The translations under genes were made by a program, and so were the position numbers. Positions 1-64,000 of a stretch of 64,000 bases of DNA are shown here, in pieces. The notes beneath the pieces were generated by a model that saw only the letters and a list, made by a program, of their open reading frames with translations, was not told the origin of the DNA and made no database searches. How positions within the stretch are numbered: position 1 is the stretch's first letter; the number at the start of each line of letters is the position of its first letter. Where the stretch lies: assembly GCA_900299295.1 (NCBI GenBank), contig OMJH01000060.1, positions 1 to 64,000 of the forward strand, read 5' to 3'. The stretch comes from Bacteroidota bacterium. GTDB taxonomy: Bacteria; Bacteroidota; Bacteroidia; B-17B0; Aurantibacillaceae.

Positions 1-764
1 ACTTTCTCTTTTGTGGAAGAAAAAATCAAAATGGACTGATAGTCTTTTTCCTTAAGCAATCCGTTCAATAAAGGTTCTTTCTGTTGTTCATGGACAAAGT
101 AGGCGCGTTGGTCAATCCCTTCGGCGGGACGAGCAATGGCGATGTTCACTTCCACCGGATTGTGCAACAGTTTTTTCGCAAGTTCTCGCATTTTCGGAGG
201 CATGGTTGCGCTGAAACAAATGTTTTGCCGTTGTTTTGGAAGATAACTCACAATGCGAAGAATGTCGTCATAAAAACCCATGTCCAGCATGCGGTCCGCT
301 TCGTCTAAAACCACGTGCTGCAAATGACTGAAGTCAATATCTCCGGCCTGCAGTAGAGCGATTAAACGTCCGGGCGTTGCAATGACAATGTCAACGCCTT
401 CCTGCAACGCGCGTTTTTGACGACCCCACGCTACAGCATCTCCACCTCCGTAAATAGCAATGGATCCTACGCCGCAAAAATATCCCAATCCTTCTACCTG
501 CTGATCAATTTGAACGGCTAACTCACGCGTTGGAGCGAGAATCAATGCGTTTAAAAAACGTTTTTCACTGCAAAGAATTTTGTGCATCAGCGGCAACAAA
601 AACGCAGCCGTTTTTCCTGTTCCGGTTTGTGCGCAGGCAATGATATCCTTCCCCGCTAAAATTTCAGGAATGGCCTGCTGCTGCACGGGTGTTGGTTCGC
701 GATAACCCATGGTGGCGAGACCTTCTGCCAATTGCGAATGAAAATTAAAAGATGTAAAATCCAC
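1..764 (-). CDS. DEAD-box RNA helicase, RhlE-like (C-terminus outside window)
   Basis: ATP-dependent RNA helicase of the DEAD-box family, acting in rRNA maturation or mRNA turnover in the cytoplasm. Visible in order: the Q-motif (GYREPTPVQQQAIP) with an upstream Phe, Walker A (AQTGTGKT), motif Ia (PTRELA), TPGR, the DEAD box (VVLDEAD) and motif III (SAT), then the start of the second RecA-like domain. The gene runs off the left edge after about 254 codons. The start is placed at a GTG at 764, because an in-frame stop lies directly before it and starting at the next ATG would lose the Q-motif Phe. The paralogue cannot be decided without the C-terminal tail. Confidence 0.93.
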   Translation of the reverse strand, partial: MDFTSFNFHSQLAEGLATMGYREPTPVQQQAIPEILAGKDIIACAQTGTGKTAAFLLPLMHKILCSEKRFLNALILAPTRELAVQIDQQVEGLGYFCGVGSIAIYGGGDAVAWGRQKRALQEGVDIVIATPGRLIALLQAGDIDFSHLQHVVLDEADRMLDMGFYDDILRIVSYLPKQRQNICFSATMPPKMRELAKKLLHNPVEVNIAIARPAEGIDQRAYFVHEQQKEPLLNGLLKEKDYQSILIFSSTKEK

Positions 765-849
765 TTAAAAAAAGATTATCTCCAAAGATACTATTTAGAC
801 ACGAAGGCGGGAGATTTCATTTCGTGACAAAACCCTCGTCAAAAATTTG

Positions 850-857
850 CATCTTTG
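850..857 (+). promoter_or_regulatory. Probable der -7 promoter element (imperfect TAnnTTTG)
   Basis: CATCTTTG matches the Bacteroidota -7 consensus TAnnTTTG in all but the first base and ends 15 bases before the der ATG. A short leader of around ten bases would result. The assignment rests on motif and position only. Confidence 0.35.
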
Positions 858-872
858 CGGCTGAATTTAATA

Positions 873-2177
873 ATGGCGAATGTAGTTGCAATAATCGGAC
901 GGCCGAATGTGGGAAAGTCAACCTTGTTTAACCGGCTAACCGAAACACGCGAAGCGATTGTGGATGCCATTGCCGGTGTAACGCGCGATCGTCATTACGG
1001 AAAATCGGAATGGAATGGTGTTGAATTCAGCTTGATTGATACAGGCGGATACATTCGCGGATCGGATGATGTTTTTGAAGCAGAAATTCGACGCCAGGTA
1101 CAAATTGCCATTGATGAGTGCAGTGTGATGTTGTTTGTAGTGGATGTGAACGATGGCATTACTGATTACGATAAAGAAGTAGCGAAACTCGTTCGAAAAA
1201 GTGGAAAAGCTTGTCTTCTTGTTGCGAATAAGTCGGACAACGCCGAGCGTGCTGCATATGGAGGTGAATTTTACAGCTTGGGTTTGGGAGAAGTGTTTCC
1301 GGTTTCTGCTATTAACGGCAGCGGGACGGGTGAGCTTTTGGACGAGCTGGTTAAAAAATTTTCGCACGATCACGGAATAATAGAAGATACCTCGGTTCCG
1401 AAAATTGCAATTGTGGGTCGGCCCAATGTTGGAAAATCATCATTAACCAACGCGCTGCTCGGTGAGGAAAGAAATATTGTTACGGACGTCGCCGGAACCA
1501 CGCGCGATGCAATCAACACGCGTTACAAGGCATTCGGTCACGATTTGATTTTGATAGATACGGCAGGAATCCGTAAGAAAGCCAAGGTAGAGGAGGATCT
1601 CGAATTTTACAGTGTCATGCGCTCCATCAAGGCCATTGAAAATTGTGATGTGTGTGTATTGATACTGGATGCCACGCAGGGAATCGAAGCGCAGGATCTG
1701 GCTATTTTCCGGCTTGCTGTAAAAAATCACAAAGGAATAGTAATCGCCGTGAATAAATGGGATCTTGAAGAAAAGGAAACCAACACAGCCAAAGAGTACG
1801 AAGATTTTATTCGTAATCAGACGGCGCCTTTTCGTGATATTCCTATTGTGTTCATAAGTGCAACGAACAAGCAACGTATTTTAAAGGTAGTGGAAATGGC
1901 CATGCAGGTTTACCAAAACAAGACACGAAAAATTTCAACCAGCGAATTGAACGATTTCTTTCTTCCGTTGATTGAAAATTACGGACCTCCTGCAATAAAA
2001 GGAAAATACATCAAAGTAAAGTATGTTACTCAATTACCGAATATGCCCGTGTTTGTTTTTTTCTGCAATCTTCCGCAGTACGTCAACGAACCCTATATTC
2101 GCTTTCTGGAAAATAAACTGCGTGAACAATGGGAATTTTCAGGAGTACCGATTGATATTTTCTTCCGGAGAAAATAA
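873..2177 (+). CDS. der: Ribosome biogenesis GTPase Der (EngA)
   Basis: Tandem-GTPase needed for maturation of the 50S ribosomal subunit. Two G domains are clear: a GRPNVGKS P-loop at residues 9-16 with a DTGGY switch, and a second GRPNVGKS near residue 182 with DTAGIR and NKWD. A KH-like C-terminal domain ends in the basic tail FFRRK. The length of 434 residues is normal. An upstream TTG at 855 is open in frame, but ATG 873 directly begins the family N-terminus [16 protein letters not shown] and is preferred. The gene is monocistronic and converges on trmH, whose stop lies 12 bases away. Confidence 0.97.
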
Positions 2178-2188
2178 TCGTACTTAAC

Positions 2189-2863
2189 TTATTTTTTGAA
2201 AAAAAATTCTTTTTCAATCAATTCAACATTTTTAATGCTGTTGCGCAACCAGGTAAGATAGACACTGTCTTTTTCTTCTTTACTTAATCCCCATTCAATA
2301 GCGGAATTTGATCGTATTTTACGGGTGAGTTCAAACATGCAAAGCGCTGCGCTCACCGAGATGTTAAAGCTCTCCGTAAATCCATGCATTGGAATTTTCA
2401 CAAATTCATCTGCTTCCTCCAAAACATCATTTGAAATCCCTTCCTGCTCCGTGCCAAAAACCAAAGCGATTTTTTTATCGACGGGTAATTCATGGATGCT
2501 GCAATCATTTTTATGTGGTGTTGTGGCAACAATTCGAAATCCTTTTTCCTTTAATTGCCGAAGGCAGTTTCTTGTATTGTTTTCTGCGCCGCTGTAACGC
2601 TGCAACGAAATCCAATTTTCAGATCCCATTGCAACGTCCTCACTTACTTTGTAGGTGTGACGGCTTTCAATCGCATGAACAAACTGAACACCAAAACAAT
2701 CAGCACTTCGCAACACCGCGGAGGCGTTGTGCGCCTGATACACGTTTTCAAGTACAATCTGCAAATGATTCATTCGTTGATTTAGTACCTTCTTGAATTT
2801 TTCCAGACGCCGTTCAACAAGGAATTGCTCGAGGTAGCCCGTTAGTGCTGTAATATTCTCCAT
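2189..2863 (-). CDS. trmH: tRNA (guanosine(18)-2'-O)-methyltransferase, SpoU/TrmH family
   Basis: SPOUT-class methyltransferase that 2'-O-methylates G18 in the tRNA D-loop using S-adenosylmethionine. The three SpoU motifs are present: HNASAVLRSADCFGV (about residues 44-58), ALVFGTEQEGIS in the middle, and IPMHGFTESFNISVSAA near residue 160, which together form the trefoil knot. At 224 residues it has the size of TrmH rather than of the longer rRNA enzymes RlmB or TsnR. It lies 20 bases downstream of the MFS permease on the same strand and is probably co-transcribed with it. The TrmH subgroup is assigned by length and N-terminus. Confidence 0.9.
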   Translation of the reverse strand: MENITALTGYLEQFLVERRLEKFKKVLNQRMNHLQIVLENVYQAHNASAVLRSADCFGVQFVHAIESRHTYKVSEDVAMGSENWISLQRYSGAENNTRNCLRQLKEKGFRIVATTPHKNDCSIHELPVDKKIALVFGTEQEGISNDVLEEADEFVKIPMHGFTESFNISVSAALCMFELTRKIRSNSAIEWGLSKEEKDSVYLTWLRNSIKNVELIEKEFFFKK

Positions 2864-2883
2864 AATTTTTATTGAGGTCCAAT

Positions 2884-4140
2884 TTAATGATGAAGATTTT
2901 CGATTTCTTCCGGGCGATGCTTATGGCGAAACAACAATGCGAATAAAACGGCAATGATGAGTGAGTAGCCTGCAAAAGCGAGCCACGTTCCATTCCAGTT
3001 GGTCTGATTATTTTCTGTTTTGAAAAACATGTCAATTGCCCAACTGGAAGCGATTGTCCCAATATATGCACCCACACCATTTGTCATCATCATAAATAAA
3101 CCTTGGGCACTGCTCCTGATTGTTGTATCGGTATTGGTTTCTACAAACAAAGATCCTGAAATATTGAAAAAATCAAAGGCCATTCCATATACAATGCAGG
3201 ATAAAATAATCATCCATAACCCTTCAGCCGGATTTCCAAATGCGAATAAACCAAAACGAAGAACCCATGCAATCATTGAAAATAGCATTACGTTTTTTAT
3301 TCCGAACCGCCGAAGGAAAAATGGAATTGTAAGTATAAAAACAGTTTCAGAGATTTGCGAAATCGACATGATGATGGTTGAGTATTTTACCACGATGGAA
3401 TCTGCATATTCACTCGCTTGTTTGAAGCTGTCAAGATAAGCATCGCCATACATGTTGGTGAGTTGTAAAGCTGCACCAAGAAACATGGAGAAAATGAAGA
3501 AGAGGGCCATTTTGTAATTACTAAATAATTTAAAGGCATTTAAACCGAGTTGTTCGGTGAAGGATGCTGTGCGAGAAATGTTTCGTGCTGGCGGACACGA
3601 CGGTAGTGTAAATGAGTAGCCGGCAAGTGCAATCGCTGCAACAGCTGCAATATAAAATTGATTTCCGTTGTCTTTGCTGCCACTGAGATTAGTCACCCAC
3701 ATTGCAACGATGAATCCGATGGTGCCCCACACGCGAATTGGCGGAAAAACTTTTACTACATCAAATTTATTTGACTTTAAAATGGTGTAGGCAATAGAAT
3801 TGGATAAGGAAATTGTTGGCATATAGCACAACATCGCGGCGAGTATGTAATAATACAAAACATCAGGATCGCTAACACCGGGCACAAAAAAAAGAATGCC
3901 ACCATAAACTAAATGAAGAAGTCCGTATAATCGTTCTGCATTAATCCATCGGTCTGCAATTATACCGGTTATGGCCGGCATAATGAGTGATGAAAGTGCC
4001 AGGGTTGAAAAAATTGCACCAAACTGCGGAAAGGTCCAGTGTTTAGCGTTGATGCAATAAGTTCCGATGGTAATCAGCCAGGCTCCCCACACAAAAAATT
4101 GCAGGAAGCTCATGATGGTGAGACGTAATTTCAGATTCAT
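2884..4140 (-). CDS. MFS nucleoside:H+ symporter family permease
   Basis: Twelve-helix inner-membrane transporter resembling the NupG/XapB nucleoside permeases: the N-terminus has the FVWGAWLITIGTY helix, followed by GIIADRW at the loop between helices 2 and 3 and a PxRVWGTIGF segment near the middle, all typical of that family. It probably imports nucleosides with protons. The start is set at ATG 4140 (MNLKLRLTIMSFLQ); an upstream in-frame GTG would add only seven residues. The product has 418 residues. It precedes trmH by 20 bases. Substrate specificity is inferred from family resemblance and not from binding residues. Confidence 0.85.
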   Translation of the reverse strand: MNLKLRLTIMSFLQFFVWGAWLITIGTYCINAKHWTFPQFGAIFSTLALSSLIMPAITGIIADRWINAERLYGLLHLVYGGILFFVPGVSDPDVLYYYILAAMLCYMPTISLSNSIAYTILKSNKFDVVKVFPPIRVWGTIGFIVAMWVTNLSGSKDNGNQFYIAAVAAIALAGYSFTLPSCPPARNISRTASFTEQLGLNAFKLFSNYKMALFFIFSMFLGAALQLTNMYGDAYLDSFKQASEYADSIVVKYSTIIMSISQISETVFILTIPFFLRRFGIKNVMLFSMIAWVLRFGLFAFGNPAEGLWMIILSCIVYGMAFDFFNISGSLFVETNTDTTIRSSAQGLFMMMTNGVGAYIGTIASSWAIDMFFKTENNQTNWNGTWLAFAGYSLIIAVLFALLFRHKHRPEEIENLHH

Positions 4141-4245
4141 TTTAATAAAAATTTGAATCACGGGTTCCTATAGAATCCGTGTTGCCTTAACGGGCATGAA
4201 TCGAAAATAAGTAATTTATTTGTTTTTTGAATAAAAGAAAAACAC

Positions 4246-5160
4246 TTAATCCAGAACAAGCGTAGCTTGGCCGATGGTCACGCCGTCTGCGTTCACTTCA
4301 ATCTGATAGTTTCCGGCAACGAACGCCGAGTTCCCTTCGCAATAAGTTTGCGCGGTTAGTTCTACATTGGCGTAATTCACGGTTTCTTTACCTGCAAAAT
4401 ATCCCTTCGTTTTGTTGAAAGCAAATCGACACGATTCATCGTAACTTTTTGCCATTTCTTTTCCGTCAGGTGTTATAATGCGGATATAAACCAATTTAGG
4501 ACCTGGCTTCGCAATTTTGTTTTCTCCCAGGGTAAAACTTACGCGAATTTTTTCGCACTTTTTCGCCTTGGAAGTTTCAACTTCCTTTTTGCCCCGTCGG
4601 TAATATACACCTTTAGCGTTGATTCCTGACGCTGTAAGCGTTTGCGCACGGTCAATTATTTCTTGTTTGCTTACGATTACCTTTTCCAGATTCCCTGTTT
4701 TTTCTTTTTCTTTTTCAAGTGTTCCCTGAATGGCTTTCTTCTCTGCGACAAGTGTAATGTTTAATGTATTTAATGAATCGATGGTGCGAACATAACTTTG
4801 CATGATCGCCCGTAAGGTTTCAGTTTCTGCTTTCAGCTTTTTTACCATTGCGGCATTGCCTTTGTATTTTTCCACTTGCTGAATAAGCGAGTCAATCTGG
4901 GATTTTTTCTGATCGATTTCCGATTGCAGCGCTGCGTCTGAAGTTTGGAGGTCAGCGTATTGCTGTTTGAGCTCCAGCAAATCGCTTTTTACGTCTCGAT
5001 TTTCACCTTCCACAAGTTTAATTTTCTCAATGTATTCAACTTCACCTGCTTTTTTAGTGTACCACATCCAGAAAAGGACAACATTTCCTACGAGAGAGAG
5101 TAGCAGAAGCATTACTATTACGCCACGTTGTTTTTTTTCAGATGAAGATTGGTTTTCCAT
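4246..5160 (-). CDS. Membrane-anchored coiled-coil protein, function unknown
   Basis: Product of 304 residues with a short Lys/Ser-rich cytoplasmic tail, a single transmembrane helix at about residues 14-34 (VIVMLLLLSLVGNVVLFWMW), then a long heptad-rich coiled coil to about residue 170. The C-terminal region of about 110 residues looks beta-rich and contains KLVYIRIITPDGKEM. I do not recognise a named family. The topology resembles periplasmic coiled-coil proteins that many Bacteroidota carry without known function. The gene stands alone between convergent or divergent neighbours and starts at ATG 5160. Confidence 0.75.
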   Translation of the reverse strand: MENQSSSEKKQRGVIVMLLLLSLVGNVVLFWMWYTKKAGEVEYIEKIKLVEGENRDVKSDLLELKQQYADLQTSDAALQSEIDQKKSQIDSLIQQVEKYKGNAAMVKKLKAETETLRAIMQSYVRTIDSLNTLNITLVAEKKAIQGTLEKEKEKTGNLEKVIVSKQEIIDRAQTLTASGINAKGVYYRRGKKEVETSKAKKCEKIRVSFTLGENKIAKPGPKLVYIRIITPDGKEMAKSYDESCRFAFNKTKGYFAGKETVNYANVELTAQTYCEGNSAFVAGNYQIEVNADGVTIGQATLVLD

Positions 5161-5267
5161 AAGGGATAATTTATTGATTCAAAATTAATACTTTTAATAT
5201 CGAAGGTGAAAGACATTACTCATAGTAACCAACAACTGATTCTTAAAAAAGTTAAAAAAATGGCCTT

Positions 5268-5954
5268 ATGTTAAGGGATCTTCTCCATCTTTTTTTTCCG
5301 GAACTATGTTTAGCTTGTCGGGAAACCTTATTAGAGCATGAAAAAACTATTTGTAACTCCTGCTTTGTTGGGCTACCAAGAACAAATTTCCATATGCAAA
5401 AAGGAAATGAAGCGGAGCGTATTTTTATCGGAAGAATCCCTGTGGAGTCTGCTGCAAGTTGTTATTTTTTTAATCAAGGTTCACGTGTTCAGGAATTACT
5501 GCATCAGCTGAAATATAAAAATCAGCCGGAGGCAGGTGAAATTGTAGGCGAATGGTATGGAAAAGAATTATTGAAAACAGAAACTTTTGCCAAGGCGGAT
5601 TTTATTGTACCGGTGCCATTGCATCCCAAAAAACAAAAGCAACGCGGCTATAATCAGGCTGAACATTTTGCTATTGGTATGGGGCGTGGGACCGGAATTC
5701 CTGTAGTTACGGATTGGTTACTAAGAACGAGAAGTAGTGATACGCAAACTAAAAAAAACAAGTTTTCCCGCTGGCAGGGTGTGGAGTCTGTTTTTTCGTT
5801 TAACCCCTTGGAAAGGGTGGAGGGAAAGCATTTTTTACTGGTTGACGATGTGCTCACCACCGGTGCCACGCTGGAAGCCTGCGCAGTTGCGATGTATAAA
5901 TTTGAAAAGGAGATAAAAATCAGTATTGCAACGATTGCCTATGCGCAACGTTAG
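5268..5954 (+). CDS. comF: ComF family amidophosphoribosyltransferase-like protein
   Basis: Phosphoribosyltransferase-fold protein of the ComF/GntX family, linked in other bacteria to DNA uptake. The N-terminus carries a zinc-ribbon pair, Cys14-x2-Cys17 and Cys29-x2-Cys32. The PRPP-binding loop VDDVLTTGAT lies near residue 192, and the family signature PVPLHPKKQKQRGYNQAE precedes it. The length of 228 residues is normal. No competence genes sit next to it. Its stop codon interlocks with that of the convergent scoB gene: the two ends overlap by four bases. True function in DNA uptake is unproven for this organism. Confidence 0.9.
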   Translation: MLRDLLHLFFPELCLACRETLLEHEKTICNSCFVGLPRTNFHMQKGNEAERIFIGRIPVESAASCYFFNQGSRVQELLHQLKYKNQPEAGEIVGEWYGKELLKTETFAKADFIVPVPLHPKKQKQRGYNQAEHFAIGMGRGTGIPVVTDWLLRTRSSDTQTKKNKFSRWQGVESVFSFNPLERVEGKHFLLVDDVLTTGATLEACAVAMYKFEKEIKISIATIAYAQR

Positions 5955-6610
5955 TCAATTTTCATTTCTGGGATTTCACCTTCAATAAGTAATCGTCCTC
6001 CGGTTGCCATTTTAACGTGATCGACAGTAATTCCGGGTGCTCTTTCCAATAGACGAAATCCACCTTCGGGTAAAACATCCAATACAGCAAGTTCAGTTAC
6101 AATTCGCTTAACACAACGAACGCCGGTTAAGGGTAAGGTGCACTCCGGTAAAAGTTTTGATTCTCCGGCTTTATTCACATGTTGCATGGCAACAATAATA
6201 TTTTTCGCTGAGGCAACTAAGTCCATTGCCCCGCCCATTCCTTTAACCATTTTCCCTGGTATTTTCCAATTAGCGATGTCGCCGTTTTCGCTTACTTCCA
6301 TTGCGCCGAGTATGGTAAGGTCCACTTTTTGTGCACGTATCATTCCGAAACTCATTGCTGAATCAAAAATAGATGCACCCTTTAATAAGGTTACAGTTTG
6401 TTTGCCTGCATTGATTAAATCCGCATCTTCCTCGCCCTCAAACGGAAAAGGCCCCATTCCTAAAATTCCGTTTTCACTCTGCAGTTCAACGTTGTAACCT
6501 TTGGGGATAAAATTTGCAACGAGGGTTGGAATACCAATACCAAGGTTAACGAACATCCCGTCTTTTACTTCTTTGGCAATTCGTTTCGCAATACCATTTT
6601 TATCGAGCAT
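5951..6610 (-). CDS. scoB: 3-oxoacid CoA-transferase subunit B
   Basis: Beta subunit of a family I CoA-transferase (succinyl-CoA:3-ketoacid type), which moves CoA between succinyl-CoA and acetoacetate in ketone-body use. The catalytic Glu is visible as Glu46 in QSENG, and the glycine-rich GIGIPT loop lies before it. The length of 219 residues is standard. The A subunit, needed for activity and usually encoded directly upstream, is not in this window: the upstream neighbour is rsmE, 78 bases away. The A subunit must therefore be encoded elsewhere if the enzyme works. Substrate is inferred from family likeness. Confidence 0.92.
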   Translation of the reverse strand: MLDKNGIAKRIAKEVKDGMFVNLGIGIPTLVANFIPKGYNVELQSENGILGMGPFPFEGEEDADLINAGKQTVTLLKGASIFDSAMSFGMIRAQKVDLTILGAMEVSENGDIANWKIPGKMVKGMGGAMDLVASAKNIIVAMQHVNKAGESKLLPECTLPLTGVRCVKRIVTELAVLDVLPEGGFRLLERAPGITVDHVKMATGGRLLIEGEIPEMKID

Positions 6611-6688
6611 AATACAATTTTTTTGAGATTAAAATTACGTCTTATTTTGATGTTGGCTTACGCAATAATATAGATTTTAATTATTGAA

Positions 6689-7378
6689 TTATCGAAAAAA
6701 TGCGGCTACATATATTGCAGCAGTTTCAGTACGAAGCCGGCTTTCGCCAAGGCTTACCGGGGTAAAATCATTTTTTATAGCCTCCTCAATCTCAGGTTCG
6801 GCGAAGTCGCCTTCAGGTCCAATAATCACAATTAGATTTTGTGATTCAATCTGGCGCAGAAATATTTTTTTTGAGTCCGCAGCACAATGCGCAATAATTT
6901 TTTTTGCGGGGGATAGATGGTTTAATTTAAAAAATTCAGATAGAGAAACGCAGTCACGGATAGTTGGCAGATAAGCCTGTCCTGATTGTTTAACTGCACT
7001 TAAAACGATTTTTCTTATACGTTCTGTATTTATTTCTTTTCTTTCCGAATTTTTACAACGTATAAAACTAATTTCCTCAACTCCCATTTCGGTGGCTTTT
7101 TCTGCAAACCACTCCATCCTGTCTATGCTTTTTGTAGGAGCAATCGCAAGATGAAGGTTCATAATTCGTTTTTCTATTTTTATGGTTTCTGTTATTTCAG
7201 CTACACACTTCTTTTCATGCACGGATATCAGAGTACCAAAATAGCGATTTCCGATTCCATCTAGTAGCGTTACTGCCTCACCAGTCCGCATACGCATTAC
7301 TTTTGCGCAATGCCAGGATTCTTCTTCACTCAAATGAAGCTGATTATTTTCCTTTCTACCCGCGAAGAAAATGTTCAT
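6689..7378 (-). CDS. rsmE: 16S rRNA (uracil(1498)-N3)-methyltransferase
   Basis: SPOUT-fold enzyme that methylates N3 of U1498 in the 30S decoding region. Motifs: HCAKVMRMRTGE in the N-terminal PUA-like domain, RMEWFAEKATEMGV in the middle, IIGPEGDF in the SAM-binding knot and SLGESRLRTETAAI near the C-terminus. The length of 229 residues is typical. It follows the TPR gene by 15 bases and is probably in an operon with it and the response regulator upstream; scoB follows after 78 bases. Confidence 0.95.
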   Translation of the reverse strand: MNIFFAGRKENNQLHLSEEESWHCAKVMRMRTGEAVTLLDGIGNRYFGTLISVHEKKCVAEITETIKIEKRIMNLHLAIAPTKSIDRMEWFAEKATEMGVEEISFIRCKNSERKEINTERIRKIVLSAVKQSGQAYLPTIRDCVSLSEFFKLNHLSPAKKIIAHCAADSKKIFLRQIESQNLIVIIGPEGDFAEPEIEEAIKNDFTPVSLGESRLRTETAAIYVAAFFR

Positions 7379-7393
7379 TAATTAAAAGAGAAA

Positions 7394-8416
7394 TTATTTT
7401 TTCTTTTTCTTCTTCGGGTTTTTGCAATCTTGCACGAAGGGTGATGCTTCTTCAAATCCTAGTTCAGCGGCTTTTGAAAATACGACGCAGGCACCATCGT
7501 TATCGTTGAGTTCATTCATTCGAATAAGACCGATACGATAATAATATTCACCGTTTGTATTATCCAGTTTAATGCATTGCTGATAATCGTAGATGGCACT
7601 TTGAAACTGTTGGAGTTGTTCGCATGTCTCTCCGCGTTCAAGCAAAGCGTCAATACTGGAAGGATTCAAATCAATACAATAAGATAAATCCTTAAATGCC
7701 TGTTCTGAATTCCCTGTTTTTCGATTCGCAGATCCGCGTAAATACCAGGCCTTGAAATTTGTTGAGTCGTGCATTACCGCGTTGTTGAATTGTGTTAAAG
7801 CCAACGGGTAATTTTCCATTTTCAAACAGATTTCACCTTTAAAAATTTGAAAACTTATCGAGTCCGGAACAAGCAAAATGGCTGTATTTATAAACTCTAA
7901 TGCTTCCTTATTTCTCGATAAATTTAGAGCCGAAACCGCTTCTCTGTATTGTGAAACGCCTTCAGTCCAACAAAAACAATCGTCGTGAACTCGGCTCGGA
8001 AATGTACTTTTTGAGGAGAGTTGTTCTGAAATTATTTTACAGCCTGTTAATTTTTCACCCTCCTTAAATTTTGAATAACCGAATATTGTCATGGCAACAC
8101 CATCTGTTGAATCAATTTTTAATAATTTTTCAGCATCACGTTTCGCTTGGGAGTAATCAGAAATAAAATAGGCAGTTTGTGCATGTCGCGATAAACAATG
8201 CGTCCATTCGGGTTTGATTTTATTAAATCCGTTTGTTGACTTTAGAGAATGATCTATTTCGGGACTGATTATTTTAAAGGCCTTATCATATTCTGAGTAC
8301 GCTACTTTGTAATTTTTTATTGTAAATCGGGAATCGGCAGAACTGATTAATTTATTGAATTCTGTTGTTTGTCCAAAAAGTAGAATTGGTAGAAAAAAAA
8401 TCCAGCTAATTTTCAT
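7394..8416 (-). CDS. Secreted TPR-repeat protein
   Basis: Protein of 340 residues with an N-terminal signal peptide (MKISWIFFLPILLFGQ), indicating export to the periplasm. Tetratricopeptide-like repeats follow, visible as repeats of A/G-x-YxxA-type helices, for example NYPLALTQFNNAVMHD, FKAWYLRGSANRK and FQSAIYDYQQCIKLD. It ends in a run of lysines. TPR arrays mediate protein contacts; no catalytic motif is seen. It sits 14 bases after the response regulator gene and 15 before rsmE. The specific role is unknown. Confidence 0.85.
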   Translation of the reverse strand: MKISWIFFLPILLFGQTTEFNKLISSADSRFTIKNYKVAYSEYDKAFKIISPEIDHSLKSTNGFNKIKPEWTHCLSRHAQTAYFISDYSQAKRDAEKLLKIDSTDGVAMTIFGYSKFKEGEKLTGCKIISEQLSSKSTFPSRVHDDCFCWTEGVSQYREAVSALNLSRNKEALEFINTAILLVPDSISFQIFKGEICLKMENYPLALTQFNNAVMHDSTNFKAWYLRGSANRKTGNSEQAFKDLSYCIDLNPSSIDALLERGETCEQLQQFQSAIYDYQQCIKLDNTNGEYYYRIGLIRMNELNDNDGACVVFSKAAELGFEEASPFVQDCKNPKKKKKK

Positions 8417-8430
8417 ATGTATTTAATTGA

Positions 8431-9102
8431 TTAAAATTCAAATTTATATCCTACACCTTTTATTGTCTTAATATATTCGTCACCTAGTTTTTCCCTTAGT
8501 TTTCTAACATGCACATCAATTGTTCTGTCTCCTACAACAACCTCATCTCCCCAAACCTGGTTTAAAATAGATTCACGTGAAAAGACTTTTCCGGGTTTTG
8601 CAGCAAGTAAAGAAAGGAGTTTGAATTCTTTTCGAGGCAGTCCAATTTCAACGCCATTTTTAATAACAATAAAACGATCCTGATCAATAATAAGTCCACC
8701 GATCTCGTTTCTGTTCACGGAATCGGGTTCTGTTCGCCGCAATAGGCCTTTAATTCGGCTGGCCAGTACCAAGGGTTTTATCGGCTTGCTGATATAATCG
8801 TCGGCACCTACTTCGAAACCTGCAATCTGTGAGTAATCCTCATTACGCGCCGTAAGAAAGGTGATAATTGTCTTTTTCAAATCAGGAATTGCCCTAAGTT
8901 CTCGGCACGTTTCGATACCATCCATGTCGGGCATCATCACGTCCAGGATAATTAAATGTGGTATTTCCTTTCTGGCTTTAACAATTCCATCACGACCATT
9001 CAACGCCGTATGAACTTCATATCCCAGTTTATTTAAGTTATATCCAAGGAAATCGAGAATGTCCTGCTCATCATCCACAATAAGTATTTTGTACGAATTC
9101 AC
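8431..9102 (-). CDS. OmpR/PhoB-family response regulator
   Basis: Two-component DNA-binding regulator. The receiver domain has the acidic pair Asp10-Asp11, the phosphoacceptor Asp54 (LIILDVMMPD) and a SKP lysine near residue 108. A winged-helix Trans_reg_C domain follows (SRESILNQVWGD, RTIDVHVRKLREKLG, IKTIKGVGYKF). The GTG at 9102 gives 223 residues, the usual PhoB size. A longer in-frame start is a TTG at 9153, but it lies inside the U-tract of the terminator of the upstream gene and is unlikely. No partner histidine kinase is adjacent, so its signal is unknown. Confidence 0.93.
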   Translation of the reverse strand: MNSYKILIVDDEQDILDFLGYNLNKLGYEVHTALNGRDGIVKARKEIPHLIILDVMMPDMDGIETCRELRAIPDLKKTIITFLTARNEDYSQIAGFEVGADDYISKPIKPLVLASRIKGLLRRTEPDSVNRNEIGGLIIDQDRFIVIKNGVEIGLPRKEFKLLSLLAAKPGKVFSRESILNQVWGDEVVVGDRTIDVHVRKLREKLGDEYIKTIKGVGYKFEF

Positions 9103-9146
9103 GCTCAAATTTACGGAAATTCGCTCATTGACGTAGTTGATGTACA

Positions 9147-9177
9147 AAAACAAAACCTGCCTTACGGGGCAGGTTTT
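9147..9177 (-). terminator. Rho-independent terminator after the arginase-family gene
   Basis: A 10-bp perfect stem (AAAACCTGCC / GGCAGGTTTT at 9152-9161 and 9168-9177) with a six-base loop. Read on the minus strand it is followed by a T-rich tract (GTTTTT). It lies about 90 bases after the stop of the arginase-family gene and just before the response-regulator start. Confidence 0.8.
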
Positions 9178-9269
9178 TAAAAAACTGTTGCAGTAATTCT
9201 TAAACTACCGCTTCAGCAAAACAAAAGTAATTTAAGAACTTGTCTTTTTAAATGATGCAGGTCAATTCA

Positions 9270-10442
9270 TCAACTGAGCTTTTGATACGTTTGCCACCAA
9301 CGGTCAGGGATTTCATTATTACATGCAGTTTCGTAATCTTTTTGCGAACAAGGAACCAGCGTATGACGCTCAAATTTTAATCCCTTTTGCGATGGATAAG
9401 GAACTTCCATCCACCAGCGGTCGGATTTCTTGCTTTTGTAAAAATTTATTTCGTACGAATTATCCTGTAGGAAAACATTGAAGCGAATGTAATCAGGGTT
9501 GCTGCGCGAAGGATAATCTTTCTTTCGTGCATAAAATCCATCAATAAAACACCACAGCATTTGTGCCGCCAATTGTGCTGTCATTCCGCTTTTGTCAAAC
9601 GCGGGATTTATCTCATATAAACCTAATGAAGTTAAGCGGTCGCTCATACCTGCATACCACATCATCTGACATGCCTCTTCGGCATAAAATCCGTTTGGTG
9701 AAACGTGGGCGTTTCCGGGAGCGTCAGCATATTTCATCACCGAAAAATCAAAGGTCAAAAAGTCGGCGAAACGAATTACAGGTTCTGATTCCTGAATGTT
9801 GTCGCGGATTTGACCCAAACGGTAAACATCAAAATAAAGTTTGTCCATCATTTGCAATTGACTTTGTTCCACCAAATAGGTTTGATAGCCAATATGACTG
9901 TAATTAAAAAGGTAATTGGGCTGATGAAGAATCACTTTTCCTAAAAAGGATCGAGAATTAAATTCATCATCAGGATTCCCCAAATCAAAAACAGAATCAA
10001 TAGTTACTCCGTTAATGGTTTGTTCCAGTTTTTCATAGCCGCGAAATTGCGCGTAAGTTAAATCATGGCCTCCTCCAATGATAATAGGAATAATGTTTTT
10101 GCGAAGTAAAAATTCAACACTTTGAGAAAGGGCATAATAGGTGTCTTCAACGCTGTGACCGGGAGCAATATTACCTAAGTCTGCAATGCGTGCTGAAAAT
10201 GCACCTTGAAATAATTTGTATAAATGTGTTCTTACTTCATCGGGAGCTTCAGCACATTTTTCATTGATTGCTGAGCGTCTTCCTTCGTTTACGCCGATAA
10301 TCGCAATATCAATCTCATCAAGTTCCGGAAAATCGGTTTCATATTTTAGGATGGATTTTGAAAGTGACGATTCGGACAAATGACCTTCTCCCAGAATTCT
10401 TGAATAGTCGGGTGAAGTAAAAAAAACTGAAATTTCGCTCAT
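9270..10442 (-). CDS. Arginase/formimidoylglutamase-family protein with altered metal ligands
   Basis: Ureohydrolase-fold protein of 390 residues, of the kind often labelled formimidoylglutamase in Bacteroidota. The first metal-ligand motif is kept (GGGHDLTYA, His126). The second, normally DxHxD, reads Asp149-Ser-Val151-Phe-Asp153, so the His is missing. The third, normally DxD, reads Asp232-Phe-Ser234, so the second Asp is missing. Two of the six manganese ligands of classic arginases are thus replaced. It may bind one metal, act on another substrate, or be non-catalytic. Start ATG 10442 (MSEISVFF) is preferred over a TTG/ATN-type extension at 10511. A strong terminator follows. Confidence 0.8.
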   Translation of the reverse strand: MSEISVFFTSPDYSRILGEGHLSESSLSKSILKYETDFPELDEIDIAIIGVNEGRRSAINEKCAEAPDEVRTHLYKLFQGAFSARIADLGNIAPGHSVEDTYYALSQSVEFLLRKNIIPIIIGGGHDLTYAQFRGYEKLEQTINGVTIDSVFDLGNPDDEFNSRSFLGKVILHQPNYLFNYSHIGYQTYLVEQSQLQMMDKLYFDVYRLGQIRDNIQESEPVIRFADFLTFDFSVMKYADAPGNAHVSPNGFYAEEACQMMWYAGMSDRLTSLGLYEINPAFDKSGMTAQLAAQMLWCFIDGFYARKKDYPSRSNPDYIRFNVFLQDNSYEINFYKSKKSDRWWMEVPYPSQKGLKFERHTLVPCSQKDYETACNNEIPDRWWQTYQKLS

Positions 10443-10599
10443 ATTTGATTTGTGGGTTAAAAGTAAGGGCTGATATTTCTCATTAAAGCAAAACAAACAA
10501 GAGTTAATCACAGGTAAATTTTAATAACTTTTATCGAAAATGAGTTTATCATTTATAGCTGATTGACTTTCGCTTCTGTATTTTTGAAAAAGATTTATT

Positions 10600-13047
10600 T
10601 TGAAAACGCCATTTCTTCTTTTTATACATTGTTTTTTTATTCATGTTGTTAGCGCACAACTTATGAATAAAACTGATTTTCGGTGCGAAGGCCCCTATGA
10701 ACTCCCTACGCAAAGTATTGGCTTCATCAGCGCTGTGAACACAGTGGATTCAACGGCAAATGTGTTGTATGCAGGTAGTTTATATGGCGGACTTTGGAAA
10801 GGCGAACGAAGGAAAATAAATGATTCATTATTGTATGCTTGGAAAAATATCAGTGACGCATGGCCGCGCCCCGGACATGGAGTGGCAGGAATTGTAACAG
10901 CTTTTGTGAATGGAGGGTTTGAAATTTATATCGGGACTCAACAGGGAGGAAATGGTAGGTTGTATGGTTATGGGAATGGAATTTTAAAATCAACAGATGA
11001 GGGGAAGACCTGGGCACAAGTTGGGCCCTTAGTTCACCCGACCGATAAGGCGGTGGTAGATTACTTGTCTGCAAATCCTGAGAACCCGCAAATTATGTTT
11101 GCACGGATCGGAAAAAATTATTTTGTTACTCGCAACGGATGGAATTCCTACGACACAATTTTTCCGCCTTTGAAAAATAAAGATGAAAATATGCACATCG
11201 CTGATGTAGAATGGAAACCCGGCGAATTTTCTTCGTTTTATTTCAGTACGCGCAGTGAGTTTGGTGTGAAAGCCGAGTTGTGGTTCACAACTGACCTTGG
11301 AAAAACCTGGAGAAATTTTCTTCATGGTGTTGTTGCAGGGAACATTCAAATGGACGTTATCCGTAAGAAAGGAATGGAAGACCTTTTGTTCATTGCCTAC
11401 GCTGATAATGGTGCTTTTGTACAAGTGTATGATGGAAAAAGTTGGTCACCAAATAAAAACAAGGTCCGTGTATTTAGCGGAAGTGGTTACTGGAACATGG
11501 AATTTGAAGTTAATGCACAGGATACATCAGTGATGTACCTATCGATGACACAAATTGCGAGAAGTAAAAACGGAGGTAAATCGTTTGAAACAATAACAGA
11601 GTATCTAGGAATAAATACGCATGCAGATGTACGTGATTTGCATCTGATTCAATCCAGTGACGGTGGTAATTACGATGTTTTGCTGATGGCGAACGATGGT
11701 GGCGTTTCAATATCAGACCCGGGAATTATAAACACAAAAAGCTGGAAAAATTGTAACGGTATTGGACTTGCCGTTTCACAATTTTGGGGAATTAGTACTT
11801 CTGAACAGGAAAAAGGTTTTATTGCAGGAGGAGGGCAGGATAACGGGATATATGTAAAACACGGAAACAAATGGAAAACTACCATTGCGGGCGTTGGTGA
11901 TGGTTACGAAGTTTGTATCAGTGATATAAATTCCAACTGTTTAATTGCGCAGGGGAACTCCCCTACACTACATCGAAGTGAAAATAGCGGAACGTCATGG
12001 AACGGAAAAAGCGCACCTCCATCAAAAGCCAGTTTATTCAAGCGGCCTATGTTGCTTGACGACAAAAGTCACCACTTGTATTTAGCACATCATCAATTGT
12101 TTTCAATTGACAATTCGAACGGAAAACTGGATGGCAAGTGGATTCAAAAATCTTTTCTGCCCGATATAGTTCAAAAAAACGGGATGTTGCAAAACAATCT
12201 AATCACAGCTTTTGCATTAAACGGGAAATCAAATGAAAAATGTTTGATGTCCTACGAAAGTCCATTGTGGGGAATTGATAATTTAAATGGAAAATTATTT
12301 TTCACAAATGATGTTTCCTGTGATTCGCCAACGTGGATTGATTTGACCCCTTTTGTTCCGCAGTTAAATTGGCGGGAAATTTATGATATTGTTGCAGATG
12401 AAATAAATGAGAATTGTTATTATGCGCTATGGCAGGATCCATATTCAGGATTTGAAGCCGAAGTGTTACATATAGAAATTCCACAGGCCTTGGATACTGT
12501 TTATGTAATCAATATCACCGGTAATTTGCCGAAATTTCCACGGAGTAAACTCATCATGGAAAAGAATTTGGGAGGCAATTTATATGTTGCAACCGACAGC
12601 GGAATTTTTGTTTCAAACTCCAAACTGAGGAATCAAAAGCTTTGGTTGTCCTTTTCAAGTATTTTACATCCGATGCCGTTGTGCACTGTTTCTGATCTGG
12701 AAATCAACAAACTTGAAAATCGAATATACGTTGCAACTTATGGACGGGGACTGTGGAGTGCTCCAACTGCGGTGTTTGGGCAGGATAAAAAAATTGTCAT
12801 CAATAAACATGTAGTTTGGAAGACACCAGTTAAAATAGACGGGGATTTAGTGATTCGGCGCGGAAAGATTTTAGAAATAAAAAATATTGTTTATCTGAGT
12901 CAGCACGCACGGATAGTAATGCAGAAAGGATCAAGTATAATTTTTTCAGAAAATGATCTTTTACTTAATAATGATGCAAGCGTGTTCGACCTGAAAAAAA
13001 TTCAAATGGCAAAAAACTGCAGGTTGACTTTAGCTGAGAAGAAATAA
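10600..13047 (+). CDS. Secreted BNR/Asp-box repeat beta-propeller protein
   Basis: Large exported protein of 815 residues. It starts at TTG 10600 with a signal peptide (LLFIHCFFIHVVSAQ). Asp-box repeats of the SxDxGxTW kind recur: STDEGKTW, TTDLGKTW, SKNGGKSF and SENSGTSW, as in sialidase or sortilin-type propellers. Clear sialidase catalytic residues are not apparent. Unlike other exported proteins in this window, it lacks a recognisable T9SS sorting domain and ends in about 90 residues rich in short beta strands. A TATTTTTG element about 20 bases upstream fits the local promoter type. Role and final location are unknown. Confidence 0.8.
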   Translation: MKTPFLLFIHCFFIHVVSAQLMNKTDFRCEGPYELPTQSIGFISAVNTVDSTANVLYAGSLYGGLWKGERRKINDSLLYAWKNISDAWPRPGHGVAGIVTAFVNGGFEIYIGTQQGGNGRLYGYGNGILKSTDEGKTWAQVGPLVHPTDKAVVDYLSANPENPQIMFARIGKNYFVTRNGWNSYDTIFPPLKNKDENMHIADVEWKPGEFSSFYFSTRSEFGVKAELWFTTDLGKTWRNFLHGVVAGNIQMDVIRKKGMEDLLFIAYADNGAFVQVYDGKSWSPNKNKVRVFSGSGYWNMEFEVNAQDTSVMYLSMTQIARSKNGGKSFETITEYLGINTHADVRDLHLIQSSDGGNYDVLLMANDGGVSISDPGIINTKSWKNCNGIGLAVSQFWGISTSEQEKGFIAGGGQDNGIYVKHGNKWKTTIAGVGDGYEVCISDINSNCLIAQGNSPTLHRSENSGTSWNGKSAPPSKASLFKRPMLLDDKSHHLYLAHHQLFSIDNSNGKLDGKWIQKSFLPDIVQKNGMLQNNLITAFALNGKSNEKCLMSYESPLWGIDNLNGKLFFTNDVSCDSPTWIDLTPFVPQLNWREIYDIVADEINENCYYALWQDPYSGFEAEVLHIEIPQALDTVYVINITGNLPKFPRSKLIMEKNLGGNLYVATDSGIFVSNSKLRNQKLWLSFSSILHPMPLCTVSDLEINKLENRIYVATYGRGLWSAPTAVFGQDKKIVINKHVVWKTPVKIDGDLVIRRGKILEIKNIVYLSQHARIVMQKGSSIIFSENDLLLNNDASVFDLKKIQMAKNCRLTLAEKK

Positions 13048-13067
13048 ATCGAAAATATTCGAGTCTA

Positions 13068-13934
13068 TTATGGCATTTGGAACGTGTAAACGTTTCCGTT
13101 AACAGTTACAGTGCCGATATTGTCACAGGTTCCATTTCCGAAGTCAATTGTACGGGTTGGTTTTCCTGTGGGAATGTGGTCGATGGTGCCCTGAATGAAA
13201 TATTTTTTGCAGGTTGGATTTGCAGGGTCAAACTTTCTAACCAAGGGGCTTATTATTGTGCTTGTAAATGACGTGCCATTAGCGCTTGTTCCATTCGCGT
13301 TTCCGTTGATATGATACACATCATCATCCCACATAAGCGTGGTGTCACCACTCACCCAATCGCGTGTACGGTTTGAACTCCAGGTAATGGTTCCGCCATT
13401 ATTCGGCTTGATGATTGTGCCGTTAACTACAATAGTATGACGAAGCTGATACCCGTTTCCAGATCCATTGTTGGTTACCGTTTTTGTTCCCTGCACGGCA
13501 TAATCATTTACGTAGTAATTTGTTGGAGTGACGGTAATCACTGTTCCCAGCGTCCGGTAAAGTCCTGTATAAACAAATTGTACAATTCCGCGGCGATATC
13601 TACCGTCATTGCATAAACAGTTGGTTGATCCGAAATTTACTGTGATTGTATCTTTTCCATCGGAATTAAAATTAACTTTTGTGCCCGATGCTAAGTCAAT
13701 CGTAGCGCAAGTACTTAGTACGCTGTTAGGATTGTCGAGTTTGTAAATATTAGAAGTTCCGTTCCGAAGCGCCTCATCTGCCATTGTTCCAAGGTCGTTA
13801 AAACTTTGTTGTGCTAAAGAATTATCTGTTGCACTGGAGGTGTCATTATCTACTTGCTCCTGATTCTTTTTACAGGAAAAGAACAAAGCGGAGAAAATAA
13901 CTCCGACAAAAATTACCAGACGGAAAAATTTCAT
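13068..13934 (-). CDS. Lipoprotein of unknown function
   Basis: Product of 288 residues with a type II signal peptide and lipobox ending at Cys21 (ALFFSCKKN), so it should be lipid-anchored, probably in the outer membrane. The mature part is rich in Thr, Asn and Gly and looks beta-stranded, with conserved-looking Cys residues (TCATIDL, TNCLCNDG, PTCKKYF) that could form disulfides. TIDFGNGTCDNIGTVTVNG occurs near the end and resembles the earlier GSTNCLCNDGRYRRG segment. No named family is recognised. It converges on the BNR-repeat gene 20 bases away. Confidence 0.75.
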   Translation of the reverse strand: MKFFRLVIFVGVIFSALFFSCKKNQEQVDNDTSSATDNSLAQQSFNDLGTMADEALRNGTSNIYKLDNPNSVLSTCATIDLASGTKVNFNSDGKDTITVNFGSTNCLCNDGRYRRGIVQFVYTGLYRTLGTVITVTPTNYYVNDYAVQGTKTVTNNGSGNGYQLRHTIVVNGTIIKPNNGGTITWSSNRTRDWVSGDTTLMWDDDVYHINGNANGTSANGTSFTSTIISPLVRKFDPANPTCKKYFIQGTIDHIPTGKPTRTIDFGNGTCDNIGTVTVNGNVYTFQMP

Positions 13935-14049
13935 GAGTTTTAATTTGCTTCGAAAATAGGAATTTTTTCAGACATGAAGGAATAACCCACGCTTTCCATG
14001 TGGTGAAAACGAGGCTAAACAGTGCGTTTAATAGATTTTAACATTTTAA

Positions 14050-16476
14050 TCATCCACTGCAGCTTTCGCAGCCTTCAGGATTATCAAGTGAGCAGCTTAA
14101 TTGAGCCATTTTTTCCTCCTCAGTTAATTGACTGGTTAGGGGTGCTGCTCTGTCAACAACAAGTTGGTCTTCGTTACCGAGTATTTCACCACCCGTTTTT
14201 TTCAAAGCAGCTTGATCAACAGTAAACTTGATGGCATCTGCAGCAGCTTTTGTGCGCAGATAGTACATTCCGGTTTTTAATCCTTTTTTCCACGCATGGA
14301 AATGTGCTGCAGAAAGCTTGCTGAAATTAGCGTTCTGAATGAAAAGATTTAACGATTGTGACTGGTCGATGAAGGCACCGCGGTCAGCGGCCATATCGAT
14401 TAGTGTTCGTTGTTTAATTTCCCAAACTGTTTTGTAAATGTCCTTGATGTTCTGAGGAATTTCATTGATGTTTTGAATGGAGCCATTGGCTGCGATGACT
14501 TTGTTTTTTAATGTGTCGTTCCAAATACCTAGCCGAACCAGATCTTTTAATAAATGTTTGTTGACTACAACAAACTCACCGCTTAACACTCGGCGTGAGT
14601 AAATGTTCGTAGTATAGGGCTCAAAACATTCGTTATTTCCTAAGATCTGTGAAGTGGATGCGGTTGGCATAGGTGCCAGTAAAAGCGAATTACGTACTCC
14701 ATGTTTCATGATTTCTTCACGTAATACATCCCATTCCCAACGACTGCTAGGTGTAACGCCCCACATATCGTGCTGGAAAACGCCCTCCGAAATAGGGGAG
14801 CCCGCATATGTTTCATAAGGTCCGTCCACTTTTGCAAGATCCTTGCTGGCTGTTAGTGAAGCGTAATAAATCGTCTCAAAAATGTCTTTATTGAGCTGAA
14901 TTGCCTCAGTAGACTCGAACGGGTAACGCAACATGATGAAGGCATCCGCCAACCCCTGAACCCCTAACCCGATTGGACGGTGGCGCAGATTACTTTTTCT
15001 AGCCTCGGGTATCGGGTAATAATTTCGGTCAATGATCCTGTTCAGATTTTTCGTTGCAACATAGGTCACCTCAAATAATTTTTGGTGATCGAAAGTGCCT
15101 TCTTCAATATTTACGAATCGCGGCAGTGCTAATGAAGCAAGGTTGCAAACTGCAATTTCATCGGGCGCAGTGTACTCAATAATTTCTGTACACAGATTGG
15201 AGGATTTAATTGTACCAAGATTTTTTTGATTGCTCTTGCTGTTGCAGGCATCCTTGTAAAGCATATATGGATTTCCTGTTTCAATTTGAGACTCAATAAT
15301 TGCCGCCCATAATTCACGGGCTTTTACCACCTTGCGTTGCTTCCCTTCTGTTTCGTATTGTGTGTATAATTTTTCAAATGCTTCACCGTAACATTCATGT
15401 AAACCCGGAGCCTCGTTCGGGCAGAATAAACTCCAGTCACCCTCAGCTTCTACTCGTTTCATGAACAAATCAGGAATCCACAGTGCAGTAAATAAATCGC
15501 GGGCACGCATTTCTTCTTTTCCATGGTTTTTACGAATATCTAAAAAACTATAGATGTCGGCATGCCATGGTTCAAGGTAGACTGCGATGGAACCTTTTCT
15601 CTTTCCGCCACCTTGATCAACATAGCGTGCAGTTTCATTGTAGACTTTTAGCATCGGAATAATGCCGTTACTTGTACCATTGGTTCCTTTAATGTAGGAT
15701 CCTGTTGCGCGTACGTTGTGAATGCTAATTCCGATTCCCCCTGCGCTTTGTGAAATTTTCGCGCAATTTTTTAAGGTATCGTAAATTCCATCTATACTAT
15801 CTTCTTTCACTTGAAGAAGAAAGCAACTGCTCATTTGAGGTTTTGGAGTTCCGGAGTTAAACAAGGTTGGAGTGGCGTGAGTAAACCAACGCTCACTCAT
15901 TAAATTATAGGTTTCAATCGCGGCTTCAATATCATCTTTGTGAATTCCAACGGAAACGCGCATGAGCATGTGTTGCGGACGCTCCGCTACTTTCCCGTTC
16001 CTCTTTAATAGGTATGAACGCTCCAATGTTTTGAATCCAAAGTAGTCGTAACCGAAATCACGATCATAAATTATAGAAGAATCCAAGACATGTGCGTTTT
16101 TTTGAACGATTTCATATACATCTTCAGCAATCAGCGAGGCCTTCTGTCCGGTTTTCGGATCCAGGTAGTGATGAAGACTATGAATAGTTTTAGAAAAAGA
16201 TTTCGTTGTGTTTTTATGTAGGTTGGATACAGCAATGCGCGAGGCGAGTAAGGCGTAATCCGGATGTGAGGTAGTAAGAGAGGCTGCAGTCTCTGCTGCA
16301 AGGTTGTCTAGCTCTGAGGTTGTGATTCCGTCACGCAAGCCTTCAATAACCTTCATGGCAACCTTTACTGAATCAACATGCAGGGGATCAAGTCCGTAAC
16401 ACATTTTTTGAACGCGCGCTGTAATTTTGTCAAACTTTACTGATTCACGGGTTCCGTCTCTTTTTACTACAAACAT
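14050..16476 (-). CDS. nrdA: Ribonucleoside-diphosphate reductase class Ia, alpha subunit
   Basis: Large catalytic subunit that reduces ribonucleoside diphosphates to deoxyribonucleotides. An ATP-cone ([16 protein letters not shown]) occupies the first 90 or so residues and gives dATP/ATP allosteric control. The core shows SSCFLLQ with an active-site Cys, [17 protein letters not shown] and [15 protein letters not shown]. The C-terminus holds the redox pair Cys803-x2-Cys806 (GCESCSG), reduced by thioredoxin. The length of 808 residues is as expected. It lies 193 bases after nrdB, with an inverted repeat in the gap, so the two may be separately tuned. Confidence 0.97.
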
Positions 16477-16492
16477 ATTTTTTCTTTTTCAT

Positions 16493-16517
16493 ATCGTTTC
16501 ACGGCAGTAGAAACGAT
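16493..16517. repeat. Inverted repeat upstream of nrdA
   Basis: Perfect 8-bp dyad, ATCGTTTC (16493-16500) and GAAACGAT (16510-16517), with a nine-base spacer, 16 bases before the nrdA start. Its left arm overlaps GTTTCACGGCAG (16497-16508), which has a near-perfect inverted partner CTGCCCGTGAAAC at 16558-16570. It could be an operator or a leader hairpin. It does not look like the NrdR box known from other bacteria. Confidence 0.45.
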
Positions 16518-16669
16518 GGGTTTATTTTAAATTCATTTAATTTTTCATTCTTTCACGCTGCCCGTGAAACCTATTTTGAAGGGTGAAAAACTTAACACAA
16601 GTTAAATCTGAACGAACCCCTTCATTACTAGTAATATTTTTCTTATTTACTTTTTAATGTTAATAACCA

Positions 16670-17641
16670 TCAGAAATCAACTTCAAGATCAAATTTGTTG
16701 TTTTCTTCCTTATTTGAGGTTACTCCAGATTTCTGATATTCACCTACGCGTTTTTCAAAGAAGTTGGTTTTTCCTTCTAATGAGATTAACTCCATGAAAT
16801 CAAATGGATTGGCTGCGTTGTAATACTTCGAAAGTCCTAGTGCCACGAGTAATCTGTCGGCCACAAACTCAATGTACTGACACATTTGATCGGCGTTCAT
16901 TCCAATTAACTTAACGGGCAATGCGTCGGAAACAAAAATCTTTTCGATTGCCACTGCGTCAGTGATGATTTTGGTTATCTGCTCTTCCGGAAGTTTACCA
17001 ACGATGTGCTCGGTGTAAAGCATACAGGCGAAATCGCAATGCAGACCTTCGTCGCGGCTGATAAGTTCGTTACTGAAGGCAAGGCCCGGCATCAGTCCGC
17101 GTTTTTTGAGCCAGAAAATAGAACAAAAAGATCCACTGAAGAAGATACCTTCTACTGCGGCAAACGCTACTAGTCGCTCGGCAAAAGAGCCTTTGGTAAT
17201 CCAACGCAAAGCCCATTCAGCTTTTTGTTTAACTGCGGGCACCGTGTCAATTGCGTGAAATAGTTTATCTTTTTCTTCCGGATCCTTAATGTATGTGTCA
17301 ATCAATAACGAGTAAGTCTCGCTATGTATATTTTCCATCATTACCTGGAATCCGTAAAAACAGCGTGCCTCAGGATATTGAACTTCGTTAAGAAAATTAA
17401 TTGCCAAATTTTCATTTACTATTCCGTCGCTTGCAGCAAAAAATGCCAAAACATGCTTAATGAAATGACGTTCATCATCGTTCAGCTTATTGTTCCAGTC
17501 GTGCGGATCCTGGGCCAAATCAATTTCTTCTGCCGTCCAGATACTGGCTTCGGCCTTCTTATACATTTCCCAGATTCCCGCGTGCTTTATTGGGAACAAC
17601 ACAAATCGGTCTTTGTTTTCAATTAAAAGTGGCTCTTGCAT
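16670..17641 (-). CDS. nrdB: Ribonucleoside-diphosphate reductase class Ia, beta subunit
   Basis: Small subunit that houses the diiron-tyrosyl radical cofactor. By alignment in mind to mouse R2, ligands are Asp72, Glu103, His106, Glu164, Glu198 and His201, and the radical tyrosine is Tyr110 in NIHSETY. All are intact. The ARCFYGFQ and ALRWI segments make it the eukaryote-like type common in Bacteroidota. The length is 323 residues and the C-terminal NKFDLEVDF tail should dock into NrdA. It is transcribed ahead of nrdA. The leader contains no clear TAnnTTTG match. Confidence 0.96.
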
Positions 17642-18265
17642 TATTTTTCTTCTGTGCTCTTCAAGATACGAAATCTGAAGGGCTGGTTATTCAATTTTTT
17701 AATTCAAAAAACATTCTTTAACGTATTTTAAAACTCCTTTTTAAGGGAAAAAAAAGAAGGCCAACGCCTTCTTGTTTAAAATACCTTGTTCGATTGCTGA
17801 AGTGGTTAAGCTTTTGGCTTTTTTACATTCTGCCTGCAATTTTTTTAATTGCGTATCGAACTTGACTACAAATTTGCACTATCCATCCTCCGCACACAAA
17901 CTTTTAAATCAACATTTAAATATAATTTTTAACAAAGCATGTTTGAAAACCTTCGCAATTGAAATGTTGGTGAAACCGGCTATCCATAAGCTTTTCACAG
18001 GATTGTAATATTTACGCAACATAACAAAAATTGAAAAAATTTTTTCTTTTACATTAAAATTTTTTTTATAGAAAATATGAATTTGGTCAAAATGGTTTGT
18101 CACGCACTAAATGTTAGATAATTTACTTTTACTAAAACATCAAATGAGAACGTGAAAGTGAATTTGTTTTTTTGATGGTAGAATAAGGTTGGCCAAAAGA
18201 ATATTATGCTAGGCCAGTCATAAATTAATTTTATTACATTTATATTCACCCTAAATAATTTTTTC
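17642..18265. other. Long intergenic stretch, 624 bases, no protein gene seen
   Basis: AT-rich DNA between the divergent nrdB and the glutamate-synthase-like gene. No convincing ORF, tRNA or known riboswitch was recognised. It contains one strong minus-strand terminator (17754-17773) and weaker hairpins, for example GCAATT...AATTGC around 17837-17855. The terminator has no upstream protein gene to serve, so a small minus-strand RNA or an nrdB leader attenuator is possible. A 17-base string ending in GATGGTAGAA recurs at 23336-23352. Confidence 0.5.
17754..17773 (-). terminator. Orphan terminator hairpin upstream of nrdB
   Basis: Perfect 8-bp stem, AAGAAGGC (17754-17761) and GCCTTCTT (17766-17773), with a four-base loop. 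Read on the minus strand, the stem runs straight into a T-tract. It lies 112 bases upstream of the nrdB start, with no minus-strand protein gene behind it. Confidence 0.6.
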
Positions 18266-19864
18266 ATGAGAAGTACATTTCTACTTTTTTCTTTTCTAGT
18301 TCTTGCAGTTATTGTTGTTTCATCATTTTTTTGGACACCTGCTTTGTGGTTTTTAACGGTCACCTTGCCTTTCATACTTGTTGGGGTTTACGACATAACT
18401 CAAAAACAGCATACATTAATGCGGAATTTTCCGTTGATGGGACGAATGCGTTGGACTGCTGAATGGCTTCGCCCAAAAATTTACCAGTACTTTATTGAAT
18501 CTGACATAAGTGGTGCGCCGTACAACCGACTGAGTCGAAGCGTTGTTTACCAGCGGGCAAAAAAAGTAAATGATACAACCCCGTTCGGAACGCAACTCAA
18601 TGTTTACGAAACGGGTTATGAATGGTTGAACCACAGCATTTCCCCTCTGCCAATGCATACTATGGATCATCACCCGCGTGTAACAATCGGCGGCCCGGAC
18701 TGCAAGCAGCCTTATAGCGCAAGTGTTTTAAATGTATCTGCAATGAGTTACGGAGCCTTAAGTCAAAACGCAATCATGGCGCTTAACGCGGGTGCTAAAC
18801 TTGGCGGCTTCGCGCACAACACGGGAGAAGGGGGATTAAGTCCTTATCATCTTCAACAAGGCGGAGATTTAATCTGGCAAATTGGTACAGGATACTTCGG
18901 TTGCCGGAATCCAGACGGGACTTTCAATTATGATTCATTTGCTGAGCGCGCTGCTTTGCCGAATGTAAAAATGATAGAGATTAAATTGTCGCAGGGCGCT
19001 AAGCCCGGTCATGGTGGTATTCTTCCGGCTAAAAAAGTTACTGAAGAAATTGCAAAAATAAGACTCGTCGAAAAGGGAAAGGATGTGTTGAGTCCGCCTT
19101 ATCACACTGCGTTTTCAACTCCGATTGAGATGATGCAGTTTATTGCAAAGCTCCGCGAACTTAGTGGAGGAAAACCTATCGGATTTAAGTTATGTGTCGG
19201 TAGGAAATTTCAATTCATTGCTATTTGCAAAGCGATGATAAAAACCGGAATTATGCCTGATTTCATTACGGTAGATGGAGGTGAAGGAGGTACAGGCGCG
19301 GCACCACTCGAATTTAGTAATAGCGTTGGAATGCCATTACGAGACGGTTTAACTTTTGTATACGACTGTCTGAATGGATTCGGGCTAAAGCGACATATAA
19401 AAATTATTGCCAGCGGAAAAGTGCATACCGGATTTGATCTCGTTAAAAATTTTTCTCTTGGCGCTGATCTTTGTAATGCGGCGCGTGCCATGATGCTGGC
19501 CCTTGGTTGCATTCAGGCGCTCGAATGTAACTCAAACACATGTCCAACCGGGGTTGCTACGCAGGATAAAAAATTGATGAGCGGACTGGATGTGAATGAT
19601 AAAAAAGTACGTGTTGCTAATTTTCATCATGAAACAGTAAAATCTGCAGTAGAATTAATGGCTGCGGCCGGTGTGAAGCACCCGGATTTATTACATCGTT
19701 CCTTCATATACCGAAGAATATCACCCGGGAGCATTCAAACCTATTCTGAGACGTATCCTTATTTGATGAAGGGTGACTTGTTGGAAGCTCCTTTTCCTAC
19801 AGGTTGGGAATTTGATATGATGAATTCAAGTGCAGAAACTTTCAATCATGCTACCGGATTTTAA
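18266..19864 (+). CDS. FMN-binding glutamate synthase family protein
   Basis: Membrane-linked relative of the GltB synthase domain, 532 residues. Two hydrophobic helices occupy residues 4-45, then a region of about 100 residues leads to the FMN-binding TIM barrel (MSYGALSQNAI, VDGGEGGTGAAPLEF, ASGKVHTGFD). The [3Fe-4S] motif Cys-x5-Cys-x4-Cys is present near residue 413 (GCIQALECNSNTCPTG). The glutaminase domain of true glutamate synthase is absent, so it probably does not make glutamate from glutamine alone; the real substrate is unknown. It is monocistronic, starting at ATG 18266. Confidence 0.9.
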   Translation: MRSTFLLFSFLVLAVIVVSSFFWTPALWFLTVTLPFILVGVYDITQKQHTLMRNFPLMGRMRWTAEWLRPKIYQYFIESDISGAPYNRLSRSVVYQRAKKVNDTTPFGTQLNVYETGYEWLNHSISPLPMHTMDHHPRVTIGGPDCKQPYSASVLNVSAMSYGALSQNAIMALNAGAKLGGFAHNTGEGGLSPYHLQQGGDLIWQIGTGYFGCRNPDGTFNYDSFAERAALPNVKMIEIKLSQGAKPGHGGILPAKKVTEEIAKIRLVEKGKDVLSPPYHTAFSTPIEMMQFIAKLRELSGGKPIGFKLCVGRKFQFIAICKAMIKTGIMPDFITVDGGEGGTGAAPLEFSNSVGMPLRDGLTFVYDCLNGFGLKRHIKIIASGKVHTGFDLVKNFSLGADLCNAARAMMLALGCIQALECNSNTCPTGVATQDKKLMSGLDVNDKKVRVANFHHETVKSAVELMAAAGVKHPDLLHRSFIYRRISPGSIQTYSETYPYLMKGDLLEAPFPTGWEFDMMNSSAETFNHATGF

Positions 19865-19915
19865 GCTCAGTTATTTAATTTTTCATAAGTTCAAAAATCA
19901 TTCTAGGATCAATAC

Positions 19916-19923
19916 TACCTTTG
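19916..19923 (+). promoter_or_regulatory. -7 promoter element of the BatA-like gene
   Basis: TACCTTTG is a perfect TAnnTTTG match ending seven bases before ATG 19931, which predicts a leader of only a few bases. Confidence 0.55.
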
Positions 19924-19930
19924 TGTGCAG

Positions 19931-21991
19931 ATGAGTTTTTTGTATCCCTTCTTTTTATGGGCTTTGGTTGCGCTGTTGATACCCATTATCATACACCTTT
20001 TCAATTTTCGACGTTACAAAAAAATTTATTTCACCAATGTCAGGTATTTAAAAGAACTTAAGCAGGAAAGTGAATCAAAATCCCGACTTAAACATTATCT
20101 CATACTTTTAAGCAGATTGCTAGCGCTTACGGCCTTGGTATTTGCTTTCGCGCAGCCGGTAATTTCAGGTAAAGCCAACGGTAAAACCAAAGTAGGAAGA
20201 AAAGCAATTAGTATTTTCATTGATAATTCATTCAGCATGGAGGCCGTAGGTAAAACCGGTACCCTGTTGGCTACTGCCAAAGAAAAGGCCCGCGAACTCG
20301 CTAACAATTTTTCTTCATCGGATATGTTTCAGTTGCTGACCAATGATTTTGAAGGGAAGCATCAGCGCTTGTTGAGCCGTGAAGAATTTTTTCAGCAATT
20401 GGAAGAGGTAAAAATATCAGCGGCTTTTCGCTCTGCGGATAATGTTTTTTTGAGGCAGTGTGATCTTTTGCTTAGTGGAGATTTCGCCGATCGAAAAGCA
20501 TTTCAGATCAGTGATTTTCAGAAAAATTTTACGGACATGAGCCGAGAAATAGTGGTTGATTCCAGTGTTTCCTTAACCTTGGTTCCGCTCTACATGAATG
20601 AGGTAAAAGGGGATAATGTTTATATTGATACCTGCTGGTTCGAACAACCTGTTCAACAGGAAGGGACAACTCAACTCCTCCATGTTCGTTTGGTAAACTC
20701 CGGAAATAAAAACATCGAAAATGCATCTGCGAGACTGTATCTTCAAAATAAATTGATTGCCCCGGTTTCCTTTAGTGCGGATGCAGAATCAAATCAGGAA
20801 ATAGTATTTACTTTCAACACTAAGGAAAAAGGCATACACAATGGAAGAATTGAAATTGATGATTATCCGGTAAATTTTGATGATAAATTGTTTTTCACTT
20901 TCGATGTACGCAAATCTTTTAATGTATTACTCGTTACCGGGGCAGAACAAAAATCAAATGCAGCACTTCGCTCACTATTTTCATCGGATTCGGTTTTTAA
21001 TCTTGTTGAAATGAGTGAGAATGCCATTGATTTTATTGCGTTTGCACAACAAGATTTTATTGTATTAAGCGGAATTAAAAAAATATCAAGTGGCGCCGCG
21101 CTGGAACTTAAAAAATTCTGCGCTTCAGGCGGAAGTCTTCTTCTTTTTCCGTCAACAGACATTGACATAGCTTCGATAAATGATTTTATTGTTTCTTGTA
21201 ATACAAATCTTTTCGGTGTAGTAGATACGAGTAATGTAATTTGCGATAAAATTGAATTCCGACAAGGATTATTAAACGGGGTGTTCGAAAAAGAACAGTT
21301 GAATATGGATTTACCTTATACCTTTAATCATTTTCGCATGACACGAAACCCTTCTGTTTCGGAAGAAAATATTTTTCGATTAATGAATGGTCAGCCGTTT
21401 CTATCGATGTATACAGTTGGCAAGGGAAAGTTATATTTATCGAACACATCACTCGATGAACGGTGGACAAATTTTATTCATCATGCGTTGTTTGTTCCAA
21501 CGCTATACAAAATGACCTTTAACAGTCAGTTACCTGCTCCAATTTATTTTACTACGGCGGAAAATTCAGTCGTACAGTTGAGAACTCGTCCCGCAAATAA
21601 TGACATGAATTTTTCCGTTGAAGCTGCAGACAGTTCCTTGAAATTTATCCCAGAGACCCGGAATCTGGATAATGCCACTTTACTTTTCATGCATGGCATG
21701 GCAACAGCTGCCGGAAATTATTCGCTTAGTTTTGCAGATGAATTAATTGCCGGACTTGCTTTTAATTACCCCCGCCAGGAATCCGAATTAAATTATTACT
21801 CGGCAATGCATTTGAAAAATGAAGTGGTTGAAAAAAAGTTGAAAGGTTCAAAAATACTATTATCATCAGAAAAAGGCGTTAAAGAAGCTTTGGCGGATAT
21901 CGAAGGTGGAACAAAGTTGTGGAAACTTTTTATAATTTTGACGCTGTTCTTCTTTGCTCTAGAAATTGCATTCATTCGCCTACTGAAATGA
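19931..21991 (+). CDS. BatA-domain membrane protein with VWA-like region
   Basis: Inner-membrane protein of 686 residues. The N-terminal BatA domain has two helices (FLYPFFLWALVALLIPIIIHLF and the LLSRLLALTALVFAFAQPV helix). A von Willebrand A-like segment follows with a DxSxS-like metal site (FIDNSFSM, near residue 96), then Ig-like and glutamine-amidotransferase-like beta/alpha regions, and a last helix at the C-terminus (LFIILTLFFFALEIAFI). This architecture is common in Bacteroidota next to aerotolerance-type genes, but bat partners are absent here. The start is ATG 19931, not the GTG six bases earlier. Its last four bases overlap the dihydroorotase-like gene. Confidence 0.85.
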   Translation: MSFLYPFFLWALVALLIPIIIHLFNFRRYKKIYFTNVRYLKELKQESESKSRLKHYLILLSRLLALTALVFAFAQPVISGKANGKTKVGRKAISIFIDNSFSMEAVGKTGTLLATAKEKARELANNFSSSDMFQLLTNDFEGKHQRLLSREEFFQQLEEVKISAAFRSADNVFLRQCDLLLSGDFADRKAFQISDFQKNFTDMSREIVVDSSVSLTLVPLYMNEVKGDNVYIDTCWFEQPVQQEGTTQLLHVRLVNSGNKNIENASARLYLQNKLIAPVSFSADAESNQEIVFTFNTKEKGIHNGRIEIDDYPVNFDDKLFFTFDVRKSFNVLLVTGAEQKSNAALRSLFSSDSVFNLVEMSENAIDFIAFAQQDFIVLSGIKKISSGAALELKKFCASGGSLLLFPSTDIDIASINDFIVSCNTNLFGVVDTSNVICDKIEFRQGLLNGVFEKEQLNMDLPYTFNHFRMTRNPSVSEENIFRLMNGQPFLSMYTVGKGKLYLSNTSLDERWTNFIHHALFVPTLYKMTFNSQLPAPIYFTTAENSVVQLRTRPANNDMNFSVEAADSSLKFIPETRNLDNATLLFMHGMATAAGNYSLSFADELIAGLAFNYPRQESELNYYSAMHLKNEVVEKKLKGSKILLSSEKGVKEALADIEGGTKLWKLFIILTLFFFALEIAFIRLLK

Positions 21992-23256
21992 AATATCTTA
22001 TACGTTCAGCCCGAATAACTGATCCGCGATCTGCTCTGAATGGCAAGAAGATGGATATTTTTATTGAAGGAGGGGAAATTAAACAGATACGAAACCATAT
22101 TCAAACGACTGAAAAAGTAAAAGTCATTCAATCGGAGAACCTGTTTGTTTCGCCGGGGTGGTTAGATATGCAAGCGAATTTCTGTGATCCGGGCAATGAG
22201 CACAAAGAAGATGTTTCTTCCGGGTTAAAGGCTGCTGCTGCCGGAGGTTTTACAGGGGTTTGTTTAAGTCCTGCAACTCAGCCCCCTGTTTCTTCCAAAA
22301 GCCAAATTGAGTATTTGCTAAGTAAAGCGCGTGGAAATGCTGTTGAGGTTTATCCCATGGGTACCGCAACGCATCAACTGGCCGGAGATGATTTGTCTGA
22401 AATGTATGACATGAAACTGGCGGGCGCAGTTGCATTTACTGACGATAAAAAACCGCTTAAAGATGCAGGACTGTTAATGCGATGCCTTCAATACAGTTCC
22501 AACATCGATTCTTTACTTATCACACATTGTGATGAACGAAGTATATCAAAGGGTGGGCTAATGAATGAAGGGGTACAGAGCACGGCTATGGGTCTAAAAG
22601 GAATTCCTGCCATTGCCGAAGAGTTAATGCTCGAGCGAAATTTGGCAATGTTAAAATATGTTGGAGGGCGAATGCATATTCCATTTGTTACTACCAAGAG
22701 AAGTGTTGATTTAATTAAAAATGCTAAGGCGCAAGGGCTTGCAGTTACGGCAGGAGTAGCGGCAATTAATTTATTAATGGTTGATACCGCCCTGGAAGGT
22801 TTTGACAGTAATTTAAAATTAAATCCACCTTTACGTTCAATAGAAGATGTGGAGGCATTGCGAAGGGCCGTAAATACGGGAGTTATTGATGTGGTGGTTT
22901 CTGATCATACTCCGGAGGATGTTGAAAATAAAGAAATTGAATTTGATTACGCCGCCTTTGGAGCTATCGGATTGGAAACAGCTTACGCCTGTGTACAAAC
23001 AGCAATAAAAAAAATTGAGCCCGAACAGTTAGCAAACTGTTTATCCATACGTCCCCGTATAATTTTAGGATTACCTCCGTGCGAAATTAAAGAAGGGACA
23101 AATGCTAACCTTACTTTGTTTGACCCAACTATGGAATGGACTTTTGAAAGGCATCACATTCATTCCAAGTCGCGCAACACCGCATTAATCGGACATTTAT
23201 TGCACGGGAAGGTATTAGGAATTATTAATAAAAATCAGTTCGTTTCTGTACTCTGA
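21988..23256 (+). CDS. Dihydroorotase-like amidohydrolase lacking the HxH metal motif
   Basis: Member of the PyrC-type cyclic amidohydrolases (422 residues) that close or open the dihydroorotate ring in pyrimidine synthesis. The canonical metal-binding DxHxHxR motif reads Asp60-Met-Gln62-Ala-Asn64-Phe, so both histidines are gone. Later elements remain: ITHCDE, a HIPFVTTK segment and the VSDHTPED Asp near residue 304. The same loss occurs in the non-catalytic PyrC' class and in other Bacteroidota homologues. It may still be the organism's functional enzyme by other ligands, or a scaffold for aspartate transcarbamoylase. The ATG overlaps the preceding stop (ATGA), implying coupled translation. 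Confidence 0.82.
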   Translation: MKYLIRSARITDPRSALNGKKMDIFIEGGEIKQIRNHIQTTEKVKVIQSENLFVSPGWLDMQANFCDPGNEHKEDVSSGLKAAAAGGFTGVCLSPATQPPVSSKSQIEYLLSKARGNAVEVYPMGTATHQLAGDDLSEMYDMKLAGAVAFTDDKKPLKDAGLLMRCLQYSSNIDSLLITHCDERSISKGGLMNEGVQSTAMGLKGIPAIAEELMLERNLAMLKYVGGRMHIPFVTTKRSVDLIKNAKAQGLAVTAGVAAINLLMVDTALEGFDSNLKLNPPLRSIEDVEALRRAVNTGVIDVVVSDHTPEDVENKEIEFDYAAFGAIGLETAYACVQTAIKKIEPEQLANCLSIRPRIILGLPPCEIKEGTNANLTLFDPTMEWTFERHHIHSKSRNTALIGHLLHGKVLGIINKNQFVSVL

Positions 23257-23514
23257 TTTAATTCACGGTAAAATTCTCTTAAAAAATTGTTAGGTAAATT
23301 TTTACGAATTGGCATAAGCTGACACATTGTTTACATTTTTTTGATGGTAGAACAATCTGTCTGCCGGGCAATTTAAGTGATGTTTTTAGGGCCATAATCG
23401 GTATTGCTCTCATGCACTATAAATTTTTATCTTTTTGGTTAAAGATCAATGTTTACGTTGATTGTTCACATTTTATAAGACAGTCGCAACGCTTATTCTT
23501 GTTTAAAAAAAATC

Positions 23515-24600
23515 ATGAAAAGGATTGTTCATTCATTGCAAGTATTAATTGGAATACTCTTTCTGGTTGAGTCATGTGAGAAATTTCAGGCAACAGCTGA
23601 TTCAGATCAAATTACATCCCCTTTGGCAAGTATTGGCACCTTAAGTTGTGGAACTCCCCAAGTTCAAAATCTTATAGCTGGTCAAACGATTATTGCGGGC
23701 AGCATTAGTATTTCGAATGACGATAAAAATGTCTATGTTACTTACACCGCTACAGGTGGATGGGAAATTCAAAAAACACAACTGTATCTAGGTAAATGCG
23801 GCTTGATTCCAAAGAATAGTGGAGGAAACCCGGTTCTTGGTCTTTTCCCTAATCAAACCACTCACAGTGCGCATCAAACGGCTTTCACCTATACTGTTTC
23901 ACTTACAGATTTGGATTCATGTTATTGCGTGGCTGCTCACGCAAATCTTGTGAAAGTGGATGGAAGCGGTAACATAATTCAGAGTGAAACGGGTTGGGGC
24001 CAGGGAAATCCATTTGGCGGAAACACTTGGGCCATGATAATAAATTACTGCACAAAAAAATGCATAACCAGTTGTGTAATTAATACAGGTGATTACAGAA
24101 CGCAAACCCAGGGCGGCTGGGGCGCTGAGCCAAACGGAAATAATTCGGGTGCTTATTTACATTCAAATTTTTCTTCAGCATTTCCCGGCGGGTTGGTAAT
24201 TGGATGCTCTTCCGGTTATACGATCACGTTTACATCGGCACAAGCTCTAACTGATTTCCTTCCACAGGGCGGTACTGCGGCTGTATTAACACAATCGTAT
24301 ACTAATCCCACATCTTCTATTAATGTATTGGCTGGTCAGGTTGCAACATTGGCATTGTCTGTTGGATTTGATGCTAACGATCCAAATTTCGGGGCTGCAT
24401 CAACGCTGCTTTCTTCATGTGTTATTGCCTCCGGAACTTTTCAGGGATTTACGGTAGGGCAATTATTGGATGAAGCAAATAAAATTTTGGGCGGATGCTC
24501 ATCAGCATATACTCCCGGTCAGGTAAATGCTGCTGTTGACGCCATCAATAGTAACTTTGACAATGGAACAACTATAGGTTCATTTCTGATTTGTCCTTAA
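23515..24600 (+). CDS. Secreted lipoprotein of unknown function
   Basis: Product of 361 residues with a type II signal peptide and lipobox ending at Cys21 (FLVESCEKF). The mature protein is Gly/Thr/Asn-rich, with several paired cysteines (LGKCGLIP, DSCYCVAAH, KKCITSCV) and two similar Trp-Gly patches (GWGQGNPFGGN and GGWGAEPNGNN). It looks like an extracellular beta-sandwich protein. No named family is recognised. It is monocistronic, with its own terminator 20 bases downstream and a 258-base upstream gap containing a short dyad near 23444-23463. Confidence 0.75.
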   Translation: MKRIVHSLQVLIGILFLVESCEKFQATADSDQITSPLASIGTLSCGTPQVQNLIAGQTIIAGSISISNDDKNVYVTYTATGGWEIQKTQLYLGKCGLIPKNSGGNPVLGLFPNQTTHSAHQTAFTYTVSLTDLDSCYCVAAHANLVKVDGSGNIIQSETGWGQGNPFGGNTWAMIINYCTKKCITSCVINTGDYRTQTQGGWGAEPNGNNSGAYLHSNFSSAFPGGLVIGCSSGYTITFTSAQALTDFLPQGGTAAVLTQSYTNPTSSINVLAGQVATLALSVGFDANDPNFGAASTLLSSCVIASGTFQGFTVGQLLDEANKILGGCSSAYTPGQVNAAVDAINSNFDNGTTIGSFLICP

Positions 24601-24620
24601 AAAAAGTTTTAAAATAATAG

Positions 24621-24652
24621 AAATGGCTATCCGGTTGGGTAGCCATTTTTGT
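24621..24652 (+). terminator. Rho-independent terminator
   Basis: Stem of 12 pairs including one G-T wobble, AAATGGCTATCC against GGGTAGCCATTT with loop GGTT (24621-24648), followed by a T-rich tract. It ends transcription of the secreted lipoprotein gene. Confidence 0.85.
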
Positions 24653-24961
24653 TTTAGCAAATCCTTCGTTTATACAGGTGATGTTATCCCGGTAAATTTT
24701 TTTTGTAAAAAGGAAGTCAATACTTACTACAATCAGTTCAATTTTATTAAAAACTTATTTCATATCGCCGATAGAATTTTATAAGCGGACTTATTTTTCA
24801 CACCCGGGCTGATTGTTACCTCAATGCCGTTACACTATTTGTTTTTTCAAAAGCGTATGTTGGATTTTAATTCGATCAAAATAAATTCATATTTTGGTTC
24901 ATTTGCCATGGTGTTTGCGGTAACTGAAAAAAAATTGATTTTTAAATCCTAAAATGGCGCA
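24653..24961. other. Intergenic stretch, nothing recognised
   Basis: About 300 AT-rich bases between two convergent transcription units. I see no ORF, repeat or known RNA. Only a weak minus-strand A/T hairpin with a T-run at 24927-24948 could help terminate the thioredoxin operon. Confidence 0.6.
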
Positions 24962-25261
24962 TTACATCCTGTTTCCGAGGAGTAATTCGCTGAGTTGAGG
25001 CGCGGGAACAACACCGGATTGCCGCCACACAGATTTTCCGTCTTTAAAAACAATTAATGTAGGGACGCTGCGCACCTGATATGCGTTAGCCGCGGTGGGA
25101 TTTTTATCCACATCTACTTTTAAAATAATTGCGTTTTCGCCAACGGATTTTTTTACTTGTTCAAGTATGGGAGCCATTGATTTGCAGGGGCCGCACCATT
25201 CAGCGTAAAAATCAACCAGCACGGGTTTTCCCGAATTTATTATTTCATGAAATGAAGACAT
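24962..25261 (-). CDS. trxA: Thioredoxin
   Basis: Cytoplasmic thiol-disulfide reductase of 99 residues with the active site Trp22-Cys23-Gly-Pro-Cys26, the family cis-proline in SVPTLIVF and no signal peptide. It is the last gene of a minus-strand operon with rhodanese, DUF2892 and DUF983 genes and a Crp-type regulator, five bases after the DUF983 gene. In that company it could release sulfane sulfur from rhodanese persulfides, besides general disulfide reduction. Another thioredoxin gene may serve NrdA. Confidence 0.95.
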   Translation of the reverse strand: MSSFHEIINSGKPVLVDFYAEWCGPCKSMAPILEQVKKSVGENAIILKVDVDKNPTAANAYQVRSVPTLIVFKDGKSVWRQSGVVPAPQLSELLLGNRM

Positions 25262-25266
25262 ATGTT

Positions 25267-25677
25267 TTAATTTTTTTTGTGTGAAGTTGAAGTGGGGTTT
25301 TGCACTTTCTGAAATTCCGCATTGTAACGCACAAAAAAATTAATCCAGACGAGCCGAGAAACTCGAAATAAAATCGGAAAAAGTAGGAGGATTGATCCGA
25401 TTACCAGTGATAACAAAATGCCGGGCGTGGTATCCATTAAAAAATGATTAACAAAAAACCATACAATCAATATGCCTGATGTTAGCGCATAAGAAACATA
25501 CATTGCGCCGTAGAAAAAACCAGGTTCCATTTCATATTTTAATTGACAGCAGGAACAGGTGTCATGCATTTTAAATGCATTGAATAAATACGGATTGTTG
25601 GTGATGAACATTTTTCCTTTGTGGCAACGAGGGCAACTGTTAGTTGCAACGGATTTTGCAATTTCAGCGATAACCAT
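25267..25677 (-). CDS. DUF983 family zinc-ribbon membrane protein
   Basis: Small protein of 136 residues. The N-terminus holds two Cys pairs resembling a zinc ribbon (SCPRCHKG and DTCSCCQLKYE), followed by the DUF983 signature EPGFFYGAMYVSYAL and two transmembrane helices. The molecular function of DUF983 is unknown. The start ATG 25677 (MVIAEIAKS) is preferred to a longer frame that would overlap the upstream gene; it leaves a seven-base gap to the DUF2892 gene. It is in the middle of the rhodanese-thioredoxin operon, so a link to thiol or metal handling is possible. Confidence 0.85.
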   Translation of the reverse strand: MVIAEIAKSVATNSCPRCHKGKMFITNNPYLFNAFKMHDTCSCCQLKYEMEPGFFYGAMYVSYALTSGILIVWFFVNHFLMDTTPGILLSLVIGSILLLFPILFRVSRLVWINFFVRYNAEFQKVQNPTSTSHKKN

Positions 25678-25684
25678 TAGCGTG

Positions 25685-25921
25685 CTAACTTTGAATTTTT
25701 TGATCGGGCACGCGTGACGGTATGTCGCAACCTGCCGGAGAGCAACATCCCAAACCGGCAAGGCTTTGTACCATAAAAAATAATCCTAGAGGTAAAAATA
25801 CCCATTCGCTCATTACTATAGATTGAATAATAAGCAAAATACTGAACACAAAACGTAAAATGCGCATAAATGACCATGGTGTTCGAATACGCGCAATGAA
25901 ATTCTCAATTTGTTTTTTCAT
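25685..25921 (-). CDS. DUF2892 small membrane protein (YgaP-like membrane part)
   Basis: Protein of 78 residues with two predicted helices (FMRILRFVFSILLIIQSIVM and FLPLGLFFMVQSLAGLGCC) and a short Cys-rich tail (GCCSPAGC). DUF2892 is the membrane domain of YgaP, where it is fused behind a cytoplasmic rhodanese domain. Here the rhodanese is a separate gene that overlaps this one by four bases, so the two probably act as a split YgaP. The likely role is moving or handling persulfide or thiocyanate at the inner membrane; that is inferred from the family. Confidence 0.82.
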   Translation of the reverse strand: MKKQIENFIARIRTPWSFMRILRFVFSILLIIQSIVMSEWVFLPLGLFFMVQSLAGLGCCSPAGCDIPSRVPDQKIQS

Positions 25922-26238
25922 GATTTTTTAAGTGAGTTAGCATTTTGCCAGGCTCCTCCGTTATGTACATTGATATACCCGGCTGAACGTAAAATGCCCT
26001 TTGCCGAAGCGCTTCGTATTCCGGAGGCGCAACATGTGATAATTGGCTGGCTTTTATCTTTAAGTTTTGAAAGGTTGGAAGATAATTGGTCCAACGGGAT
26101 GTTAACCGAGCCTTTGACATGGCCTGAAGAATATTCGGCGCGTGAACGCACATCAAGGATTGTAGCTCCGGCTTTTACTATTTCTGAAAGGTCAACTTTG
26201 GGACCTAATCCAAATAATTGTTTTAAAAATTCAATCAT
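25918..26238 (-). CDS. Rhodanese-like sulfurtransferase
   Basis: Single-domain rhodanese of 106 residues that carries sulfane sulfur as a cysteine persulfide. It has the ILDVRSRAEYSSGHVKGSVNIP signature in its N-terminal half and the active loop Cys70-Ala-Ser-Gly-Ile-Arg, with a second Cys directly before the nucleophile, then the HNGGAW terminal motif. It overlaps the DUF2892 gene by four bases and follows the broken paralogue by four bases. Start ATG 26238. Confidence 0.93.
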   Translation of the reverse strand: MIEFLKQLFGLGPKVDLSEIVKAGATILDVRSRAEYSSGHVKGSVNIPLDQLSSNLSKLKDKSQPIITCCASGIRSASAKGILRSAGYINVHNGGAWQNANSLKKS

Positions 26239-26242
26239 GTTA

Positions 26243-26507
26243 TTATTTTTCTAGTAAAGAATTTACGTTTAGCCATGAGCCGGCATTTTCACATGCAATG
26301 CCCAATGATGAAAGATAACCTTCGGCCCCCGGAGGCGCAACATAGTACTATGTTTTTCATTTGCCTTATTTCATCTAATCTGTGGGGAAGTTCTTGCAGC
26401 GGAATATTAATGCTTCCTGCAACATGCCCGCCCATAAATTCTCCCGGCGTACGGACGTCCACAATTTTTGCGGTTCCGCTTTTAATCCATTCAATGCTTT
26501 TAATCAT
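26243..26507 (-). pseudogene. Rhodanese paralogue broken by a frameshift at the active-site loop
   Basis: The intact first part (from ATG 26507) has the IVDVRTPGEFMGGHVAGSIN signature and the CCASGGR loop, then runs into a stop at 26289 after 72 codons. In the +1 frame from about 26325 the rest of a rhodanese is readable: EGYLSSLGIACENAGSWLNV and a short tail, ending at TAA 26243-26245. That natural end leaves four bases to the next gene, matching operon spacing. Compared with the intact neighbour about four to five residues are also missing after the loop, so a small deletion of a length not divisible by three is likely. A sequencing error at the GGGGG run or a +1 recoding event are alternatives. 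Confidence 0.8.
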
Positions 26508-26589
26508 CGTTTTTATTTTTTACAAAGTAGCGAAGAATTCCAACCATCGTGTGCAACAAATGTTGGATATCCTGTGTTTTTAACAGGAT

Positions 26590-27195
26590 TTAATGCAATA
26601 ATTCAATATTGTTACGGCCAAGTTTTACCAAATTTTTCTGTTCCATTGTTCGAAGCAAGCGACTGATCGCTTCACGATGTGAATGAAGTTCATCCGCGAT
26701 TTCCTGATGGGTGATTTCTAGTATACGGGTGTTGAGCGCAAGTGAACGCACTTCGAGATAGTGCTGAAGTTGTTTATCCATGTTATTGAACGCTATCAAA
26801 TCGATAACCTGAAGCAGTTCGGCAAAACGTTGCGCGTAATTCATTGCAACGAATGATTTCCATTCTTCCAGATTCATCCATTCGCTTGAAAGTTCCACCG
26901 GAATCTGAATCACTTCTGAATCCGTTTCGGCGATGGCTTTGATCATGCTGTTTTGTCCGGCCTGGCAACATGTTAGCGACATCGCACAGGTTTGTCCGCG
27001 AGCAAGATGATACAAAAAAACCTCCCGGCCTTGTTCATCTTCCCTAAGTACACGGATAGAACCTTTAATTACCAGAGGCACATAACGAATTTGCTCTCCA
27101 GGCAAAATCATTACATCTCCCGCTTTTATTGTGCGATATCGACCAAATTTTTTTATCGCTTCATTTAATTTTGTTCCGGCAAAAAAATCATTCAT
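26590..27195 (-). CDS. Crp/Fnr family transcriptional regulator, Cys-rich
   Basis: Regulator of 201 residues with an N-terminal cyclic-nucleotide-type beta-barrel (AGDVMILPGEQIRYVPLVIKG) and a C-terminal winged helix (THQEIADELHSHREAISRLLRTMEQ). It has Cys70, Cys76 and Cys77 in the effector domain (QTCAMSLTCC) but no Fnr-type Cys cluster at the N-terminus. Start ATG 27195 is chosen; a longer frame begins at 27231 before the promoter's expected transcript start. It heads the operon of rhodaneses and thioredoxin, so the cysteines might sense persulfide or oxidants; that is inference. Confidence 0.9.
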   Translation of the reverse strand: MNDFFAGTKLNEAIKKFGRYRTIKAGDVMILPGEQIRYVPLVIKGSIRVLREDEQGREVFLYHLARGQTCAMSLTCCQAGQNSMIKAIAETDSEVIQIPVELSSEWMNLEEWKSFVAMNYAQRFAELLQVIDLIAFNNMDKQLQHYLEVRSLALNTRILEITHQEIADELHSHREAISRLLRTMEQKNLVKLGRNNIELLH

Positions 27196-27228
27196 AAAAA
27201 AACCTGCTGGTGGATGAATATGATTGTG

Positions 27229-27236
27229 CAAAGATA
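27229..27236 (-). promoter_or_regulatory. -7 promoter element of the crp-rhodanese-trxA operon
   Basis: Minus-strand TATCTTTG, a perfect TAnnTTTG match, ending 33 bases before ATG 27195. This is the only strong element before the operon. Confidence 0.6.
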
Positions 27237-27392
27237 ACTTTTTAGGCCGGCTTCATTTTTAAATTTACCTACGTACAACAAATGAAAATAAATTAACTTA
27301 GTGAAATTATCATCACCGTAAGCAAATGGAATAAGTAGCCGGCTGCCGATATAACTGAAAAAAATAAATACCAAAATATATTCCCTCATTAC

Positions 27393-27400
27393 TACATTTG
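27393..27400 (+). promoter_or_regulatory. -7 promoter element, near-leaderless lipoprotein gene
   Basis: TACATTTG, a perfect TAnnTTTG match, with only four bases (TAAA) before ATG 27405. The transcript start would fall at or next to the start codon. Confidence 0.6.
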
Positions 27401-27404
27401 TAAA

Positions 27405-27839
27405 ATGAAAAATTCACTTCGTTTTCTACTGTTATTTTTGGTGGTTCAGTTATTTTTCGTTTCCTGTAAGAAGAAGTATACGGAGGGTGGAAATTTTAGT
27501 TTACTGTCAAAAAAAGCTAGAATATCTAATAGTTGGATGGTGAATTCCGTTATAATAGACGGAAAAGACACTACGGCGGGATTTATTTCTGAACATAAAA
27601 AATACAATCTCGTTCTGAACACCGACGGTTCATATGGGCTAATGTTTTATTCCGGTAGTAACCCTGTTACAGAGTCGGGTCAATGGTCGCTGGTAAATGA
27701 AAAGTCACGTATTAGCTTTGTTCATATGAATGGACGTTATGAATGGGTAATTCTGAAATTAAAAAATAAAGAATTGTGGGTTTACGATTCTCATTTTTAC
27801 GGGGTAAAAACAGAAATTCATTTTATTCCCTTTCAATGA
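27405..27839 (+). CDS. Lipocalin-like lipoprotein
   Basis: Product of 144 residues with a type II signal peptide, lipobox ending at Cys21 (FFVSCKKKY). The mature part resembles the lipocalin-like domains common in Bacteroidota lipoproteins: an initial SNSWMVNSVIIDGKD strand, an LNTDGSYGLMFY strand, a SGQWSL turn and a late LKLKNKELWVYD strand. Ligand and role are unknown. It is monocistronic and converges on folB five bases away. Confidence 0.78.
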   Translation: MKNSLRFLLLFLVVQLFFVSCKKKYTEGGNFSLLSKKARISNSWMVNSVIIDGKDTTAGFISEHKKYNLVLNTDGSYGLMFYSGSNPVTESGQWSLVNEKSRISFVHMNGRYEWVILKLKNKELWVYDSHFYGVKTEIHFIPFQ

Positions 27840-27844
27840 TTTCT

Positions 27845-28192
27845 TTAGGTTTCTACTGAAACCTGGTTTAAATTCCCGTTAATCGGCGGATTAAATTTTG
27901 TTACCTTAACGCGAGCCTCATGAATCGCTACAAATTTGGATTTAAGCTGTTTTTTTATTCTCCATGCTACCTGTTCAATTAGTTTTGATCGTATTGCCAT
28001 TTCTGCCTTAACAATGTCATATACGGCGCAGTAGTCAATGGTGAGGGCCAAATTGTCCTGTTCCGCTGCAGCGGTAAAATCGGTTTCAATAAAAATATCA
28101 ATTCGATATTCCTGCCCGATTTTACTTTCTTCGTCCAAGCAACCGTGAAACCCGTAAAGCAAAATTCCTTCAATATTGATGTGTTGTGCCAT
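27845..28192 (-). CDS. folB: Dihydroneopterin aldolase
   Basis: Folate-pathway enzyme that converts 7,8-dihydroneopterin to 6-hydroxymethyl-dihydropterin and glycolaldehyde. At 115 residues it has the family size, the N-terminal GILLYGFHGCLDEE segment with the conserved Tyr and His-Gly, LTIDYCAVYDIV in the middle and the family's near-terminal basic strand VKVTKFNPP. Start ATG 28192 (MAQHINIEG) is chosen since a perfect promoter element lies just upstream, which excludes the longer frame from 28234. Confidence 0.92.
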   Translation of the reverse strand: MAQHINIEGILLYGFHGCLDEESKIGQEYRIDIFIETDFTAAAEQDNLALTIDYCAVYDIVKAEMAIRSKLIEQVAWRIKKQLKSKFVAIHEARVKVTKFNPPINGNLNQVSVET

Positions 28193-28196
28193 GTTA

Positions 28197-28204
28197 CAAA
28201 TATA
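28197..28204 (-). promoter_or_regulatory. -7 promoter element of folB, predicting a leaderless mRNA
   Basis: Minus-strand TATATTTG, a perfect match, with four bases between it and the folB ATG. Confidence 0.6.
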
Positions 28205-28262
28205 GGTTTTAACCCTAATTTTTGAATTGCACACGTAGGCGTCTGTCCAAATGTATTTTGAT

Positions 28263-28270
28263 TAATTTTG
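28263..28270 (+). promoter_or_regulatory. -7 promoter element of mscS
   Basis: TAATTTTG, a perfect TAnnTTTG match, ending nine bases before ATG 28280. It overlaps the alternative TTG start at 28268, which argues against that start. Confidence 0.55.
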
Positions 28271-28279
28271 CGATTCGTT

Positions 28280-29095
28280 ATGTTTGAAAAAAAAATTAAT
28301 GATCTAGGCGAAAAATTGCTCCAAACCGGAATTAATTACCTTCCGAAATTTTTTGCAGGGATTCTCGTTTTGATTGTCGGCTGGTGGCTGATTAACCGAA
28401 TTGTAGGTTTGGTTGTGTTAGTCATGCGCAAGAAAAACCTGGACCCTTCCCTGAATTCATTTTTGCACTCTTGTATTTCAATTGGTTTACGGATTTTGCT
28501 CCTGGTATCTGTTGCCGGAATGATTGGCTTCCATACCACTTCGCTGGTTGCTATCATGGGGGCTATCGGACTCGCCATCGGACTGGCCTTGCAAGGATCT
28601 TTGAGTAATTTTGCCGGAGGGGCGCTTATTCTTACGTTCAAACCCTTCAAAGTGGGCGATATTATTGAGTCCGGAAATTATACAGGAGAAGTAAAAGAAA
28701 TACAGATTTTTAATACTGTATTGCTAACCTTCGAAAATAAGACCGTTTTTATCCCAAACGGAGTGCTTTCTAATGGAACTATTGTAAATTATTCAGTGAG
28801 CGGATCTATCAGAGGTGAGGTGAATTTTTCGCTGGCTTCATCAACTGAGGTAGAAAAAGTAAAAGGGATACTTGAACAAATTTTAAACACTGACCCACGG
28901 ATTCATCAAAACCCGTCCCATCAAATTTTCGTTACCGGTTTCGGAAACCACACTTTACGAATAACCCTTCGGTTTTACGCTGAGCCTTCAGATCGTTCAA
29001 TCATCGAATCAGACATCTGGGAACGCGCAAAAACTGCCTTTTCGGTAAATGGAATTCAGGAATCGGAAAACGTTACAGTTTTAAGAAGGAAATAA
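28280..29095 (+). CDS. mscS: Small-conductance mechanosensitive channel, MscS family
   Basis: Inner-membrane channel that opens under osmotic down-shock. The protein has 271 residues and three transmembrane helices. The pore-lining third helix is recognisable as AIMGAIGLAIGLALQGSLSNFAGG with the alternating Gly/Ala pattern, followed by the beta domain (FKVGDIIESGNYTGEVKEI, FIPNGVLSNGTIVNYS). The length equals that of the short E. coli type. ATG 28280 is used because the promoter element overlaps the upstream TTG. It is monocistronic, divergent from folB. Confidence 0.94.
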   Translation: MFEKKINDLGEKLLQTGINYLPKFFAGILVLIVGWWLINRIVGLVVLVMRKKNLDPSLNSFLHSCISIGLRILLLVSVAGMIGFHTTSLVAIMGAIGLAIGLALQGSLSNFAGGALILTFKPFKVGDIIESGNYTGEVKEIQIFNTVLLTFENKTVFIPNGVLSNGTIVNYSVSGSIRGEVNFSLASSTEVEKVKGILEQILNTDPRIHQNPSHQIFVTGFGNHTLRITLRFYAEPSDRSIIESDIWERAKTAFSVNGIQESENVTVLRRK

Positions 29096-29194
29096 GATCA
29101 ACCTACAAGTTTTTTCTTAAAGTATTAATTCATATAAAAACTTTATTTGTAAATTAGTCGTTTAACTTTCAATTAGAGGTTGTATTTTTAGAAA

Positions 29195-30349
29195 ATGAAG
29201 AAAAAGATTGTAATTGTAGAAGATGATTTTATAATTCAGGAGTTGCATAAGCATTATGTCGAAAATCTAGGGCATGAGGTAGCGGGAACATTTGCTACCG
29301 GTGAAGAGGCTATTGATTTTTTTAAAACGCATACTGCAGATCTGATTTTAATGGACATCCGGCTTGAAGACAGTATCGACGGGATTGAAACGATGAAAAA
29401 AATTCAGGCTATTCAACCAACTCCTGTTATTTATATTTCCGGCAATACTGAACCGTCAAACTTTAACCGTGCGATTAACACCAATATGAAGGGGTTTTTA
29501 TCCAAACCATTGGCCCCGTCAGAATTGGAGAATATTATTGATTCAATTAACGATTTGACCGATTCGATTTTATACGCTGAGCGAATTCAAAAAGCCATTT
29601 TTCCTCAACGTGAAGAGATACATAACGCTTTTAACAACAGTATTTACATTAATCGTCCACGCGACATTATTAGCGGTGATTTTAGTTTTCTTGTTCCTAA
29701 AAAATCGAAAGGGGAATGGATTGGAGGTATTGGCGACTGCACAGGCCATGGAATACCAGCTGCATTGCTTTCTGTATTATGCCATGAAATTTTAAGAAGC
29801 AATTCTAAAAAATTCAGCCATCTTCCTAAAATAATTACCAGATTGAATAATAGTATCATCCGCAATTTATCCCGACTTGATAAAGCAAATCGCGTTTCCG
29901 ATGGGCTTGATATGATAATGTTCAAAGTTATTCCTACTGAATCGCGGATTGAAATTGCCGGAATACGACGGCCTTTTATTCATTATAAAGCCAAAACTCA
30001 AACCCACGAATATCATGGTCTGAAAGGACAACCCATCGGCACCCCATTTACGTCCGATGAGGACATACCAAGCATGAGTATAAATTACGAAGAGAACGAT
30101 TATTTTTATTTTTTCACAGACGGAATCACTGACCAGTTTGGAGGCCCACGAGCCAGGAAATTGATGAAAGGTCGATTAATTGGTTTTTTGGATTCAATCG
30201 CTTCAATGACGCCTTTAACACGTGAAATAGAGCTGGAAATACATTTACGTAAATGGCAAGGCAGCTTAAATCAAACTGACGACATGTTGTTTTTAGGAAT
30301 TTGTCCTGCAAACATCAAAAATTCTTTGAAACACAAAATAAACCCCTAA
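29195..30349 (+). CDS. Response regulator with PP2C/SpoIIE (RsbU-type) phosphatase output
   Basis: First gene of the H-NOX cluster, 384 residues. The receiver domain (1-120) has Glu9-Asp10-Asp11 and phosphoacceptor Asp54 (ILMDIRLED), plus the SKP lysine near residue 107. A short helix with ILYAERIQKAIFP links it to a PP2C-type Ser/Thr phosphatase domain with RDIISGDF and GDCTGHGIPAAL metal motifs. Such enzymes dephosphorylate anti-sigma-factor antagonists or other phosphoproteins; none is encoded nearby. Phosphorylation by the cluster's kinase is inferred. It ends 13 bases before the H-NOX gene. Confidence 0.92.
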   Translation: MKKKIVIVEDDFIIQELHKHYVENLGHEVAGTFATGEEAIDFFKTHTADLILMDIRLEDSIDGIETMKKIQAIQPTPVIYISGNTEPSNFNRAINTNMKGFLSKPLAPSELENIIDSINDLTDSILYAERIQKAIFPQREEIHNAFNNSIYINRPRDIISGDFSFLVPKKSKGEWIGGIGDCTGHGIPAALLSVLCHEILRSNSKKFSHLPKIITRLNNSIIRNLSRLDKANRVSDGLDMIMFKVIPTESRIEIAGIRRPFIHYKAKTQTHEYHGLKGQPIGTPFTSDEDIPSMSINYEENDYFYFFTDGITDQFGGPRARKLMKGRLIGFLDSIASMTPLTREIELEIHLRKWQGSLNQTDDMLFLGICPANIKNSLKHKINP

Positions 30350-30362
30350 AACCTATAAATTT

Positions 30363-30905
30363 ATGTACGGACTAGTAAACAAAGCCATTCAAGATTTGGT
30401 AACTGAAAAATTTGGAGAAGAGAAATGGGTTGAAATAAAAAAATTATCCGGTTTTCAGGATGATTTTTTTGTTGGACTACAATCCTACCCAGATGATTTA
30501 ACCTACACTCTCGTGAAAAATGCTTCCAAAGTTTTGGGTGCCGATGCATCCGTGGTATTGGAATTGTTCGGAGAATACTGGATATTGTATACAGCGGAAG
30601 AAGGCTACGGAGACATGCTTGAACTCGCAGGGGATAGTTTTGTTGATTTTCTTAATAATCTCGATATGCTTCATAATCGTGTTGCCGGAATTATGCCGGG
30701 ATTAATACCTCCGCAGTTTAGCACCCGAAATGAAAAAACGAATTCAATTGAACTCGAATATCGCTCTATGCGCGAAGGACTATCTCCAATGGTAGTCGGG
30801 CTGATTCGCGGCTTAGGAAAGCGTTTTCAGCTTACCTGCAAAATTGAACATATTCAGCAAAAAAATGATGTTAATGACTGCCATGTATTTAAAATAGATT
30901 GGTAA
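30363..30905 (+). CDS. H-NOX haem-binding nitric oxide sensor
   Basis: Stand-alone H-NOX (HNOB) domain of 180 residues, a cytoplasmic haem protein related to the sensor domain of soluble guanylate cyclase. The proximal haem ligand is His104 (MLHNRV), and the propionate-binding Tyr133-x-Ser135-x-Arg137 motif (YRSMR) is intact. At the place where oxygen-binding H-NOX have a distal Tyr, five residues after that Arg, there is Pro142, so it is expected to bind NO and not O2. It lies 13 bases after the phosphatase and six before the kinase, which lacks its own H-NOX domain, so regulation in trans is likely. Confidence 0.95.
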   Translation: MYGLVNKAIQDLVTEKFGEEKWVEIKKLSGFQDDFFVGLQSYPDDLTYTLVKNASKVLGADASVVLELFGEYWILYTAEEGYGDMLELAGDSFVDFLNNLDMLHNRVAGIMPGLIPPQFSTRNEKTNSIELEYRSMREGLSPMVVGLIRGLGKRFQLTCKIEHIQQKNDVNDCHVFKIDW

Positions 30906-30911
30906 AACGCA

Positions 30912-33809
30912 ATGATTAAGCCGGGAATTCCAGATAATGAGACAGAACGTCTCGCTGCACTTTTGGAATATCAACTTAATGGTGAGTTTGAGGAGGCGGA
31001 GTATAAGGATATTGTAATTGCAGCTTCCGATGTATGTAATGTACCAACTGCCTTCATATCTATCATTGAAGAGAACAAACAGCGCATCATTGCAAGTACC
31101 GGATTAAACATAAATGAAACTACCCGGGATGTTTCATTTTGTGGACATACAATCAATAAACCCGCTGAGCTTACCATTATTTCTGATGCTCGGAAGGATC
31201 CACGTTTTTCTGATAATCCATTAGTTACAGGCGAACCTAAGGTTGTTTTTTATGCCGGTGTTCCTTTGGTAGATGACAACGGCTTCGCTCTCGGTACGCT
31301 GTGTATAATGGATAACAGTCCTAGAACCTTAACCGATGGTCAACTCAAAATTTTAAAAATTCTTTCCAGAAAAATTTTAGCAATTCTATCACTAAAAAGA
31401 ACAAACAGGGTCATGTTTCAGGAGCGGAAGAATTTTTTCGAGCTGTTGAATAACACTACACCGTTTTTTTTATTGATCAATACCGAAGGAAAAATTTTAG
31501 AGTCAGGTAAAAACTATAAAAAAGCTGTTCCAGAACTTGAAAATGGGACTACATTTGATTTGTTTTTTAATTGGGAAGGCAATCTTACTTTCAGGGAAAT
31601 TGTCAGTTCGGGACATAGTAAACTTTATTTTTTTAGTTGCAAAAATCAAAAACAGCGATATAAGTGTTCAATACGCCACTATAACCAAAACGCCTATTTA
31701 TTATATGCCATAGCTGTGGTAAATGCTGATTTGTCGATTGGTAATTATAAAATTAATCTGAATGATTTTCCAAAGCAGGATTATATCGCAGAGTTTTTGT
31801 TTTTGCAGCAGGGAGCAAATCGGGGCCTTAAAGAATCTGAGCGGTTGAATAATTCATTGAGAACCCGTAATAATGAGTTAGAACTGGCAAAAAATGCTTT
31901 AGTGAATGCCAACGCCGTGCTGGAACAGCGAATAGAAGAAAGGACCAAGCAGATAAAAAACCTTGCATTATTTCCGGAACAAAATCCAAATCCTGTATTA
32001 GAAATAGATATTTCACAGGAAAAAATTAATTATATGAATCCGGCTGCCAAAAAACAGATTTTTAGAAACGGCGATTTGGACTATGAACAATTATACAACT
32101 ATTTAAAACTTGAAAGCAGGCAAAAAACCGATTACGAATCAGGTAAGCTAGAAATTTCCAACCATGATAAAATTTACGAAAGAAGTTTGTTTTATACCAA
32201 CACGGACACAATTCGTATTTACCTGCACGATATTACGCTTATTCGAAATAACGAACGCAAAGAACGTTTACGTCAGGAAAAATCGTTATTGACACAAAAA
32301 ACACTTTTGAATTTGCGGAATATAAACCGCGAAATAGCACTTGCTGAAAAATTTAAAATTATTCTTCGTGAAACTTCCGGTATTATGGGCTGCAGCCGAT
32401 GCAGTGTCTGGCTATATAATTCAGAACAAGGAAGCATCGCTTCCGAATTCATTTACAGTGCGGAAAACGATTCGTTTATAGCTGGATTAACGCTTTTTAA
32501 AAAAGATTTTCCGGCGTACTTTAAAGCGCTCGCTTCAAAAACGGTGATTGATGCAGAGGACGCAGAAATGCATCCTGCAACCTGTGAATTTAAAGATGTT
32601 TATCTCCGGCCACTGAACATCGTGTCAATGCTTTATGTTCCGCTGATTAAGTCAAATGAATTAATCGGTGTGCTTTGTTGCGAATATACAGGCACTAGAC
32701 GAGAATTTTCGGAAGAGGATATTAATTTTTCACGCTCAGTTTCCGATGTTATCATTCTGGCAATTGAATCAGATCAATTGATGATTTCGAATTCACGGCT
32801 TACGGAATTAAATGCTAACCTAAAAGATGCCTATGATCAGTTGGTGGCACTGCAATCAGATGTTATAAAACAAGAAAAGTTGGCCACGCTTGGAACCCTC
32901 ATCGCAGGCATCGCACACGAAATAAATACCCCGCTAGGAGCAATTAAGGCGTCCAACGATAATTTAAATGATTCATTTTTAAACTTATTTAGTGAACAAG
33001 TAACAAAACTGGGCTTTGAAGATATGCATGCAGGTGTTAGGTTGTTTTTACTTTCCAACAAAAAAAGCTTCCCGAAAACTACGCGCGAAGAAAGAAATAG
33101 TATTCGGAAATTGGAAGCGGAACTTATTGAAAGAAAAATTCGAATTGAGAATTCGAATTTTTTTGCTCAAAAAATAGTGCAACTGAATCACGATTCCTTG
33201 TCAGTTGAATTAATTGATTTTATTAAGCATCCTAATGCAATTGAAATTTTTTCTTTTGCCTCAAATTTAAGTAAAGTTGTAAAATCAATCCACACAATTG
33301 GTCTGGCTGCTGACAAAGCAACCCGGGTTGTGCGTGCAATGAATAATTTTTCACACGGAAATATTGATGGTGAAATCACTCTGTTTAATCTTAAAGAAAG
33401 CATTGACAATGTAATTATAGTTTTATGGAATAGGATTAAACAGGGTGTTTCAATTAATCTGGATCTGCAGGATGATTTTTTAGTAAAAGGAAATCAGGAA
33501 GAGTTGTCCCAGGTATGGACAAACATAATAAATAACGCCATACAAGCTTCTAACGCGAAATGTACAATTAATATCAAACATGTGAGCACTGATAGGATTG
33601 ATACACTTATCTTTGCCAACGACGGCCCAATGATTCCCGAAGATGTTTTACCCAAAATTTTCGATCCTTTTTTCTCCACAAAAAAACGTGGAGAAGGTAC
33701 CGGTCTAGGTTTGAATATTGTTAAGAAAATAATTGAGAAACATAAGGGAGAGATTTTTTGCGAAAGTAATGCTCTCGAAACTCGTTTTATAATTAACTTA
33801 CCAAAATAA
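30912..33809 (+). CDS. Multi-domain sensor histidine kinase (H-NOX-associated)
   Basis: Soluble kinase of 965 residues, no transmembrane helix. Order: an N-terminal GAF domain (about 25-165, DVSFCGHTI, FYAGVPLVDDNG, GTLCIMD); a less clear PAS-like stretch; a coiled coil (about 300-350); another PAS-like segment (FPEQNPNPVLEID); a second GAF (about 480-625, MLYVPLIKSNELIGVLCCEY); HisKA with the phosphoacceptor His669 (GIAHEINTP); then about 190 residues before the ATPase N-box (WTNIINNAIQAS), instead of the usual 110 or so; and ATP-lid motifs (DPFFSTKKRGEGTGLGL). It lies six bases after the H-NOX gene and three before the first receiver. NO-loaded H-NOX probably controls it. Confidence 0.92.
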   Translation: MIKPGIPDNETERLAALLEYQLNGEFEEAEYKDIVIAASDVCNVPTAFISIIEENKQRIIASTGLNINETTRDVSFCGHTINKPAELTIISDARKDPRFSDNPLVTGEPKVVFYAGVPLVDDNGFALGTLCIMDNSPRTLTDGQLKILKILSRKILAILSLKRTNRVMFQERKNFFELLNNTTPFFLLINTEGKILESGKNYKKAVPELENGTTFDLFFNWEGNLTFREIVSSGHSKLYFFSCKNQKQRYKCSIRHYNQNAYLLYAIAVVNADLSIGNYKINLNDFPKQDYIAEFLFLQQGANRGLKESERLNNSLRTRNNELELAKNALVNANAVLEQRIEERTKQIKNLALFPEQNPNPVLEIDISQEKINYMNPAAKKQIFRNGDLDYEQLYNYLKLESRQKTDYESGKLEISNHDKIYERSLFYTNTDTIRIYLHDITLIRNNERKERLRQEKSLLTQKTLLNLRNINREIALAEKFKIILRETSGIMGCSRCSVWLYNSEQGSIASEFIYSAENDSFIAGLTLFKKDFPAYFKALASKTVIDAEDAEMHPATCEFKDVYLRPLNIVSMLYVPLIKSNELIGVLCCEYTGTRREFSEEDINFSRSVSDVIILAIESDQLMISNSRLTELNANLKDAYDQLVALQSDVIKQEKLATLGTLIAGIAHEINTPLGAIKASNDNLNDSFLNLFSEQVTKLGFEDMHAGVRLFLLSNKKSFPKTTREERNSIRKLEAELIERKIRIENSNFFAQKIVQLNHDSLSVELIDFIKHPNAIEIFSFASNLSKVVKSIHTIGLAADKATRVVRAMNNFSHGNIDGEITLFNLKESIDNVIIVLWNRIKQGVSINLDLQDDFLVKGNQEELSQVWTNIINNAIQASNAKCTINIKHVSTDRIDTLIFANDGPMIPEDVLPKIFDPFFSTKKRGEGTGLGLNIVKKIIEKHKGEIFCESNALETRFIINLPK

Positions 33810-33812
33810 AAC

Positions 33813-34211
33813 ATGAAAAAAATAGCTATTCTATCCGTTGACGATGAAAAAATCATTCTTGATTCTATTCGGATACAGATGGAAAAAAATTTTCACAACA
33901 AATTTATTTTTGAATTTGCTGAAAGCGCCGATGAAGCACTGGAACTTGTAGATTATTTAATTGATTCAAAGGTGGATATTCTTTTAATCATATCCGATTA
34001 CCAGATGCCGGGCATGAAAGGCGATGAGTTTGCTGGTACTCTTAAAAAGAAATTACCGGAAGTGAACATTGTAATGCTCACCGGACAGATGCCTGGAGAA
34101 ATTTCAACCGTTTTACTGGAGAATAAAATAATTCTCAATGTGATTCAAAAACCATGGAACGAGAATGACCTTATTAATTTGATAAATAAGGTATCCGAGG
34201 AAATCGAGTGA
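33813..34211 (+). CDS. Single-domain response regulator (receiver 1)
   Basis: CheY-like receiver of 132 residues without output domain. Acidic pair Asp10-Asp11, phosphoacceptor Asp62 (IISDYQMPG), switch Thr in MLTGQ and Lys in IQKPW are all present. It begins three bases after the kinase stop and its own stop overlaps the next start (GTGA), so all three are almost surely translated together. It probably shuttles phosphate or competes for the kinase; the final output is unknown. The sequence is only moderately like that of the second receiver. Confidence 0.92.
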   Translation: MKKIAILSVDDEKIILDSIRIQMEKNFHNKFIFEFAESADEALELVDYLIDSKVDILLIISDYQMPGMKGDEFAGTLKKKLPEVNIVMLTGQMPGEISTVLLENKIILNVIQKPWNENDLINLINKVSEEIE

Positions 34212-34591
34212 AAAGAGCAATTTTATTAATAGATGATGAATTCATTATTCTGGAGGCGCTTCGAATTCAGGTAAGCCGTGTTATCCCGGATGACATTCAT
34301 CTTGAAGTAGCAACCTCTGGAGAAGAGGCCAAAGAACTCATCACGGAGTTTAAGAAATCAAATTATAATTTGTTATTAATCATCACAGACTACAACCTGG
34401 ACGATTTGAAGGGGACGGAAATTTTACAGTTTGCTTTGGAACATTTTCCAGCTACAAAAAAGGCAATTCTTACAGGTCAGGCGGACGATCATGCCATTTC
34501 CGAATTCAAGAATACGCTGGGATTAGAAGCTCGTTTTCCAAAGCCCTGGGACTCTAATGAGATCAAAGCATTTATTCAGTCATCCATCTGA
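34208..34591 (+). CDS. Single-domain response regulator (receiver 2)
   Basis: Receiver of 127 residues, GTG start within the stop of receiver 1. Acidic pair Asp9-Asp10, phosphoacceptor Asp61 (IITDYNLDD), switch Thr in ILTGQ and Lys in RFPKPW are present. No effector domain. It ends the H-NOX cluster. Like receiver 1 it has the KPW variant after the conserved Lys, and the pair may have arisen by an old duplication. Its output partner is not visible here. Confidence 0.92.
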   Translation: MKRAILLIDDEFIILEALRIQVSRVIPDDIHLEVATSGEEAKELITEFKKSNYNLLLIITDYNLDDLKGTEILQFALEHFPATKKAILTGQADDHAISEFKNTLGLEARFPKPWDSNEIKAFIQSSI

Positions 34592-34663
34592 TGATGGTTA
34601 TAAGACTTTTCGGTTAAACTTAATTTTGACTTTTTTTAAAAGCATTATTGCAAGAGAGCTTTT

Positions 34664-34924
34664 TTAACGATCGTTCTCAGTGGGGTTTTCCATCCTTCTC
34701 TTCACTTCCTGAACTTGTTCTTCCACCTCGTTGGACACGTCCTTAAAACTGCTACGCACCTCTTGCTGAATTCCGTTGGCAGCATCTTTAAATTCTCTCA
34801 TGCTCCTGCCCAGGGTGCGTGCAATTGTTGGAACACCTTTACCGCCAAACATCAGTAATACCACAAGCAGAATTAAAATCAGCTCTCCTCCTCCCAGATT
34901 CAAAAATAACAAGATGTCATTCAT
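34664..34924 (-). CDS. tatA: Twin-arginine translocase subunit TatA/TatE
   Basis: Pore-forming subunit for export of folded proteins. The product has 86 residues: one transmembrane helix (ELILILLVVLLMF), the FGGKGVP hinge, an amphipathic helix (TLGRSMREFKDAANG) and a charged tail. Size and hinge fit TatA better than TatB. It converges on the H-NOX cluster. It follows a 35-residue membrane micro-ORF by 11 bases and probably shares its promoter. No tatC is in the window. Confidence 0.93.
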   Translation of the reverse strand: MNDILLFLNLGGGELILILLVVLLMFGGKGVPTIARTLGRSMREFKDAANGIQQEVRSSFKDVSNEVEEQVQEVKRRMENPTENDR

Positions 34925-34935
34925 CTTTATTTGTA

Positions 34936-35043
34936 TTAAAAATCTTTATTTCTTCTAAACTTAATAAGTGTATAAATTCCAAGTATAAAAACTGCGGCAA
35001 CAAATACCACCACAAAAATATCACCGGCTTCAATCTTGTACAT
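34936..35043 (-). CDS. Small single-helix membrane protein upstream of tatA
   Basis: ORF of 35 codons, not long enough for usual gene callers. The translation starts MYKIEAGDIF, continues as a strongly hydrophobic helix (VVVFVAAVFILGIYTLI) and ends in a basic tail with KFRRNKDF, so the C-terminus should be cytoplasmic by the positive-inside rule. Support: a perfect minus-strand TAnnTTTG element lies ten bases upstream, and its stop is 11 bases before the tatA start, so it would be the first gene of the tatA transcript. Function is unknown; a role with Tat is only a guess from position. Confidence 0.65.
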   Translation of the reverse strand: MYKIEAGDIFVVVFVAAVFILGIYTLIKFRRNKDF

Positions 35044-35053
35044 TTCCACATTT

Positions 35054-35061
35054 CAAATGTA
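35054..35061 (-). promoter_or_regulatory. -7 promoter element of the micro-ORF-tatA unit
   Basis: Minus-strand TACATTTG, a perfect TAnnTTTG match, ten bases before ATG 35043 and about 130 before tatA. Confidence 0.55.
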
Positions 35062-35083
35062 AACAATAACTTAATTTGGAAAT

Positions 35084-35111
35084 AAAAAACCCCGACACAA
35101 ATTTATCGGGG
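35084..35111 (-). terminator. Rho-independent terminator of secDF
   Basis: Stem CCCCGA (35090-35095) and TCGGGG (35106-35111) with a ten-base loop; on the minus strand a six-T tract follows. It lies 26 bases after the secDF stop. Confidence 0.85.
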
Positions 35112-35136
35112 CTTTTAAATAAGGATTTTTAAATGA

Positions 35137-38100
35137 TCAGACTTTTGCTTTTTTGTTGAAGTCCACAACAATCGGCGTGGAGATGCACAACGATGAGTAA
35201 GTTCCGATGATACGCCCAACCAATAACGCAAAGATGAAACCACGGATACTATCACCGCCAAAGACAAAAATAACGAGTAACACAAAGAAAACGGTTAGTG
35301 ATGTAAGAATTGTACGACTTAAAGTTGAGTTCAACGCAAAATTGATAAGTTTATTTCGTTCTTCGCCGTGAACGTCGTCTTTTCCGCTATCTGCCAATCG
35401 CTCACGAATACGGTCAAACACAACCACGGTTTCTGTCATAGTGTAACCCATTACCGTTAAAATTGCAGCGATGAAATCCTGTCCAATTTCAAGTGAAAAG
35501 GGGAGCATTTTATCAAAAATCGTATAGAAAGACAACACCACGAGTACGTCATGGAACAAGGCGACAACCGCACCTAATCCGTACTGCCATTTTTTGAAAC
35601 GGATAACAATATAAACGAACATCAGCAGACAGGAGAACAATACGGATAAGTAAGCTTTATAAAGAATATCGCTGGCGATAGCAGGCCCTACCTTCTGTTC
35701 CTGAACAATCTGAAAGTCGCTTCCCAGCTGCTTAAGCTGAGTGGAAATTTCTTCACGCACTTTAATATCAACTTCGTTACCCGGTTTGTCAACCATGTAG
35801 GAGGTGGAGATTTTTAACTGTGTGGTTGAACCCACAGTTGTAACTTCCGGAGTGGCGCCAAACAATGTGCTCAGCTTGCTTTTTACTTCTTCCGGATTCA
35901 TTTCTTTGTTGAACTGTACCTGATATGTACGTCCACCTTTGAAGTCAATTCCTAAATTAAATCCACCGTTTTTAAAATAAAAAACAACGCCGGTAATTAT
36001 TACGATGGCAGAAATAGCATAATACACTTTACGACGGCCAACAAAATCAAAGGCAACGTTTTTGAAAGCGTTGCGCGTAAAACTATTATCAAAGCTAATG
36101 TCTTTTTTACGGGCAATAAACATTTCAAAAATTAAGCGTGTCAGTAGAACTGCGGCAAACAGCGAGGATAGAATACCAACAATCAGCGTTGCGGCAAAAC
36201 CTTGAATAGGACCACTTCCGAACGAGAAAAGAATGATACCTAAAATGAGAAGCGTGAAGTTACTGTCGATAATGGAAGACATCGCATGTTTGAATCCTTC
36301 ACGGATGGCCAGCGCATTCGATTTACCCAACGCAAGTTCTTCACGGATACGCTCAAATATCAGGATGTTGGCATCCACTGAAAGTCCGATGGTAAGTACG
36401 ATACCGGCAATTCCGGGAAGCGTTAACACTTCCCCCCATGATGCAAGAACGCCCATGATGAAGAAAATGTTGATGAATAAGGCAATGTCGGCAACAAGGC
36501 CAGAGCGATTGTAATAGGAGAACATAAAGAGTAAAATCACCAGCACAGCTCCCACAAAACTCAACCATCCGCTGTTGATGGCTTCTTCACCAAGGGTTGC
36601 ACCTACCTGAGAAGCCGCCACAATCTTTGCAGGGGCAGGAAGTTTACCTGCAGAAAGCACTGAAGCAAGCGCCTGCGCTTCCTTAATGTCAAAGGCACCT
36701 GTAATTTGTGAGCGTCCGTTCGGAATAACGCTATTCACGTTTGGTGCCGAGAACACAATACCATCCATTACAATTGCAATGGCTTTACCACGTTTTTGTT
36801 CGTCGTTCTTTATGCCAACATTCAACTGACGAGCCTGCTCAACGCAACGTTCCGTAATGTTTTTCCAGTCATCTGCTGCTTTTCCATTCATGGTCATATC
36901 GATGTCGGGATGACCTAAATCATCGAAGCCCTGCGATGCTTTGTCAATCACGTCGCCGCTCAGCGCAGGTTTCAAGGCGTTGTATTCAGAGCTTTTCAAC
37001 GCATAAAGTTTTAATACGCCACGCTCAACATACGCATCAAAAGCCCACTTTAAATCTTTTTTGAACGACTCACGAATTTTTGGGTGGCGCAAATAAGCCA
37101 TTAATTTAGCGGTGTCGGACTTTGCAACATATCCTACAACCGGACCCGGAACAGCGTAACCTTTGTTATCAATGCTTACTGATAAGTAACGGAAAATCGG
37201 ACTTGCTTTAAAGAAGCTATCGCGTTGAGTTAATTTCGAATTGCTTGCTGAAGAATCAGCTTTTTCCTTTGTTGAATCTGCAGCAGCAAGTGCAGTTGAA
37301 TCCGCGGAATTAGTAGCGGTGCTGTCTGTTTTCTTTTCTTCGATGTCTTTCAGGATAAACTGGCGTACACGTTTGTTGGCGATTTCCCAAACCGGAATCA
37401 GATCGATATTATCATAAGTTTCCCAGAATTCAAGGTTAGCTGTGCGCTCAAGAAGTGTTTTTACTTTCTCAGGGTTTTTTGCGCCGGGTAATTCAACCAA
37501 AACTCTACCGCTGGAAGCAGATCCGATGGAACGGATGTTCGGTTGATTGACGCCTATACTTTGAATACGTGAACGCAAGGTGGTTTCAACGTTTTTCAGG
37601 CTCTCAGAAATTTCAGCGCGAAGGATATCAACTACCGCCGCATTCTCCGCATTAAAACTGATTTTATTTCTGATTTCAGTGGTTTGGAAAAACGGAGCCA
37701 ATTTACCACCGGGAACCAATGTAACATATTCTTGTGCAAACAAATCAGCGAAATCAGTGTTCTTTCCGCCCAATTTAATCCTTGCGTTTTCAAGTGCAAG
37801 ATTGAAATTCGCGTCCTTGTTGTTTCCGGAAAGATTTTTAATGATATCACCGACGGACACTTCAAGCACCACGTTAATACCACCGCGCAAATCAAGTCCA
37901 AGGTTAATCTCTCGCTTCTTGCAATCTTCAAATGTGAAATCAGCGACAAGCACATCGTAAACCTTCACATCATTCAGTGAATCGTAATAAGAAGATAATA
38001 AGGTGTCTCTGTATAGGGAACGAATTTTTTGCGCTAAGATTTTATCATCTGCGGAAAGAGATTTTATTTTTGACGCGTAAGTTGGTGTGGAAAGTTTGCG

Positions 38101-38220
38101 ATCTACAGCCGATTCTGCTTTCTGTTCTTCGGATTTTACCACCCAGGTAAAAGACAGGTAAAACAAACAGCACAAGGCGAGCAGCGCGGTGAATACCCAG
38201 ATGGGACCTTTGTTTTGCAT
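35137..38220 (-). CDS. secDF: Protein translocase subunit SecDF (fused)
   Basis: Fusion of SecD and SecF, 1027 residues, that uses the proton gradient to drive late steps of Sec export. The SecD half has an N-terminal helix, LGLDLRGGINVVLEV, a large periplasmic region with a low-complexity Ser/Ala/Asp insert (about residues 300-325) and helices with GLSVDANILIFERIREE. The SecF half begins near residue 715 with the LGIDFKGGRTYQVQF motif and has GYTMTETVVVFDRIRE. Fusion of the two is usual in Bacteroidota. It is monocistronic with its own promoter and terminator. Confidence 0.97.
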   Translation of the reverse strand: MQNKGPIWVFTALLALCCLFYLSFTWVVKSEEQKAESAVDRKLSTPTYASKIKSLSADDKILAQKIRSLYRDTLLSSYYDSLNDVKVYDVLVADFTFEDCKKREINLGLDLRGGINVVLEVSVGDIIKNLSGNNKDANFNLALENARIKLGGKNTDFADLFAQEYVTLVPGGKLAPFFQTTEIRNKISFNAENAAVVDILRAEISESLKNVETTLRSRIQSIGVNQPNIRSIGSASSGRVLVELPGAKNPEKVKTLLERTANLEFWETYDNIDLIPVWEIANKRVRQFILKDIEEKKTDSTATNSADSTALAAADSTKEKADSSASNSKLTQRDSFFKASPIFRYLSVSIDNKGYAVPGPVVGYVAKSDTAKLMAYLRHPKIRESFKKDLKWAFDAYVERGVLKLYALKSSEYNALKPALSGDVIDKASQGFDDLGHPDIDMTMNGKAADDWKNITERCVEQARQLNVGIKNDEQKRGKAIAIVMDGIVFSAPNVNSVIPNGRSQITGAFDIKEAQALASVLSAGKLPAPAKIVAASQVGATLGEEAINSGWLSFVGAVLVILLFMFSYYNRSGLVADIALFINIFFIMGVLASWGEVLTLPGIAGIVLTIGLSVDANILIFERIREELALGKSNALAIREGFKHAMSSIIDSNFTLLILGIILFSFGSGPIQGFAATLIVGILSSLFAAVLLTRLIFEMFIARKKDISFDNSFTRNAFKNVAFDFVGRRKVYYAISAIVIITGVVFYFKNGGFNLGIDFKGGRTYQVQFNKEMNPEEVKSKLSTLFGATPEVTTVGSTTQLKISTSYMVDKPGNEVDIKVREEISTQLKQLGSDFQIVQEQKVGPAIASDILYKAYLSVLFSCLLMFVYIVIRFKKWQYGLGAVVALFHDVLVVLSFYTIFDKMLPFSLEIGQDFIAAILTVMGYTMTETVVVFDRIRERLADSGKDDVHGEERNKLINFALNSTLSRTILTSLTVFFVLLVIFVFGGDSIRGFIFALLVGRIIGTYSSLCISTPIVVDFNKKAKV

Positions 38221-38255
38221 ATAAAATCAGTTAGTTAAATTTTTTTTTAAGGGTG

Positions 38256-38263
38256 CAAATATA
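38256..38263 (-). promoter_or_regulatory. -7 promoter element of secDF
   Basis: Minus-strand TATATTTG, a perfect TAnnTTTG match, about 35 bases before the secDF ATG. Confidence 0.6.
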
Positions 38264-38355
38264 GAATTTCATAATCATTTATACAATTTTCATTTTAGAA
38301 TAGCCGCAGCAACTTTTCCGGTTTAAACCGTGTTTTATTTTGGTAACTTTAGCCC

Positions 38356-40575
38356 ATGCTTTGTTTGCCTCGTATTACCAAATTTTCATTGGTTTTTCTT
38401 ATTAAGTTAATCACCTTCAGCGCAATTGCTCAGTCTGTTTTTTACCGTGATGATTCAGTTAAGGTATACTATGGGAACGAGCAATTGTTAAATCCCTGGG
38501 CGGGAGGTTTGAATTCTTCCATTTTTTCAACAACTGACCTCGATTTTGACGGAAACAAAGACTTGGTGGTTTTTGATAAGGAAAGCGCTAAAATACGCTG
38601 TTTCAGAAATTTAAGTGGCCCAGGTTACCCTTTATACAAACATGCACCACAATTTGAATACGCATTTCCTCAAGTTTCCGACTGGTTTTTACTGGCAGAT
38701 TACAATGCAGATGGAAAAGAGGACATTTTTACTTATACCACGGCCGGTTTCCGCGTTTTCAAAAATACCTCTCCAAATGGCGGCCCACTGCAATTTACCT
38801 TGATGTATCCGCTGGTATATTCGAACTACAACCCGGGCGGCACGCCCAATTGGCTCAACCTGTATTGTTCCTCAATCGGGTTCCCTGCCATTTCCGACAT
38901 TGATCTTGATGGTGATCTCGATGTTTTGACTTTTTCTGTTTTTGGAACCACCATTGAATATCATAAAAATATGGCGATCGAACTCGGATTACCACCTGAC
39001 TCCCTTCATTATGAAATTATTGACGATTGCTGGGGTGATTTTGCAGAGAACTCCTGTGCCACCACCTTAAATGCATGTCCAAATTTTGTAAAGTGGAATA
39101 CAATTTTAAATCCCGCAGCAAAATCAAATTTACATGCAGGCAGTTGTTTAACTTGTTTTGATGGTGACGGTGACGGGGATAAAGACTTGATGTTGGGTGA
39201 CATTTCTTGTGATTCAATGGATTATTATTTCAACACAGGCGACGCGCTAAACGCACATGTCGATTCAACAACGAAAGTTTTTCCCTCTTCTAAACCAATT
39301 AAAATGTCTTACTTCCCATGTTCTTACTATCTGGATACTGATAATGACGGTGTCCGTGATTTATTGGCAAGCCCGCTTACACCCACGGCAGCCGAAAATT
39401 TCAATTCCACCTGGCGATATAAAAATACCGGAACAGATCTCCAGCCGGTTTTCAGTTTTATTGAAAATAATTTTTTACAAGACAGCATGCTTGACTTTGG
39501 AACCGGAGCATTCCCTGCCATTGCAGATGAAAACGGCGATGGTTTGCCTGATATATTTGTAGGAAATACCGGTTACTTTGTAAATCCAGGCTTGCAATCC
39601 AAAATCGCTTTACTTCGCAACACAGGAACCTTAACTCATCCCGCTTTTACACTAACTTCAAGAAATTATGCCAATCTGGGCTCCTTAAATATTCAGAATA
39701 TGGCACCCGCTTTTGGTGACCTTGACGGCGACGGGGATCAGGATTTATTAATTGGAGATTACAACGGAACGCTTAGCTATTTCCAAAATACTGCAGGTTC
39801 AGGGAGCCCGATGAATTTTGTTTTGGTGAGTGCTCAGTGGAATAATATTGATATTGGTAATAATGCAATGCCGCAAATAATTGATGTTGACCGCGACGGA
39901 TTGAAAGATTTATTGATTGGAGGACGTAATGGTAAACTTTCTTTTTTCAAAAACACCGGAACAACTACTGTTCCCGTTTTCAGCTCAACCGCCACAAACA
40001 GTTTTTTCGGTGGAGTGAATGTTTGCAAACCACTTTATATTACCGGATTTGCAAGTCCGAATTTGCGTGATGTAAATGGAACCTTTGAATTAATTGTGGG
40101 TTCTGAGCGGGGTTATATTTATCGTTACGGAAATATTGATGGCAATCTTAGCGGCACATTTTCACTCATCGATTCCATTGGCTGGAACATTTGGGAAGGC
40201 GGAAAAGTTGCACCTTTTACCGGCGATTTAAATGCCGACGATATTCCGGAATTGTTATTGGGAAACCTGGATGGCGGAATTTCTTTTTTTAAAGGCGATT
40301 CACTTATGAGTGGTTTTCCAAATCATATTTCAACAGAAAATTTTAATGCATTTCCCAATCCCGCCAACGATTTTCTTACTGTACGATTTAATTCAAAAAC
40401 TTTTGTAAACCGTAAAATTCAACTCTTTGATATCAGCGGAAAAATTGTTTTGGAGAACACAACGCCGCAACCGGTTATTGAATTGCCTTTGCATAATTTT
40501 TCCGAAGGAATGTATTTCCTATGTTGCGAGGAAAAAGGAATTGTTTACTCAAAGAAAATTATCATTCGCCGATGA
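38356..40575 (+). CDS. FG-GAP/VCBS repeat protein with T9SS sorting domain
   Basis: Exported protein of 739 residues with a signal peptide (IKLITFSAIAQ). At least nine calcium-loop repeats of the DxDxDGxxDL kind are visible (DLDFDGNKDL, DYNADGKEDI, DIDLDGDLDV, DTDNDGVRDL, DENGDGLPDI, DLDGDGDQDL, DVDRDGLKDL), forming an integrin-type propeller. The C-terminus is a T9SS type A domain (AFPNPANDFLTV, LFDISGKIV, GMYFLCCEE), so it is carried to the cell surface. An imperfect element TAACTTTA lies just upstream. Its stop overlaps the next start by four bases. Ligand unknown. Confidence 0.88.
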   Translation: MLCLPRITKFSLVFLIKLITFSAIAQSVFYRDDSVKVYYGNEQLLNPWAGGLNSSIFSTTDLDFDGNKDLVVFDKESAKIRCFRNLSGPGYPLYKHAPQFEYAFPQVSDWFLLADYNADGKEDIFTYTTAGFRVFKNTSPNGGPLQFTLMYPLVYSNYNPGGTPNWLNLYCSSIGFPAISDIDLDGDLDVLTFSVFGTTIEYHKNMAIELGLPPDSLHYEIIDDCWGDFAENSCATTLNACPNFVKWNTILNPAAKSNLHAGSCLTCFDGDGDGDKDLMLGDISCDSMDYYFNTGDALNAHVDSTTKVFPSSKPIKMSYFPCSYYLDTDNDGVRDLLASPLTPTAAENFNSTWRYKNTGTDLQPVFSFIENNFLQDSMLDFGTGAFPAIADENGDGLPDIFVGNTGYFVNPGLQSKIALLRNTGTLTHPAFTLTSRNYANLGSLNIQNMAPAFGDLDGDGDQDLLIGDYNGTLSYFQNTAGSGSPMNFVLVSAQWNNIDIGNNAMPQIIDVDRDGLKDLLIGGRNGKLSFFKNTGTTTVPVFSSTATNSFFGGVNVCKPLYITGFASPNLRDVNGTFELIVGSERGYIYRYGNIDGNLSGTFSLIDSIGWNIWEGGKVAPFTGDLNADDIPELLLGNLDGGISFFKGDSLMSGFPNHISTENFNAFPNPANDFLTVRFNSKTFVNRKIQLFDISGKIVLENTTPQPVIELPLHNFSEGMYFLCCEEKGIVYSKKIIIRR

Positions 40576-42023
40576 AAAACAAGTTGTTTATACTTTTTTT
40601 ATTTGCGTTATTTTTCAATGCCTGTAAAAGAGAACTCGGCGATCCGGATACCAAAGGGTATCCTGCGGAAGTCGGACAAATCCTACTTACCAAATGTGCA
40701 ACAGCCGGCTGTCATAATGATGCCAGTAACGCGGCTGCGGGCGGATTGAATTTAAGCAGCTGGGAAAAACTTTTTCAGGGCGGAAACGGAAGCGCTTGCG
40801 TTATTCCTTACCGAAGTGATTTCAGTACCTTGTGTTACTATGTTAACTCGTTCAGTGATTTAGGCGTCAGTTTGATTCCTCGCATGCCACTCAATCAGGA
40901 TGCCTTGAGTCGTGAGGAGACGGAAGTACTGTTTAACTGGATCAACAATGGCGCTCCAAACAGTGAAGGAAAAATAAAATTTGAGGATAATGTCAACAGA
41001 AAGAAATTTTATGTGGTCAATCAGGGATGCAGAGTGGTAACTGTTTTTGATGAAGATAGTTCGCTCCCGATGCGCTACATTACGGTTGAAAGTGGGAACA
41101 CCTCGCCGCATATGATTCGTGTGTCGCCTGATAAATTGAACTGGTATGTCATTTCCATTGGAGGAAACAGCATTAAGAAATTCGAAACTGCAACGGATAA
41201 ATTTGTCGGACAAGTAAATATCGGCGTTGGAAATTACAACACATTTGTTATTTCTTCTGACTCAAAAAAAGCATACATCGTAGATTTTTCTACCACCGGA
41301 AGAATTCATGAAGTTGATCTTGAAAACTTGCAACTGCTCAACACGTATTCAACTGCCGACTGGACCAATATCCACGGCTCGTGTTTAAGTCCCGACGGAC
41401 AATTTTTGTATGTGACGTCGCAGTATCAAAACCGAATTTTTAAAATTCCGTTGAACGATTTTTCGGCTTATACAGAAATTGTTTTAAATCCTACCGCTTC
41501 ATCTACGACGCAAAATATTACGGATCCGCATGAAGTGATATTCTCACCTGATGGCACACGCTACTTTGTAAGTTGTCAGGCCTCGGATGAAGTGAGAATT
41601 TTTGATGCAGCAAACGATAGTTTAATCTCAACCGTAGCGGTAGGTGATTTTCCTGTTGAATTTTCAATTTCGCAGCAGCATCCGTATCTGTTTGTGAGTT
41701 GCATGGAAGATCAAACGCATTTGTCTGCACCCGTAAATGGAAAAAAAGGCGTCATCAGTGCGATCAATTATCAAACAGGAGTTTTTATTCAGCATATTGA
41801 TGGCGGATTTTATCAGCCACACGGGTTGTCCGTTGATGAGACAAAAGATCAACTGATTGTTGTTTCAAGAAATCAGGAAACGAATGGACCTACACCGCAC
41901 CATACCACGGAATGCGGCGGACGTAATGGATACGTTACTTTCATTGATTTGAATACTCTTCAGAAAACCGGAAGGCGCGTGGAGGTTTCAGTAGATCCTT
42001 ATTCCATTTTTATTCGTGAATAA
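40572..42023 (+). CDS. Lipoprotein with CxxxxCH haem motif and YVTN-type propeller
   Basis: Product of 483 residues. The lipobox ends at Cys18 (FNACKRE). A c-type cytochrome-like segment follows with Cys42-x4-Cys47-His48 (KCATAGCHND), the spaced variant seen in some secreted Bacteroidota proteins, and a candidate distal ligand Met in RMPLN. From about residue 140 come propeller repeats (VVNQGCRVVTVFDE, SPDKLNWYVISIGG, SPDGQFLYVTSQ, SPDGTRYFVSCQ, EFSISQQHPYLFVSC). ATG 40572 overlaps the stop of the FG-GAP gene (ATGA). Haem attachment is likely but unproven; an electron-transfer or sensing role at the cell surface is possible. Confidence 0.85.
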   Translation: MKNKLFILFLFALFFNACKRELGDPDTKGYPAEVGQILLTKCATAGCHNDASNAAAGGLNLSSWEKLFQGGNGSACVIPYRSDFSTLCYYVNSFSDLGVSLIPRMPLNQDALSREETEVLFNWINNGAPNSEGKIKFEDNVNRKKFYVVNQGCRVVTVFDEDSSLPMRYITVESGNTSPHMIRVSPDKLNWYVISIGGNSIKKFETATDKFVGQVNIGVGNYNTFVISSDSKKAYIVDFSTTGRIHEVDLENLQLLNTYSTADWTNIHGSCLSPDGQFLYVTSQYQNRIFKIPLNDFSAYTEIVLNPTASSTTQNITDPHEVIFSPDGTRYFVSCQASDEVRIFDAANDSLISTVAVGDFPVEFSISQQHPYLFVSCMEDQTHLSAPVNGKKGVISAINYQTGVFIQHIDGGFYQPHGLSVDETKDQLIVVSRNQETNGPTPHHTTECGGRNGYVTFIDLNTLQKTGRRVEVSVDPYSIFIRE

Positions 42024-42438
42024 TACAAACACCGACGATCGAATTATTTTGTTTGATGGCGTATGTAATTTTTGCAGCGCCAGCGTTCAGTTTATTTTAC
42101 GAAAAGAAAAAAAACCTGTTTTCAAATTTGCTGCTCTGCAAAGTGATGTCGGTAAAAATTTAATTCGCAAATACGCTGGAAGTTCTCCGTTGCCGGATTC
42201 AATTCTTTATATACGAAACGGAAAAATCTTTGCAAAATCAGCCGCGGCTCTGCGTATTTGTTTAGGTTTGAAAGGTGCGTGGCCACTCTTCATTATTTTT
42301 CTTATTGTTCCGGCTTTCGTTCGTGATTTTGTTTATGACCTTATTGCTCGAAACCGATACACATGGTGGGGTAAACGCGAGGCCTGCTTTCTTCCAACGC
42401 CGGAATTTCGTTCACGCTTTTTAGATTCAGTGGATTAA
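42016..42438 (+). CDS. DCC-family thiol-disulfide oxidoreductase (DUF393)
   Basis: Small protein of 140 residues with the family signature Asp14-Gly-Val-Cys17-Asn-Phe-Cys20 (FDGVCNFC), a thioredoxin-like CxxC redox site, and a later hydrophobic segment (PLFIIFLIVPAFVRDFVYDLIA). GTG start at 42016, inside the end of the preceding gene (eight-base overlap), so it is translated together with the haem-lipoprotein. A link to that protein's cysteines is a guess. It ends four bases into the convergent next gene. Confidence 0.88.
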   Translation: MNNTNTDDRIILFDGVCNFCSASVQFILRKEKKPVFKFAALQSDVGKNLIRKYAGSSPLPDSILYIRNGKIFAKSAAALRICLGLKGAWPLFIIFLIVPAFVRDFVYDLIARNRYTWWGKREACFLPTPEFRSRFLDSVD

Positions 42439-43076
42439 TCTGCGTCAAGATATTCACGTCTGAGTTTTTCAAATGCTGTTTTATCAGCCGCAATGCCGAC
42501 AATCGGCCTCCAGAATTCCTTTTCATTATCAAAATAACTGAACGAATAGGCCAGCACCTTTTTCTCCATAGCGCCATTCGAAGAATTTATGGACCACTCT
42601 TCATAAAAGGTTATTTTACTCCATTTCTTGAAGTCGATGGTGTCGCGAAATGTAACGGTTCCTACAATTTCACCGGTACTGTCTACTTCCAATCGCTCCA
42701 GATTCCTGGTAATTGCATTCGTCAATAATTCCCCTGAAACAATTTCGTCGCCTCTGAAAAAAATAACTGAAGGATTACGTAAAAAACTTCTCAGTTGATT
42801 CCGTAAAAAACGTCCCTGCGCTGTCGAAAAAAATGCATGTTCGTTTATTGCATTGTACTCTTCAACACTGTAGCCCTCATAATCACGTAAATTTTTAGCT
42901 TGTGAAGAATCCATGGAAATTACCGACTCGTTATAAATCATTACATCATAAATAATTAAATCGGCAAGTTGATTTTTCGCTCCGGATGCAGCAGGTGGTG
43001 TTGTTTTTGTTTGTGCCGTGCCAAATAAAATAGCCAAAAAGGCAGCAGGCAAAATGAAAAATCGCGTTGAGTTCAT
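42435..43076 (-). CDS. Exported protein of unknown function
   Basis: Product of 213 residues with a signal peptide (FFILPAAFLAILFGTAQ), so periplasmic. The mature part is charged and mixed alpha/beta; KKWSKITFYEEWSINSSNG and FRDTIDF are the most striking stretches. The gliding-motility protein GldN was considered because of size and position in some genomes, but its conserved segments are not seen. No family is assigned. It converges with the DCC gene (four-base overlap) and diverges from thyA. Confidence 0.7.
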   Translation of the reverse strand: MNSTRFFILPAAFLAILFGTAQTKTTPPAASGAKNQLADLIIYDVMIYNESVISMDSSQAKNLRDYEGYSVEEYNAINEHAFFSTAQGRFLRNQLRSFLRNPSVIFFRGDEIVSGELLTNAITRNLERLEVDSTGEIVGTVTFRDTIDFKKWSKITFYEEWSINSSNGAMEKKVLAYSFSYFDNEKEFWRPIVGIAADKTAFEKLRREYLDAD

Positions 43077-43235
43077 AATTGTTTTTTTCTATAACAGAAT
43101 TGCATTCAAAGGTTACATTCTTTTTTAATTGCTTTACTTTCGATAATTTGGTTTTGTTATTAATTCGTTTGAAATCAATTTTGCGGAATTCTTCTCAAAT
43201 GCTGAAATTCGAAGTCTGAAAAAAATAATTTTATT

Positions 43236-44030
43236 ATGAAGCAGTATCATGATCTTATGCGGCACGTGATGGATCACGGAACAAAAAAAACGGACCGCAC
43301 CGGAACCGGTACCGTTAGTGTCTTCGGCTATCAGATGCGTTTTTCACTTTCAGATGGATTTCCTTTGCTTACCACCAAAAAACTTCATACGAAATCCATT
43401 ATTCATGAGTTACTCTGGTTTTTAAAAGGCGATACCAATATTCGCTATCTGAAAGAAAACGGCGTTCGTATTTGGGACGAGTGGGCGGACGAGAATGGCG
43501 ACCTGGGGCCTGTGTACGGTTCACAATGGAGAAGCTGGCCCACACCCGAAGGGAAACACATCGATCAGATAACTAATGTGATTCAGCAAATCAAAAAAAA
43601 TCCTGATTCACGTCGCTTAATTGTAAGCGCGTGGAATGTAGCTGAGATTGAAAAAATGAAATTGCCTCCCTGTCATGCTTTTTTTCAGTTTTATGTCGCG
43701 GAAGGAAAATTAAGTTGTCAGTTATATCAACGAAGCGCGGATATTTTTCTCGGTGTTCCATTCAACATTGCCTCGTATGCCCTGCTAACAATGATGATCG
43801 CACAGGTTTGCGATTTGCAACCCGGCGATTTTGTTCACACCCTGGGTGATGCACATCTTTATCTCAATCATTTGGATCAGGCAAAACTTCAACTATCACG
43901 CGAACTTCGAACATTACCAAAAATGAACATGAATCCCAACGTGAAATCCGTTTTTGATTTTGCGTTTGAAGATTTTAAACTTGAAGGTTATGATCCACAT
44001 CCGCACATCAAAGCGGATGTAGCTGTGTAA
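43236..44030 (+). CDS. thyA: Thymidylate synthase
   Basis: Converts dUMP to dTMP with methylene-tetrahydrofolate. At 264 residues it has exactly the E. coli length, with the catalytic Cys146 in [12 protein letters not shown], the DRTGTGT phosphate loop near residue 21, [18 protein letters not shown] for dUMP binding and [10 protein letters not shown] near the end. Together with folB and nrdAB it supplies DNA precursors, though the genes are spread in the window. It is monocistronic, with a weak CAATTTTG element upstream. Confidence 0.97.
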
Positions 44031-44035
44031 GTTGC

Positions 44036-45706
44036 CTATTGTTTCAGCAGTTTTACTACTCGATCAGCAGTGGAGTTTTTTACACGAAGAAAATAAACTC
44101 CTGCCGGTAAATTGTTGGTGAAAATTTGAATTGTTTGTTCTCCGCTTTCAAGAAAATGTCTTCCTGTTCCTGAAGTATTTACTTTTCTCCCATCAGCGGA
44201 AAATAAAGTGGTTTCAACTTCTTCATTGCTGTTCAAATGAAATGTTATTTGGAATTCATTTTGAAACGGATTGGGATATGCAGAAAGATTTTTTGTTTCA
44301 GAAGTTTCATTCATTCCAACGTTTGTTCCGTCGAAATAAATATGATGGCAATAGATGTCATAAAATCCGGAACGCTTGTCCTGCCACACGAAAATACTTC
44401 CACCATTTCCGTCCGGAATATTTTTTGGGTGACTTTGAATTTCTATGGCATCTGAAACAACAACTCCATTTGCCTGCCATTGCGTTTGCCCTGCAGAATT
44501 TATTTTTTGTGCATATACATCCCAGTCGTTCACCGTTGAATCTTGCCAGGTGATTATCGCGCCATCCATACCATCGGAACAAATGTTTGGATTAATCTGC
44601 GCGTAAGGCGAAGTCGCAATTAATTTTCCGTTCAGCTGCCACAATGGAGTTCCTGTTGTTGAAATTCTTTGCGCGTAAATATCTTCGTTTCCGCTGCGAC
44701 TGTCTTTCCAGGTTAAAATTAGACCATTGGTTTGCGAGTTGCTCAGGATATCCACTGCACTTTGATTAAAAACGGAATTACAAACCGAAATCCCGCTAGC
44801 GCTCCATATGGCAGTCCCGTTGCTGTCGATGCGCTGACAATAAATATCGTAATCCATTCCGTTACGCACATCTTGCCAGGCGATGTAAACGCCTCCAGAA
44901 CTACTGTCGGGATCAATTTTCGGATTGATCTGCGGACCACTGACTGACGTAACGGCAACACCTGATGTTCCCCACATGCGCGTGCCTGTTGCGGACATGC
45001 GTTGCGCATAAATGTCATAATCCATTCCGTTTCTGAAATCCTGCCAGGTAATGATGGCCCCGCCTTTTTTATCTTTTTGCAACTTCGGATTTATTTTGTT
45101 CGAGGAAGCAATCACCACAGGAATTCCGCCTTGCTGCCATACACGAATACCGTTGCTGTCGATTCGCTGTGCCCACACATCCCATAAAAAATTTATGGTA
45201 TCAAATTGTTCCCATACAATAATGGCTCCGCCGGCATCATCTGAAATTATTTTTTCGTTGTGCTCGCGCATGGGCTTTGTGGCTACGGGTACTCCGTTGC
45301 TTGTCCATTGAACAATTCCGTTACCTGAAATTCGTTGCGCATACACATCGCGTTCACCGTTATTGCGGCGGTCGCTCCAAGAAACAATGGCGCCTCCGCG
45401 CATATCACTTACGATGTTGGGTGTACTTTGGTCAGAGGTGTCATCACATAAAACCACCCCATTAAGCGCCCATAATGAAAAGCCTGCTGCGTCAACACGC
45501 TGAATGTAAATATCCGGGTTTAAATTGCTGATGCGTGCGTCCTTCCAGGCGATAAATGCACCTCCGCTATTATCTTCCATGATGCGTGCATCGTTTTGTT
45601 TTCCGCTTTGTATTGCGATGGGCGTATTCATTGACGTATTCGGATTCCATTGTGCAACGAGTGTGAGGGAAAATAAGCAGGTAAATGAAGTAACTAAAAA
45701 TTTCAT
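44036..45706 (-). CDS. T9SS-exported repeat protein (tandem copy 2)
   Basis: Exported protein of 556 residues with a signal peptide (FLVTSFTCLFSLTLVAQ). About ten repeats of roughly 48 residues recur around the pattern GGAIITWQDxRxGxxDIYAQRI followed by GxxxWxxxGVxV, indicating a beta-propeller or beta-stack. The C-terminus is a T9SS type A domain (AYPNPFQNEFQITF, LFSADGRKV, LPAGVYFLRVKN). It is a close paralogue of the upstream gene 45721-47400, 14 bases away. Start ATG 45706; an extra four codons before it are possible. Function unknown, surface or secreted location expected. Confidence 0.87.
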   Translation of the reverse strand: MKFLVTSFTCLFSLTLVAQWNPNTSMNTPIAIQSGKQNDARIMEDNSGGAFIAWKDARISNLNPDIYIQRVDAAGFSLWALNGVVLCDDTSDQSTPNIVSDMRGGAIVSWSDRRNNGERDVYAQRISGNGIVQWTSNGVPVATKPMREHNEKIISDDAGGAIIVWEQFDTINFLWDVWAQRIDSNGIRVWQQGGIPVVIASSNKINPKLQKDKKGGAIITWQDFRNGMDYDIYAQRMSATGTRMWGTSGVAVTSVSGPQINPKIDPDSSSGGVYIAWQDVRNGMDYDIYCQRIDSNGTAIWSASGISVCNSVFNQSAVDILSNSQTNGLILTWKDSRSGNEDIYAQRISTTGTPLWQLNGKLIATSPYAQINPNICSDGMDGAIITWQDSTVNDWDVYAQKINSAGQTQWQANGVVVSDAIEIQSHPKNIPDGNGGSIFVWQDKRSGFYDIYCHHIYFDGTNVGMNETSETKNLSAYPNPFQNEFQITFHLNSNEEVETTLFSADGRKVNTSGTGRHFLESGEQTIQIFTNNLPAGVYFLRVKNSTADRVVKLLKQ

Positions 45707-45720
45707 GATGTAGGTCAAAA

Positions 45721-47400
45721 TCAGTTTTTAATCAGTTTGAATGATCTGATATATCCTGTTCCCTGAAAGGAAAGCAAATATATTCCAGGCGTAAGGTTGT
45801 AAGAGGCAAGGTCGATTTGAACTTCATGATGTCCGGGACTACCTTCATCGTATGAAAGGGGAATGGCTACTGATTTATTGCCAAGGATATCTGAAACTGT
45901 AAGTTGAATTTTATCTTCATTCAAGAGAAGATAGTTTAGATTGATTACTTCATTAAATGGATTAGGAGCAAGTGATAATCCGTTTAGAAAATTTTCTTCC
46001 GGCAGACCCACATTAAATCCGTCGTAAAAAATTTTGTGTGCATAAATATCCGGTTGACCGGAACGTGAGTCCTCCCAGGCGAAAATACTTCCGCCTGATT
46101 CATCGGAAACATTTTTAGGGCTTGTTTGATCGCCGGAGGCAATTCCAACAGCTACTCCGTTGTTTGTCCACAGGGCGGTTCCCGCATTGTTGATGCGTTG
46201 CGCCACGATATCATAATTTCCCGAACGTAAATCTTGCCACACAATCACCGCACCGCCTGAATTATCTCCCGTGATGTTCGGATTTACTTGATCGCTGGTG
46301 GCATTACACACAACAATTCCGTTGCTCATCCACTGCGGCACGCCGTTTCCGTTGAGCTTTTGCGCGTAAATATCATATTGTAATCCGCCGCGCTGATCTT
46401 TCCATGTAATAAGGGTTCCATTCACCCGCGAATTACTTAGTAAATCAACTGCGCTTTGATTTCCGCTGGCTGTGCAAACCGCTTGTCCGTCTACGCCCCA
46501 TTGCAAATTTCCGGATGAATCAACTTTCTGCGCGTAGATGTCATAATCAATTCCGTTACGAATGTCTGTCCAGGCAATAATGGCTCCGCCGCTTGCACTG
46601 TCCGGATCAATTTTAGGATTTGTCTGCCCTCCGTTTGCGTTACATAATTTTTTTCCGTTGGCACCCCATTTTAAAATTCCGCCACCTGTAATACGTTGTG
46701 CATACACATCGTAATTTAACCCATTTGAAAAGTCCTGCCACGTAATAATCGCCCCTCCTTTACCATCTTTTTGAATTCTGGGATTGAGAAATTCTGCGGG
46801 TGTTCCACTCAATCGTATTCCACCATTTATCCAAAGTATTGCTCCGTTTCCATTGATGCGCTGCGCCCAGATTTCCCATCTGAAGTTGGTTGAATTCTGT
46901 TTTTCAAAAACCACAATAGCACCTCCCATTTCATCGGTCACCAATCGTTCGTTGTGTTCCCGTTCGGGTAAATTGGTTACCACAACACCATCCATCGTCC
47001 AGAGCGGAACACCATTGGCATTTAGCCGTTGTGCGTACAAATCCCGTTCGATGGATGAGCGCCAGTCGGACCAGGCGATAATCACGCCTCCGTTCATATC
47101 GCTCACGATTGCAGGTGTACTTTGGTCGGCTGAGTTTGTACAAACAGGAACCCCGTTTGCTGTCCATTGCGCAACGCCATTCGAATCCAAATGTTGTGCG
47201 TAAATGTCGGGCGCACCATTACGGTAATCCTTCCACGTGATGAAAACACCTTTGTGTCCGTCATCGCACATCCTCAAATCAATCTGAAAACTATTGGCAA
47301 CGCAGACAGGCGTGTTTATTGCTGTGTTTGAATTCCACTGCGGGAAACAATCAGCAAGAGAAATGAAAAAAACAGAAACGACAAAGTAAATTTTTCGCAT
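45721..47400 (-). CDS. T9SS-exported repeat protein (tandem copy 1)
   Basis: Paralogue of the next gene, 559 residues, with signal peptide (FVVSVFFISLADCFPQ). The same WQDxRxGxxDIYAQ repeat runs through the mature part (for example GVIIAWSDWRS, GAIIAWTDIRNGIDYDIYAQK, GAVIVWQDLRSGNYDIVAQRI), with the same repeat number as copy 2. The T9SS domain is divergent but clear (LAPNPFNEVINL, VSDILGNKS, LTPGIYLLSFQG). The divergence between the copies' sorting domains against the closer repeats suggests an old duplication with continued exchange in the repeats. It is the first gene of the pair. Confidence 0.87.
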   Translation of the reverse strand: MRKIYFVVSVFFISLADCFPQWNSNTAINTPVCVANSFQIDLRMCDDGHKGVFITWKDYRNGAPDIYAQHLDSNGVAQWTANGVPVCTNSADQSTPAIVSDMNGGVIIAWSDWRSSIERDLYAQRLNANGVPLWTMDGVVVTNLPEREHNERLVTDEMGGAIVVFEKQNSTNFRWEIWAQRINGNGAILWINGGIRLSGTPAEFLNPRIQKDGKGGAIITWQDFSNGLNYDVYAQRITGGGILKWGANGKKLCNANGGQTNPKIDPDSASGGAIIAWTDIRNGIDYDIYAQKVDSSGNLQWGVDGQAVCTASGNQSAVDLLSNSRVNGTLITWKDQRGGLQYDIYAQKLNGNGVPQWMSNGIVVCNATSDQVNPNITGDNSGGAVIVWQDLRSGNYDIVAQRINNAGTALWTNNGVAVGIASGDQTSPKNVSDESGGSIFAWEDSRSGQPDIYAHKIFYDGFNVGLPEENFLNGLSLAPNPFNEVINLNYLLLNEDKIQLTVSDILGNKSVAIPLSYDEGSPGHHEVQIDLASYNLTPGIYLLSFQGTGYIRSFKLIKN

Positions 47401-47472
47401 GAAGTGGTGGTTTGGTGAATCTAAATTAGAAAATTTTTACCCTGAAATTAAATCGAGTGAAGCTTTCTTGAT

Positions 47473-48852
47473 TTATGATGAAAAATTTTCTTCAAGGCTA
47501 TCCGATACTTCCTGCGATGAACTGAAGTACCAACGTAAAATTTTTCGCACATCGGGAGTGTCAGGATATGATTCAATAACGTCATAACAATCTCTCGGAG
47601 TTTCTATTTTTTTTTCAGGCGGACAAAAACCGAATCCTTTATAACCGCCTTGTTCAATCAGCACTACAGATTTTTCTTCATCATTTCTTCCTGCTCCCAT
47701 AATCACGTGCGTCTCTAATTCTCCCAAACGCAGTGCCAGTGTGCTTCCTACACGTTCGTTGTATTCATTTTTGTCTTCTTTGCCTGCGCAAACGCCCCTG
47801 CATTTATGAAGGCTGTAATCGAAGCAGGCTCCGCTGGCATGTTGCAAGCCGCAGCACTTCGGACATAATCCATCTTCGTCGCATAGCCGCTGCAAAAAAC
47901 GACGGCCCTCCTGAAAATTTTTGAAGGTGGTTAAGGATTGCATTCCGTTTTTTGAAGGACGTAATCCCAATCGCCGAATCCCATTTCCGTCAACGTATTC
48001 CAGCAATGCATGTGTTCCACGAAGTGTTTTTTGCATGCGGTTGTAAAAGGTCCACAGCCGTTTGATCTCGTTTCTCTCCAGCAGCAAAGCAATGAGTTCT
48101 GTTCCTGTTAAACGGTACGTGATGTTATATATCCGCTCCTGAAAATCTATTTTTGCTCCTGCTGCACCCGAAAAGTGCTGTTGCACACGCTTTCGAATTT
48201 CTTTCGCCTTTCCGACATAAATCACTTTTCCCTGCTCGTCGTGAAAGTAATATACGCCGGTGGCGAAGGGCAGATTTTTATAAACCTCAGATGGCAGGGA
48301 GGGAGGCAAGGTGCAACCGGGGTTCAGTCGTGTAGCTGTTTTTAAAATGTTTTTGTTTTCATCAGCGGCAATGATTCTGGAGAATAAAGTTGCTGTGGCA
48401 CTTGCATCTCCCATTGCACGATGGCGGTTATGAATTGGAATTCCCAGTGATTCGCACAATCGCCCAAGTGAATATGATTTTAATCCGGGAAAAGTTTTTC
48501 TTGCCATTTTCACGGTGCATAAGCGCTTACGTTCGAATTCCCCACCAAGCTGGCTGAATTCCTGTTTTAAAAAGGAGTAATCAAAATTTACGTTGTGCGC
48601 CACAAAAATTTTGTCCTGTGTAAGTAAAAAAATTTCTTTCGCTACTTCATAAAATTTCGGTGCATTTTTTACCATCTCATTTGAAATTCCGGTGAGCATG
48701 GTAATGTGTGGTGAAATATAACGTTCTGGATGAATCAGTGTTTCGAAAGTGTCCACCACCTTTTCTCCGTCGTGAATCAAAATCGCAATTTCGGTGATCT
48801 TATGCGACTGCGAGAAGCCGCCGGTGGTTTCAATGTCTACAATGGCAAACAC
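47473..48852 (-). CDS. DnaQ-type exonuclease fused to GIY-YIG endonuclease domain
   Basis: Two-nuclease fusion of 459 residues. The first 180 residues are a DEDDh 3'-5' exonuclease: VDIETTGG (Asp6, Glu8), HNVNFDYSF and HRAMGDASAT give all catalytic residues. From about residue 195 a GIY-YIG domain follows (TGVYYFHDE, KVIYVGKAKEIRKRV), as in the N-terminal part of UvrC, with a C-terminal Cys-containing stretch (CPKCCGLQHASGACFDYSLHKC). The same fusion is known in Actinobacteria. Start GTG 48852 fits the domain border. It follows the S24 regulator by eight bases, suggesting damage-induced repair. Confidence 0.92.
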   Translation of the reverse strand: MFAIVDIETTGGFSQSHKITEIAILIHDGEKVVDTFETLIHPERYISPHITMLTGISNEMVKNAPKFYEVAKEIFLLTQDKIFVAHNVNFDYSFLKQEFSQLGGEFERKRLCTVKMARKTFPGLKSYSLGRLCESLGIPIHNRHRAMGDASATATLFSRIIAADENKNILKTATRLNPGCTLPPSLPSEVYKNLPFATGVYYFHDEQGKVIYVGKAKEIRKRVQQHFSGAAGAKIDFQERIYNITYRLTGTELIALLLERNEIKRLWTFYNRMQKTLRGTHALLEYVDGNGIRRLGLRPSKNGMQSLTTFKNFQEGRRFLQRLCDEDGLCPKCCGLQHASGACFDYSLHKCRGVCAGKEDKNEYNERVGSTLALRLGELETHVIMGAGRNDEEKSVVLIEQGGYKGFGFCPPEKKIETPRDCYDVIESYPDTPDVRKILRWYFSSSQEVSDSLEENFSS

Positions 48853-48860
48853 TTTAAAAA

Positions 48861-49625
48861 TTAATCCTTTTTGATTTTCTGAATTTCTACTTTCATGCTT
48901 TTCAGCATTCCCAAAATGCTTTCCGTGTTGAGGTCTTCCTGCTTGTACGCTCCTAAATGAATGGAACAAACGTATTCCCACATTTCCAGGACCTCGTCAG
49001 GTTTTACCTTGTAGGGCTGGTACTCTTTATTGTCACTCACCAGGGTGAAATAATCTTTGTTTTTTGAAACCTGCACGCGTTTGTAAACGATGCCGTCATT
49101 TTTGGTCAGTAACACATACGTGTTTCCGTCACGGATATCTTCGGTTTCTTCAATGTATTTGCCAACAACGTAAGAACCTTCTTTCAGCGGAGGCATGCTA
49201 TCACCTTTTATTGCAAATGCCCTGTGCTTGCCTGCCGGAAGGAAAGGCAGGCTCATGCGGGGAAGTTCATCAACGAATTCCGGATCCGCGAAGCCGTTAA
49301 GGTAGCCGGCGCGTGCACGAATAGGCACCACTTCAATCACATCACGCCCGTTTTTATCAATCACCACGGGAAACAATAATCGGTTGCGGCCAATGCGTAA
49401 AATACTGGTAGGATCTGTTTTATTGAAATCACCTTTTAACAGCGCATCAATGGAAATTTTAAAATAATCAGCGATTCGCAAAATGATATCGATGGGTGGT
49501 TCATTTCTCCCTTCCTCATAGGCGCCGAGTCGTGCACGCGTGATGTTTAACTGTTCAGCCATTTGCTCCTGCGAGAGTTTTTTCAGCTCGCGTAATACTT
49601 TTAAATTCGATGAAATTCGTTCCAT
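48861..49625 (-). CDS. XRE-type HTH regulator with LexA/S24 self-cleavage domain
   Basis: Repressor-like protein of 254 residues. An HTH_3 domain lies at residues 7-62 (LSQEQMAEQLNITRARLGAYEEGRNEPP) and an S24 domain follows with cleavage bond Ala106-Gly107, catalytic Ser143 (GDSMPP) and Lys182 (VYKRV). Spacing from cleavage site to Ser and from Ser to Lys equals that of LexA within two residues, so DNA-damage-induced self-cleavage is likely. The C-terminal tail is a short coiled coil. It heads an operon with a repair-type nuclease and has a palindrome just upstream. Confidence 0.92.
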   Translation of the reverse strand: MERISSNLKVLRELKKLSQEQMAEQLNITRARLGAYEEGRNEPPIDIILRIADYFKISIDALLKGDFNKTDPTSILRIGRNRLLFPVVIDKNGRDVIEVVPIRARAGYLNGFADPEFVDELPRMSLPFLPAGKHRAFAIKGDSMPPLKEGSYVVGKYIEETEDIRDGNTYVLLTKNDGIVYKRVQVSKNKDYFTLVSDNKEYQPYKVKPDEVLEMWEYVCSIHLGAYKQEDLNTESILGMLKSMKVEIQKIKKD

Positions 49626-49650
49626 TACTATAATTTATAGCCGAAAATTA

Positions 49651-49663
49651 CTACAAAATGTAG
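49651..49663. promoter_or_regulatory. Possible operator of the S24 regulator
   Basis: 13-base palindrome CTACA-AAA-TGTAG, 25 bases upstream of the regulator's ATG, coinciding with a near-match to the TAnnTTTG promoter element on the minus strand (TACATTTT). An autoregulatory site is plausible. Confidence 0.4.
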
Positions 49664-49736
49664 CAAACTTCCAAATTTTTTATGACAAAATTTCCGTTTA
49701 TTTCTTGGTGGCAAGCAATTTGACAACACCGTGCAA

Positions 49737-49756
49737 CCGAAAAACCAATTTTTCGG
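49737..49756 (+). repeat. Hairpin in the grpE leader
   Basis: Perfect 8-bp inverted repeat CCGAAAAA (49737-49744) and TTTTTCGG (49749-49756), loop CCAA, 29 bases before the grpE start. It is not the CIRCE heat-shock operator. It could be a leader hairpin or operator. Confidence 0.45.
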
Positions 49757-49785
49757 ACATTTGCCATTTATTAAACGAAAACGAT

Positions 49786-50397
49786 ATGATGAGTAACGAA
49801 AATAACCCGAAAAACGAAAGCGAAAAGGATGGAAATACTAAAGTGGAAGGGAATGAAACTCAACAGGAAGAATTGACTACCTCAACTGATGCTGCTTCCA
49901 CAGAAAACGTAAATGCGGAGGCGAAAACTTCGGCTAATCCACTGGAAGAAAAAATTATTGAACTGGAAGCAAAGCTTCGCGAAGAAAAAGACCGGTTTTT
50001 ACGTTTGTACTCCGAATTTGATAATGCGAAAAAACGACATATGCGCGAGCGCACCGATTTATTGAAGTACGCAGGCGAAGATGTTTACAAACTGATTCTG
50101 CCGGTGCTTGATGATTTTGAACGTGCAATGAAAGCAAACGAAACCGCTGATGATATAACCGCTGTGAAAGAAGGTTTTCAACTCATCTTTAATAAAATGA
50201 AAAACAACCTCACGGGTAAGGGACTCGAAGAAATGAAATGCACCGGTGAACTTTTTAATTCGGATTCTATGGAGGCAGTGGCGAACATTCCTGCTCCGTC
50301 GGATGATCTAAAATCGAAAGTTGTAGATGTTCTGGAAAAAGGATACCTGCTCAACGGAAAAGTAATTCGTTTTGCGAAAGTGGTGGTGGGAAATTAA
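49786..50397 (+). CDS. grpE: Nucleotide exchange factor GrpE
   Basis: Co-chaperone that releases ADP from DnaK. The product has 203 residues: an acidic low-complexity N-terminus of about 60 residues, a long coiled coil (KIIELEAKLREEKDRFLRLYSEFDNAKKR), then the GrpE core (LLKYAGEDVYKLILPVLDDFERAM) and the beta-wing with VLEKGYLLNGKVIRFAKVVVG. Start at ATG 49786 (or 49789); longer in-frame extensions upstream are not supported. It is followed by dnaJ after 38 bases. dnaK is not in the window. Confidence 0.96.
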   Translation: MMSNENNPKNESEKDGNTKVEGNETQQEELTTSTDAASTENVNAEAKTSANPLEEKIIELEAKLREEKDRFLRLYSEFDNAKKRHMRERTDLLKYAGEDVYKLILPVLDDFERAMKANETADDITAVKEGFQLIFNKMKNNLTGKGLEEMKCTGELFNSDSMEAVANIPAPSDDLKSKVVDVLEKGYLLNGKVIRFAKVVVGN

Positions 50398-50435
50398 ATT
50401 CATACGAAAACGATCAGTAACAATTCTCAAACAAC

Positions 50436-51584
50436 ATGTCAAAACGCGATTACTACGAAATACTGGGCGTGAACCGAAACGCAGGGGAGGATGAAATCAA
50501 AAAGGCTTATCGAAAGCTGGCCATCAAATATCATCCCGATAAAAATCCCGGCGATAAGTCGGCAGAAGATAAGTTCAAAGAAGCCGCAGAAGCTTACGAA
50601 GTGTTGAGTAATTCGGAAAAACGTGCGCGTTACGATCGTTTCGGTCACGCCGGCGTAGGCGGGGCTGCGGGCGGTGCGCAAGGCTTCGGTGGTGGAATGA
50701 ATATGGAAGATATTTTCGAGCAGTTCGGAAATATTTTTGGTGGTGGTTTTGGCGGTGGATTTTCTTCCGGTGGAGGTAGCAGAAGACGGCAAAACAGAGG
50801 AAGTGATTTGCGTGTTCGTGTGAAATTGACGCTGAAAGAAATTGCGGAAGGTGCAGAAAAGAAAATCAAATTGAATCGTTATGTTTCGTGTAAGCCCTGC
50901 AAAGGAACAGGAGCCGAAAACGGAACTGCTCAGGATACCTGTTCAACTTGCCGTGGAACCGGTGTCCACACACGTATGCAACAGACCATTCTCGGAACCA
51001 TGCAAACGCAGGGGCCTTGCCCAAGTTGCGGCGGACAAGGAACTTCTATTCGTGAAAAATGTAAATCATGTTTTGGCGATGGGATTGTGCGCGAAGATGA
51101 TCACATCTCATTAAATATTCCGGCAGGCGTTGCGGAAGGCATGCAGCTCACCGTGAGCGGAAAAGGAAATGCAGCTGCTCGTGGTGGCATCAACGGTGAT
51201 TTGTTGCTGGTGATTGAAGAAGAACCGCACGCTGAACTGGTGCGCGACGGAAACAATTTACTTTACAATTTATTTGTCTCTGTTCCCGATGCTGCACTCG
51301 GTTGCAACGCCGAAGTCCCGCTGATTGAAGGTTTCGCGAAAGTGAAAATTGACGCAGGTGTGCAAAGCGGAAAAATACTCCGTTTACGTGGTAAAGGTTT
51401 ACCGGAAGTCAATTCGCACGGGCGTGGTGATATTCTGGTAAAGGTGAATGTATGGACGCCGACACATCTTTCTTCCGACGAAAAAAAGTTGCTTGAAAAA
51501 CTGAAAGAGTCAAAAAATTTTCAGCCCAATCCCAGCAAAAAGGAGAAAGGTTTCTTTGAACGGATGAGGGATTATTTTGATTGA
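50436..51584 (+). CDS. dnaJ: Chaperone protein DnaJ
   Basis: Type I Hsp40 co-chaperone that delivers substrates to DnaK and stimulates its ATPase. The 382 residues contain the J domain with the HPD motif (YHPDKNPGD), a long Gly/Phe-rich linker (about 75-115), four CxxCxGxG zinc repeats ([32 protein letters not shown]) and two C-terminal beta domains. All elements are intact. It is in an operon with grpE. Confidence 0.97.
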
Positions 51585-51589
51585 TTCGG

Positions 51590-51610
51590 TACATTTGGCT
51601 GTTGCCAAAT
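51590..51610 (+). promoter_or_regulatory. KAP-gene promoter with overlapping palindrome
   Basis: TACATTTG (51590-51597), a perfect TAnnTTTG match six bases after the dnaJ stop. The palindrome ATTTGGC-TGTT-GCCAAAT (51593-51610, 7-bp perfect arms) overlaps it and the expected transcript start, 11 bases before the KAP start. A repressor operator or a leader hairpin is possible. Confidence 0.5.
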
Positions 51611-51621
51611 AACCAATCCTC

Positions 51622-53394
51622 ATGCAAACAGCCAGAACCTCAAACATTATTGATAAGCCGCGCCGCGAAGGTGCGGAAGATTTACTCGGAGTTGATAAAT
51701 ATACCGATGCGTTGATTCAATTCATTGAATCCTGTCAAATGCCGACCACGCTCGCCATTCAGGGGGAGTGGGGAAGTGGTAAAACATCTTTACTAAATCA
51801 AATCCGTTACCGCCTTTGTGAATCTTCACTTCATTCGGTTGAAGTAAATAAGGAGAAACCTTTTTATGGCGTTTGGCTCAATACCTGGCAGTATTCATTA
51901 ATGAAAAGCAAGGATGAAGCGCTGATATCCATTATCAAGGGCTTGACGACTGAAATCCTTTCAATTATCAGTCAAAAACACGAATCGAAATCGCAGGCCA
52001 CCATTAATAAAGTTGTCGGATTTGTTTCATTTTTAGGTAAGGCGAGCGCAAAAGCTGCGGCCTCCTCCGTTGGGATTGAATCGGGTGTGGTTGATTCGTT
52101 GCTGGAGAAAGATGCAGGAGAAGCAAATTTGCTTGCATTTAAAAAATCACTGGAGGATGCCATTCGTCAGTGTTTGGAAGAGGATCGCAAATCCGGAAAC
52201 AATAACCGCGGTTTTATTTTTTTTATCGATGACCTTGACCGCATCGATCCGCCGGTAGCCGTTGAAATTCTTGAACTCATTAAAAACATTTTTGAAGTTG
52301 AAAATTGTCTTTTTGTACTTGCAATTGACTATGAAGTTGTAGTAAAAGGACTTGTTCCGAAGTTTGGTCCGTTAACTGAAAAGAATGAGCGTGAGTTCAG
52401 GTCTTTTTTCGACAAGATCATTCAGCTCCCGTTCTCCATGCCGGTTTCCAATTATGATATTACCAAGTTTCTCATTCATTCCCTTCAGGATATCGGATAC
52501 ATCGACAACCGAATTGTACAGGATGATTTTTTAAAGGAAAAGCTGGCGGACCTCACCTTGCTTTCGGTGGGTACAAATCCGCGGTCACTCAAACGCCTCA
52601 TCAATACGCTTTCCTTGCTGAACATCATTGGTAAAATGCAGAGTGATGGACAAAAGGAGATCCACGAATTGCTCATCAATTATGCATTAGTATGCATTCA
52701 GATCGCTTATCCGAAAATTTATGACATGATCATGCAGGAACCTTCGTTTAAGGAGTGGAACGAACAAACGGCAAAGCGGTTACGTTTACCTGAACTGACA
52801 GAAGCACAGATAGCGGTGCTGAATAACGCTGCCGAATTTGATGAAGAGTGGGAGAAAGTGTTGTTCAGGAAATGCCAGCAGGATCCGTACATGGCTTCAC
52901 GGTCATTTCAGGTTTCACAGTTATTGAATTACCTGCTTGAACTGGTTCCGGAACAAATGAATTTTTCGGATGAGATTTCACGCATCATTCGTTTCAGCGC
53001 AGTGACCAGCGTGAATCTGGATGCCATTCCGAAAACGGCGGCGAAAGGAGAAAAAATACGATATGAAGGGTTTTCTGCTTTAGGAGAAATTCTTAAGGCA
53101 GCAAGTTACAGCGATGAATACATTACGCAGTTGAAAAATTGTCACGATAAGATAACGGCTGTGTTCACCGATTTGATCGCTGTAAATTTCACGCCGAATT
53201 TTATCACCTACGCGAGTAAAACTCCGAAAGGCAGAAGCAAAACTTTTTTGTACATACGATTTAAGAAAAACCTTATCGAATTTTTGTTTGCCGGTCAGAC
53301 GGTAAAAGTTAAGCAGGCAGAAGACCTGACAACTGAAATGATAGAAAAATTAAAGCTTTCTTACAATTCAATATCTGAAAAACAAATCAGTTGA
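51622..53394 (+). CDS. KAP family P-loop NTPase
   Basis: Large ATPase of 590 residues. Walker A is GEWGSGKTS (residues 48-56) and Walker B is FIFFIDDLDR (about 197-206), with the family's following helix PVAVEILELIKNIFEV and LFVLAIDYEVV. KAP NTPases typically carry membrane helices inserted between the two motifs; here a mildly hydrophobic Ala/Gly-rich stretch (VVGFVSFLGKASAKAAASSVG) sits there and may bind the membrane weakly. Some KAP proteins are linked to phage exclusion, but the function here is unknown. It has its own promoter behind dnaJ and converges on a small XRE regulator. Confidence 0.88.
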   Translation: MQTARTSNIIDKPRREGAEDLLGVDKYTDALIQFIESCQMPTTLAIQGEWGSGKTSLLNQIRYRLCESSLHSVEVNKEKPFYGVWLNTWQYSLMKSKDEALISIIKGLTTEILSIISQKHESKSQATINKVVGFVSFLGKASAKAAASSVGIESGVVDSLLEKDAGEANLLAFKKSLEDAIRQCLEEDRKSGNNNRGFIFFIDDLDRIDPPVAVEILELIKNIFEVENCLFVLAIDYEVVVKGLVPKFGPLTEKNEREFRSFFDKIIQLPFSMPVSNYDITKFLIHSLQDIGYIDNRIVQDDFLKEKLADLTLLSVGTNPRSLKRLINTLSLLNIIGKMQSDGQKEIHELLINYALVCIQIAYPKIYDMIMQEPSFKEWNEQTAKRLRLPELTEAQIAVLNNAAEFDEEWEKVLFRKCQQDPYMASRSFQVSQLLNYLLELVPEQMNFSDEISRIIRFSAVTSVNLDAIPKTAAKGEKIRYEGFSALGEILKAASYSDEYITQLKNCHDKITAVFTDLIAVNFTPNFITYASKTPKGRSKTFLYIRFKKNLIEFLFAGQTVKVKQAEDLTTEMIEKLKLSYNSISEKQIS

Positions 53395-53417
53395 ATTTGT
53401 TAAAATAAAAAATTGAG

Positions 53418-53780
53418 TTATTTTTTCTTTTTGCGCTTGCGCGGATTGGGAGTCGCTTCTGATTTCAATTCCCGGATATCCTCCTGCAGACGTTTGATGG
53501 ACACACGCAATTCTTCCACATCCGAAGAACTTGCCACCTTTTGGTTTTTATTTGATTGAGCCATTGGCTGCAAATCGAGGCTCGACTGAAAAAAAGTAAC
53601 CACCGCAACATTCAATACTTCCGCAATTTGATAAATGCGTCCGAGAGGAATGTTGATTTCGGCGCGTTCAATTTTTGAGTAGGCGCTGGTGGTCATGCCC
53701 AGCTCTTCGGCCATGTTAGCCTGGGTTAATCCGCGCTGGATACGTAATAACTTAATGCGTTCGCCTACTTGCTGTATCAC
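53418..53780 (-). CDS. Small XRE-family HTH regulator with coiled-coil tail
   Basis: DNA-binding protein of 120 residues: HTH_3 domain at residues 4-62 (LRIQRGLTQANMAEELGMTTSAYSKIERAE), a linker, and a coiled coil (DVEELRVSIKRLQEDIRELKSE) ending in a basic tail rich in Lys and Arg. GTG start at 53780. A dyad lies nine bases upstream, probably for autoregulation. It converges on the KAP gene 23 bases away and could control it. Targets are unknown. Confidence 0.88.
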   Translation of the reverse strand: MIQQVGERIKLLRIQRGLTQANMAEELGMTTSAYSKIERAEINIPLGRIYQIAEVLNVAVVTFFQSSLDLQPMAQSNKNQKVASSSDVEELRVSIKRLQEDIRELKSEATPNPRKRKKKK

Positions 53781-53788
53781 CTTTCGAA

Positions 53789-53807
53789 TTTCCTAGTAAG
53801 CAGGAAA
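53789..53807. promoter_or_regulatory. Possible operator of the small XRE regulator
   Basis: Inverted repeat TTTCCT-N7-AGGAAA, eight bases upstream of the GTG start at 53780. It does not resemble the palindrome before the KAP gene. Confidence 0.35.
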
Positions 53808-53854
53808 ATTTTATTTTTACATTAAGATATATATGGTTTAAAAAGCCAATTTTG

Positions 53855-53862
53855 TATGTTTG
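53855..53862 (+). promoter_or_regulatory. -7 promoter element of the T9SS propeller gene
   Basis: TATGTTTG, a perfect TAnnTTTG match, 62 bases before ATG 53925. This leader is longer than those at most other promoters in the window. Confidence 0.5.
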
Positions 53863-53924
53863 TTAGGATAAGTTTAAGTTATTAAATTGGTCTTGATTTT
53901 ATTTTTCACTTAGTTTGAATTTTT

Positions 53925-55511
53925 ATGAAGAAAAATCACTTTTACTTCCTTTTATTTTTTTTGGCATTTAACTTACTTTTTTCGCAACGTCAGCTAGCCT
54001 GGTCGGATACGGTAAACAGCGCCGGAAATTTTTCCGAATATTTTGGCGGAACTGATGGTAACATGATAGAACTTGATGCGCATAAAAATGTGTATTCTGC
54101 CATCATGAGTGATTCATTAGGGTTGAAACGAGTTTTGATTTCGAAGCACGATTCAATGGGAAATGATTTATGGACTACGATTTTTCATAGTTCACCGGGC
54201 GCAAATGACTGGCTCTCTGCAATAGCCTTGGATGACTCAGGGAACGTTTTAATAGGCGGCGCTGCTGGAATTTCTATCGGTCAGTCCAAATTGATGGTCG
54301 TTAAATTCAATTGCTCAACGGGTCAGTTGATCTGGTCTTATTTTTCATCATCAGTTTACTATGCTTTTGCTGCAAATGATATAAAGTTTGATGAGTTCGG
54401 AAATATTTATGCTTGTGCAAATTATGCTAATCCTTCTACAAATTCTTACTGGTACTCAGTCCTTAAATTTAATTCAAATGGAAATTTACTAAACAGTTTT
54501 AGTTTCAATGGTAACACCGGTAATTACGGATACCCGAATCATATGGCGGTTGATACCTTAGGTAACGTTTATGTAACAGCGCAGTATAAAAATTTTATTT
54601 CCAACAGCGATGATGGCGCTTTAATAAAACTTGATCAGAATCTCAATCAAATATGGATTCAAACGTATGATGGTCCGCAAGGCGGTAACGATTATTTCTA
54701 CGACTTGGAATTAGATAAAAATCAATGTCCGATCATCGCAGGTTGTGAGCGTCAGGGCCCGATAGGTTCCACTGTGCTAACGATTAAGTATTCACCTACC
54801 GGTAATATTATCTTTTCCGATAATTTTTCAGTTCCTAATGCTATCCGAGGAACCGGAAGGTCCATCACCTCCGATGTTTTTGGAAACGTTTATACTGCCG
54901 CCGAAACCGACAGCAGTGGATTGTTTGGGTTCAGTATTTTAAAATATGATACCGCAGGCAATTTAAAAAATCACGCGAAAATTACGCCTCCAACATGTCT
55001 GTATAGTGCCGCGATTGATATTGTGGTGGGTCCCAAACAACAAGCGATCATGTTTGGACACTTTTCTGATGGTTCAATTTCTTCGGGTGTCATTATTGAA
55101 TTGGATTCGTCCGGCGTTTTAAAATGGTTGCATCAGACAAGTGGTTATGAAACAGCGTATAATTCAGGTGTTGTTGATGATGACAATAATCTTTATGTGT
55201 GTGGGTCAATAAAAACGGGTTCCGCAAATGATTTGTTAGTTCAGAAATTCGAACCTTTGATAACACTTGGTTTATCTTCAGTTAGTACAGCGGGTGAATT
55301 AAGTGTATTTCCAAATCCGGTTTCTGGGTTTGTAAAGGTAAAATCAAGTGACACCATTCATAAAATCATAATTTATGATGCAACGATGAAAGTTGTTTTT
55401 GAAAGAGATTTCGGAAATGAAAAGAATATTGATCTGGATATGCATCAATTGCCCTGTGGATTTTATTTTTTGAAAGTGAATGGGCACATGGAAAAAATTA
55501 TTAAAAATTAA
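53925..55511 (+). CDS. Secreted beta-propeller protein with T9SS sorting domain
   Basis: Exported protein of 528 residues with a signal peptide (YFLLFFLAFNLLFSQ). Repeats of the type LDDSGNVLIGG, FDEFGNIYACA, VDTLGNVYVTA, SDVFGNVYTAA and VDDDNNLYVCG, each followed by a WxxT/D strand, match SBBP-like propeller blades. The T9SS type A domain is at the C-terminus (VFPNPVSGFVKV, IYDATMKVV, LPCGFYFLKVNG). It is monocistronic. The ligand is unknown; a cell-surface or secreted location is expected. Confidence 0.87.
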   Translation: MKKNHFYFLLFFLAFNLLFSQRQLAWSDTVNSAGNFSEYFGGTDGNMIELDAHKNVYSAIMSDSLGLKRVLISKHDSMGNDLWTTIFHSSPGANDWLSAIALDDSGNVLIGGAAGISIGQSKLMVVKFNCSTGQLIWSYFSSSVYYAFAANDIKFDEFGNIYACANYANPSTNSYWYSVLKFNSNGNLLNSFSFNGNTGNYGYPNHMAVDTLGNVYVTAQYKNFISNSDDGALIKLDQNLNQIWIQTYDGPQGGNDYFYDLELDKNQCPIIAGCERQGPIGSTVLTIKYSPTGNIIFSDNFSVPNAIRGTGRSITSDVFGNVYTAAETDSSGLFGFSILKYDTAGNLKNHAKITPPTCLYSAAIDIVVGPKQQAIMFGHFSDGSISSGVIIELDSSGVLKWLHQTSGYETAYNSGVVDDDNNLYVCGSIKTGSANDLLVQKFEPLITLGLSSVSTAGELSVFPNPVSGFVKVKSSDTIHKIIIYDATMKVVFERDFGNEKNIDLDMHQLPCGFYFLKVNGHMEKIIKN

Positions 55512-55575
55512 ATCCCGGCACTTCGCTATCCTTCGCTAAACGCAGGAAACGTTCAATGGATTCGTTGTTGTTTAC

Positions 55576-55605
55576 GCCGGCGGTTGAGCGTGTCGAAACC
55601 CCGGC
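55576..55605. repeat. GC-rich stem-loop between convergent genes, REP-like
   Basis: GCCGG-C-GGTT (55576-55585) pairs with AACCCCGGC (55597-55605) apart from one bulged C; the loop is GAGCGTGTCGA. It is much more GC-rich than the surroundings, lacks a T-tract, and sits between the convergent T9SS gene and galE. The loop sequence resembles intergenic repeats found in other genomes. No second copy was noticed in this window. Confidence 0.45.
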
Positions 55606-55630
55606 CGCTGTGCCATCTTCAAAAATTAAA

Positions 55631-56662
55631 TCAACTATTACTGTTTTCCGCAAGATGTTTTTCCCAAGCCCATGCGCTTCGCATGATCTCTTCAATTCCA
55701 TGCTGAGGTTTCCAATTTAATTCGTGCTCTGCTCGTTGATTGTTGGAATAAATTTCAATCACATCGCCCACGCGACGCGGACCTATTTCATAATTCAATT
55801 TTTTTTGCGTTGATTTTTCAAACGCCTCTATCGCTTCCAGCACAGTAACTCCATTGCCGGTTCCCAGGTTGTAACAATCATAAAATCCTTGACCAATACT
55901 TCGCAATTTTTGCAATGCAAGCACGTGGGCACGCGCCACATCGCTCACATGAACGTAATCGCGAATACAAGAGCCGTCGCGTGTCGGATAATCCGTTCCG
56001 TGAACAAGCAGCGAAGAAATTTTACCGATAGCAAATTGGGTAATTGCCGGAACTAAATTGGAGGGTTTTCCGATTGGCAGCTCTCCGTTTTTTCCGGAGG
56101 AATGAGCCCCCGCAGGATTAAAATACCGAAGCGAAATTGCTCTGAAACTCGGATTGGCAACGAAAAAATTTTTCAAAATTTCTTCCCCGATTTGTTTAGT
56201 GTGAGCATACGGACTCTCTGCATTTCCGAATGGAGTCGCTTCGGTAACGGGAAGAACATTTGTATTTCCGTAAACTGAACAAGAAGAAGAAAATATAAAA
56301 TTGTTGACTTTGTACTCCTTGCAAAGGCGAAGCAAATTGATTAATCCATTGATGTTGTTGGCATAGTATCGCAGTGGTTTTTCCACAGATTCTGAAACGG
56401 ATTTAAAAGCCGCGAAGTGAATTACCCCCGCAATATCACCATGCAATGAAAAAATTTTGCGTAATGAATCCGGATCCGCAATATCCACCGGGTGATGGGT
56501 GACGGTTTTTCCGGTGATTGCTTCCACGCGGCGGTATGCTTTCTCATCTGAGTTCGAAAAATTATCAAGTGAAACCACCTCGTAGTCTGTGCCCGACACT
56601 AATTCGATAAGCGTGTGTGATCCAATGTATCCTGCGCCACCGGTAACCAATACTTTTGCCAT
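55631..56662 (-). CDS. galE: UDP-glucose 4-epimerase
   Basis: Interconverts UDP-glucose and UDP-galactose in the Leloir pathway and for surface polysaccharide. The 343 residues show the NAD-binding VTGGAGYIGS at residues 6-15, SSSCSVYGN with the catalytic Ser region, the YxxxK motif (YAHTKQ), LRYFNPAGAH and the RDYVHVSDVARAH signature. Start ATG 56662 is chosen, since a perfect promoter element lies just before it and the frame upstream is out of family. It is divergent from ribBA. Confidence 0.95.
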   Translation of the reverse strand: MAKVLVTGGAGYIGSHTLIELVSGTDYEVVSLDNFSNSDEKAYRRVEAITGKTVTHHPVDIADPDSLRKIFSLHGDIAGVIHFAAFKSVSESVEKPLRYYANNINGLINLLRLCKEYKVNNFIFSSSCSVYGNTNVLPVTEATPFGNAESPYAHTKQIGEEILKNFFVANPSFRAISLRYFNPAGAHSSGKNGELPIGKPSNLVPAITQFAIGKISSLLVHGTDYPTRDGSCIRDYVHVSDVARAHVLALQKLRSIGQGFYDCYNLGTGNGVTVLEAIEAFEKSTQKKLNYEIGPRRVGDVIEIYSNNQRAEHELNWKPQHGIEEIMRSAWAWEKHLAENSNS

Positions 56663-56673
56663 ATAAAAAATGA

Positions 56674-56681
56674 CAAATATA
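56674..56681 (-). promoter_or_regulatory. -7 promoter element of galE
   Basis: Minus-strand TATATTTG, a perfect TAnnTTTG match, 11 bases before the galE ATG. Confidence 0.6.
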
Positions 56682-56763
56682 ACCATAATTGAAAGGGAGA
56701 AAGAAGAATAAACTCCTTGCAAGCGCATGATTTTATCTGCCGGTATCGCCTCCTTTGTTTTGC

Positions 56764-56771
56764 TATCTTTG
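56764..56771 (+). promoter_or_regulatory. -7 promoter element of ribBA, predicting a leaderless mRNA
   Basis: TATCTTTG, a perfect TAnnTTTG match, with only CACC before ATG 56776. A leader this short leaves no room for an FMN riboswitch. Confidence 0.65.
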
Positions 56772-56775
56772 CACC

Positions 56776-57990
56776 ATGAAAAATGTCCGGTTGAATTCAA
56801 TTGAAGAGGCTATTGAGGAGATCCGCAATGGAAGACTTATCATTGTTGTGGATGATGAAAATCGTGAAAACGAAGGAGATTTCCTTACTGCCGCACGAAA
56901 TATGACGCCTGAGTTGGTGAATTTCATGGCTACGCACGGTCGAGGATTAATCTGCACTCCCATTACTGAGGAAAGGGCAAAGGAACTTCAACTCGAACTT
57001 ATGGTCCCCGCAAATACTTCCACGCATGAAACCCCTTTCACGGTTTCGATTGATTTGCTGGGTTTCGGTTGTACAACTGGTATTTCTGCGTCTGATCGTT
57101 CAAAGACCATCAAAGCGCTCATTGATCTTGAAAAAAAGGCATCGGATTTCGGACGCCCCGGTCATATCTTCCCATTGAAGGCAAAAAATGGCGGCGTATT
57201 GCGTCGCGCAGGTCACACCGAGGCAGCAATTGATCTTGCGCGCCTCGCCGGATTCGAACCTTGCGGTGCAATCGTAGAAATCATGAATGAGGATGGTACC
57301 ATGGCCCGACTTCCCGAATTAATGGACATTGCAGCAAAGTTTGATTTAAAAATAGTTTCAATTGAACAGCTGATTGCCTACCGTTTACAAAAAGAAAGTA
57401 TTATTCGTCGCGAAGTGATTGTCAGTTTGCCGACCCACCTGGGAGATTTTAAGCTTATAGCATTTAAAGTAACAACGACAGACCAGGATCAGTTGGCGTT
57501 GGTGAAAGGAGAATGGGAAAAGGATGAGCCGGTTCTGGTGCGTATGCACAGCAGTTGTTTAACGGGCGATGTTTTCGGTAGTTGTCGTTGTGACTGTGGG
57601 CCGCAATTACAAAAAAGCATGGAAATGATTGAGAAGGAAGGCAAAGGTGTGATTGTGTATTTAAATCAGGAAGGCCGCGGAATTGGATTATTGAACAAAT
57701 TGAAGGCGTATGAACTTCAGGAGAAAGGTTTTGATACCGTTGAGGCGAACATAAAACTAGGCTTTAAAATGGACGAGCGCGATTATGGTGTAGGTGCGCA
57801 AATACTCCGTGATTTGGGAATTTCGAAAATTAAGTTGATGACAAACAATCCGCGCAAGCGCGCCGGACTTATCGGATACGGACTTGAAATCGTCGAGAAT
57901 ATTCCGATTGAAATTCCGGCGAATCCCCATAACACTTCGTATTTACAGACGAAAAAAAATAAGATGGGGCATAATTTGAAGTTGAAATAG
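56776..57990 (+). CDS. ribBA: Bifunctional riboflavin enzyme RibBA (DHBP synthase / GTP cyclohydrolase II)
   Basis: Makes both riboflavin precursors. Residues 1 to about 205 are 3,4-dihydroxy-2-butanone-4-phosphate synthase ([49 protein letters not shown]). The rest is GTP cyclohydrolase II with the zinc cysteines in [17 protein letters not shown], the catalytic QEGRGIGL and the TNNPRK motif. All key residues are present. Start ATG 56776, since a longer in-frame start at 56755 lies within the promoter. The product has 404 residues and is monocistronic. Confidence 0.97.
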
Positions 57991-58021
57991 GTAATTGAAA
58001 AATTAATTTTTTATAATTACC
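57990..58021 (+). terminator. AT-rich hairpin after ribBA, weak terminator candidate
   Basis: GGTAATT (57990-57996) pairs with AATTACC (58015-58021); the inner part AAAAATTAATTTTTT can also pair. It directly follows the ribBA stop. The lack of a T-tract after the outer stem keeps confidence low. Confidence 0.4.
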
Positions 58022-58109
58022 ATAAATGAAAACAATCAAAATCTCTTCAGCTTTAAGTACAAAAATTCAATATTACTTTAACTTTTCGGGATTATCCGCT
58101 CCAAATTCT

Positions 58110-58117
58110 TATTTTTG
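58110..58117 (+). promoter_or_regulatory. -7 promoter element of pdhA
   Basis: TATTTTTG, a perfect TAnnTTTG match, 13 bases before ATG 58131. Confidence 0.55.
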
Positions 58118-58130
58118 ATACCTCTCTGAA

Positions 58131-59165
58131 ATGCCTTTCTCTATGGAAAAAGCGACTGAAAAAAATGTAAAAAAAGCTTCTAAGTTTTCAAAGGAGCAAT
58201 ATCTTGCCTGGTATGAAAGCATGTTGCTGATGCGACGATTTGAAGAGCGTACCGGCCAGCTTTATACAATGCAGAAAATTAAAGGTTTTTGTCATTTGTA
58301 TATTGGGCAGGAGGCGATTGTTGCCGGAACAGTAAGTGCCACCAGAAAAAGCGACAAGCACATCACGGCCTATCGTGATCATGCTCATCCAATCGGTTTA
58401 GGGATGCATCCAAAATATGTAATGGCAGAGATGTATGCAAAGATTACGGGTTGTTCAAAAGGTAAAGGCGGTTCAATGCATATTTTTTCAAAAGAACATA
58501 ATTTCATCGGGGGTCACGGAATCGTCGGCGGGCAGGTTCCTTTAGGAGCGGGCATTGCATTCTCTGAAAAATACCTCGGGACCGAAAACGTTTGTGTTTG
58601 TTCTATGGGTGATGGCGCTGTGCGTCAGGGAGCCTTGCACGAAGCCTTCAACATGGCGATGACTTGGAAATTGCCGGTGATTTTTTTGATTGAAAACAAT
58701 CATTATGCAATGGGAACTTCGGTTGAACGCACTTCTAATGTTCATGATCTATGGAAACTTGGACTGGCATACGATATGCCTTCCAAACCCGTTGATGGCA
58801 TGAGCGTGGAAGCTGTGCATGAAGCGATTGAAGAAGCAGCAAATCGAGCTAGACGCGGAGATGGTCCTACCTTATTGGAAATTAAAACCTATCGTTACCG
58901 CGGACATTCTATGAGTGATGCGCAAACGTACCGGACAAAAAATGAAGTTGAAGAGTATAGAAAACAGGATCCTATAGAAAAAGTCATTCAGGTTTTAAAA
59001 ACGAATAAGTGGATAGATGATGCAGGCATAGAAGCAATGGAAGCGAAAGTGAAAGCGATAGTTGTTGAAAGTGAAAAATTTGCTGAAGAGAGTCCGTTTC
59101 CGGAACCTGAAGAATTATATCGGGATGTATATGTTCAGAAAGATTATCCGTACATAACAGAATAA
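58131..59165 (+). CDS. pdhA: Pyruvate dehydrogenase E1 component, alpha subunit
   Basis: Thiamine-diphosphate subunit of the pyruvate dehydrogenase complex, which turns pyruvate into acetyl-CoA. Landmarks in its 344 residues: LLMRRFEERTGQLY, YRDHAHPIGLG, KGGSMHIFSKEHNFIGGHGIVGGQ and the TPP/Mg motif GDGAVRQGALHEAFNMA...IENN, with the phosphorylation-loop-like RYRGHSMSDAQTYR. ATG 58131 or ATG 58143 could be used. It is 33 bases before the E2 gene. The E1 beta gene is absent here. Confidence 0.95.
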   Translation: MPFSMEKATEKNVKKASKFSKEQYLAWYESMLLMRRFEERTGQLYTMQKIKGFCHLYIGQEAIVAGTVSATRKSDKHITAYRDHAHPIGLGMHPKYVMAEMYAKITGCSKGKGGSMHIFSKEHNFIGGHGIVGGQVPLGAGIAFSEKYLGTENVCVCSMGDGAVRQGALHEAFNMAMTWKLPVIFLIENNHYAMGTSVERTSNVHDLWKLGLAYDMPSKPVDGMSVEAVHEAIEEAANRARRGDGPTLLEIKTYRYRGHSMSDAQTYRTKNEVEEYRKQDPIEKVIQVLKTNKWIDDAGIEAMEAKVKAIVVESEKFAEESPFPEPEELYRDVYVQKDYPYITE

Positions 59166-59198
59166 AAAAAATAATCAACGGAACTTAAATTAAAATTT

Positions 59199-60773
59199 AT
59201 GGCAGAAGTTGTAAGGATGCCGAAGTTGAGTGACACGATGACTGAAGGCGTGGTTGCCGGATGGCATAAAAAAATCGGTGATAAAATTAAAAGCGGAGAT
59301 TTGCTTGCCGATATTCAGACGGATAAAGCAACCATGGAGTTCGAGTCGTTTTATGACGGTGTTTTGTTGCATATTGGTGTTAATAAAGGCGAAGCTGCAC
59401 CTGTGGATGCCATTCTTGCCATTATCGGGAAGGAAGGAGAGGACATCAGCGCTTTGCTTCAGGGTGGAAAACCAAGTACGGTCTCACAAAGCGCCGGCGT
59501 ACCGCCTGCTGCCAGTGAAAAAAATACTGCACCGGCATCGTTGCCTTCTTCGGTGAATGTTGTGCGTATGCCCAAACTCAGTGATACTATGACCGAAGGC
59601 GTTGTTGCGCGTTGGTTGAAAAAGGAAGGTGATAAAGTAAAGAGCGGTGATTTGCTTGCTGAAATCAATACGGATAAAGCAACGATGGAGTTCGAGTCGT
59701 TTTACGATGGTGTTTTAATTTACCGTGGAGTGGAAGAGGGGAAAGGAGCGCCGGTCGATTCTGTTCTTGCAATTATCGGACACGGAACAGAAAATGTTTC
59801 GGAATTACTCCAAACAATTTCACAAGGCACTACCGTTGCATCTTTACCCGAAACGCCAACCGAAAAAGCTCCGACGCCAATCGCTCCAACAATCACAAAA
59901 TCAAGTCCGGTTGTTTCAACACCATCGGGTCGGTTAAAAGCTTCTCCTTTAGCAAAAAAACTCGCTAAAGAAAAAGGAATTGACATTCATGCGGTAAATG
60001 GAACCGGCGAATACGGAAGAATTGTAAAAAAGGACATTGAAAGTTTTGTGCCCTCCGTTTCTTCAGCAAAATCGCATATTGCTGCTTCATCGGAGCTGTT
60101 TACAGATGAACCTGTTTCCATGATGCGAAAAACTATTGCGCGCCGTCTTGCTGAAAGTAAATTTTCTGCTCCGCATTTTTATCTTACCATGGAGATTGAC
60201 ATGGACAACGCAATGAGTGCACGCGCTGCAATAAATGCAAATGTTGAAAGTAAAATCTCTTTCAATGACATGGTGGTGAAAGCTGCTGCTCATGCGCTGC
60301 GTAAACATCCTGCAATCAATTCTTCCTGGCTTGGGGATAAAATTCGACGCAACAATCATATTAATGTCGGTGTTGCTATGGCGATTCCGGATGGATTGTT
60401 GGTTCCGGTCGTGCGTTTTGCAGATGCTAAATCGCTGGTACAAATTTCTTCCGAAGTAAAGGAGTACGGAAAAAAAGCAAAAGAAAATAAATTACAGCCT
60501 TCCGACTGGGAGGGTAATACCTTTACCATTTCCAATCTTGGGATGTTTGGCATTGATGAATTCACGGCAATTATTAATCCTCCCGATGCATGTATTCTTG
60601 CTGTTGGTGGAATTCGCGCTGTTCCTGTTGTGAAAAACGGAGTTATTGTTCCGGGTAACGTAATGAAAGTAACCTTGAGTTGCGATCATCGTGTGGTGGA
60701 TGGTGCGTCAGGTGCAGCCTTCCTTCAAACGCTCAAACAAAACCTGGAGAATCCGGTGTTGATGCTAGCTTGA
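59199..60773 (+). CDS. pdhC: Pyruvate dehydrogenase E2 component (dihydrolipoamide acetyltransferase)
   Basis: Core of the pyruvate dehydrogenase complex that moves the acetyl group from lipoyl-lysine to CoA. In 524 residues: two lipoyl domains (about 3-77 and 123-197), each with the lipoylated Lys in TDKATMEFESFYDG; an Ala/Pro/Thr-rich linker; the E1/E3-binding domain (SPLAKKLAKEKGIDIHAVNG); and the catalytic domain ending in DHRVVDGASGA, with the active His. The two lipoyl domains are also nearly identical at DNA level over parts, indicating recent duplication or conversion. It is downstream of pdhA, and the two converge on a small conserved gene. Confidence 0.96.
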   Translation: MAEVVRMPKLSDTMTEGVVAGWHKKIGDKIKSGDLLADIQTDKATMEFESFYDGVLLHIGVNKGEAAPVDAILAIIGKEGEDISALLQGGKPSTVSQSAGVPPAASEKNTAPASLPSSVNVVRMPKLSDTMTEGVVARWLKKEGDKVKSGDLLAEINTDKATMEFESFYDGVLIYRGVEEGKGAPVDSVLAIIGHGTENVSELLQTISQGTTVASLPETPTEKAPTPIAPTITKSSPVVSTPSGRLKASPLAKKLAKEKGIDIHAVNGTGEYGRIVKKDIESFVPSVSSAKSHIAASSELFTDEPVSMMRKTIARRLAESKFSAPHFYLTMEIDMDNAMSARAAINANVESKISFNDMVVKAAAHALRKHPAINSSWLGDKIRRNNHINVGVAMAIPDGLLVPVVRFADAKSLVQISSEVKEYGKKAKENKLQPSDWEGNTFTISNLGMFGIDEFTAIINPPDACILAVGGIRAVPVVKNGVIVPGNVMKVTLSCDHRVVDGASGAAFLQTLKQNLENPVLMLA

Positions 60774-60777
60774 AAGG

Positions 60778-61245
60778 CTATTGTTTTACGACAAGGTATT
60801 TTTTGAGCCAGCTTTCCTTTAGCGGAATTTCAAAATTTGAGTCCATATCGAGACTAGTCGACACAGATAAGTTAAAGACCTTTGTTTCCTCATTTATAAT
60901 TCCTGACTCAAGTAATTGTGAAGTTTGCGAGGAGGGGTAAACCTGCAATGCATTTTCTTTCATGAACGCAATCAGGTGACGGTTAAAAAAGGAAAGCCCT
61001 GTAAGTTTTTCAAGTTGTTGAATACAATGCGTTAGTTTATCAATTGAGCATCCGCTTGCGGAATGAAGAGATTCGTTAACGCGGACAATCAAAAAATGAT
61101 GATGTAAAATTTCGTAGCTTGAAGCAAGCGGATCTCCGTGTGCGTTCCAGCCGGAAAAAAATTTTGTCAGCGTTTCGTTAATTATCTTTTCCTGCTCCGG
61201 CTGTAGCGCTTTTGCGGAAAGATATATCCAAATCCTCTCGTTCAT
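60778..61245 (-). CDS. Conserved Bacteroidota protein (often mislabelled ABC transporter ATPase)
   Basis: Cytoplasmic protein of 155 residues. It begins with RIWIYLSAKAL, has FFSGWNAHGDPLASSYEILHHHF and a conserved SASGCSIDKLTHCIQQLE segment. There is no Walker A or ABC signature, so the common database name is wrong. Homologues of this shape occur throughout Bacteroidota. Here, as I recall from related genomes, it follows the two Fe-S protein genes; it starts three bases after the upstream stop. Function unknown. Confidence 0.75.
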   Translation of the reverse strand: MNERIWIYLSAKALQPEQEKIINETLTKFFSGWNAHGDPLASSYEILHHHFLIVRVNESLHSASGCSIDKLTHCIQQLEKLTGLSFFNRHLIAFMKENALQVYPSSQTSQLLESGIINEETKVFNLSVSTSLDMDSNFEIPLKESWLKKYLVVKQ

Positions 61246-61248
61246 TTT

Positions 61249-62043
61249 TTAAAGATTATTCGCTTGTACAACAAGTTCAGCTACATCTAATACTTTTACT
61301 TCCTGCTCCTTGTTAAAATGCTTTACGCCGTCGGTCATCATCACATTGCAAAAAGGACAGGCAACGGCTATTACGTTCGGTTGTGATGCAAGCGCTTCTT
61401 CGGCTCTTTCAATGTTTACTTCTTTATTGCCTTTTTCGGCTTCCTTGAACATTTGTGCTCCGCCGGCGCCACAACATAAACCCTTTGCGCGACTTCTTTT
61501 CATTTCGCTTAAATCGGCATCCAGCTCGGCAATAATTTCGCGTGGAGCTTCATAAATGTTATTTGCACGACCTAAATAACAAGGATCATGATAGGTAATT
61601 TTTTTTCCTTGAAAAGAACCTCCCTGAACAGAAAGTTTTCCTTCAGCAATAAGTTGCCTTACAAGTTCGGTATGGTGAATGACCTCGTAATTCCCTCCTA
61701 ATTCGGGATATTCGTGTTTGATCGTGTTGAAACAATGCGGGCAGCCGGTAACGATTTTCTTGATCTGATAACCGTTTAAAACGGTAATGTTTTGCATGGC
61801 CTGCATCTGAAATAAAAATTCATTTCCTGCACGCTTTGCATGATCTCCTGTGCATGATTCTTCCGTTCCTAAAACCGCAAACTTTATCCCGACGTGATTT
61901 AAAATTTTTACGATAGCCCGTGTGATTTTTTTTGCGCGATCATCGAAACTGCCGCTGCAACCCACCCAAAATAAAATTTCAGGCATCTCACCTCGCGCTG
62001 CAAACTCAGCCATTGTTTCTACTTTAAGGTTTGAAGTACTCAT
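61249..62043 (-). CDS. (Fe-S)-binding CCG-domain protein, HdrB/GlpC-like
   Basis: Protein of 264 residues with two CCG (cysteine-rich) domains, as in the heterodisulfide reductase B subunit and LutA/GlpC: WVGCSGSFDD, EESCTGDHAKR, VTGCPHCFNT, then HDPCYLGRANN, GLCCGAGGAQMF and ACPFCNVMM. Such domains hold an unusual 4Fe-4S cluster and pass electrons to or from thiols or quinones. It follows the membrane-bound Fe-S partner after 35 bases, and the two probably form a complex. The electron donor is unknown. Confidence 0.92.
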   Translation of the reverse strand: MSTSNLKVETMAEFAARGEMPEILFWVGCSGSFDDRAKKITRAIVKILNHVGIKFAVLGTEESCTGDHAKRAGNEFLFQMQAMQNITVLNGYQIKKIVTGCPHCFNTIKHEYPELGGNYEVIHHTELVRQLIAEGKLSVQGGSFQGKKITYHDPCYLGRANNIYEAPREIIAELDADLSEMKRSRAKGLCCGAGGAQMFKEAEKGNKEVNIERAEEALASQPNVIAVACPFCNVMMTDGVKHFNKEQEVKVLDVAELVVQANNL

Positions 62044-62078
62044 GGATTGAATTTCTTTCGGATTAGGATTTAAAAAAT

Positions 62079-63395
62079 TTACTGATTTTCATTCACCCAG
62101 TTCAGGCGATCAGAAGGTGAAAATTGCCAGGGCGCTCCGTTATTTTCCAGATTCGAAAACATTCCGTTGAGCGCAGCAGGCGCTTCAGATTTTTCCATCA
62201 CAAGATACCGACGCATTTCGATAATAATGGAGAGCGGGTCGATATTCACAGGACACTCCTGAACGCACGCGTTACAGGTAGTGCAAGCCCACAATTCTTC
62301 CGCGCTGATGTAGTCGTGCAGAAGTGATTTGCCGTCATCCACGAAGTTGCCTCCGTTCGCTGCTTTGTTTTTGGCAACATCCTCCATTCTGTCTCGCGTA
62401 CTCATCATGATTTTGCGAGGCGATAATAATTTACCGGTGGTGTTGGCCGGACAAGAACTCGAACAGCGTCCGCATTCCGTACACGTGTACGCATCCAGTA
62501 ATTGTTTCCAGTTTAAATCAAACACATCACGTGCACCGAATGCAATTGGAGTAGCGTTCGGGTCAATTTCGCGGGGCACATAAGATGGGTCAAAGTTGGG
62601 TTTTACAACATCAGTTACCGCTTCAAGATTATTAAGTTGCCCCATTGGTTTAACGCTGGTGAAAAAGGTATTGGGAAAGGCAAGAATAATATGGAGGTGC
62701 TTGGAGAAAGGTAAATAGTTTAAAAAGGCAAAAATTCCCATGATATGAAACCACCAAGCGCCACGTTCAAGTAAAATAAGCGAATCGCTTGACATTCCCG
62801 AAAAACAAAAGGTAATCCATTTGCTTACAGGAAAACTTCCGGCAACATGATAACCCGTTACGCTCCTTGATTGCAATACTTGGTCTGTTGCATTCATAGT
62901 GAGTAGGGCGGACATCATGAAAATTTCAGCAATTAAAATCGCGTTCGCATCCAACCTGGGAAATCCGTTAAGATCATTGCTCATGAAGCGTTTGATGCGA
63001 CCCAAATTTCGGCGGAGCCAAAACACAACCACACCTATGAAAACCAGTAACGCGAGAATTTCAAAAAAGCCAATCAGGAAATCATAAAACGAGCCTAAAA
63101 AATGAAACGTACGATGTAATCCGATGAATCCGTCTACCATCATCTCGATTACTTCGATATTAATAAGTACAAATCCTACATAAACGAAAATATGCATTAC
63201 GGCGGATAAAGGCCTTGATACCATTTTGCCTTGCCCCAATGCAACGCGCAACATAGTAGAGAAATGTTCGTTGAAATTTCCTTTTGGTGAAAATTCTCGC
63301 CCTGATAAAACAGATTTTCTGATACGACCGATGTTCCGGTTGAAGAGCCAAACGGACGCTAGCGTTAATAAACAAAAAACAGCAATCGAAATCAT
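62079..63395 (-). CDS. Membrane (4Fe-4S) ferredoxin-type protein, HdrE/HdrC-like
   Basis: Protein of 438 residues. The N-terminal 240 residues have about five helices resembling nitrate reductase gamma/HdrE, a possible haem or quinone domain. The cytoplasmic C-terminal part has two 4Fe-4S sites, CTECGRCSSSCPANTTGKLLSP and CTTCNACVQECPVNIDPLS, of the dicluster type. With the next gene, the CCG protein, it looks like a membrane electron-transfer module that links quinone to an unknown partner. Its ATG overlaps the stop of the MlaD-like gene by one base (TAATG). Confidence 0.9.
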   Translation of the reverse strand: MISIAVFCLLTLASVWLFNRNIGRIRKSVLSGREFSPKGNFNEHFSTMLRVALGQGKMVSRPLSAVMHIFVYVGFVLINIEVIEMMVDGFIGLHRTFHFLGSFYDFLIGFFEILALLVFIGVVVFWLRRNLGRIKRFMSNDLNGFPRLDANAILIAEIFMMSALLTMNATDQVLQSRSVTGYHVAGSFPVSKWITFCFSGMSSDSLILLERGAWWFHIMGIFAFLNYLPFSKHLHIILAFPNTFFTSVKPMGQLNNLEAVTDVVKPNFDPSYVPREIDPNATPIAFGARDVFDLNWKQLLDAYTCTECGRCSSSCPANTTGKLLSPRKIMMSTRDRMEDVAKNKAANGGNFVDDGKSLLHDYISAEELWACTTCNACVQECPVNIDPLSIIIEMRRYLVMEKSEAPAALNGMFSNLENNGAPWQFSPSDRLNWVNENQ

Positions 63396-64000
63396 TAATG
63401 CGGAATTGAATCGTTTGGAATCGGTTTAAGTGGAGTTTTCCTACCAAGGACAGAAAAATGCAAATAACGTTCAGGGTTATAACGTAAATCTTTCAGTAGC
63501 ATATCAAGGTCTTGTGCAGATTTATTCAGGTTATTGTATAAGCTAGGGTCATGGATCAGTTTGCCCGCTGTTCCCTGTCCTTTGGTAATTTCATCGAGTA
63601 AAACGTTGGCTTGGCTAAGCGCGAGGTTGGTGCTTTCTATTGTTTGTTTGATGTTGCTTCTTGCAATTGAATCACTAATAGTTTCAAAATTTTCAATTAT
63701 ACCTGCGATTTTACTGTTGTTGTCGTTGATGTTTTTTGTTATCGAATTTATTCGTGAAATGATGGCTGTGATTGAGCCCTGCTGCTCGTCCATAATCATA
63801 TTGATTTTTCCTGTACTTTGTTCAAGCGAAATCACTGCATTTTTAATACTGGAAAAGCTTTCGATCAGGTTTTTACGTACATCACGATTCATAATTTCAT
63901 TTACGATTTGTACGACTGAATCCATGCTACCCACTAGTCCTGAGATTTTTTCTTTCAACGGCTGAAGCTCTGCGCGTACAGCGTTAGTTAGATTTTCCTG
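63395..64000 (-). CDS. MlaD/MCE family protein (N-terminus outside window)
   Basis: C-terminal 201 residues of a substrate-binding protein of the Mla lipid transport type; the N-terminal helix and MCE domain lie beyond the right edge. Visible are long amphipathic helices (SITAIISRINSITKNINDN), the TKGQGTAGKLIHDPSLYNNLN segment typical of Bacteroidota MCE proteins and the ending NPERYLHFSVLGRK. Such proteins bridge the inner membrane toward lipids of the outer membrane. It is translationally linked to the Fe-S gene. Confidence 0.82.
   Translation of the reverse strand, partial: QENLTNAVRAELQPLKEKISGLVGSMDSVVQIVNEIMNRDVRKNLIESFSSIKNAVISLEQSTGKINMIMDEQQGSITAIISRINSITKNINDNNSKIAGIIENFETISDSIARSNIKQTIESTNLALSQANVLLDEITKGQGTAGKLIHDPSLYNNLNKSAQDLDMLLKDLRYNPERYLHFSVLGRKTPLKPIPNDSIPH

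Follow-up and report, generated by a model that had tools for sequence, protein, structure and literature searches.

The locus described here raises the question of why a gene for a receiver-containing protein phosphatase is packed together with genes for a stand-alone H-NOX protein, a sensor kinase, and two lone receivers, and which signal and which kinase would act on the phosphatase. As described in PMC8738867 and PMC6335343, bacterial H-NOX proteins act mostly through c-di-GMP enzymes, transcription factors, and phosphotransfer in quorum sensing. The window, which is the whole stretch of 64,000 nucleotides that was analysed, belongs to the genome of a freshwater-type Bacteroidota bacterium, G000, whose 2.8 Mb are spread over 230 contigs at 93.17% completeness and which encodes a single H-NOX.

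Organization of the cluster

In the ORF listing of the window, the five ORFs of the cluster are on the + strand; the successive intergenic distances are 13, 6, and 3 bases, and the last two ORFs overlap by 4 bases. These genes and the main parts of the kinase are listed below.

29195..30349, + strand: REC-SpoIIE (PP2C-type) phosphatase, 384 aa; phospho-acceptor D54; catalytic D162, D181, D309, and D363 (Pfam)
30363..30905, + strand: stand-alone H-NOX, 180 aa; proximal haem ligand H104, Y133-S135-R137 motif, P117 (Pfam HNOB)
30912..33809, + strand: sensor kinase, 965 aa; GAF, HNOBA, PAS-like, GAF, HisKA (with insertion), HATPase_c; predicted phosphorylated His669
31443..31898, + strand: HNOBA domain and signalling helix of the kinase (aa 178-329), presumed H-NOX docking site (profile match and model)
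32916..32918, + strand: codon of the predicted phosphorylated His669, motif GIAHEINTPLGAI, invariant in 11 kinases
33813..34211, + strand: lone receiver RR1, 132 aa; phospho-acceptor D62 (Pfam; RR1 clade in the receiver tree)
34208..34591, + strand: lone receiver RR2, 127 aa; phospho-acceptor D61 (Pfam; same tree half as RR1)

The Pfam search assigned Response_reg (1e-23) and SpoIIE (1.9e-17) to the phosphatase gene, HNOB (PF07700, 6.9e-48) to the H-NOX, two GAF domains, a partial HisKA below the cut-off and HATPase_c to the kinase, and Response_reg to RR1 (1.3e-13) and RR2 (1.1e-9). The catalytic and phospho-acceptor residues were intact throughout the five genes. The ORF listing and Pfam thus bore out the packing, spacing, and domains given in a preliminary description of the locus. 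The same description had termed the set a phosphorelay, but no Hpt domain or hybrid receiver was found by Pfam among the five proteins, and the set is therefore a branched two-component set.

The H-NOX protein and its kinase

Residues H104, P117, Y133, S135, and R137 of the H-NOX were invariant in an alignment of 12 sequences. The closest solved relative was Nostoc Alr2278 (E about 1e-54 to 1e-51), followed by the beta1 subunit of soluble guanylate cyclase (sGC), whereas the Shewanella H-NOX and the H-NOX of methyl-accepting chemotaxis proteins were far behind in similarity. Because of this kinship with Alr2278, we infer that NO is the ligand. Close H-NOX relatives with named records were mostly from metagenome-assembled Bacteroidota, and a plasmid search with the window H-NOX returned only distant relatives with 22-30% identity. 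A sister H-NOX group (L022, L027, L155, L162, L166) had an upstream NtrC-type sigma-54 regulator and hybrid kinases, representing a different output with the same sensor.

For the window kinase, Pfam gave no HNOBA match even at E up to 1, while the domain was above the Pfam cut-off in several of the other H-NOX-adjacent kinases used as profile sources. A profile restricted to HNOBA domains from 11 such kinases placed HNOBA at residues 178-329 of the window kinase (2.4e-17). The structure model of this segment (pLDDT 74.5, pTM 0.52) had sGC chains and the PAS structures 2p08 and 2p04 of a Nostoc punctiforme kinase as its best PDB matches in Foldseek; the HNOBA alignment profile, searched against PDB sequences, gave unrelated weak matches only. 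By the profile and the structure matches, the kinase holds a diverged HNOBA, that is, the PAS and signalling helix of soluble guanylate cyclase. Because of this domain, the H-NOX and the kinase look like a split sGC-type receptor in which the kinase replaces the cyclase, with HNOBA as the presumed docking site for H-NOX. Unlike in sGC, the HNOBA lies between two GAF domains of a kinase, and the predicted output is phosphotransfer instead of cGMP. This split architecture would offer a soluble, dissectable model for H-NOX-HNOBA communication.

The PAS-like stretch of the kinase was read by eye only. In the alignment of 11 kinases, His669 of the H-box did not vary, and the N, G, and F boxes were conserved. 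The two DHp helices were separated in all 11 kinases by a long inserted segment of helical character (in the window kinase at aa about 688-801, window 32973-33314), and the distance between HisKA and HATPase_c points to the same insertion in L141, L146, L147, L149, L150, and L153.

Recurrence of the cluster in relatives

The order REC-SpoIIE, H-NOX, kinase, RR1, RR2 was also present in the loci L023, L024, and L025, and L043 had the same order as far as a partial receiver at the contig end. Identities to L023, L024, and L025 were about 64-78% for REC-SpoIIE, H-NOX, and RR1, 50-51% for the kinase, and 41-45% for RR2. Since the order was conserved in relatives, chance was excluded as its source, and the cluster withstood the neighbour search that the preliminary description had proposed.

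Further relatives carried the phosphatase gene in other positions. SpoIIE was upstream of H-NOX in L143 and L144, REC-SpoIIE was convergent and located after RR2 in L040 and L042, it was downstream in L145, and L147 and L149 had SpoIIE fused directly to the second receiver. A SpoIIE gene was found at the locus in 12 of the 20 Bacteroidota sequences of one H-NOX clade, and all 12 SpoIIE-adjacent H-NOX fell inside this clade (support 98/89 in the H-NOX tree). A REC-SpoIIE orthologue was located on another contig in two further members (G083, G106), L041, L139, and L140 stopped at contig edges, and the flanks that were read at L146, L150, and L153 had no SpoIIE alongside. The SpoIIE-adjacent H-NOX were also considered as a clade of their own, which was rejected (8 changes on the H-NOX tree).

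The class sample was searched for REC-SpoIIE with a cut-off of E <= 1e-70, scoring the best four candidates per genome. Matches were obtained in 7 of 395 genomes, all seven within the 29 with a window-type H-NOX. REC-SpoIIE was present in six of the 87 genomes of the family sample, five of them with the window-type H-NOX and G084 being the exception. The naive Fisher p values for co-occurrence, 5.5e-9 (class) and 9.6e-7 (family), are guides only, since phylogeny was ignored and the class search was restricted to the best four candidates per genome. Across several families, SpoIIE is joined with this H-NOX clade.

It could be supposed that the phosphatase is a chance neighbour without a role in the NO response, as SpoIIE genes are common (17 SpoIIE domains in G000), the two genes lie on separate contigs in G083 and G106, and three loci of the same H-NOX clade have no adjoining SpoIIE. 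This is very improbable given that the adjacency takes upstream, downstream, convergent, and receiver-fused forms across several families, that the class sample showed the co-occurrence given above, that REC-SpoIIE is also found near NosP-like genes, and that L200 has a SpoIIE gene next after a FIST gene.

Two known systems resemble the cluster in part. In Shewanella oneidensis HnoX/HnoK with HnoB, HnoC, and HnoD, an H-NOX kinase branches to three response regulators (PMC6335343). The Shewanella regulators comprise an EAL phosphodiesterase, a degenerate HD-GYP protein, and a transcription factor, whereas the window has two lone receivers and a PP2C phosphatase. Legionella lpg2457-lpg2458 places H-NOX beside a kinase and a CheY-like lone receiver (PMC8738867), with one receiver and no phosphatase described.

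The preliminary description had known of no account of this exact arrangement. The arrangement is not unique, as the order recurs, and three-regulator H-NOX branching was already known (PMC6335343). Judged by titles and abstracts, no description of H-NOX paired with SpoIIE or PP2C was found in the literature searched, which is weak evidence of novelty, as most subscription papers were outside it. The point of interest is the PP2C link to NO-sensing loci.

Receiver classes and candidate phosphate donors of the phosphatase

A tree built from 48 receivers placed those of REC-SpoIIE with those of NosP-like/HisKA_2 operons (98/97), and its other half held RR1, RR2, and the receivers fused to SpoIIE in L147 and L149. 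By sequence, the two lone receivers are assigned to one class, which also takes in the SpoIIE-fused receivers of two relatives, and the receiver of the window REC-SpoIIE is assigned to a different one, associated with HisKA_2 kinases, NosP-like (FIST) ones among them. The best model match of both RR1 and RR2 was the NosR receiver, but the window receivers are without the c-di-GMP output domain of NosR (PMC12570481).

The kinases near REC-SpoIIE differed between loci. In L024, L144, L177, and L179, the gene immediately preceding REC-SpoIIE encoded a HisKA_2 kinase according to Pfam, and a similar kinase sequence was at this position in L025 and L043. A PAS-HisKA_2 kinase was directly upstream of H-NOX in L026, where REC-SpoIIE was on another contig. 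In L145, the H-NOX kinase itself was of the HisKA_2 type and was followed by REC and REC-SpoIIE. In the window, there was no HisKA_2 kinase upstream of REC-SpoIIE on its strand; L023 had no same-strand kinase there, and a NosP-like FIST, kinase, and receiver set was divergent at that position. An orthologue of the L024 HisKA_2 kinase was looked for in G000 and G075, and none was found.

NosP-like FIST operons adjoined REC-SpoIIE in L023, L024, and L177 and were located elsewhere in the genome in G000. There, contig C8 (L198:2622-6125) carried a NosP-like FIST gene, a PAS-HisKA_2-like kinase gene, and a lone receiver gene in one operon, resembling NosP-NosK-NosR (PMC12570481). The FIST protein scored 66.4 bits against NCBIfam NosP, which is far below the equivalog cut-off of 450; the C8 operon is a possible second NO sensor of G000. 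In G135 (L200:3553-5755), a gap of 82 bases separated a FIST gene from a SpoIIE phosphatase gene in which no receiver was recognised; a receiver-like gene came next.

The preliminary description had one kinase feeding three receivers, so that the H-NOX kinase would phosphorylate REC-SpoIIE, RR1, and RR2, and NO would act on the phosphatase and two further targets. The tight packing of the five genes in one apparent operon, with the same order in L023, L024, L025, and L043, is in line with this, as are the missing HisKA_2 partner kinase in the searches of G000 and G075, the fusion to SpoIIE of a receiver after the H-NOX kinase in L147 and L149, and the direct association of the L145 H-NOX kinase with REC and REC-SpoIIE. 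However, the REC-SpoIIE receiver belongs to another lineage than RR1 and RR2, a HisKA_2-like kinase of its own stands before it in six relatives (L024, L025, L043, L144, L177, L179), and G084 retains REC-SpoIIE with a HisKA_2-like kinase and has no H-NOX match. Because the receiver classes differ, the feeding of all three receivers by one kinase is unproven; we consider it doubtful, and a stack of two NO-linked branches may be the likelier arrangement.

In the simplest reading, kinase class matches receiver class, and the SpoIIE branch would be joined to, not simply fed by, the HisKA-type H-NOX kinase. The donor in G000 would be either the H-NOX kinase or a HisKA_2 kinase acting in trans, such as that of the C8 NosP-like operon. 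The absence of an upstream HisKA_2 kinase in the window and L023 and of an orthologue in G000 and G075 favours the H-NOX kinase as the donor in the window.

The phosphatase and its candidate target

Residues D162, D181, D309, D363, and D54 of REC-SpoIIE were invariant in 11 homologues. SiaA was the only solved SpoIIE-domain match, and no RsbU, RsbX, or SpoIIE entry matched. SiaA was also the top NCBIfam match of the window phosphatase, at 89.6 bits, below the equivalog cut-off of 700. In Pseudomonas aeruginosa SiaABCD, the described substrate of SiaA is SiaC that SiaB has phosphorylated at T68 (PMC7647112). Four matches to the SiaC family (PF09345) were present in G000, and the family was present in all nine genomes searched. 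On contig C17 of G000 (L070:748-1685), a SiaC gene was adjoined by a DUF6272 (SiaB-like) gene, a pair that was also found in G075, G079, G080, and G083. The peptide EYFNTSSSK of the C17 SiaC resembles LLYLNTSSIK, the T68 peptide of SiaC in P. aeruginosa (PMC7647112). Unlike SiaA, the window phosphatase has a receiver domain, and its gene does not share an operon with SiaB/SiaC genes.

An anti-sigma pathway had been suggested in the preliminary description as the target. A phosphatase that, like RsbU, activates an anti-sigma partner switch would fit the SpoIIE family membership of the domain, and the genome has one RsbW-like candidate, a short HATPase_c_2 protein of 136 aa. Such a role nevertheless seems unlikely, with SiaA as both the only solved match and the top NCBIfam match and with SiaC-family genes in every genome searched. 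Because the phosphatase is SiaA-like and SiaC and SiaB-like genes are present in the genome, a SiaC hub is the better guess for its target. With its 17 SpoIIE domains, G000 does not tie the SiaC link specifically to the window phosphatase.

Proposed mechanism

Taken as a whole, the locus is best explained as a conserved Bacteroidota NO response cluster of two linked branches, a reading to which we give a probability of about 0.5. Every phosphotransfer in it, and any phenotype, is a prediction. In the first branch, the haem of the stand-alone H-NOX would bind NO, and the H-NOX would dock on the HNOBA region of the kinase, consisting of the sGC-type PAS and signalling helix. Docking would alter autophosphorylation of the kinase at His669, from which phosphate would pass to RR1 and RR2, both acting by protein contact.

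In the second branch, phosphorylation at D54 would switch the REC-SpoIIE PP2C phosphatase. Since its receiver is of the HisKA_2-partnered class, the main donor is probably a HisKA_2 kinase, for which the kinase of the NosP-like operon on another contig is one candidate in G000; the H-NOX kinase would be a possible second donor. The active phosphatase would remove phosphate from a SiaC-type phosphoprotein, to which a SiaB-like kinase would add it.

The recurrence of the cluster hints that NO controls protein dephosphorylation in Bacteroidota. Extending this, we tentatively suggest, at somewhat less than even odds, that NO sensing in this Bacteroidota lineage has, as a standing output, the removal of phosphate from a SiaC-type hub by PP2C, with NO signalling running partly via Ser/Thr phosphorylation, and that this output is reached by several wirings, namely a HisKA H-NOX kinase, a HisKA_2 H-NOX kinase, a SpoIIE-fused kinase receiver, and a NosP-like FIST beside SpoIIE. 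A recurrent link, if real, from an sGC-like H-NOX receptor to a PP2C phosphatase would add Ser/Thr dephosphorylation of proteins to the outputs of NO, and Bacteroidota would gain a concrete, testable NO pathway.

Surroundings of the cluster

A promoter and terminator scan around the cluster gave no excess over shuffles, and we therefore propose no promoter. Neither Rfam nor a tRNA scan gave a match in the whole window. The 5′ neighbour of the cluster was an MscS-type channel gene (28268-29095), and ORFs of 86 and 1027 aa were located on the opposite strand on its 3′ side. Two kb before the cluster, genes for a Crp/Fnr-type regulator and a rhodanese were close together on the - strand (25918-27231). 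At 51622-53391, the window carried a gene for a KAP-family P-loop NTPase with a weak match, below the cut-off, to the anti-phage protein QatA.

Follow-up and report, generated by a model that had tools for sequence, protein, structure and literature searches.

What does the short interval between secDF and tatA encode in this Bacteroidota genome, and does its product take part in Tat export? The window, by which we mean the whole 64,000-nucleotide stretch of DNA that was analyzed, carries there a reading frame of 35 codons, which may be too short for usual gene prediction. The features that bear on it are listed below.

34936..35043, minus strand: the small gene, encoding a 35-residue one-helix membrane protein (relatives, dN/dS, helix model).
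34664..34924, minus strand: tatA, starting 11 bases beyond the small gene and of a long, clade-specific type whose hinge reads FGGKGVPT (Pfam TatA_B_E, E 8.5e-16).
35137..38220, minus strand: secDF, the upstream neighbor (NCBIfam SecDF NF009585, 1155.5 bits, cut-off 1037).
35054..35061, minus strand: TACATTTG, a −7 promoter element of Bacteroidota type (matches the consensus; box enriched in relatives).
35084..35111, minus strand: a terminator-like hairpin, CCCCGA / TCGGGG with a 10-base loop, followed by a T-run, in the space that separates secDF from the small gene (read directly).

The small gene runs on the minus strand from an ATG at 35043-35041 to a TAA stop at 34938-34936, and MYKIEAGDIFVVVFVAAVFILGIYTLIKFRRNKDF is its translation. 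An in-frame GTG at 35049 is an alternative start that gives 37 residues, and the products in relatives are 33-39 residues long. The interval 34936-35061, marked in the first-pass annotation, comprises the gene and the upstream −7 box; the 11-base gap to tatA claimed there is correct, with the tatA ATG at 34924. The same annotation had called the frame a likely real gene, and had named a frame not conserved in relatives or a near-neutral dN/dS as signs against it. The frame is kept in 76 of 81 genomes of the window's family, covering all 10 genera. Coding sequences were compared in 17 disjoint pairs; pS was 0.51 and pN 0.115, giving a pooled dN/dS of ~0.15, a rough value with pS near saturation, which indicates purifying selection. 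A chance reading frame was rejected because of this spread and this ratio. It is thus nearly certain that the small membrane-protein gene before tatA is real, conserved and under selection, in one family of Bacteroidia.

When the single small-protein sequence was used for searching, 41 of the 60 relatives searched gave a match at E ≤ 10. The profile A1, built from 30 homologues, detected the above-mentioned 76 of 81 at E ≤ 0.01, and four weak rows of that search (E 2e-4 to 0.006) were left out of the copy count. In a class-wide sample of 295 genomes, 10 had an A1 match at E < 1e-12, all within the window's family; 55 had one at E ≤ 0.1, weak and mostly partial beyond those 10. In a phylum-wide sample, the window's own genome alone among 296 had a match at E ≤ 0.001. 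Outside the family, these two samples yielded one further match of note, a 43-residue frame on contig 121 of a genome (G060) from another family of the class (L119:1490-1613; A1 E 2.1e-6), for which no second genome of its family was there to compare. This frame has the same acid-to-glycine spacing as the small protein and lies 6 bases past the stop codon of a different gene, itself membrane-protein-like; no tatA was seen beside it in the 3 kb locus. We regard it as a doubtful case, a relative or a look-alike of the small protein.

Outside one genus (g7), tatA lies 24-474 bases downstream of the small gene in all 59 carriers, as distances between profile matches. Among the TatA matches listed, at least 54 of the 76 copies have a same-strand TatA at such a distance, and a further five copies adjoin tatA (G022, G027, G031, G035 and G324, all of genus g10). 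Counted between the end of the small gene and the first in-frame Met of tatA, the gap is −4 to +3 bases in 22 of the 27 distinct linked loci, where the genes touch or overlap. The remaining five gaps are 11 (the window), 45, 46, 87 and 440 bases; the longest is from G001, of the window's own genus, and may contain another gene.

Genus g7 is the exception, with the small gene linked to tatA in 0 of 17 carriers. Five g7 loci were read, and in each of them a response regulator is followed by the small gene and then by guaA. In a set of five g7 copies, the small gene starts 2-5 bases after the regulator's stop. It has moved to this place behind the regulator in L006, L009, L011, L013, L015, L142, L144, L146, L147 and L160. 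The regulator looks like the NarL/FixJ family by eye. At L146 (G333), an ORF that looks RelE-type by eye (1607-1934, minus strand in the orientation in which the locus was read) and ~600 bases separate the small gene from guaA, which is partial in this locus and changes frame after ~230 residues.

Five of the 81 family genomes have no small-gene match. G003 and G012 are also without the long TatA; each has just one TatA, and it is short. The long TatA is present in G007, G347 and G349, and the missing small gene may reflect assembly gaps in these three, because G347 and G349 also have no match to the g7 response regulator at E ≤ 1e-30, and in G007 only 114 bases of contig remain beyond the regulator match.

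The secDF side of the locus was compared in other Bacteroidota, where 29 of 80 secDF loci had both secDF and tatA on one strand (seven loci matched to the window's family are not among the 29). No small hydrophobic ORF, defined by an ATG start and a mean hydropathy >1.6, was found in the secDF-tatA gap of these 29 loci. In the same loci (from L032-L111), which represent many other Bacteroidota, tatA comes after secDF, in most cases no more than a few hundred bases away. Because of this recurrent order, the secDF-tatA linkage looks older than the small gene.

TAnnTTTG is the −7 consensus of Bacteroidota promoters. TACATTTG (35061-35054) matches it perfectly and ends 10 bases before the small-gene ATG. 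Of the perfect promoter that had been proposed at this spacing, the −7 element thus stands, but reading the sequence before the small gene revealed no clean −33 TTTG. A sigma-70 promoter scan listed no site at TACATTTG. Among the 27 distinct tatA-linked copies, 13 have a strict TAnnTTTG within 90 bases upstream of the codon for the acidic residue described below, versus 1.9 expected from shuffles. The hairpin at 35084-35111 was outside the limits of the terminator scan, which took loops of 3-8 only. Because this terminator-like hairpin separates them from secDF, the small gene and tatA seem to be transcribed as a separate unit.

Two neighboring groups of genes lie on the plus strand. A 965-residue sensor-kinase-like ORF, read from its translation, and two proteins with Response_reg receiver domains (Pfam) occupy 30912-34591 and head towards the 3′ end of tatA. 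Divergent from secDF, 38356-40575 encodes an FG-GAP repeat protein of 739 residues that carries a Por_Secre_tail domain (Pfam), a sorting domain of proteins exported by type IX secretion.

The tatA beside the small gene is itself of a clade-specific type. At least two TatA matches were present in 70 of 81 family genomes, and the long TatAs beside the small gene have open frames of 82-108 residues (54 copies). The hinge [GSA]KG[IVML]P[NTS] occurs in 28 of 28 distinct long TatAs adjoining the small gene, counted after L133, a TatA from another family, was dropped. It occurs in 0 of 30 TatAs from secDF loci, none of these from family-matched loci, and in 0 of 10 TatAs labeled as the short type. 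The g7 long TatAs have it in 16 of 16, including those of G007, G347 and G349, though they are unlinked to the small gene.

Of the 81 family genomes, 76 gave a TatC match. The window's own assembly (G000) gave no TatC match, and its second TatA match is at the very edge of a contig (196:7-147), so both are probably explained by an assembly gap. In PMC5201420 and PMC13323110, the TatA/TatB helix is described as docking between the subunits of TatC, where its residue 8 (E or Q) lies at a polar cluster; in E. coli TatC, T208 and Q215 belong to this cluster. The motif ITPSPDVTSQ is kept in the TatC of all 10 loci read, all from g7, and may be equivalent to that polar-cluster site.

The small protein shares several features with the docking helix. 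Its structure model is one straight helix over residues 6-31 (mean pLDDT 89.9), bearing out the single hydrophobic helix with a basic end that had been read from the translation. Each of the 40 distinct sequences has D or E at one position, which in 35 of them is 8 or 9 residues away from the closest Met, and G22 and F29 are invariant among the 30 homologues of A1. The acid near position 8 and a glycine 14 residues further along are arranged as in the TatC-docking helix of TatA/TatB. Common to the small protein and TatA/TatB (PF02416, TIGR01410, TIGR01411) are also a single helix, N-out by prediction in the small protein, a very short N-terminus, a glycine ending the hydrophobic stretch and a gene adjoining tatA. 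On the other hand, the small protein has no FG-P hinge motif, no amphipathic helix and no tail: only ~13 residues follow G22, where TatA/TatB continue into hinge and amphipathic helix, and its hydrophobic stretch is ~19 residues versus ~14.

This likeness was quantified by hhalign, which aligned A1 with TatA in register, the acid on Glu. P values were 2.9e-4 for neighboring TatA, 1.1e-4 for secDF-locus TatA, 1.4e-4 for all TatA and 0.0065 for short TatA, with scores of 23.5, 26.9, 26.9 and 17.5, respectively, versus ≤15.5 for 14 helix controls (slices of other proteins, at least seven of them from one family) and 12.6-17.8 for reversed profiles. When all columns were permuted 300 times, the observed score was reached 0 times with all TatA, once with secDF-locus TatA and once with neighboring TatA; when only hydrophobic columns were permuted 300 times, it was reached 3, 0 and 10 times, respectively. 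In the reverse direction, a TatA-helix profile run on 31 genomes ranked small genes 2, 3 and 6 among 27 non-TatA matches, finding the gene in 3 of 28 carrier genomes, all g10, and missing 25. Weak A1 matches in the secDF loci include TatA proteins, and those loci are rich in TatA.

The Pfam listings for the 30 members name 14 families, and TatA_B_E is not one of them. In NCBIfam, TatB (TIGR01410) has more matching members than any other model, 8 of 30 with a best E of 0.015, far off its cut-off of 56.5 bits, and none of the 30 reaches a curated TatA or TatB cut-off. Matches comparable to those of TatA/TatB come from cytochrome b559 beta and other models of small helices. Judged from these comparisons, the resemblance to the Tat helix appears real, but too modest to prove descent shared with TatA.

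Other named families were tried and rejected. Over 30 members each, Pfam and NCBIfam gave weak matches only (best E 0.003 and 0.0025), as did PHROGs over 23 members (best E 0.011). FeoB-associated PF12669 matched 9 members (best E 0.032); the window's protein scores 12 bits versus a cut-off of 27 and has no cysteine. PF12669, CcmD_alt PF20077, cytochrome b559 beta TIGR01333 and ba3 oxidase subunit IIa (1xme) share its size and single helix and give profile or sequence scores at chance level. However, the small protein has no Cys-rich part, and their usual partner genes are not beside the window gene, whose neighbors are secDF and tatA. In the PDB, a profile search gave a best E of 0.21, with TatB last of 8 at E 1.8, and searches with two single members gave best E values of 0.052 and 0.0086; the latter match, a designed repeat protein with no stretch significant alone, was discarded.

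In the literature, passages of PMC3827258 give the Tat gene arrangement of Bacteroidetes as AC plus a separate A/B, and that of Sphingobacteria as C and A apart; they do not mention the small gene. Passages of a small membrane protein survey (PMC10903887) name TatAy and nothing like the small protein. Among titles and abstract beginnings of open-licence PMC articles, we found no paper on a small gene before tatA or on a helix-only TatA.

We conceived that the small protein is a helix-only accessory Tat subunit working with the clade-specific long TatA (hinge FG[GSA]KGxP[NTS]), and we give this an even chance. By the positive-inside rule, it would sit N-out and C-in. Co-made with TatA, it could occupy the polar-cluster site of TatC or pair with TatA; having no amphipathic helix, it could hold the receptor place or cap TatA assemblies, adding no membrane thinning itself. 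It may have originated as a tandem tatA copy cut down to its helix. This role is supported by tatA downstream in 59/59 carriers outside g7 at gaps of −4 to +3 in 22/27 loci, by the acid in 40/40 sequences, by hhalign scores above the 14 helix controls, by reverse ranks of 2, 3 and 6, by the TatB model in 8/30 members, by the joint absence from G003 and G012, by the long-TatA hinge (28/28, and 16/16 in g7) and by ITPSPDVTSQ in TatC of 10/10 g7 loci. It is weakened by the 17/17 unlinked g7 carriers, by the long TatA alone in G007, G347 and G349 (perhaps owing to assembly gaps), by curated cut-offs that no member reaches, by small-helix models scoring as well, by the reverse search finding 3/28 carriers and by hydrophobic-column permutations reaching the score up to 10/300 times. 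A more specific form, in which a TatA-type subunit stripped down to the membrane helix docks on TatC via the residue-8 acid while the co-translated TatA with the changed hinge thins the membrane, is rather unlikely.

Alternatively, the small membrane protein might be unrelated to Tat, its place before tatA being inherited operon history and its helix likeness generic, of a kind to be expected between any short N-out helices that carry an acid on the outside and basic residues on the inside. The gene's retention in 17 genomes of g7 at a distance from tatA, where the five loci read place it after a regulator, fits this, and so does the comparable matching of several other small-helix families. 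However, tatA linkage and tight spacing in nine other genera and joint absence with the long TatA in G003 and G012 speak against it, and the alignment scores exceed the helix, reversed and most permuted controls. We consider this alternative a serious one, though somewhat short of probable. A regulator or assembly factor of TatA, acting as an oligomerization brake or insertion aid and never entering the TatC site, is improbable: overlapping genes suggest matched synthesis and the lack of an amphipathic helix suits it, but it leaves unexplained a conserved acid at the TatC-binding position of TatA/TatB. A leader peptide or attenuator, acting through its translation and not its product, would agree with a short frame that opens the tatA transcript at its 5′ end and with a promoter close in front. 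It is contradicted by the amino-acid sequence conserved over its length at a dN/dS of ~0.15 and by retention in g7 away from tatA, and we give it hardly any credence.

Even if it is not a Tat subunit, the small protein represents a conserved family without a convincing Pfam or NCBIfam match. If it is an accessory Tat subunit, it would provide a natural test of what the membrane helix of TatA/TatB does without the amphipathic helix. If the reduced-TatA form of this role is true, docking and membrane thinning would be split between two proteins in one clade of Bacteroidia.
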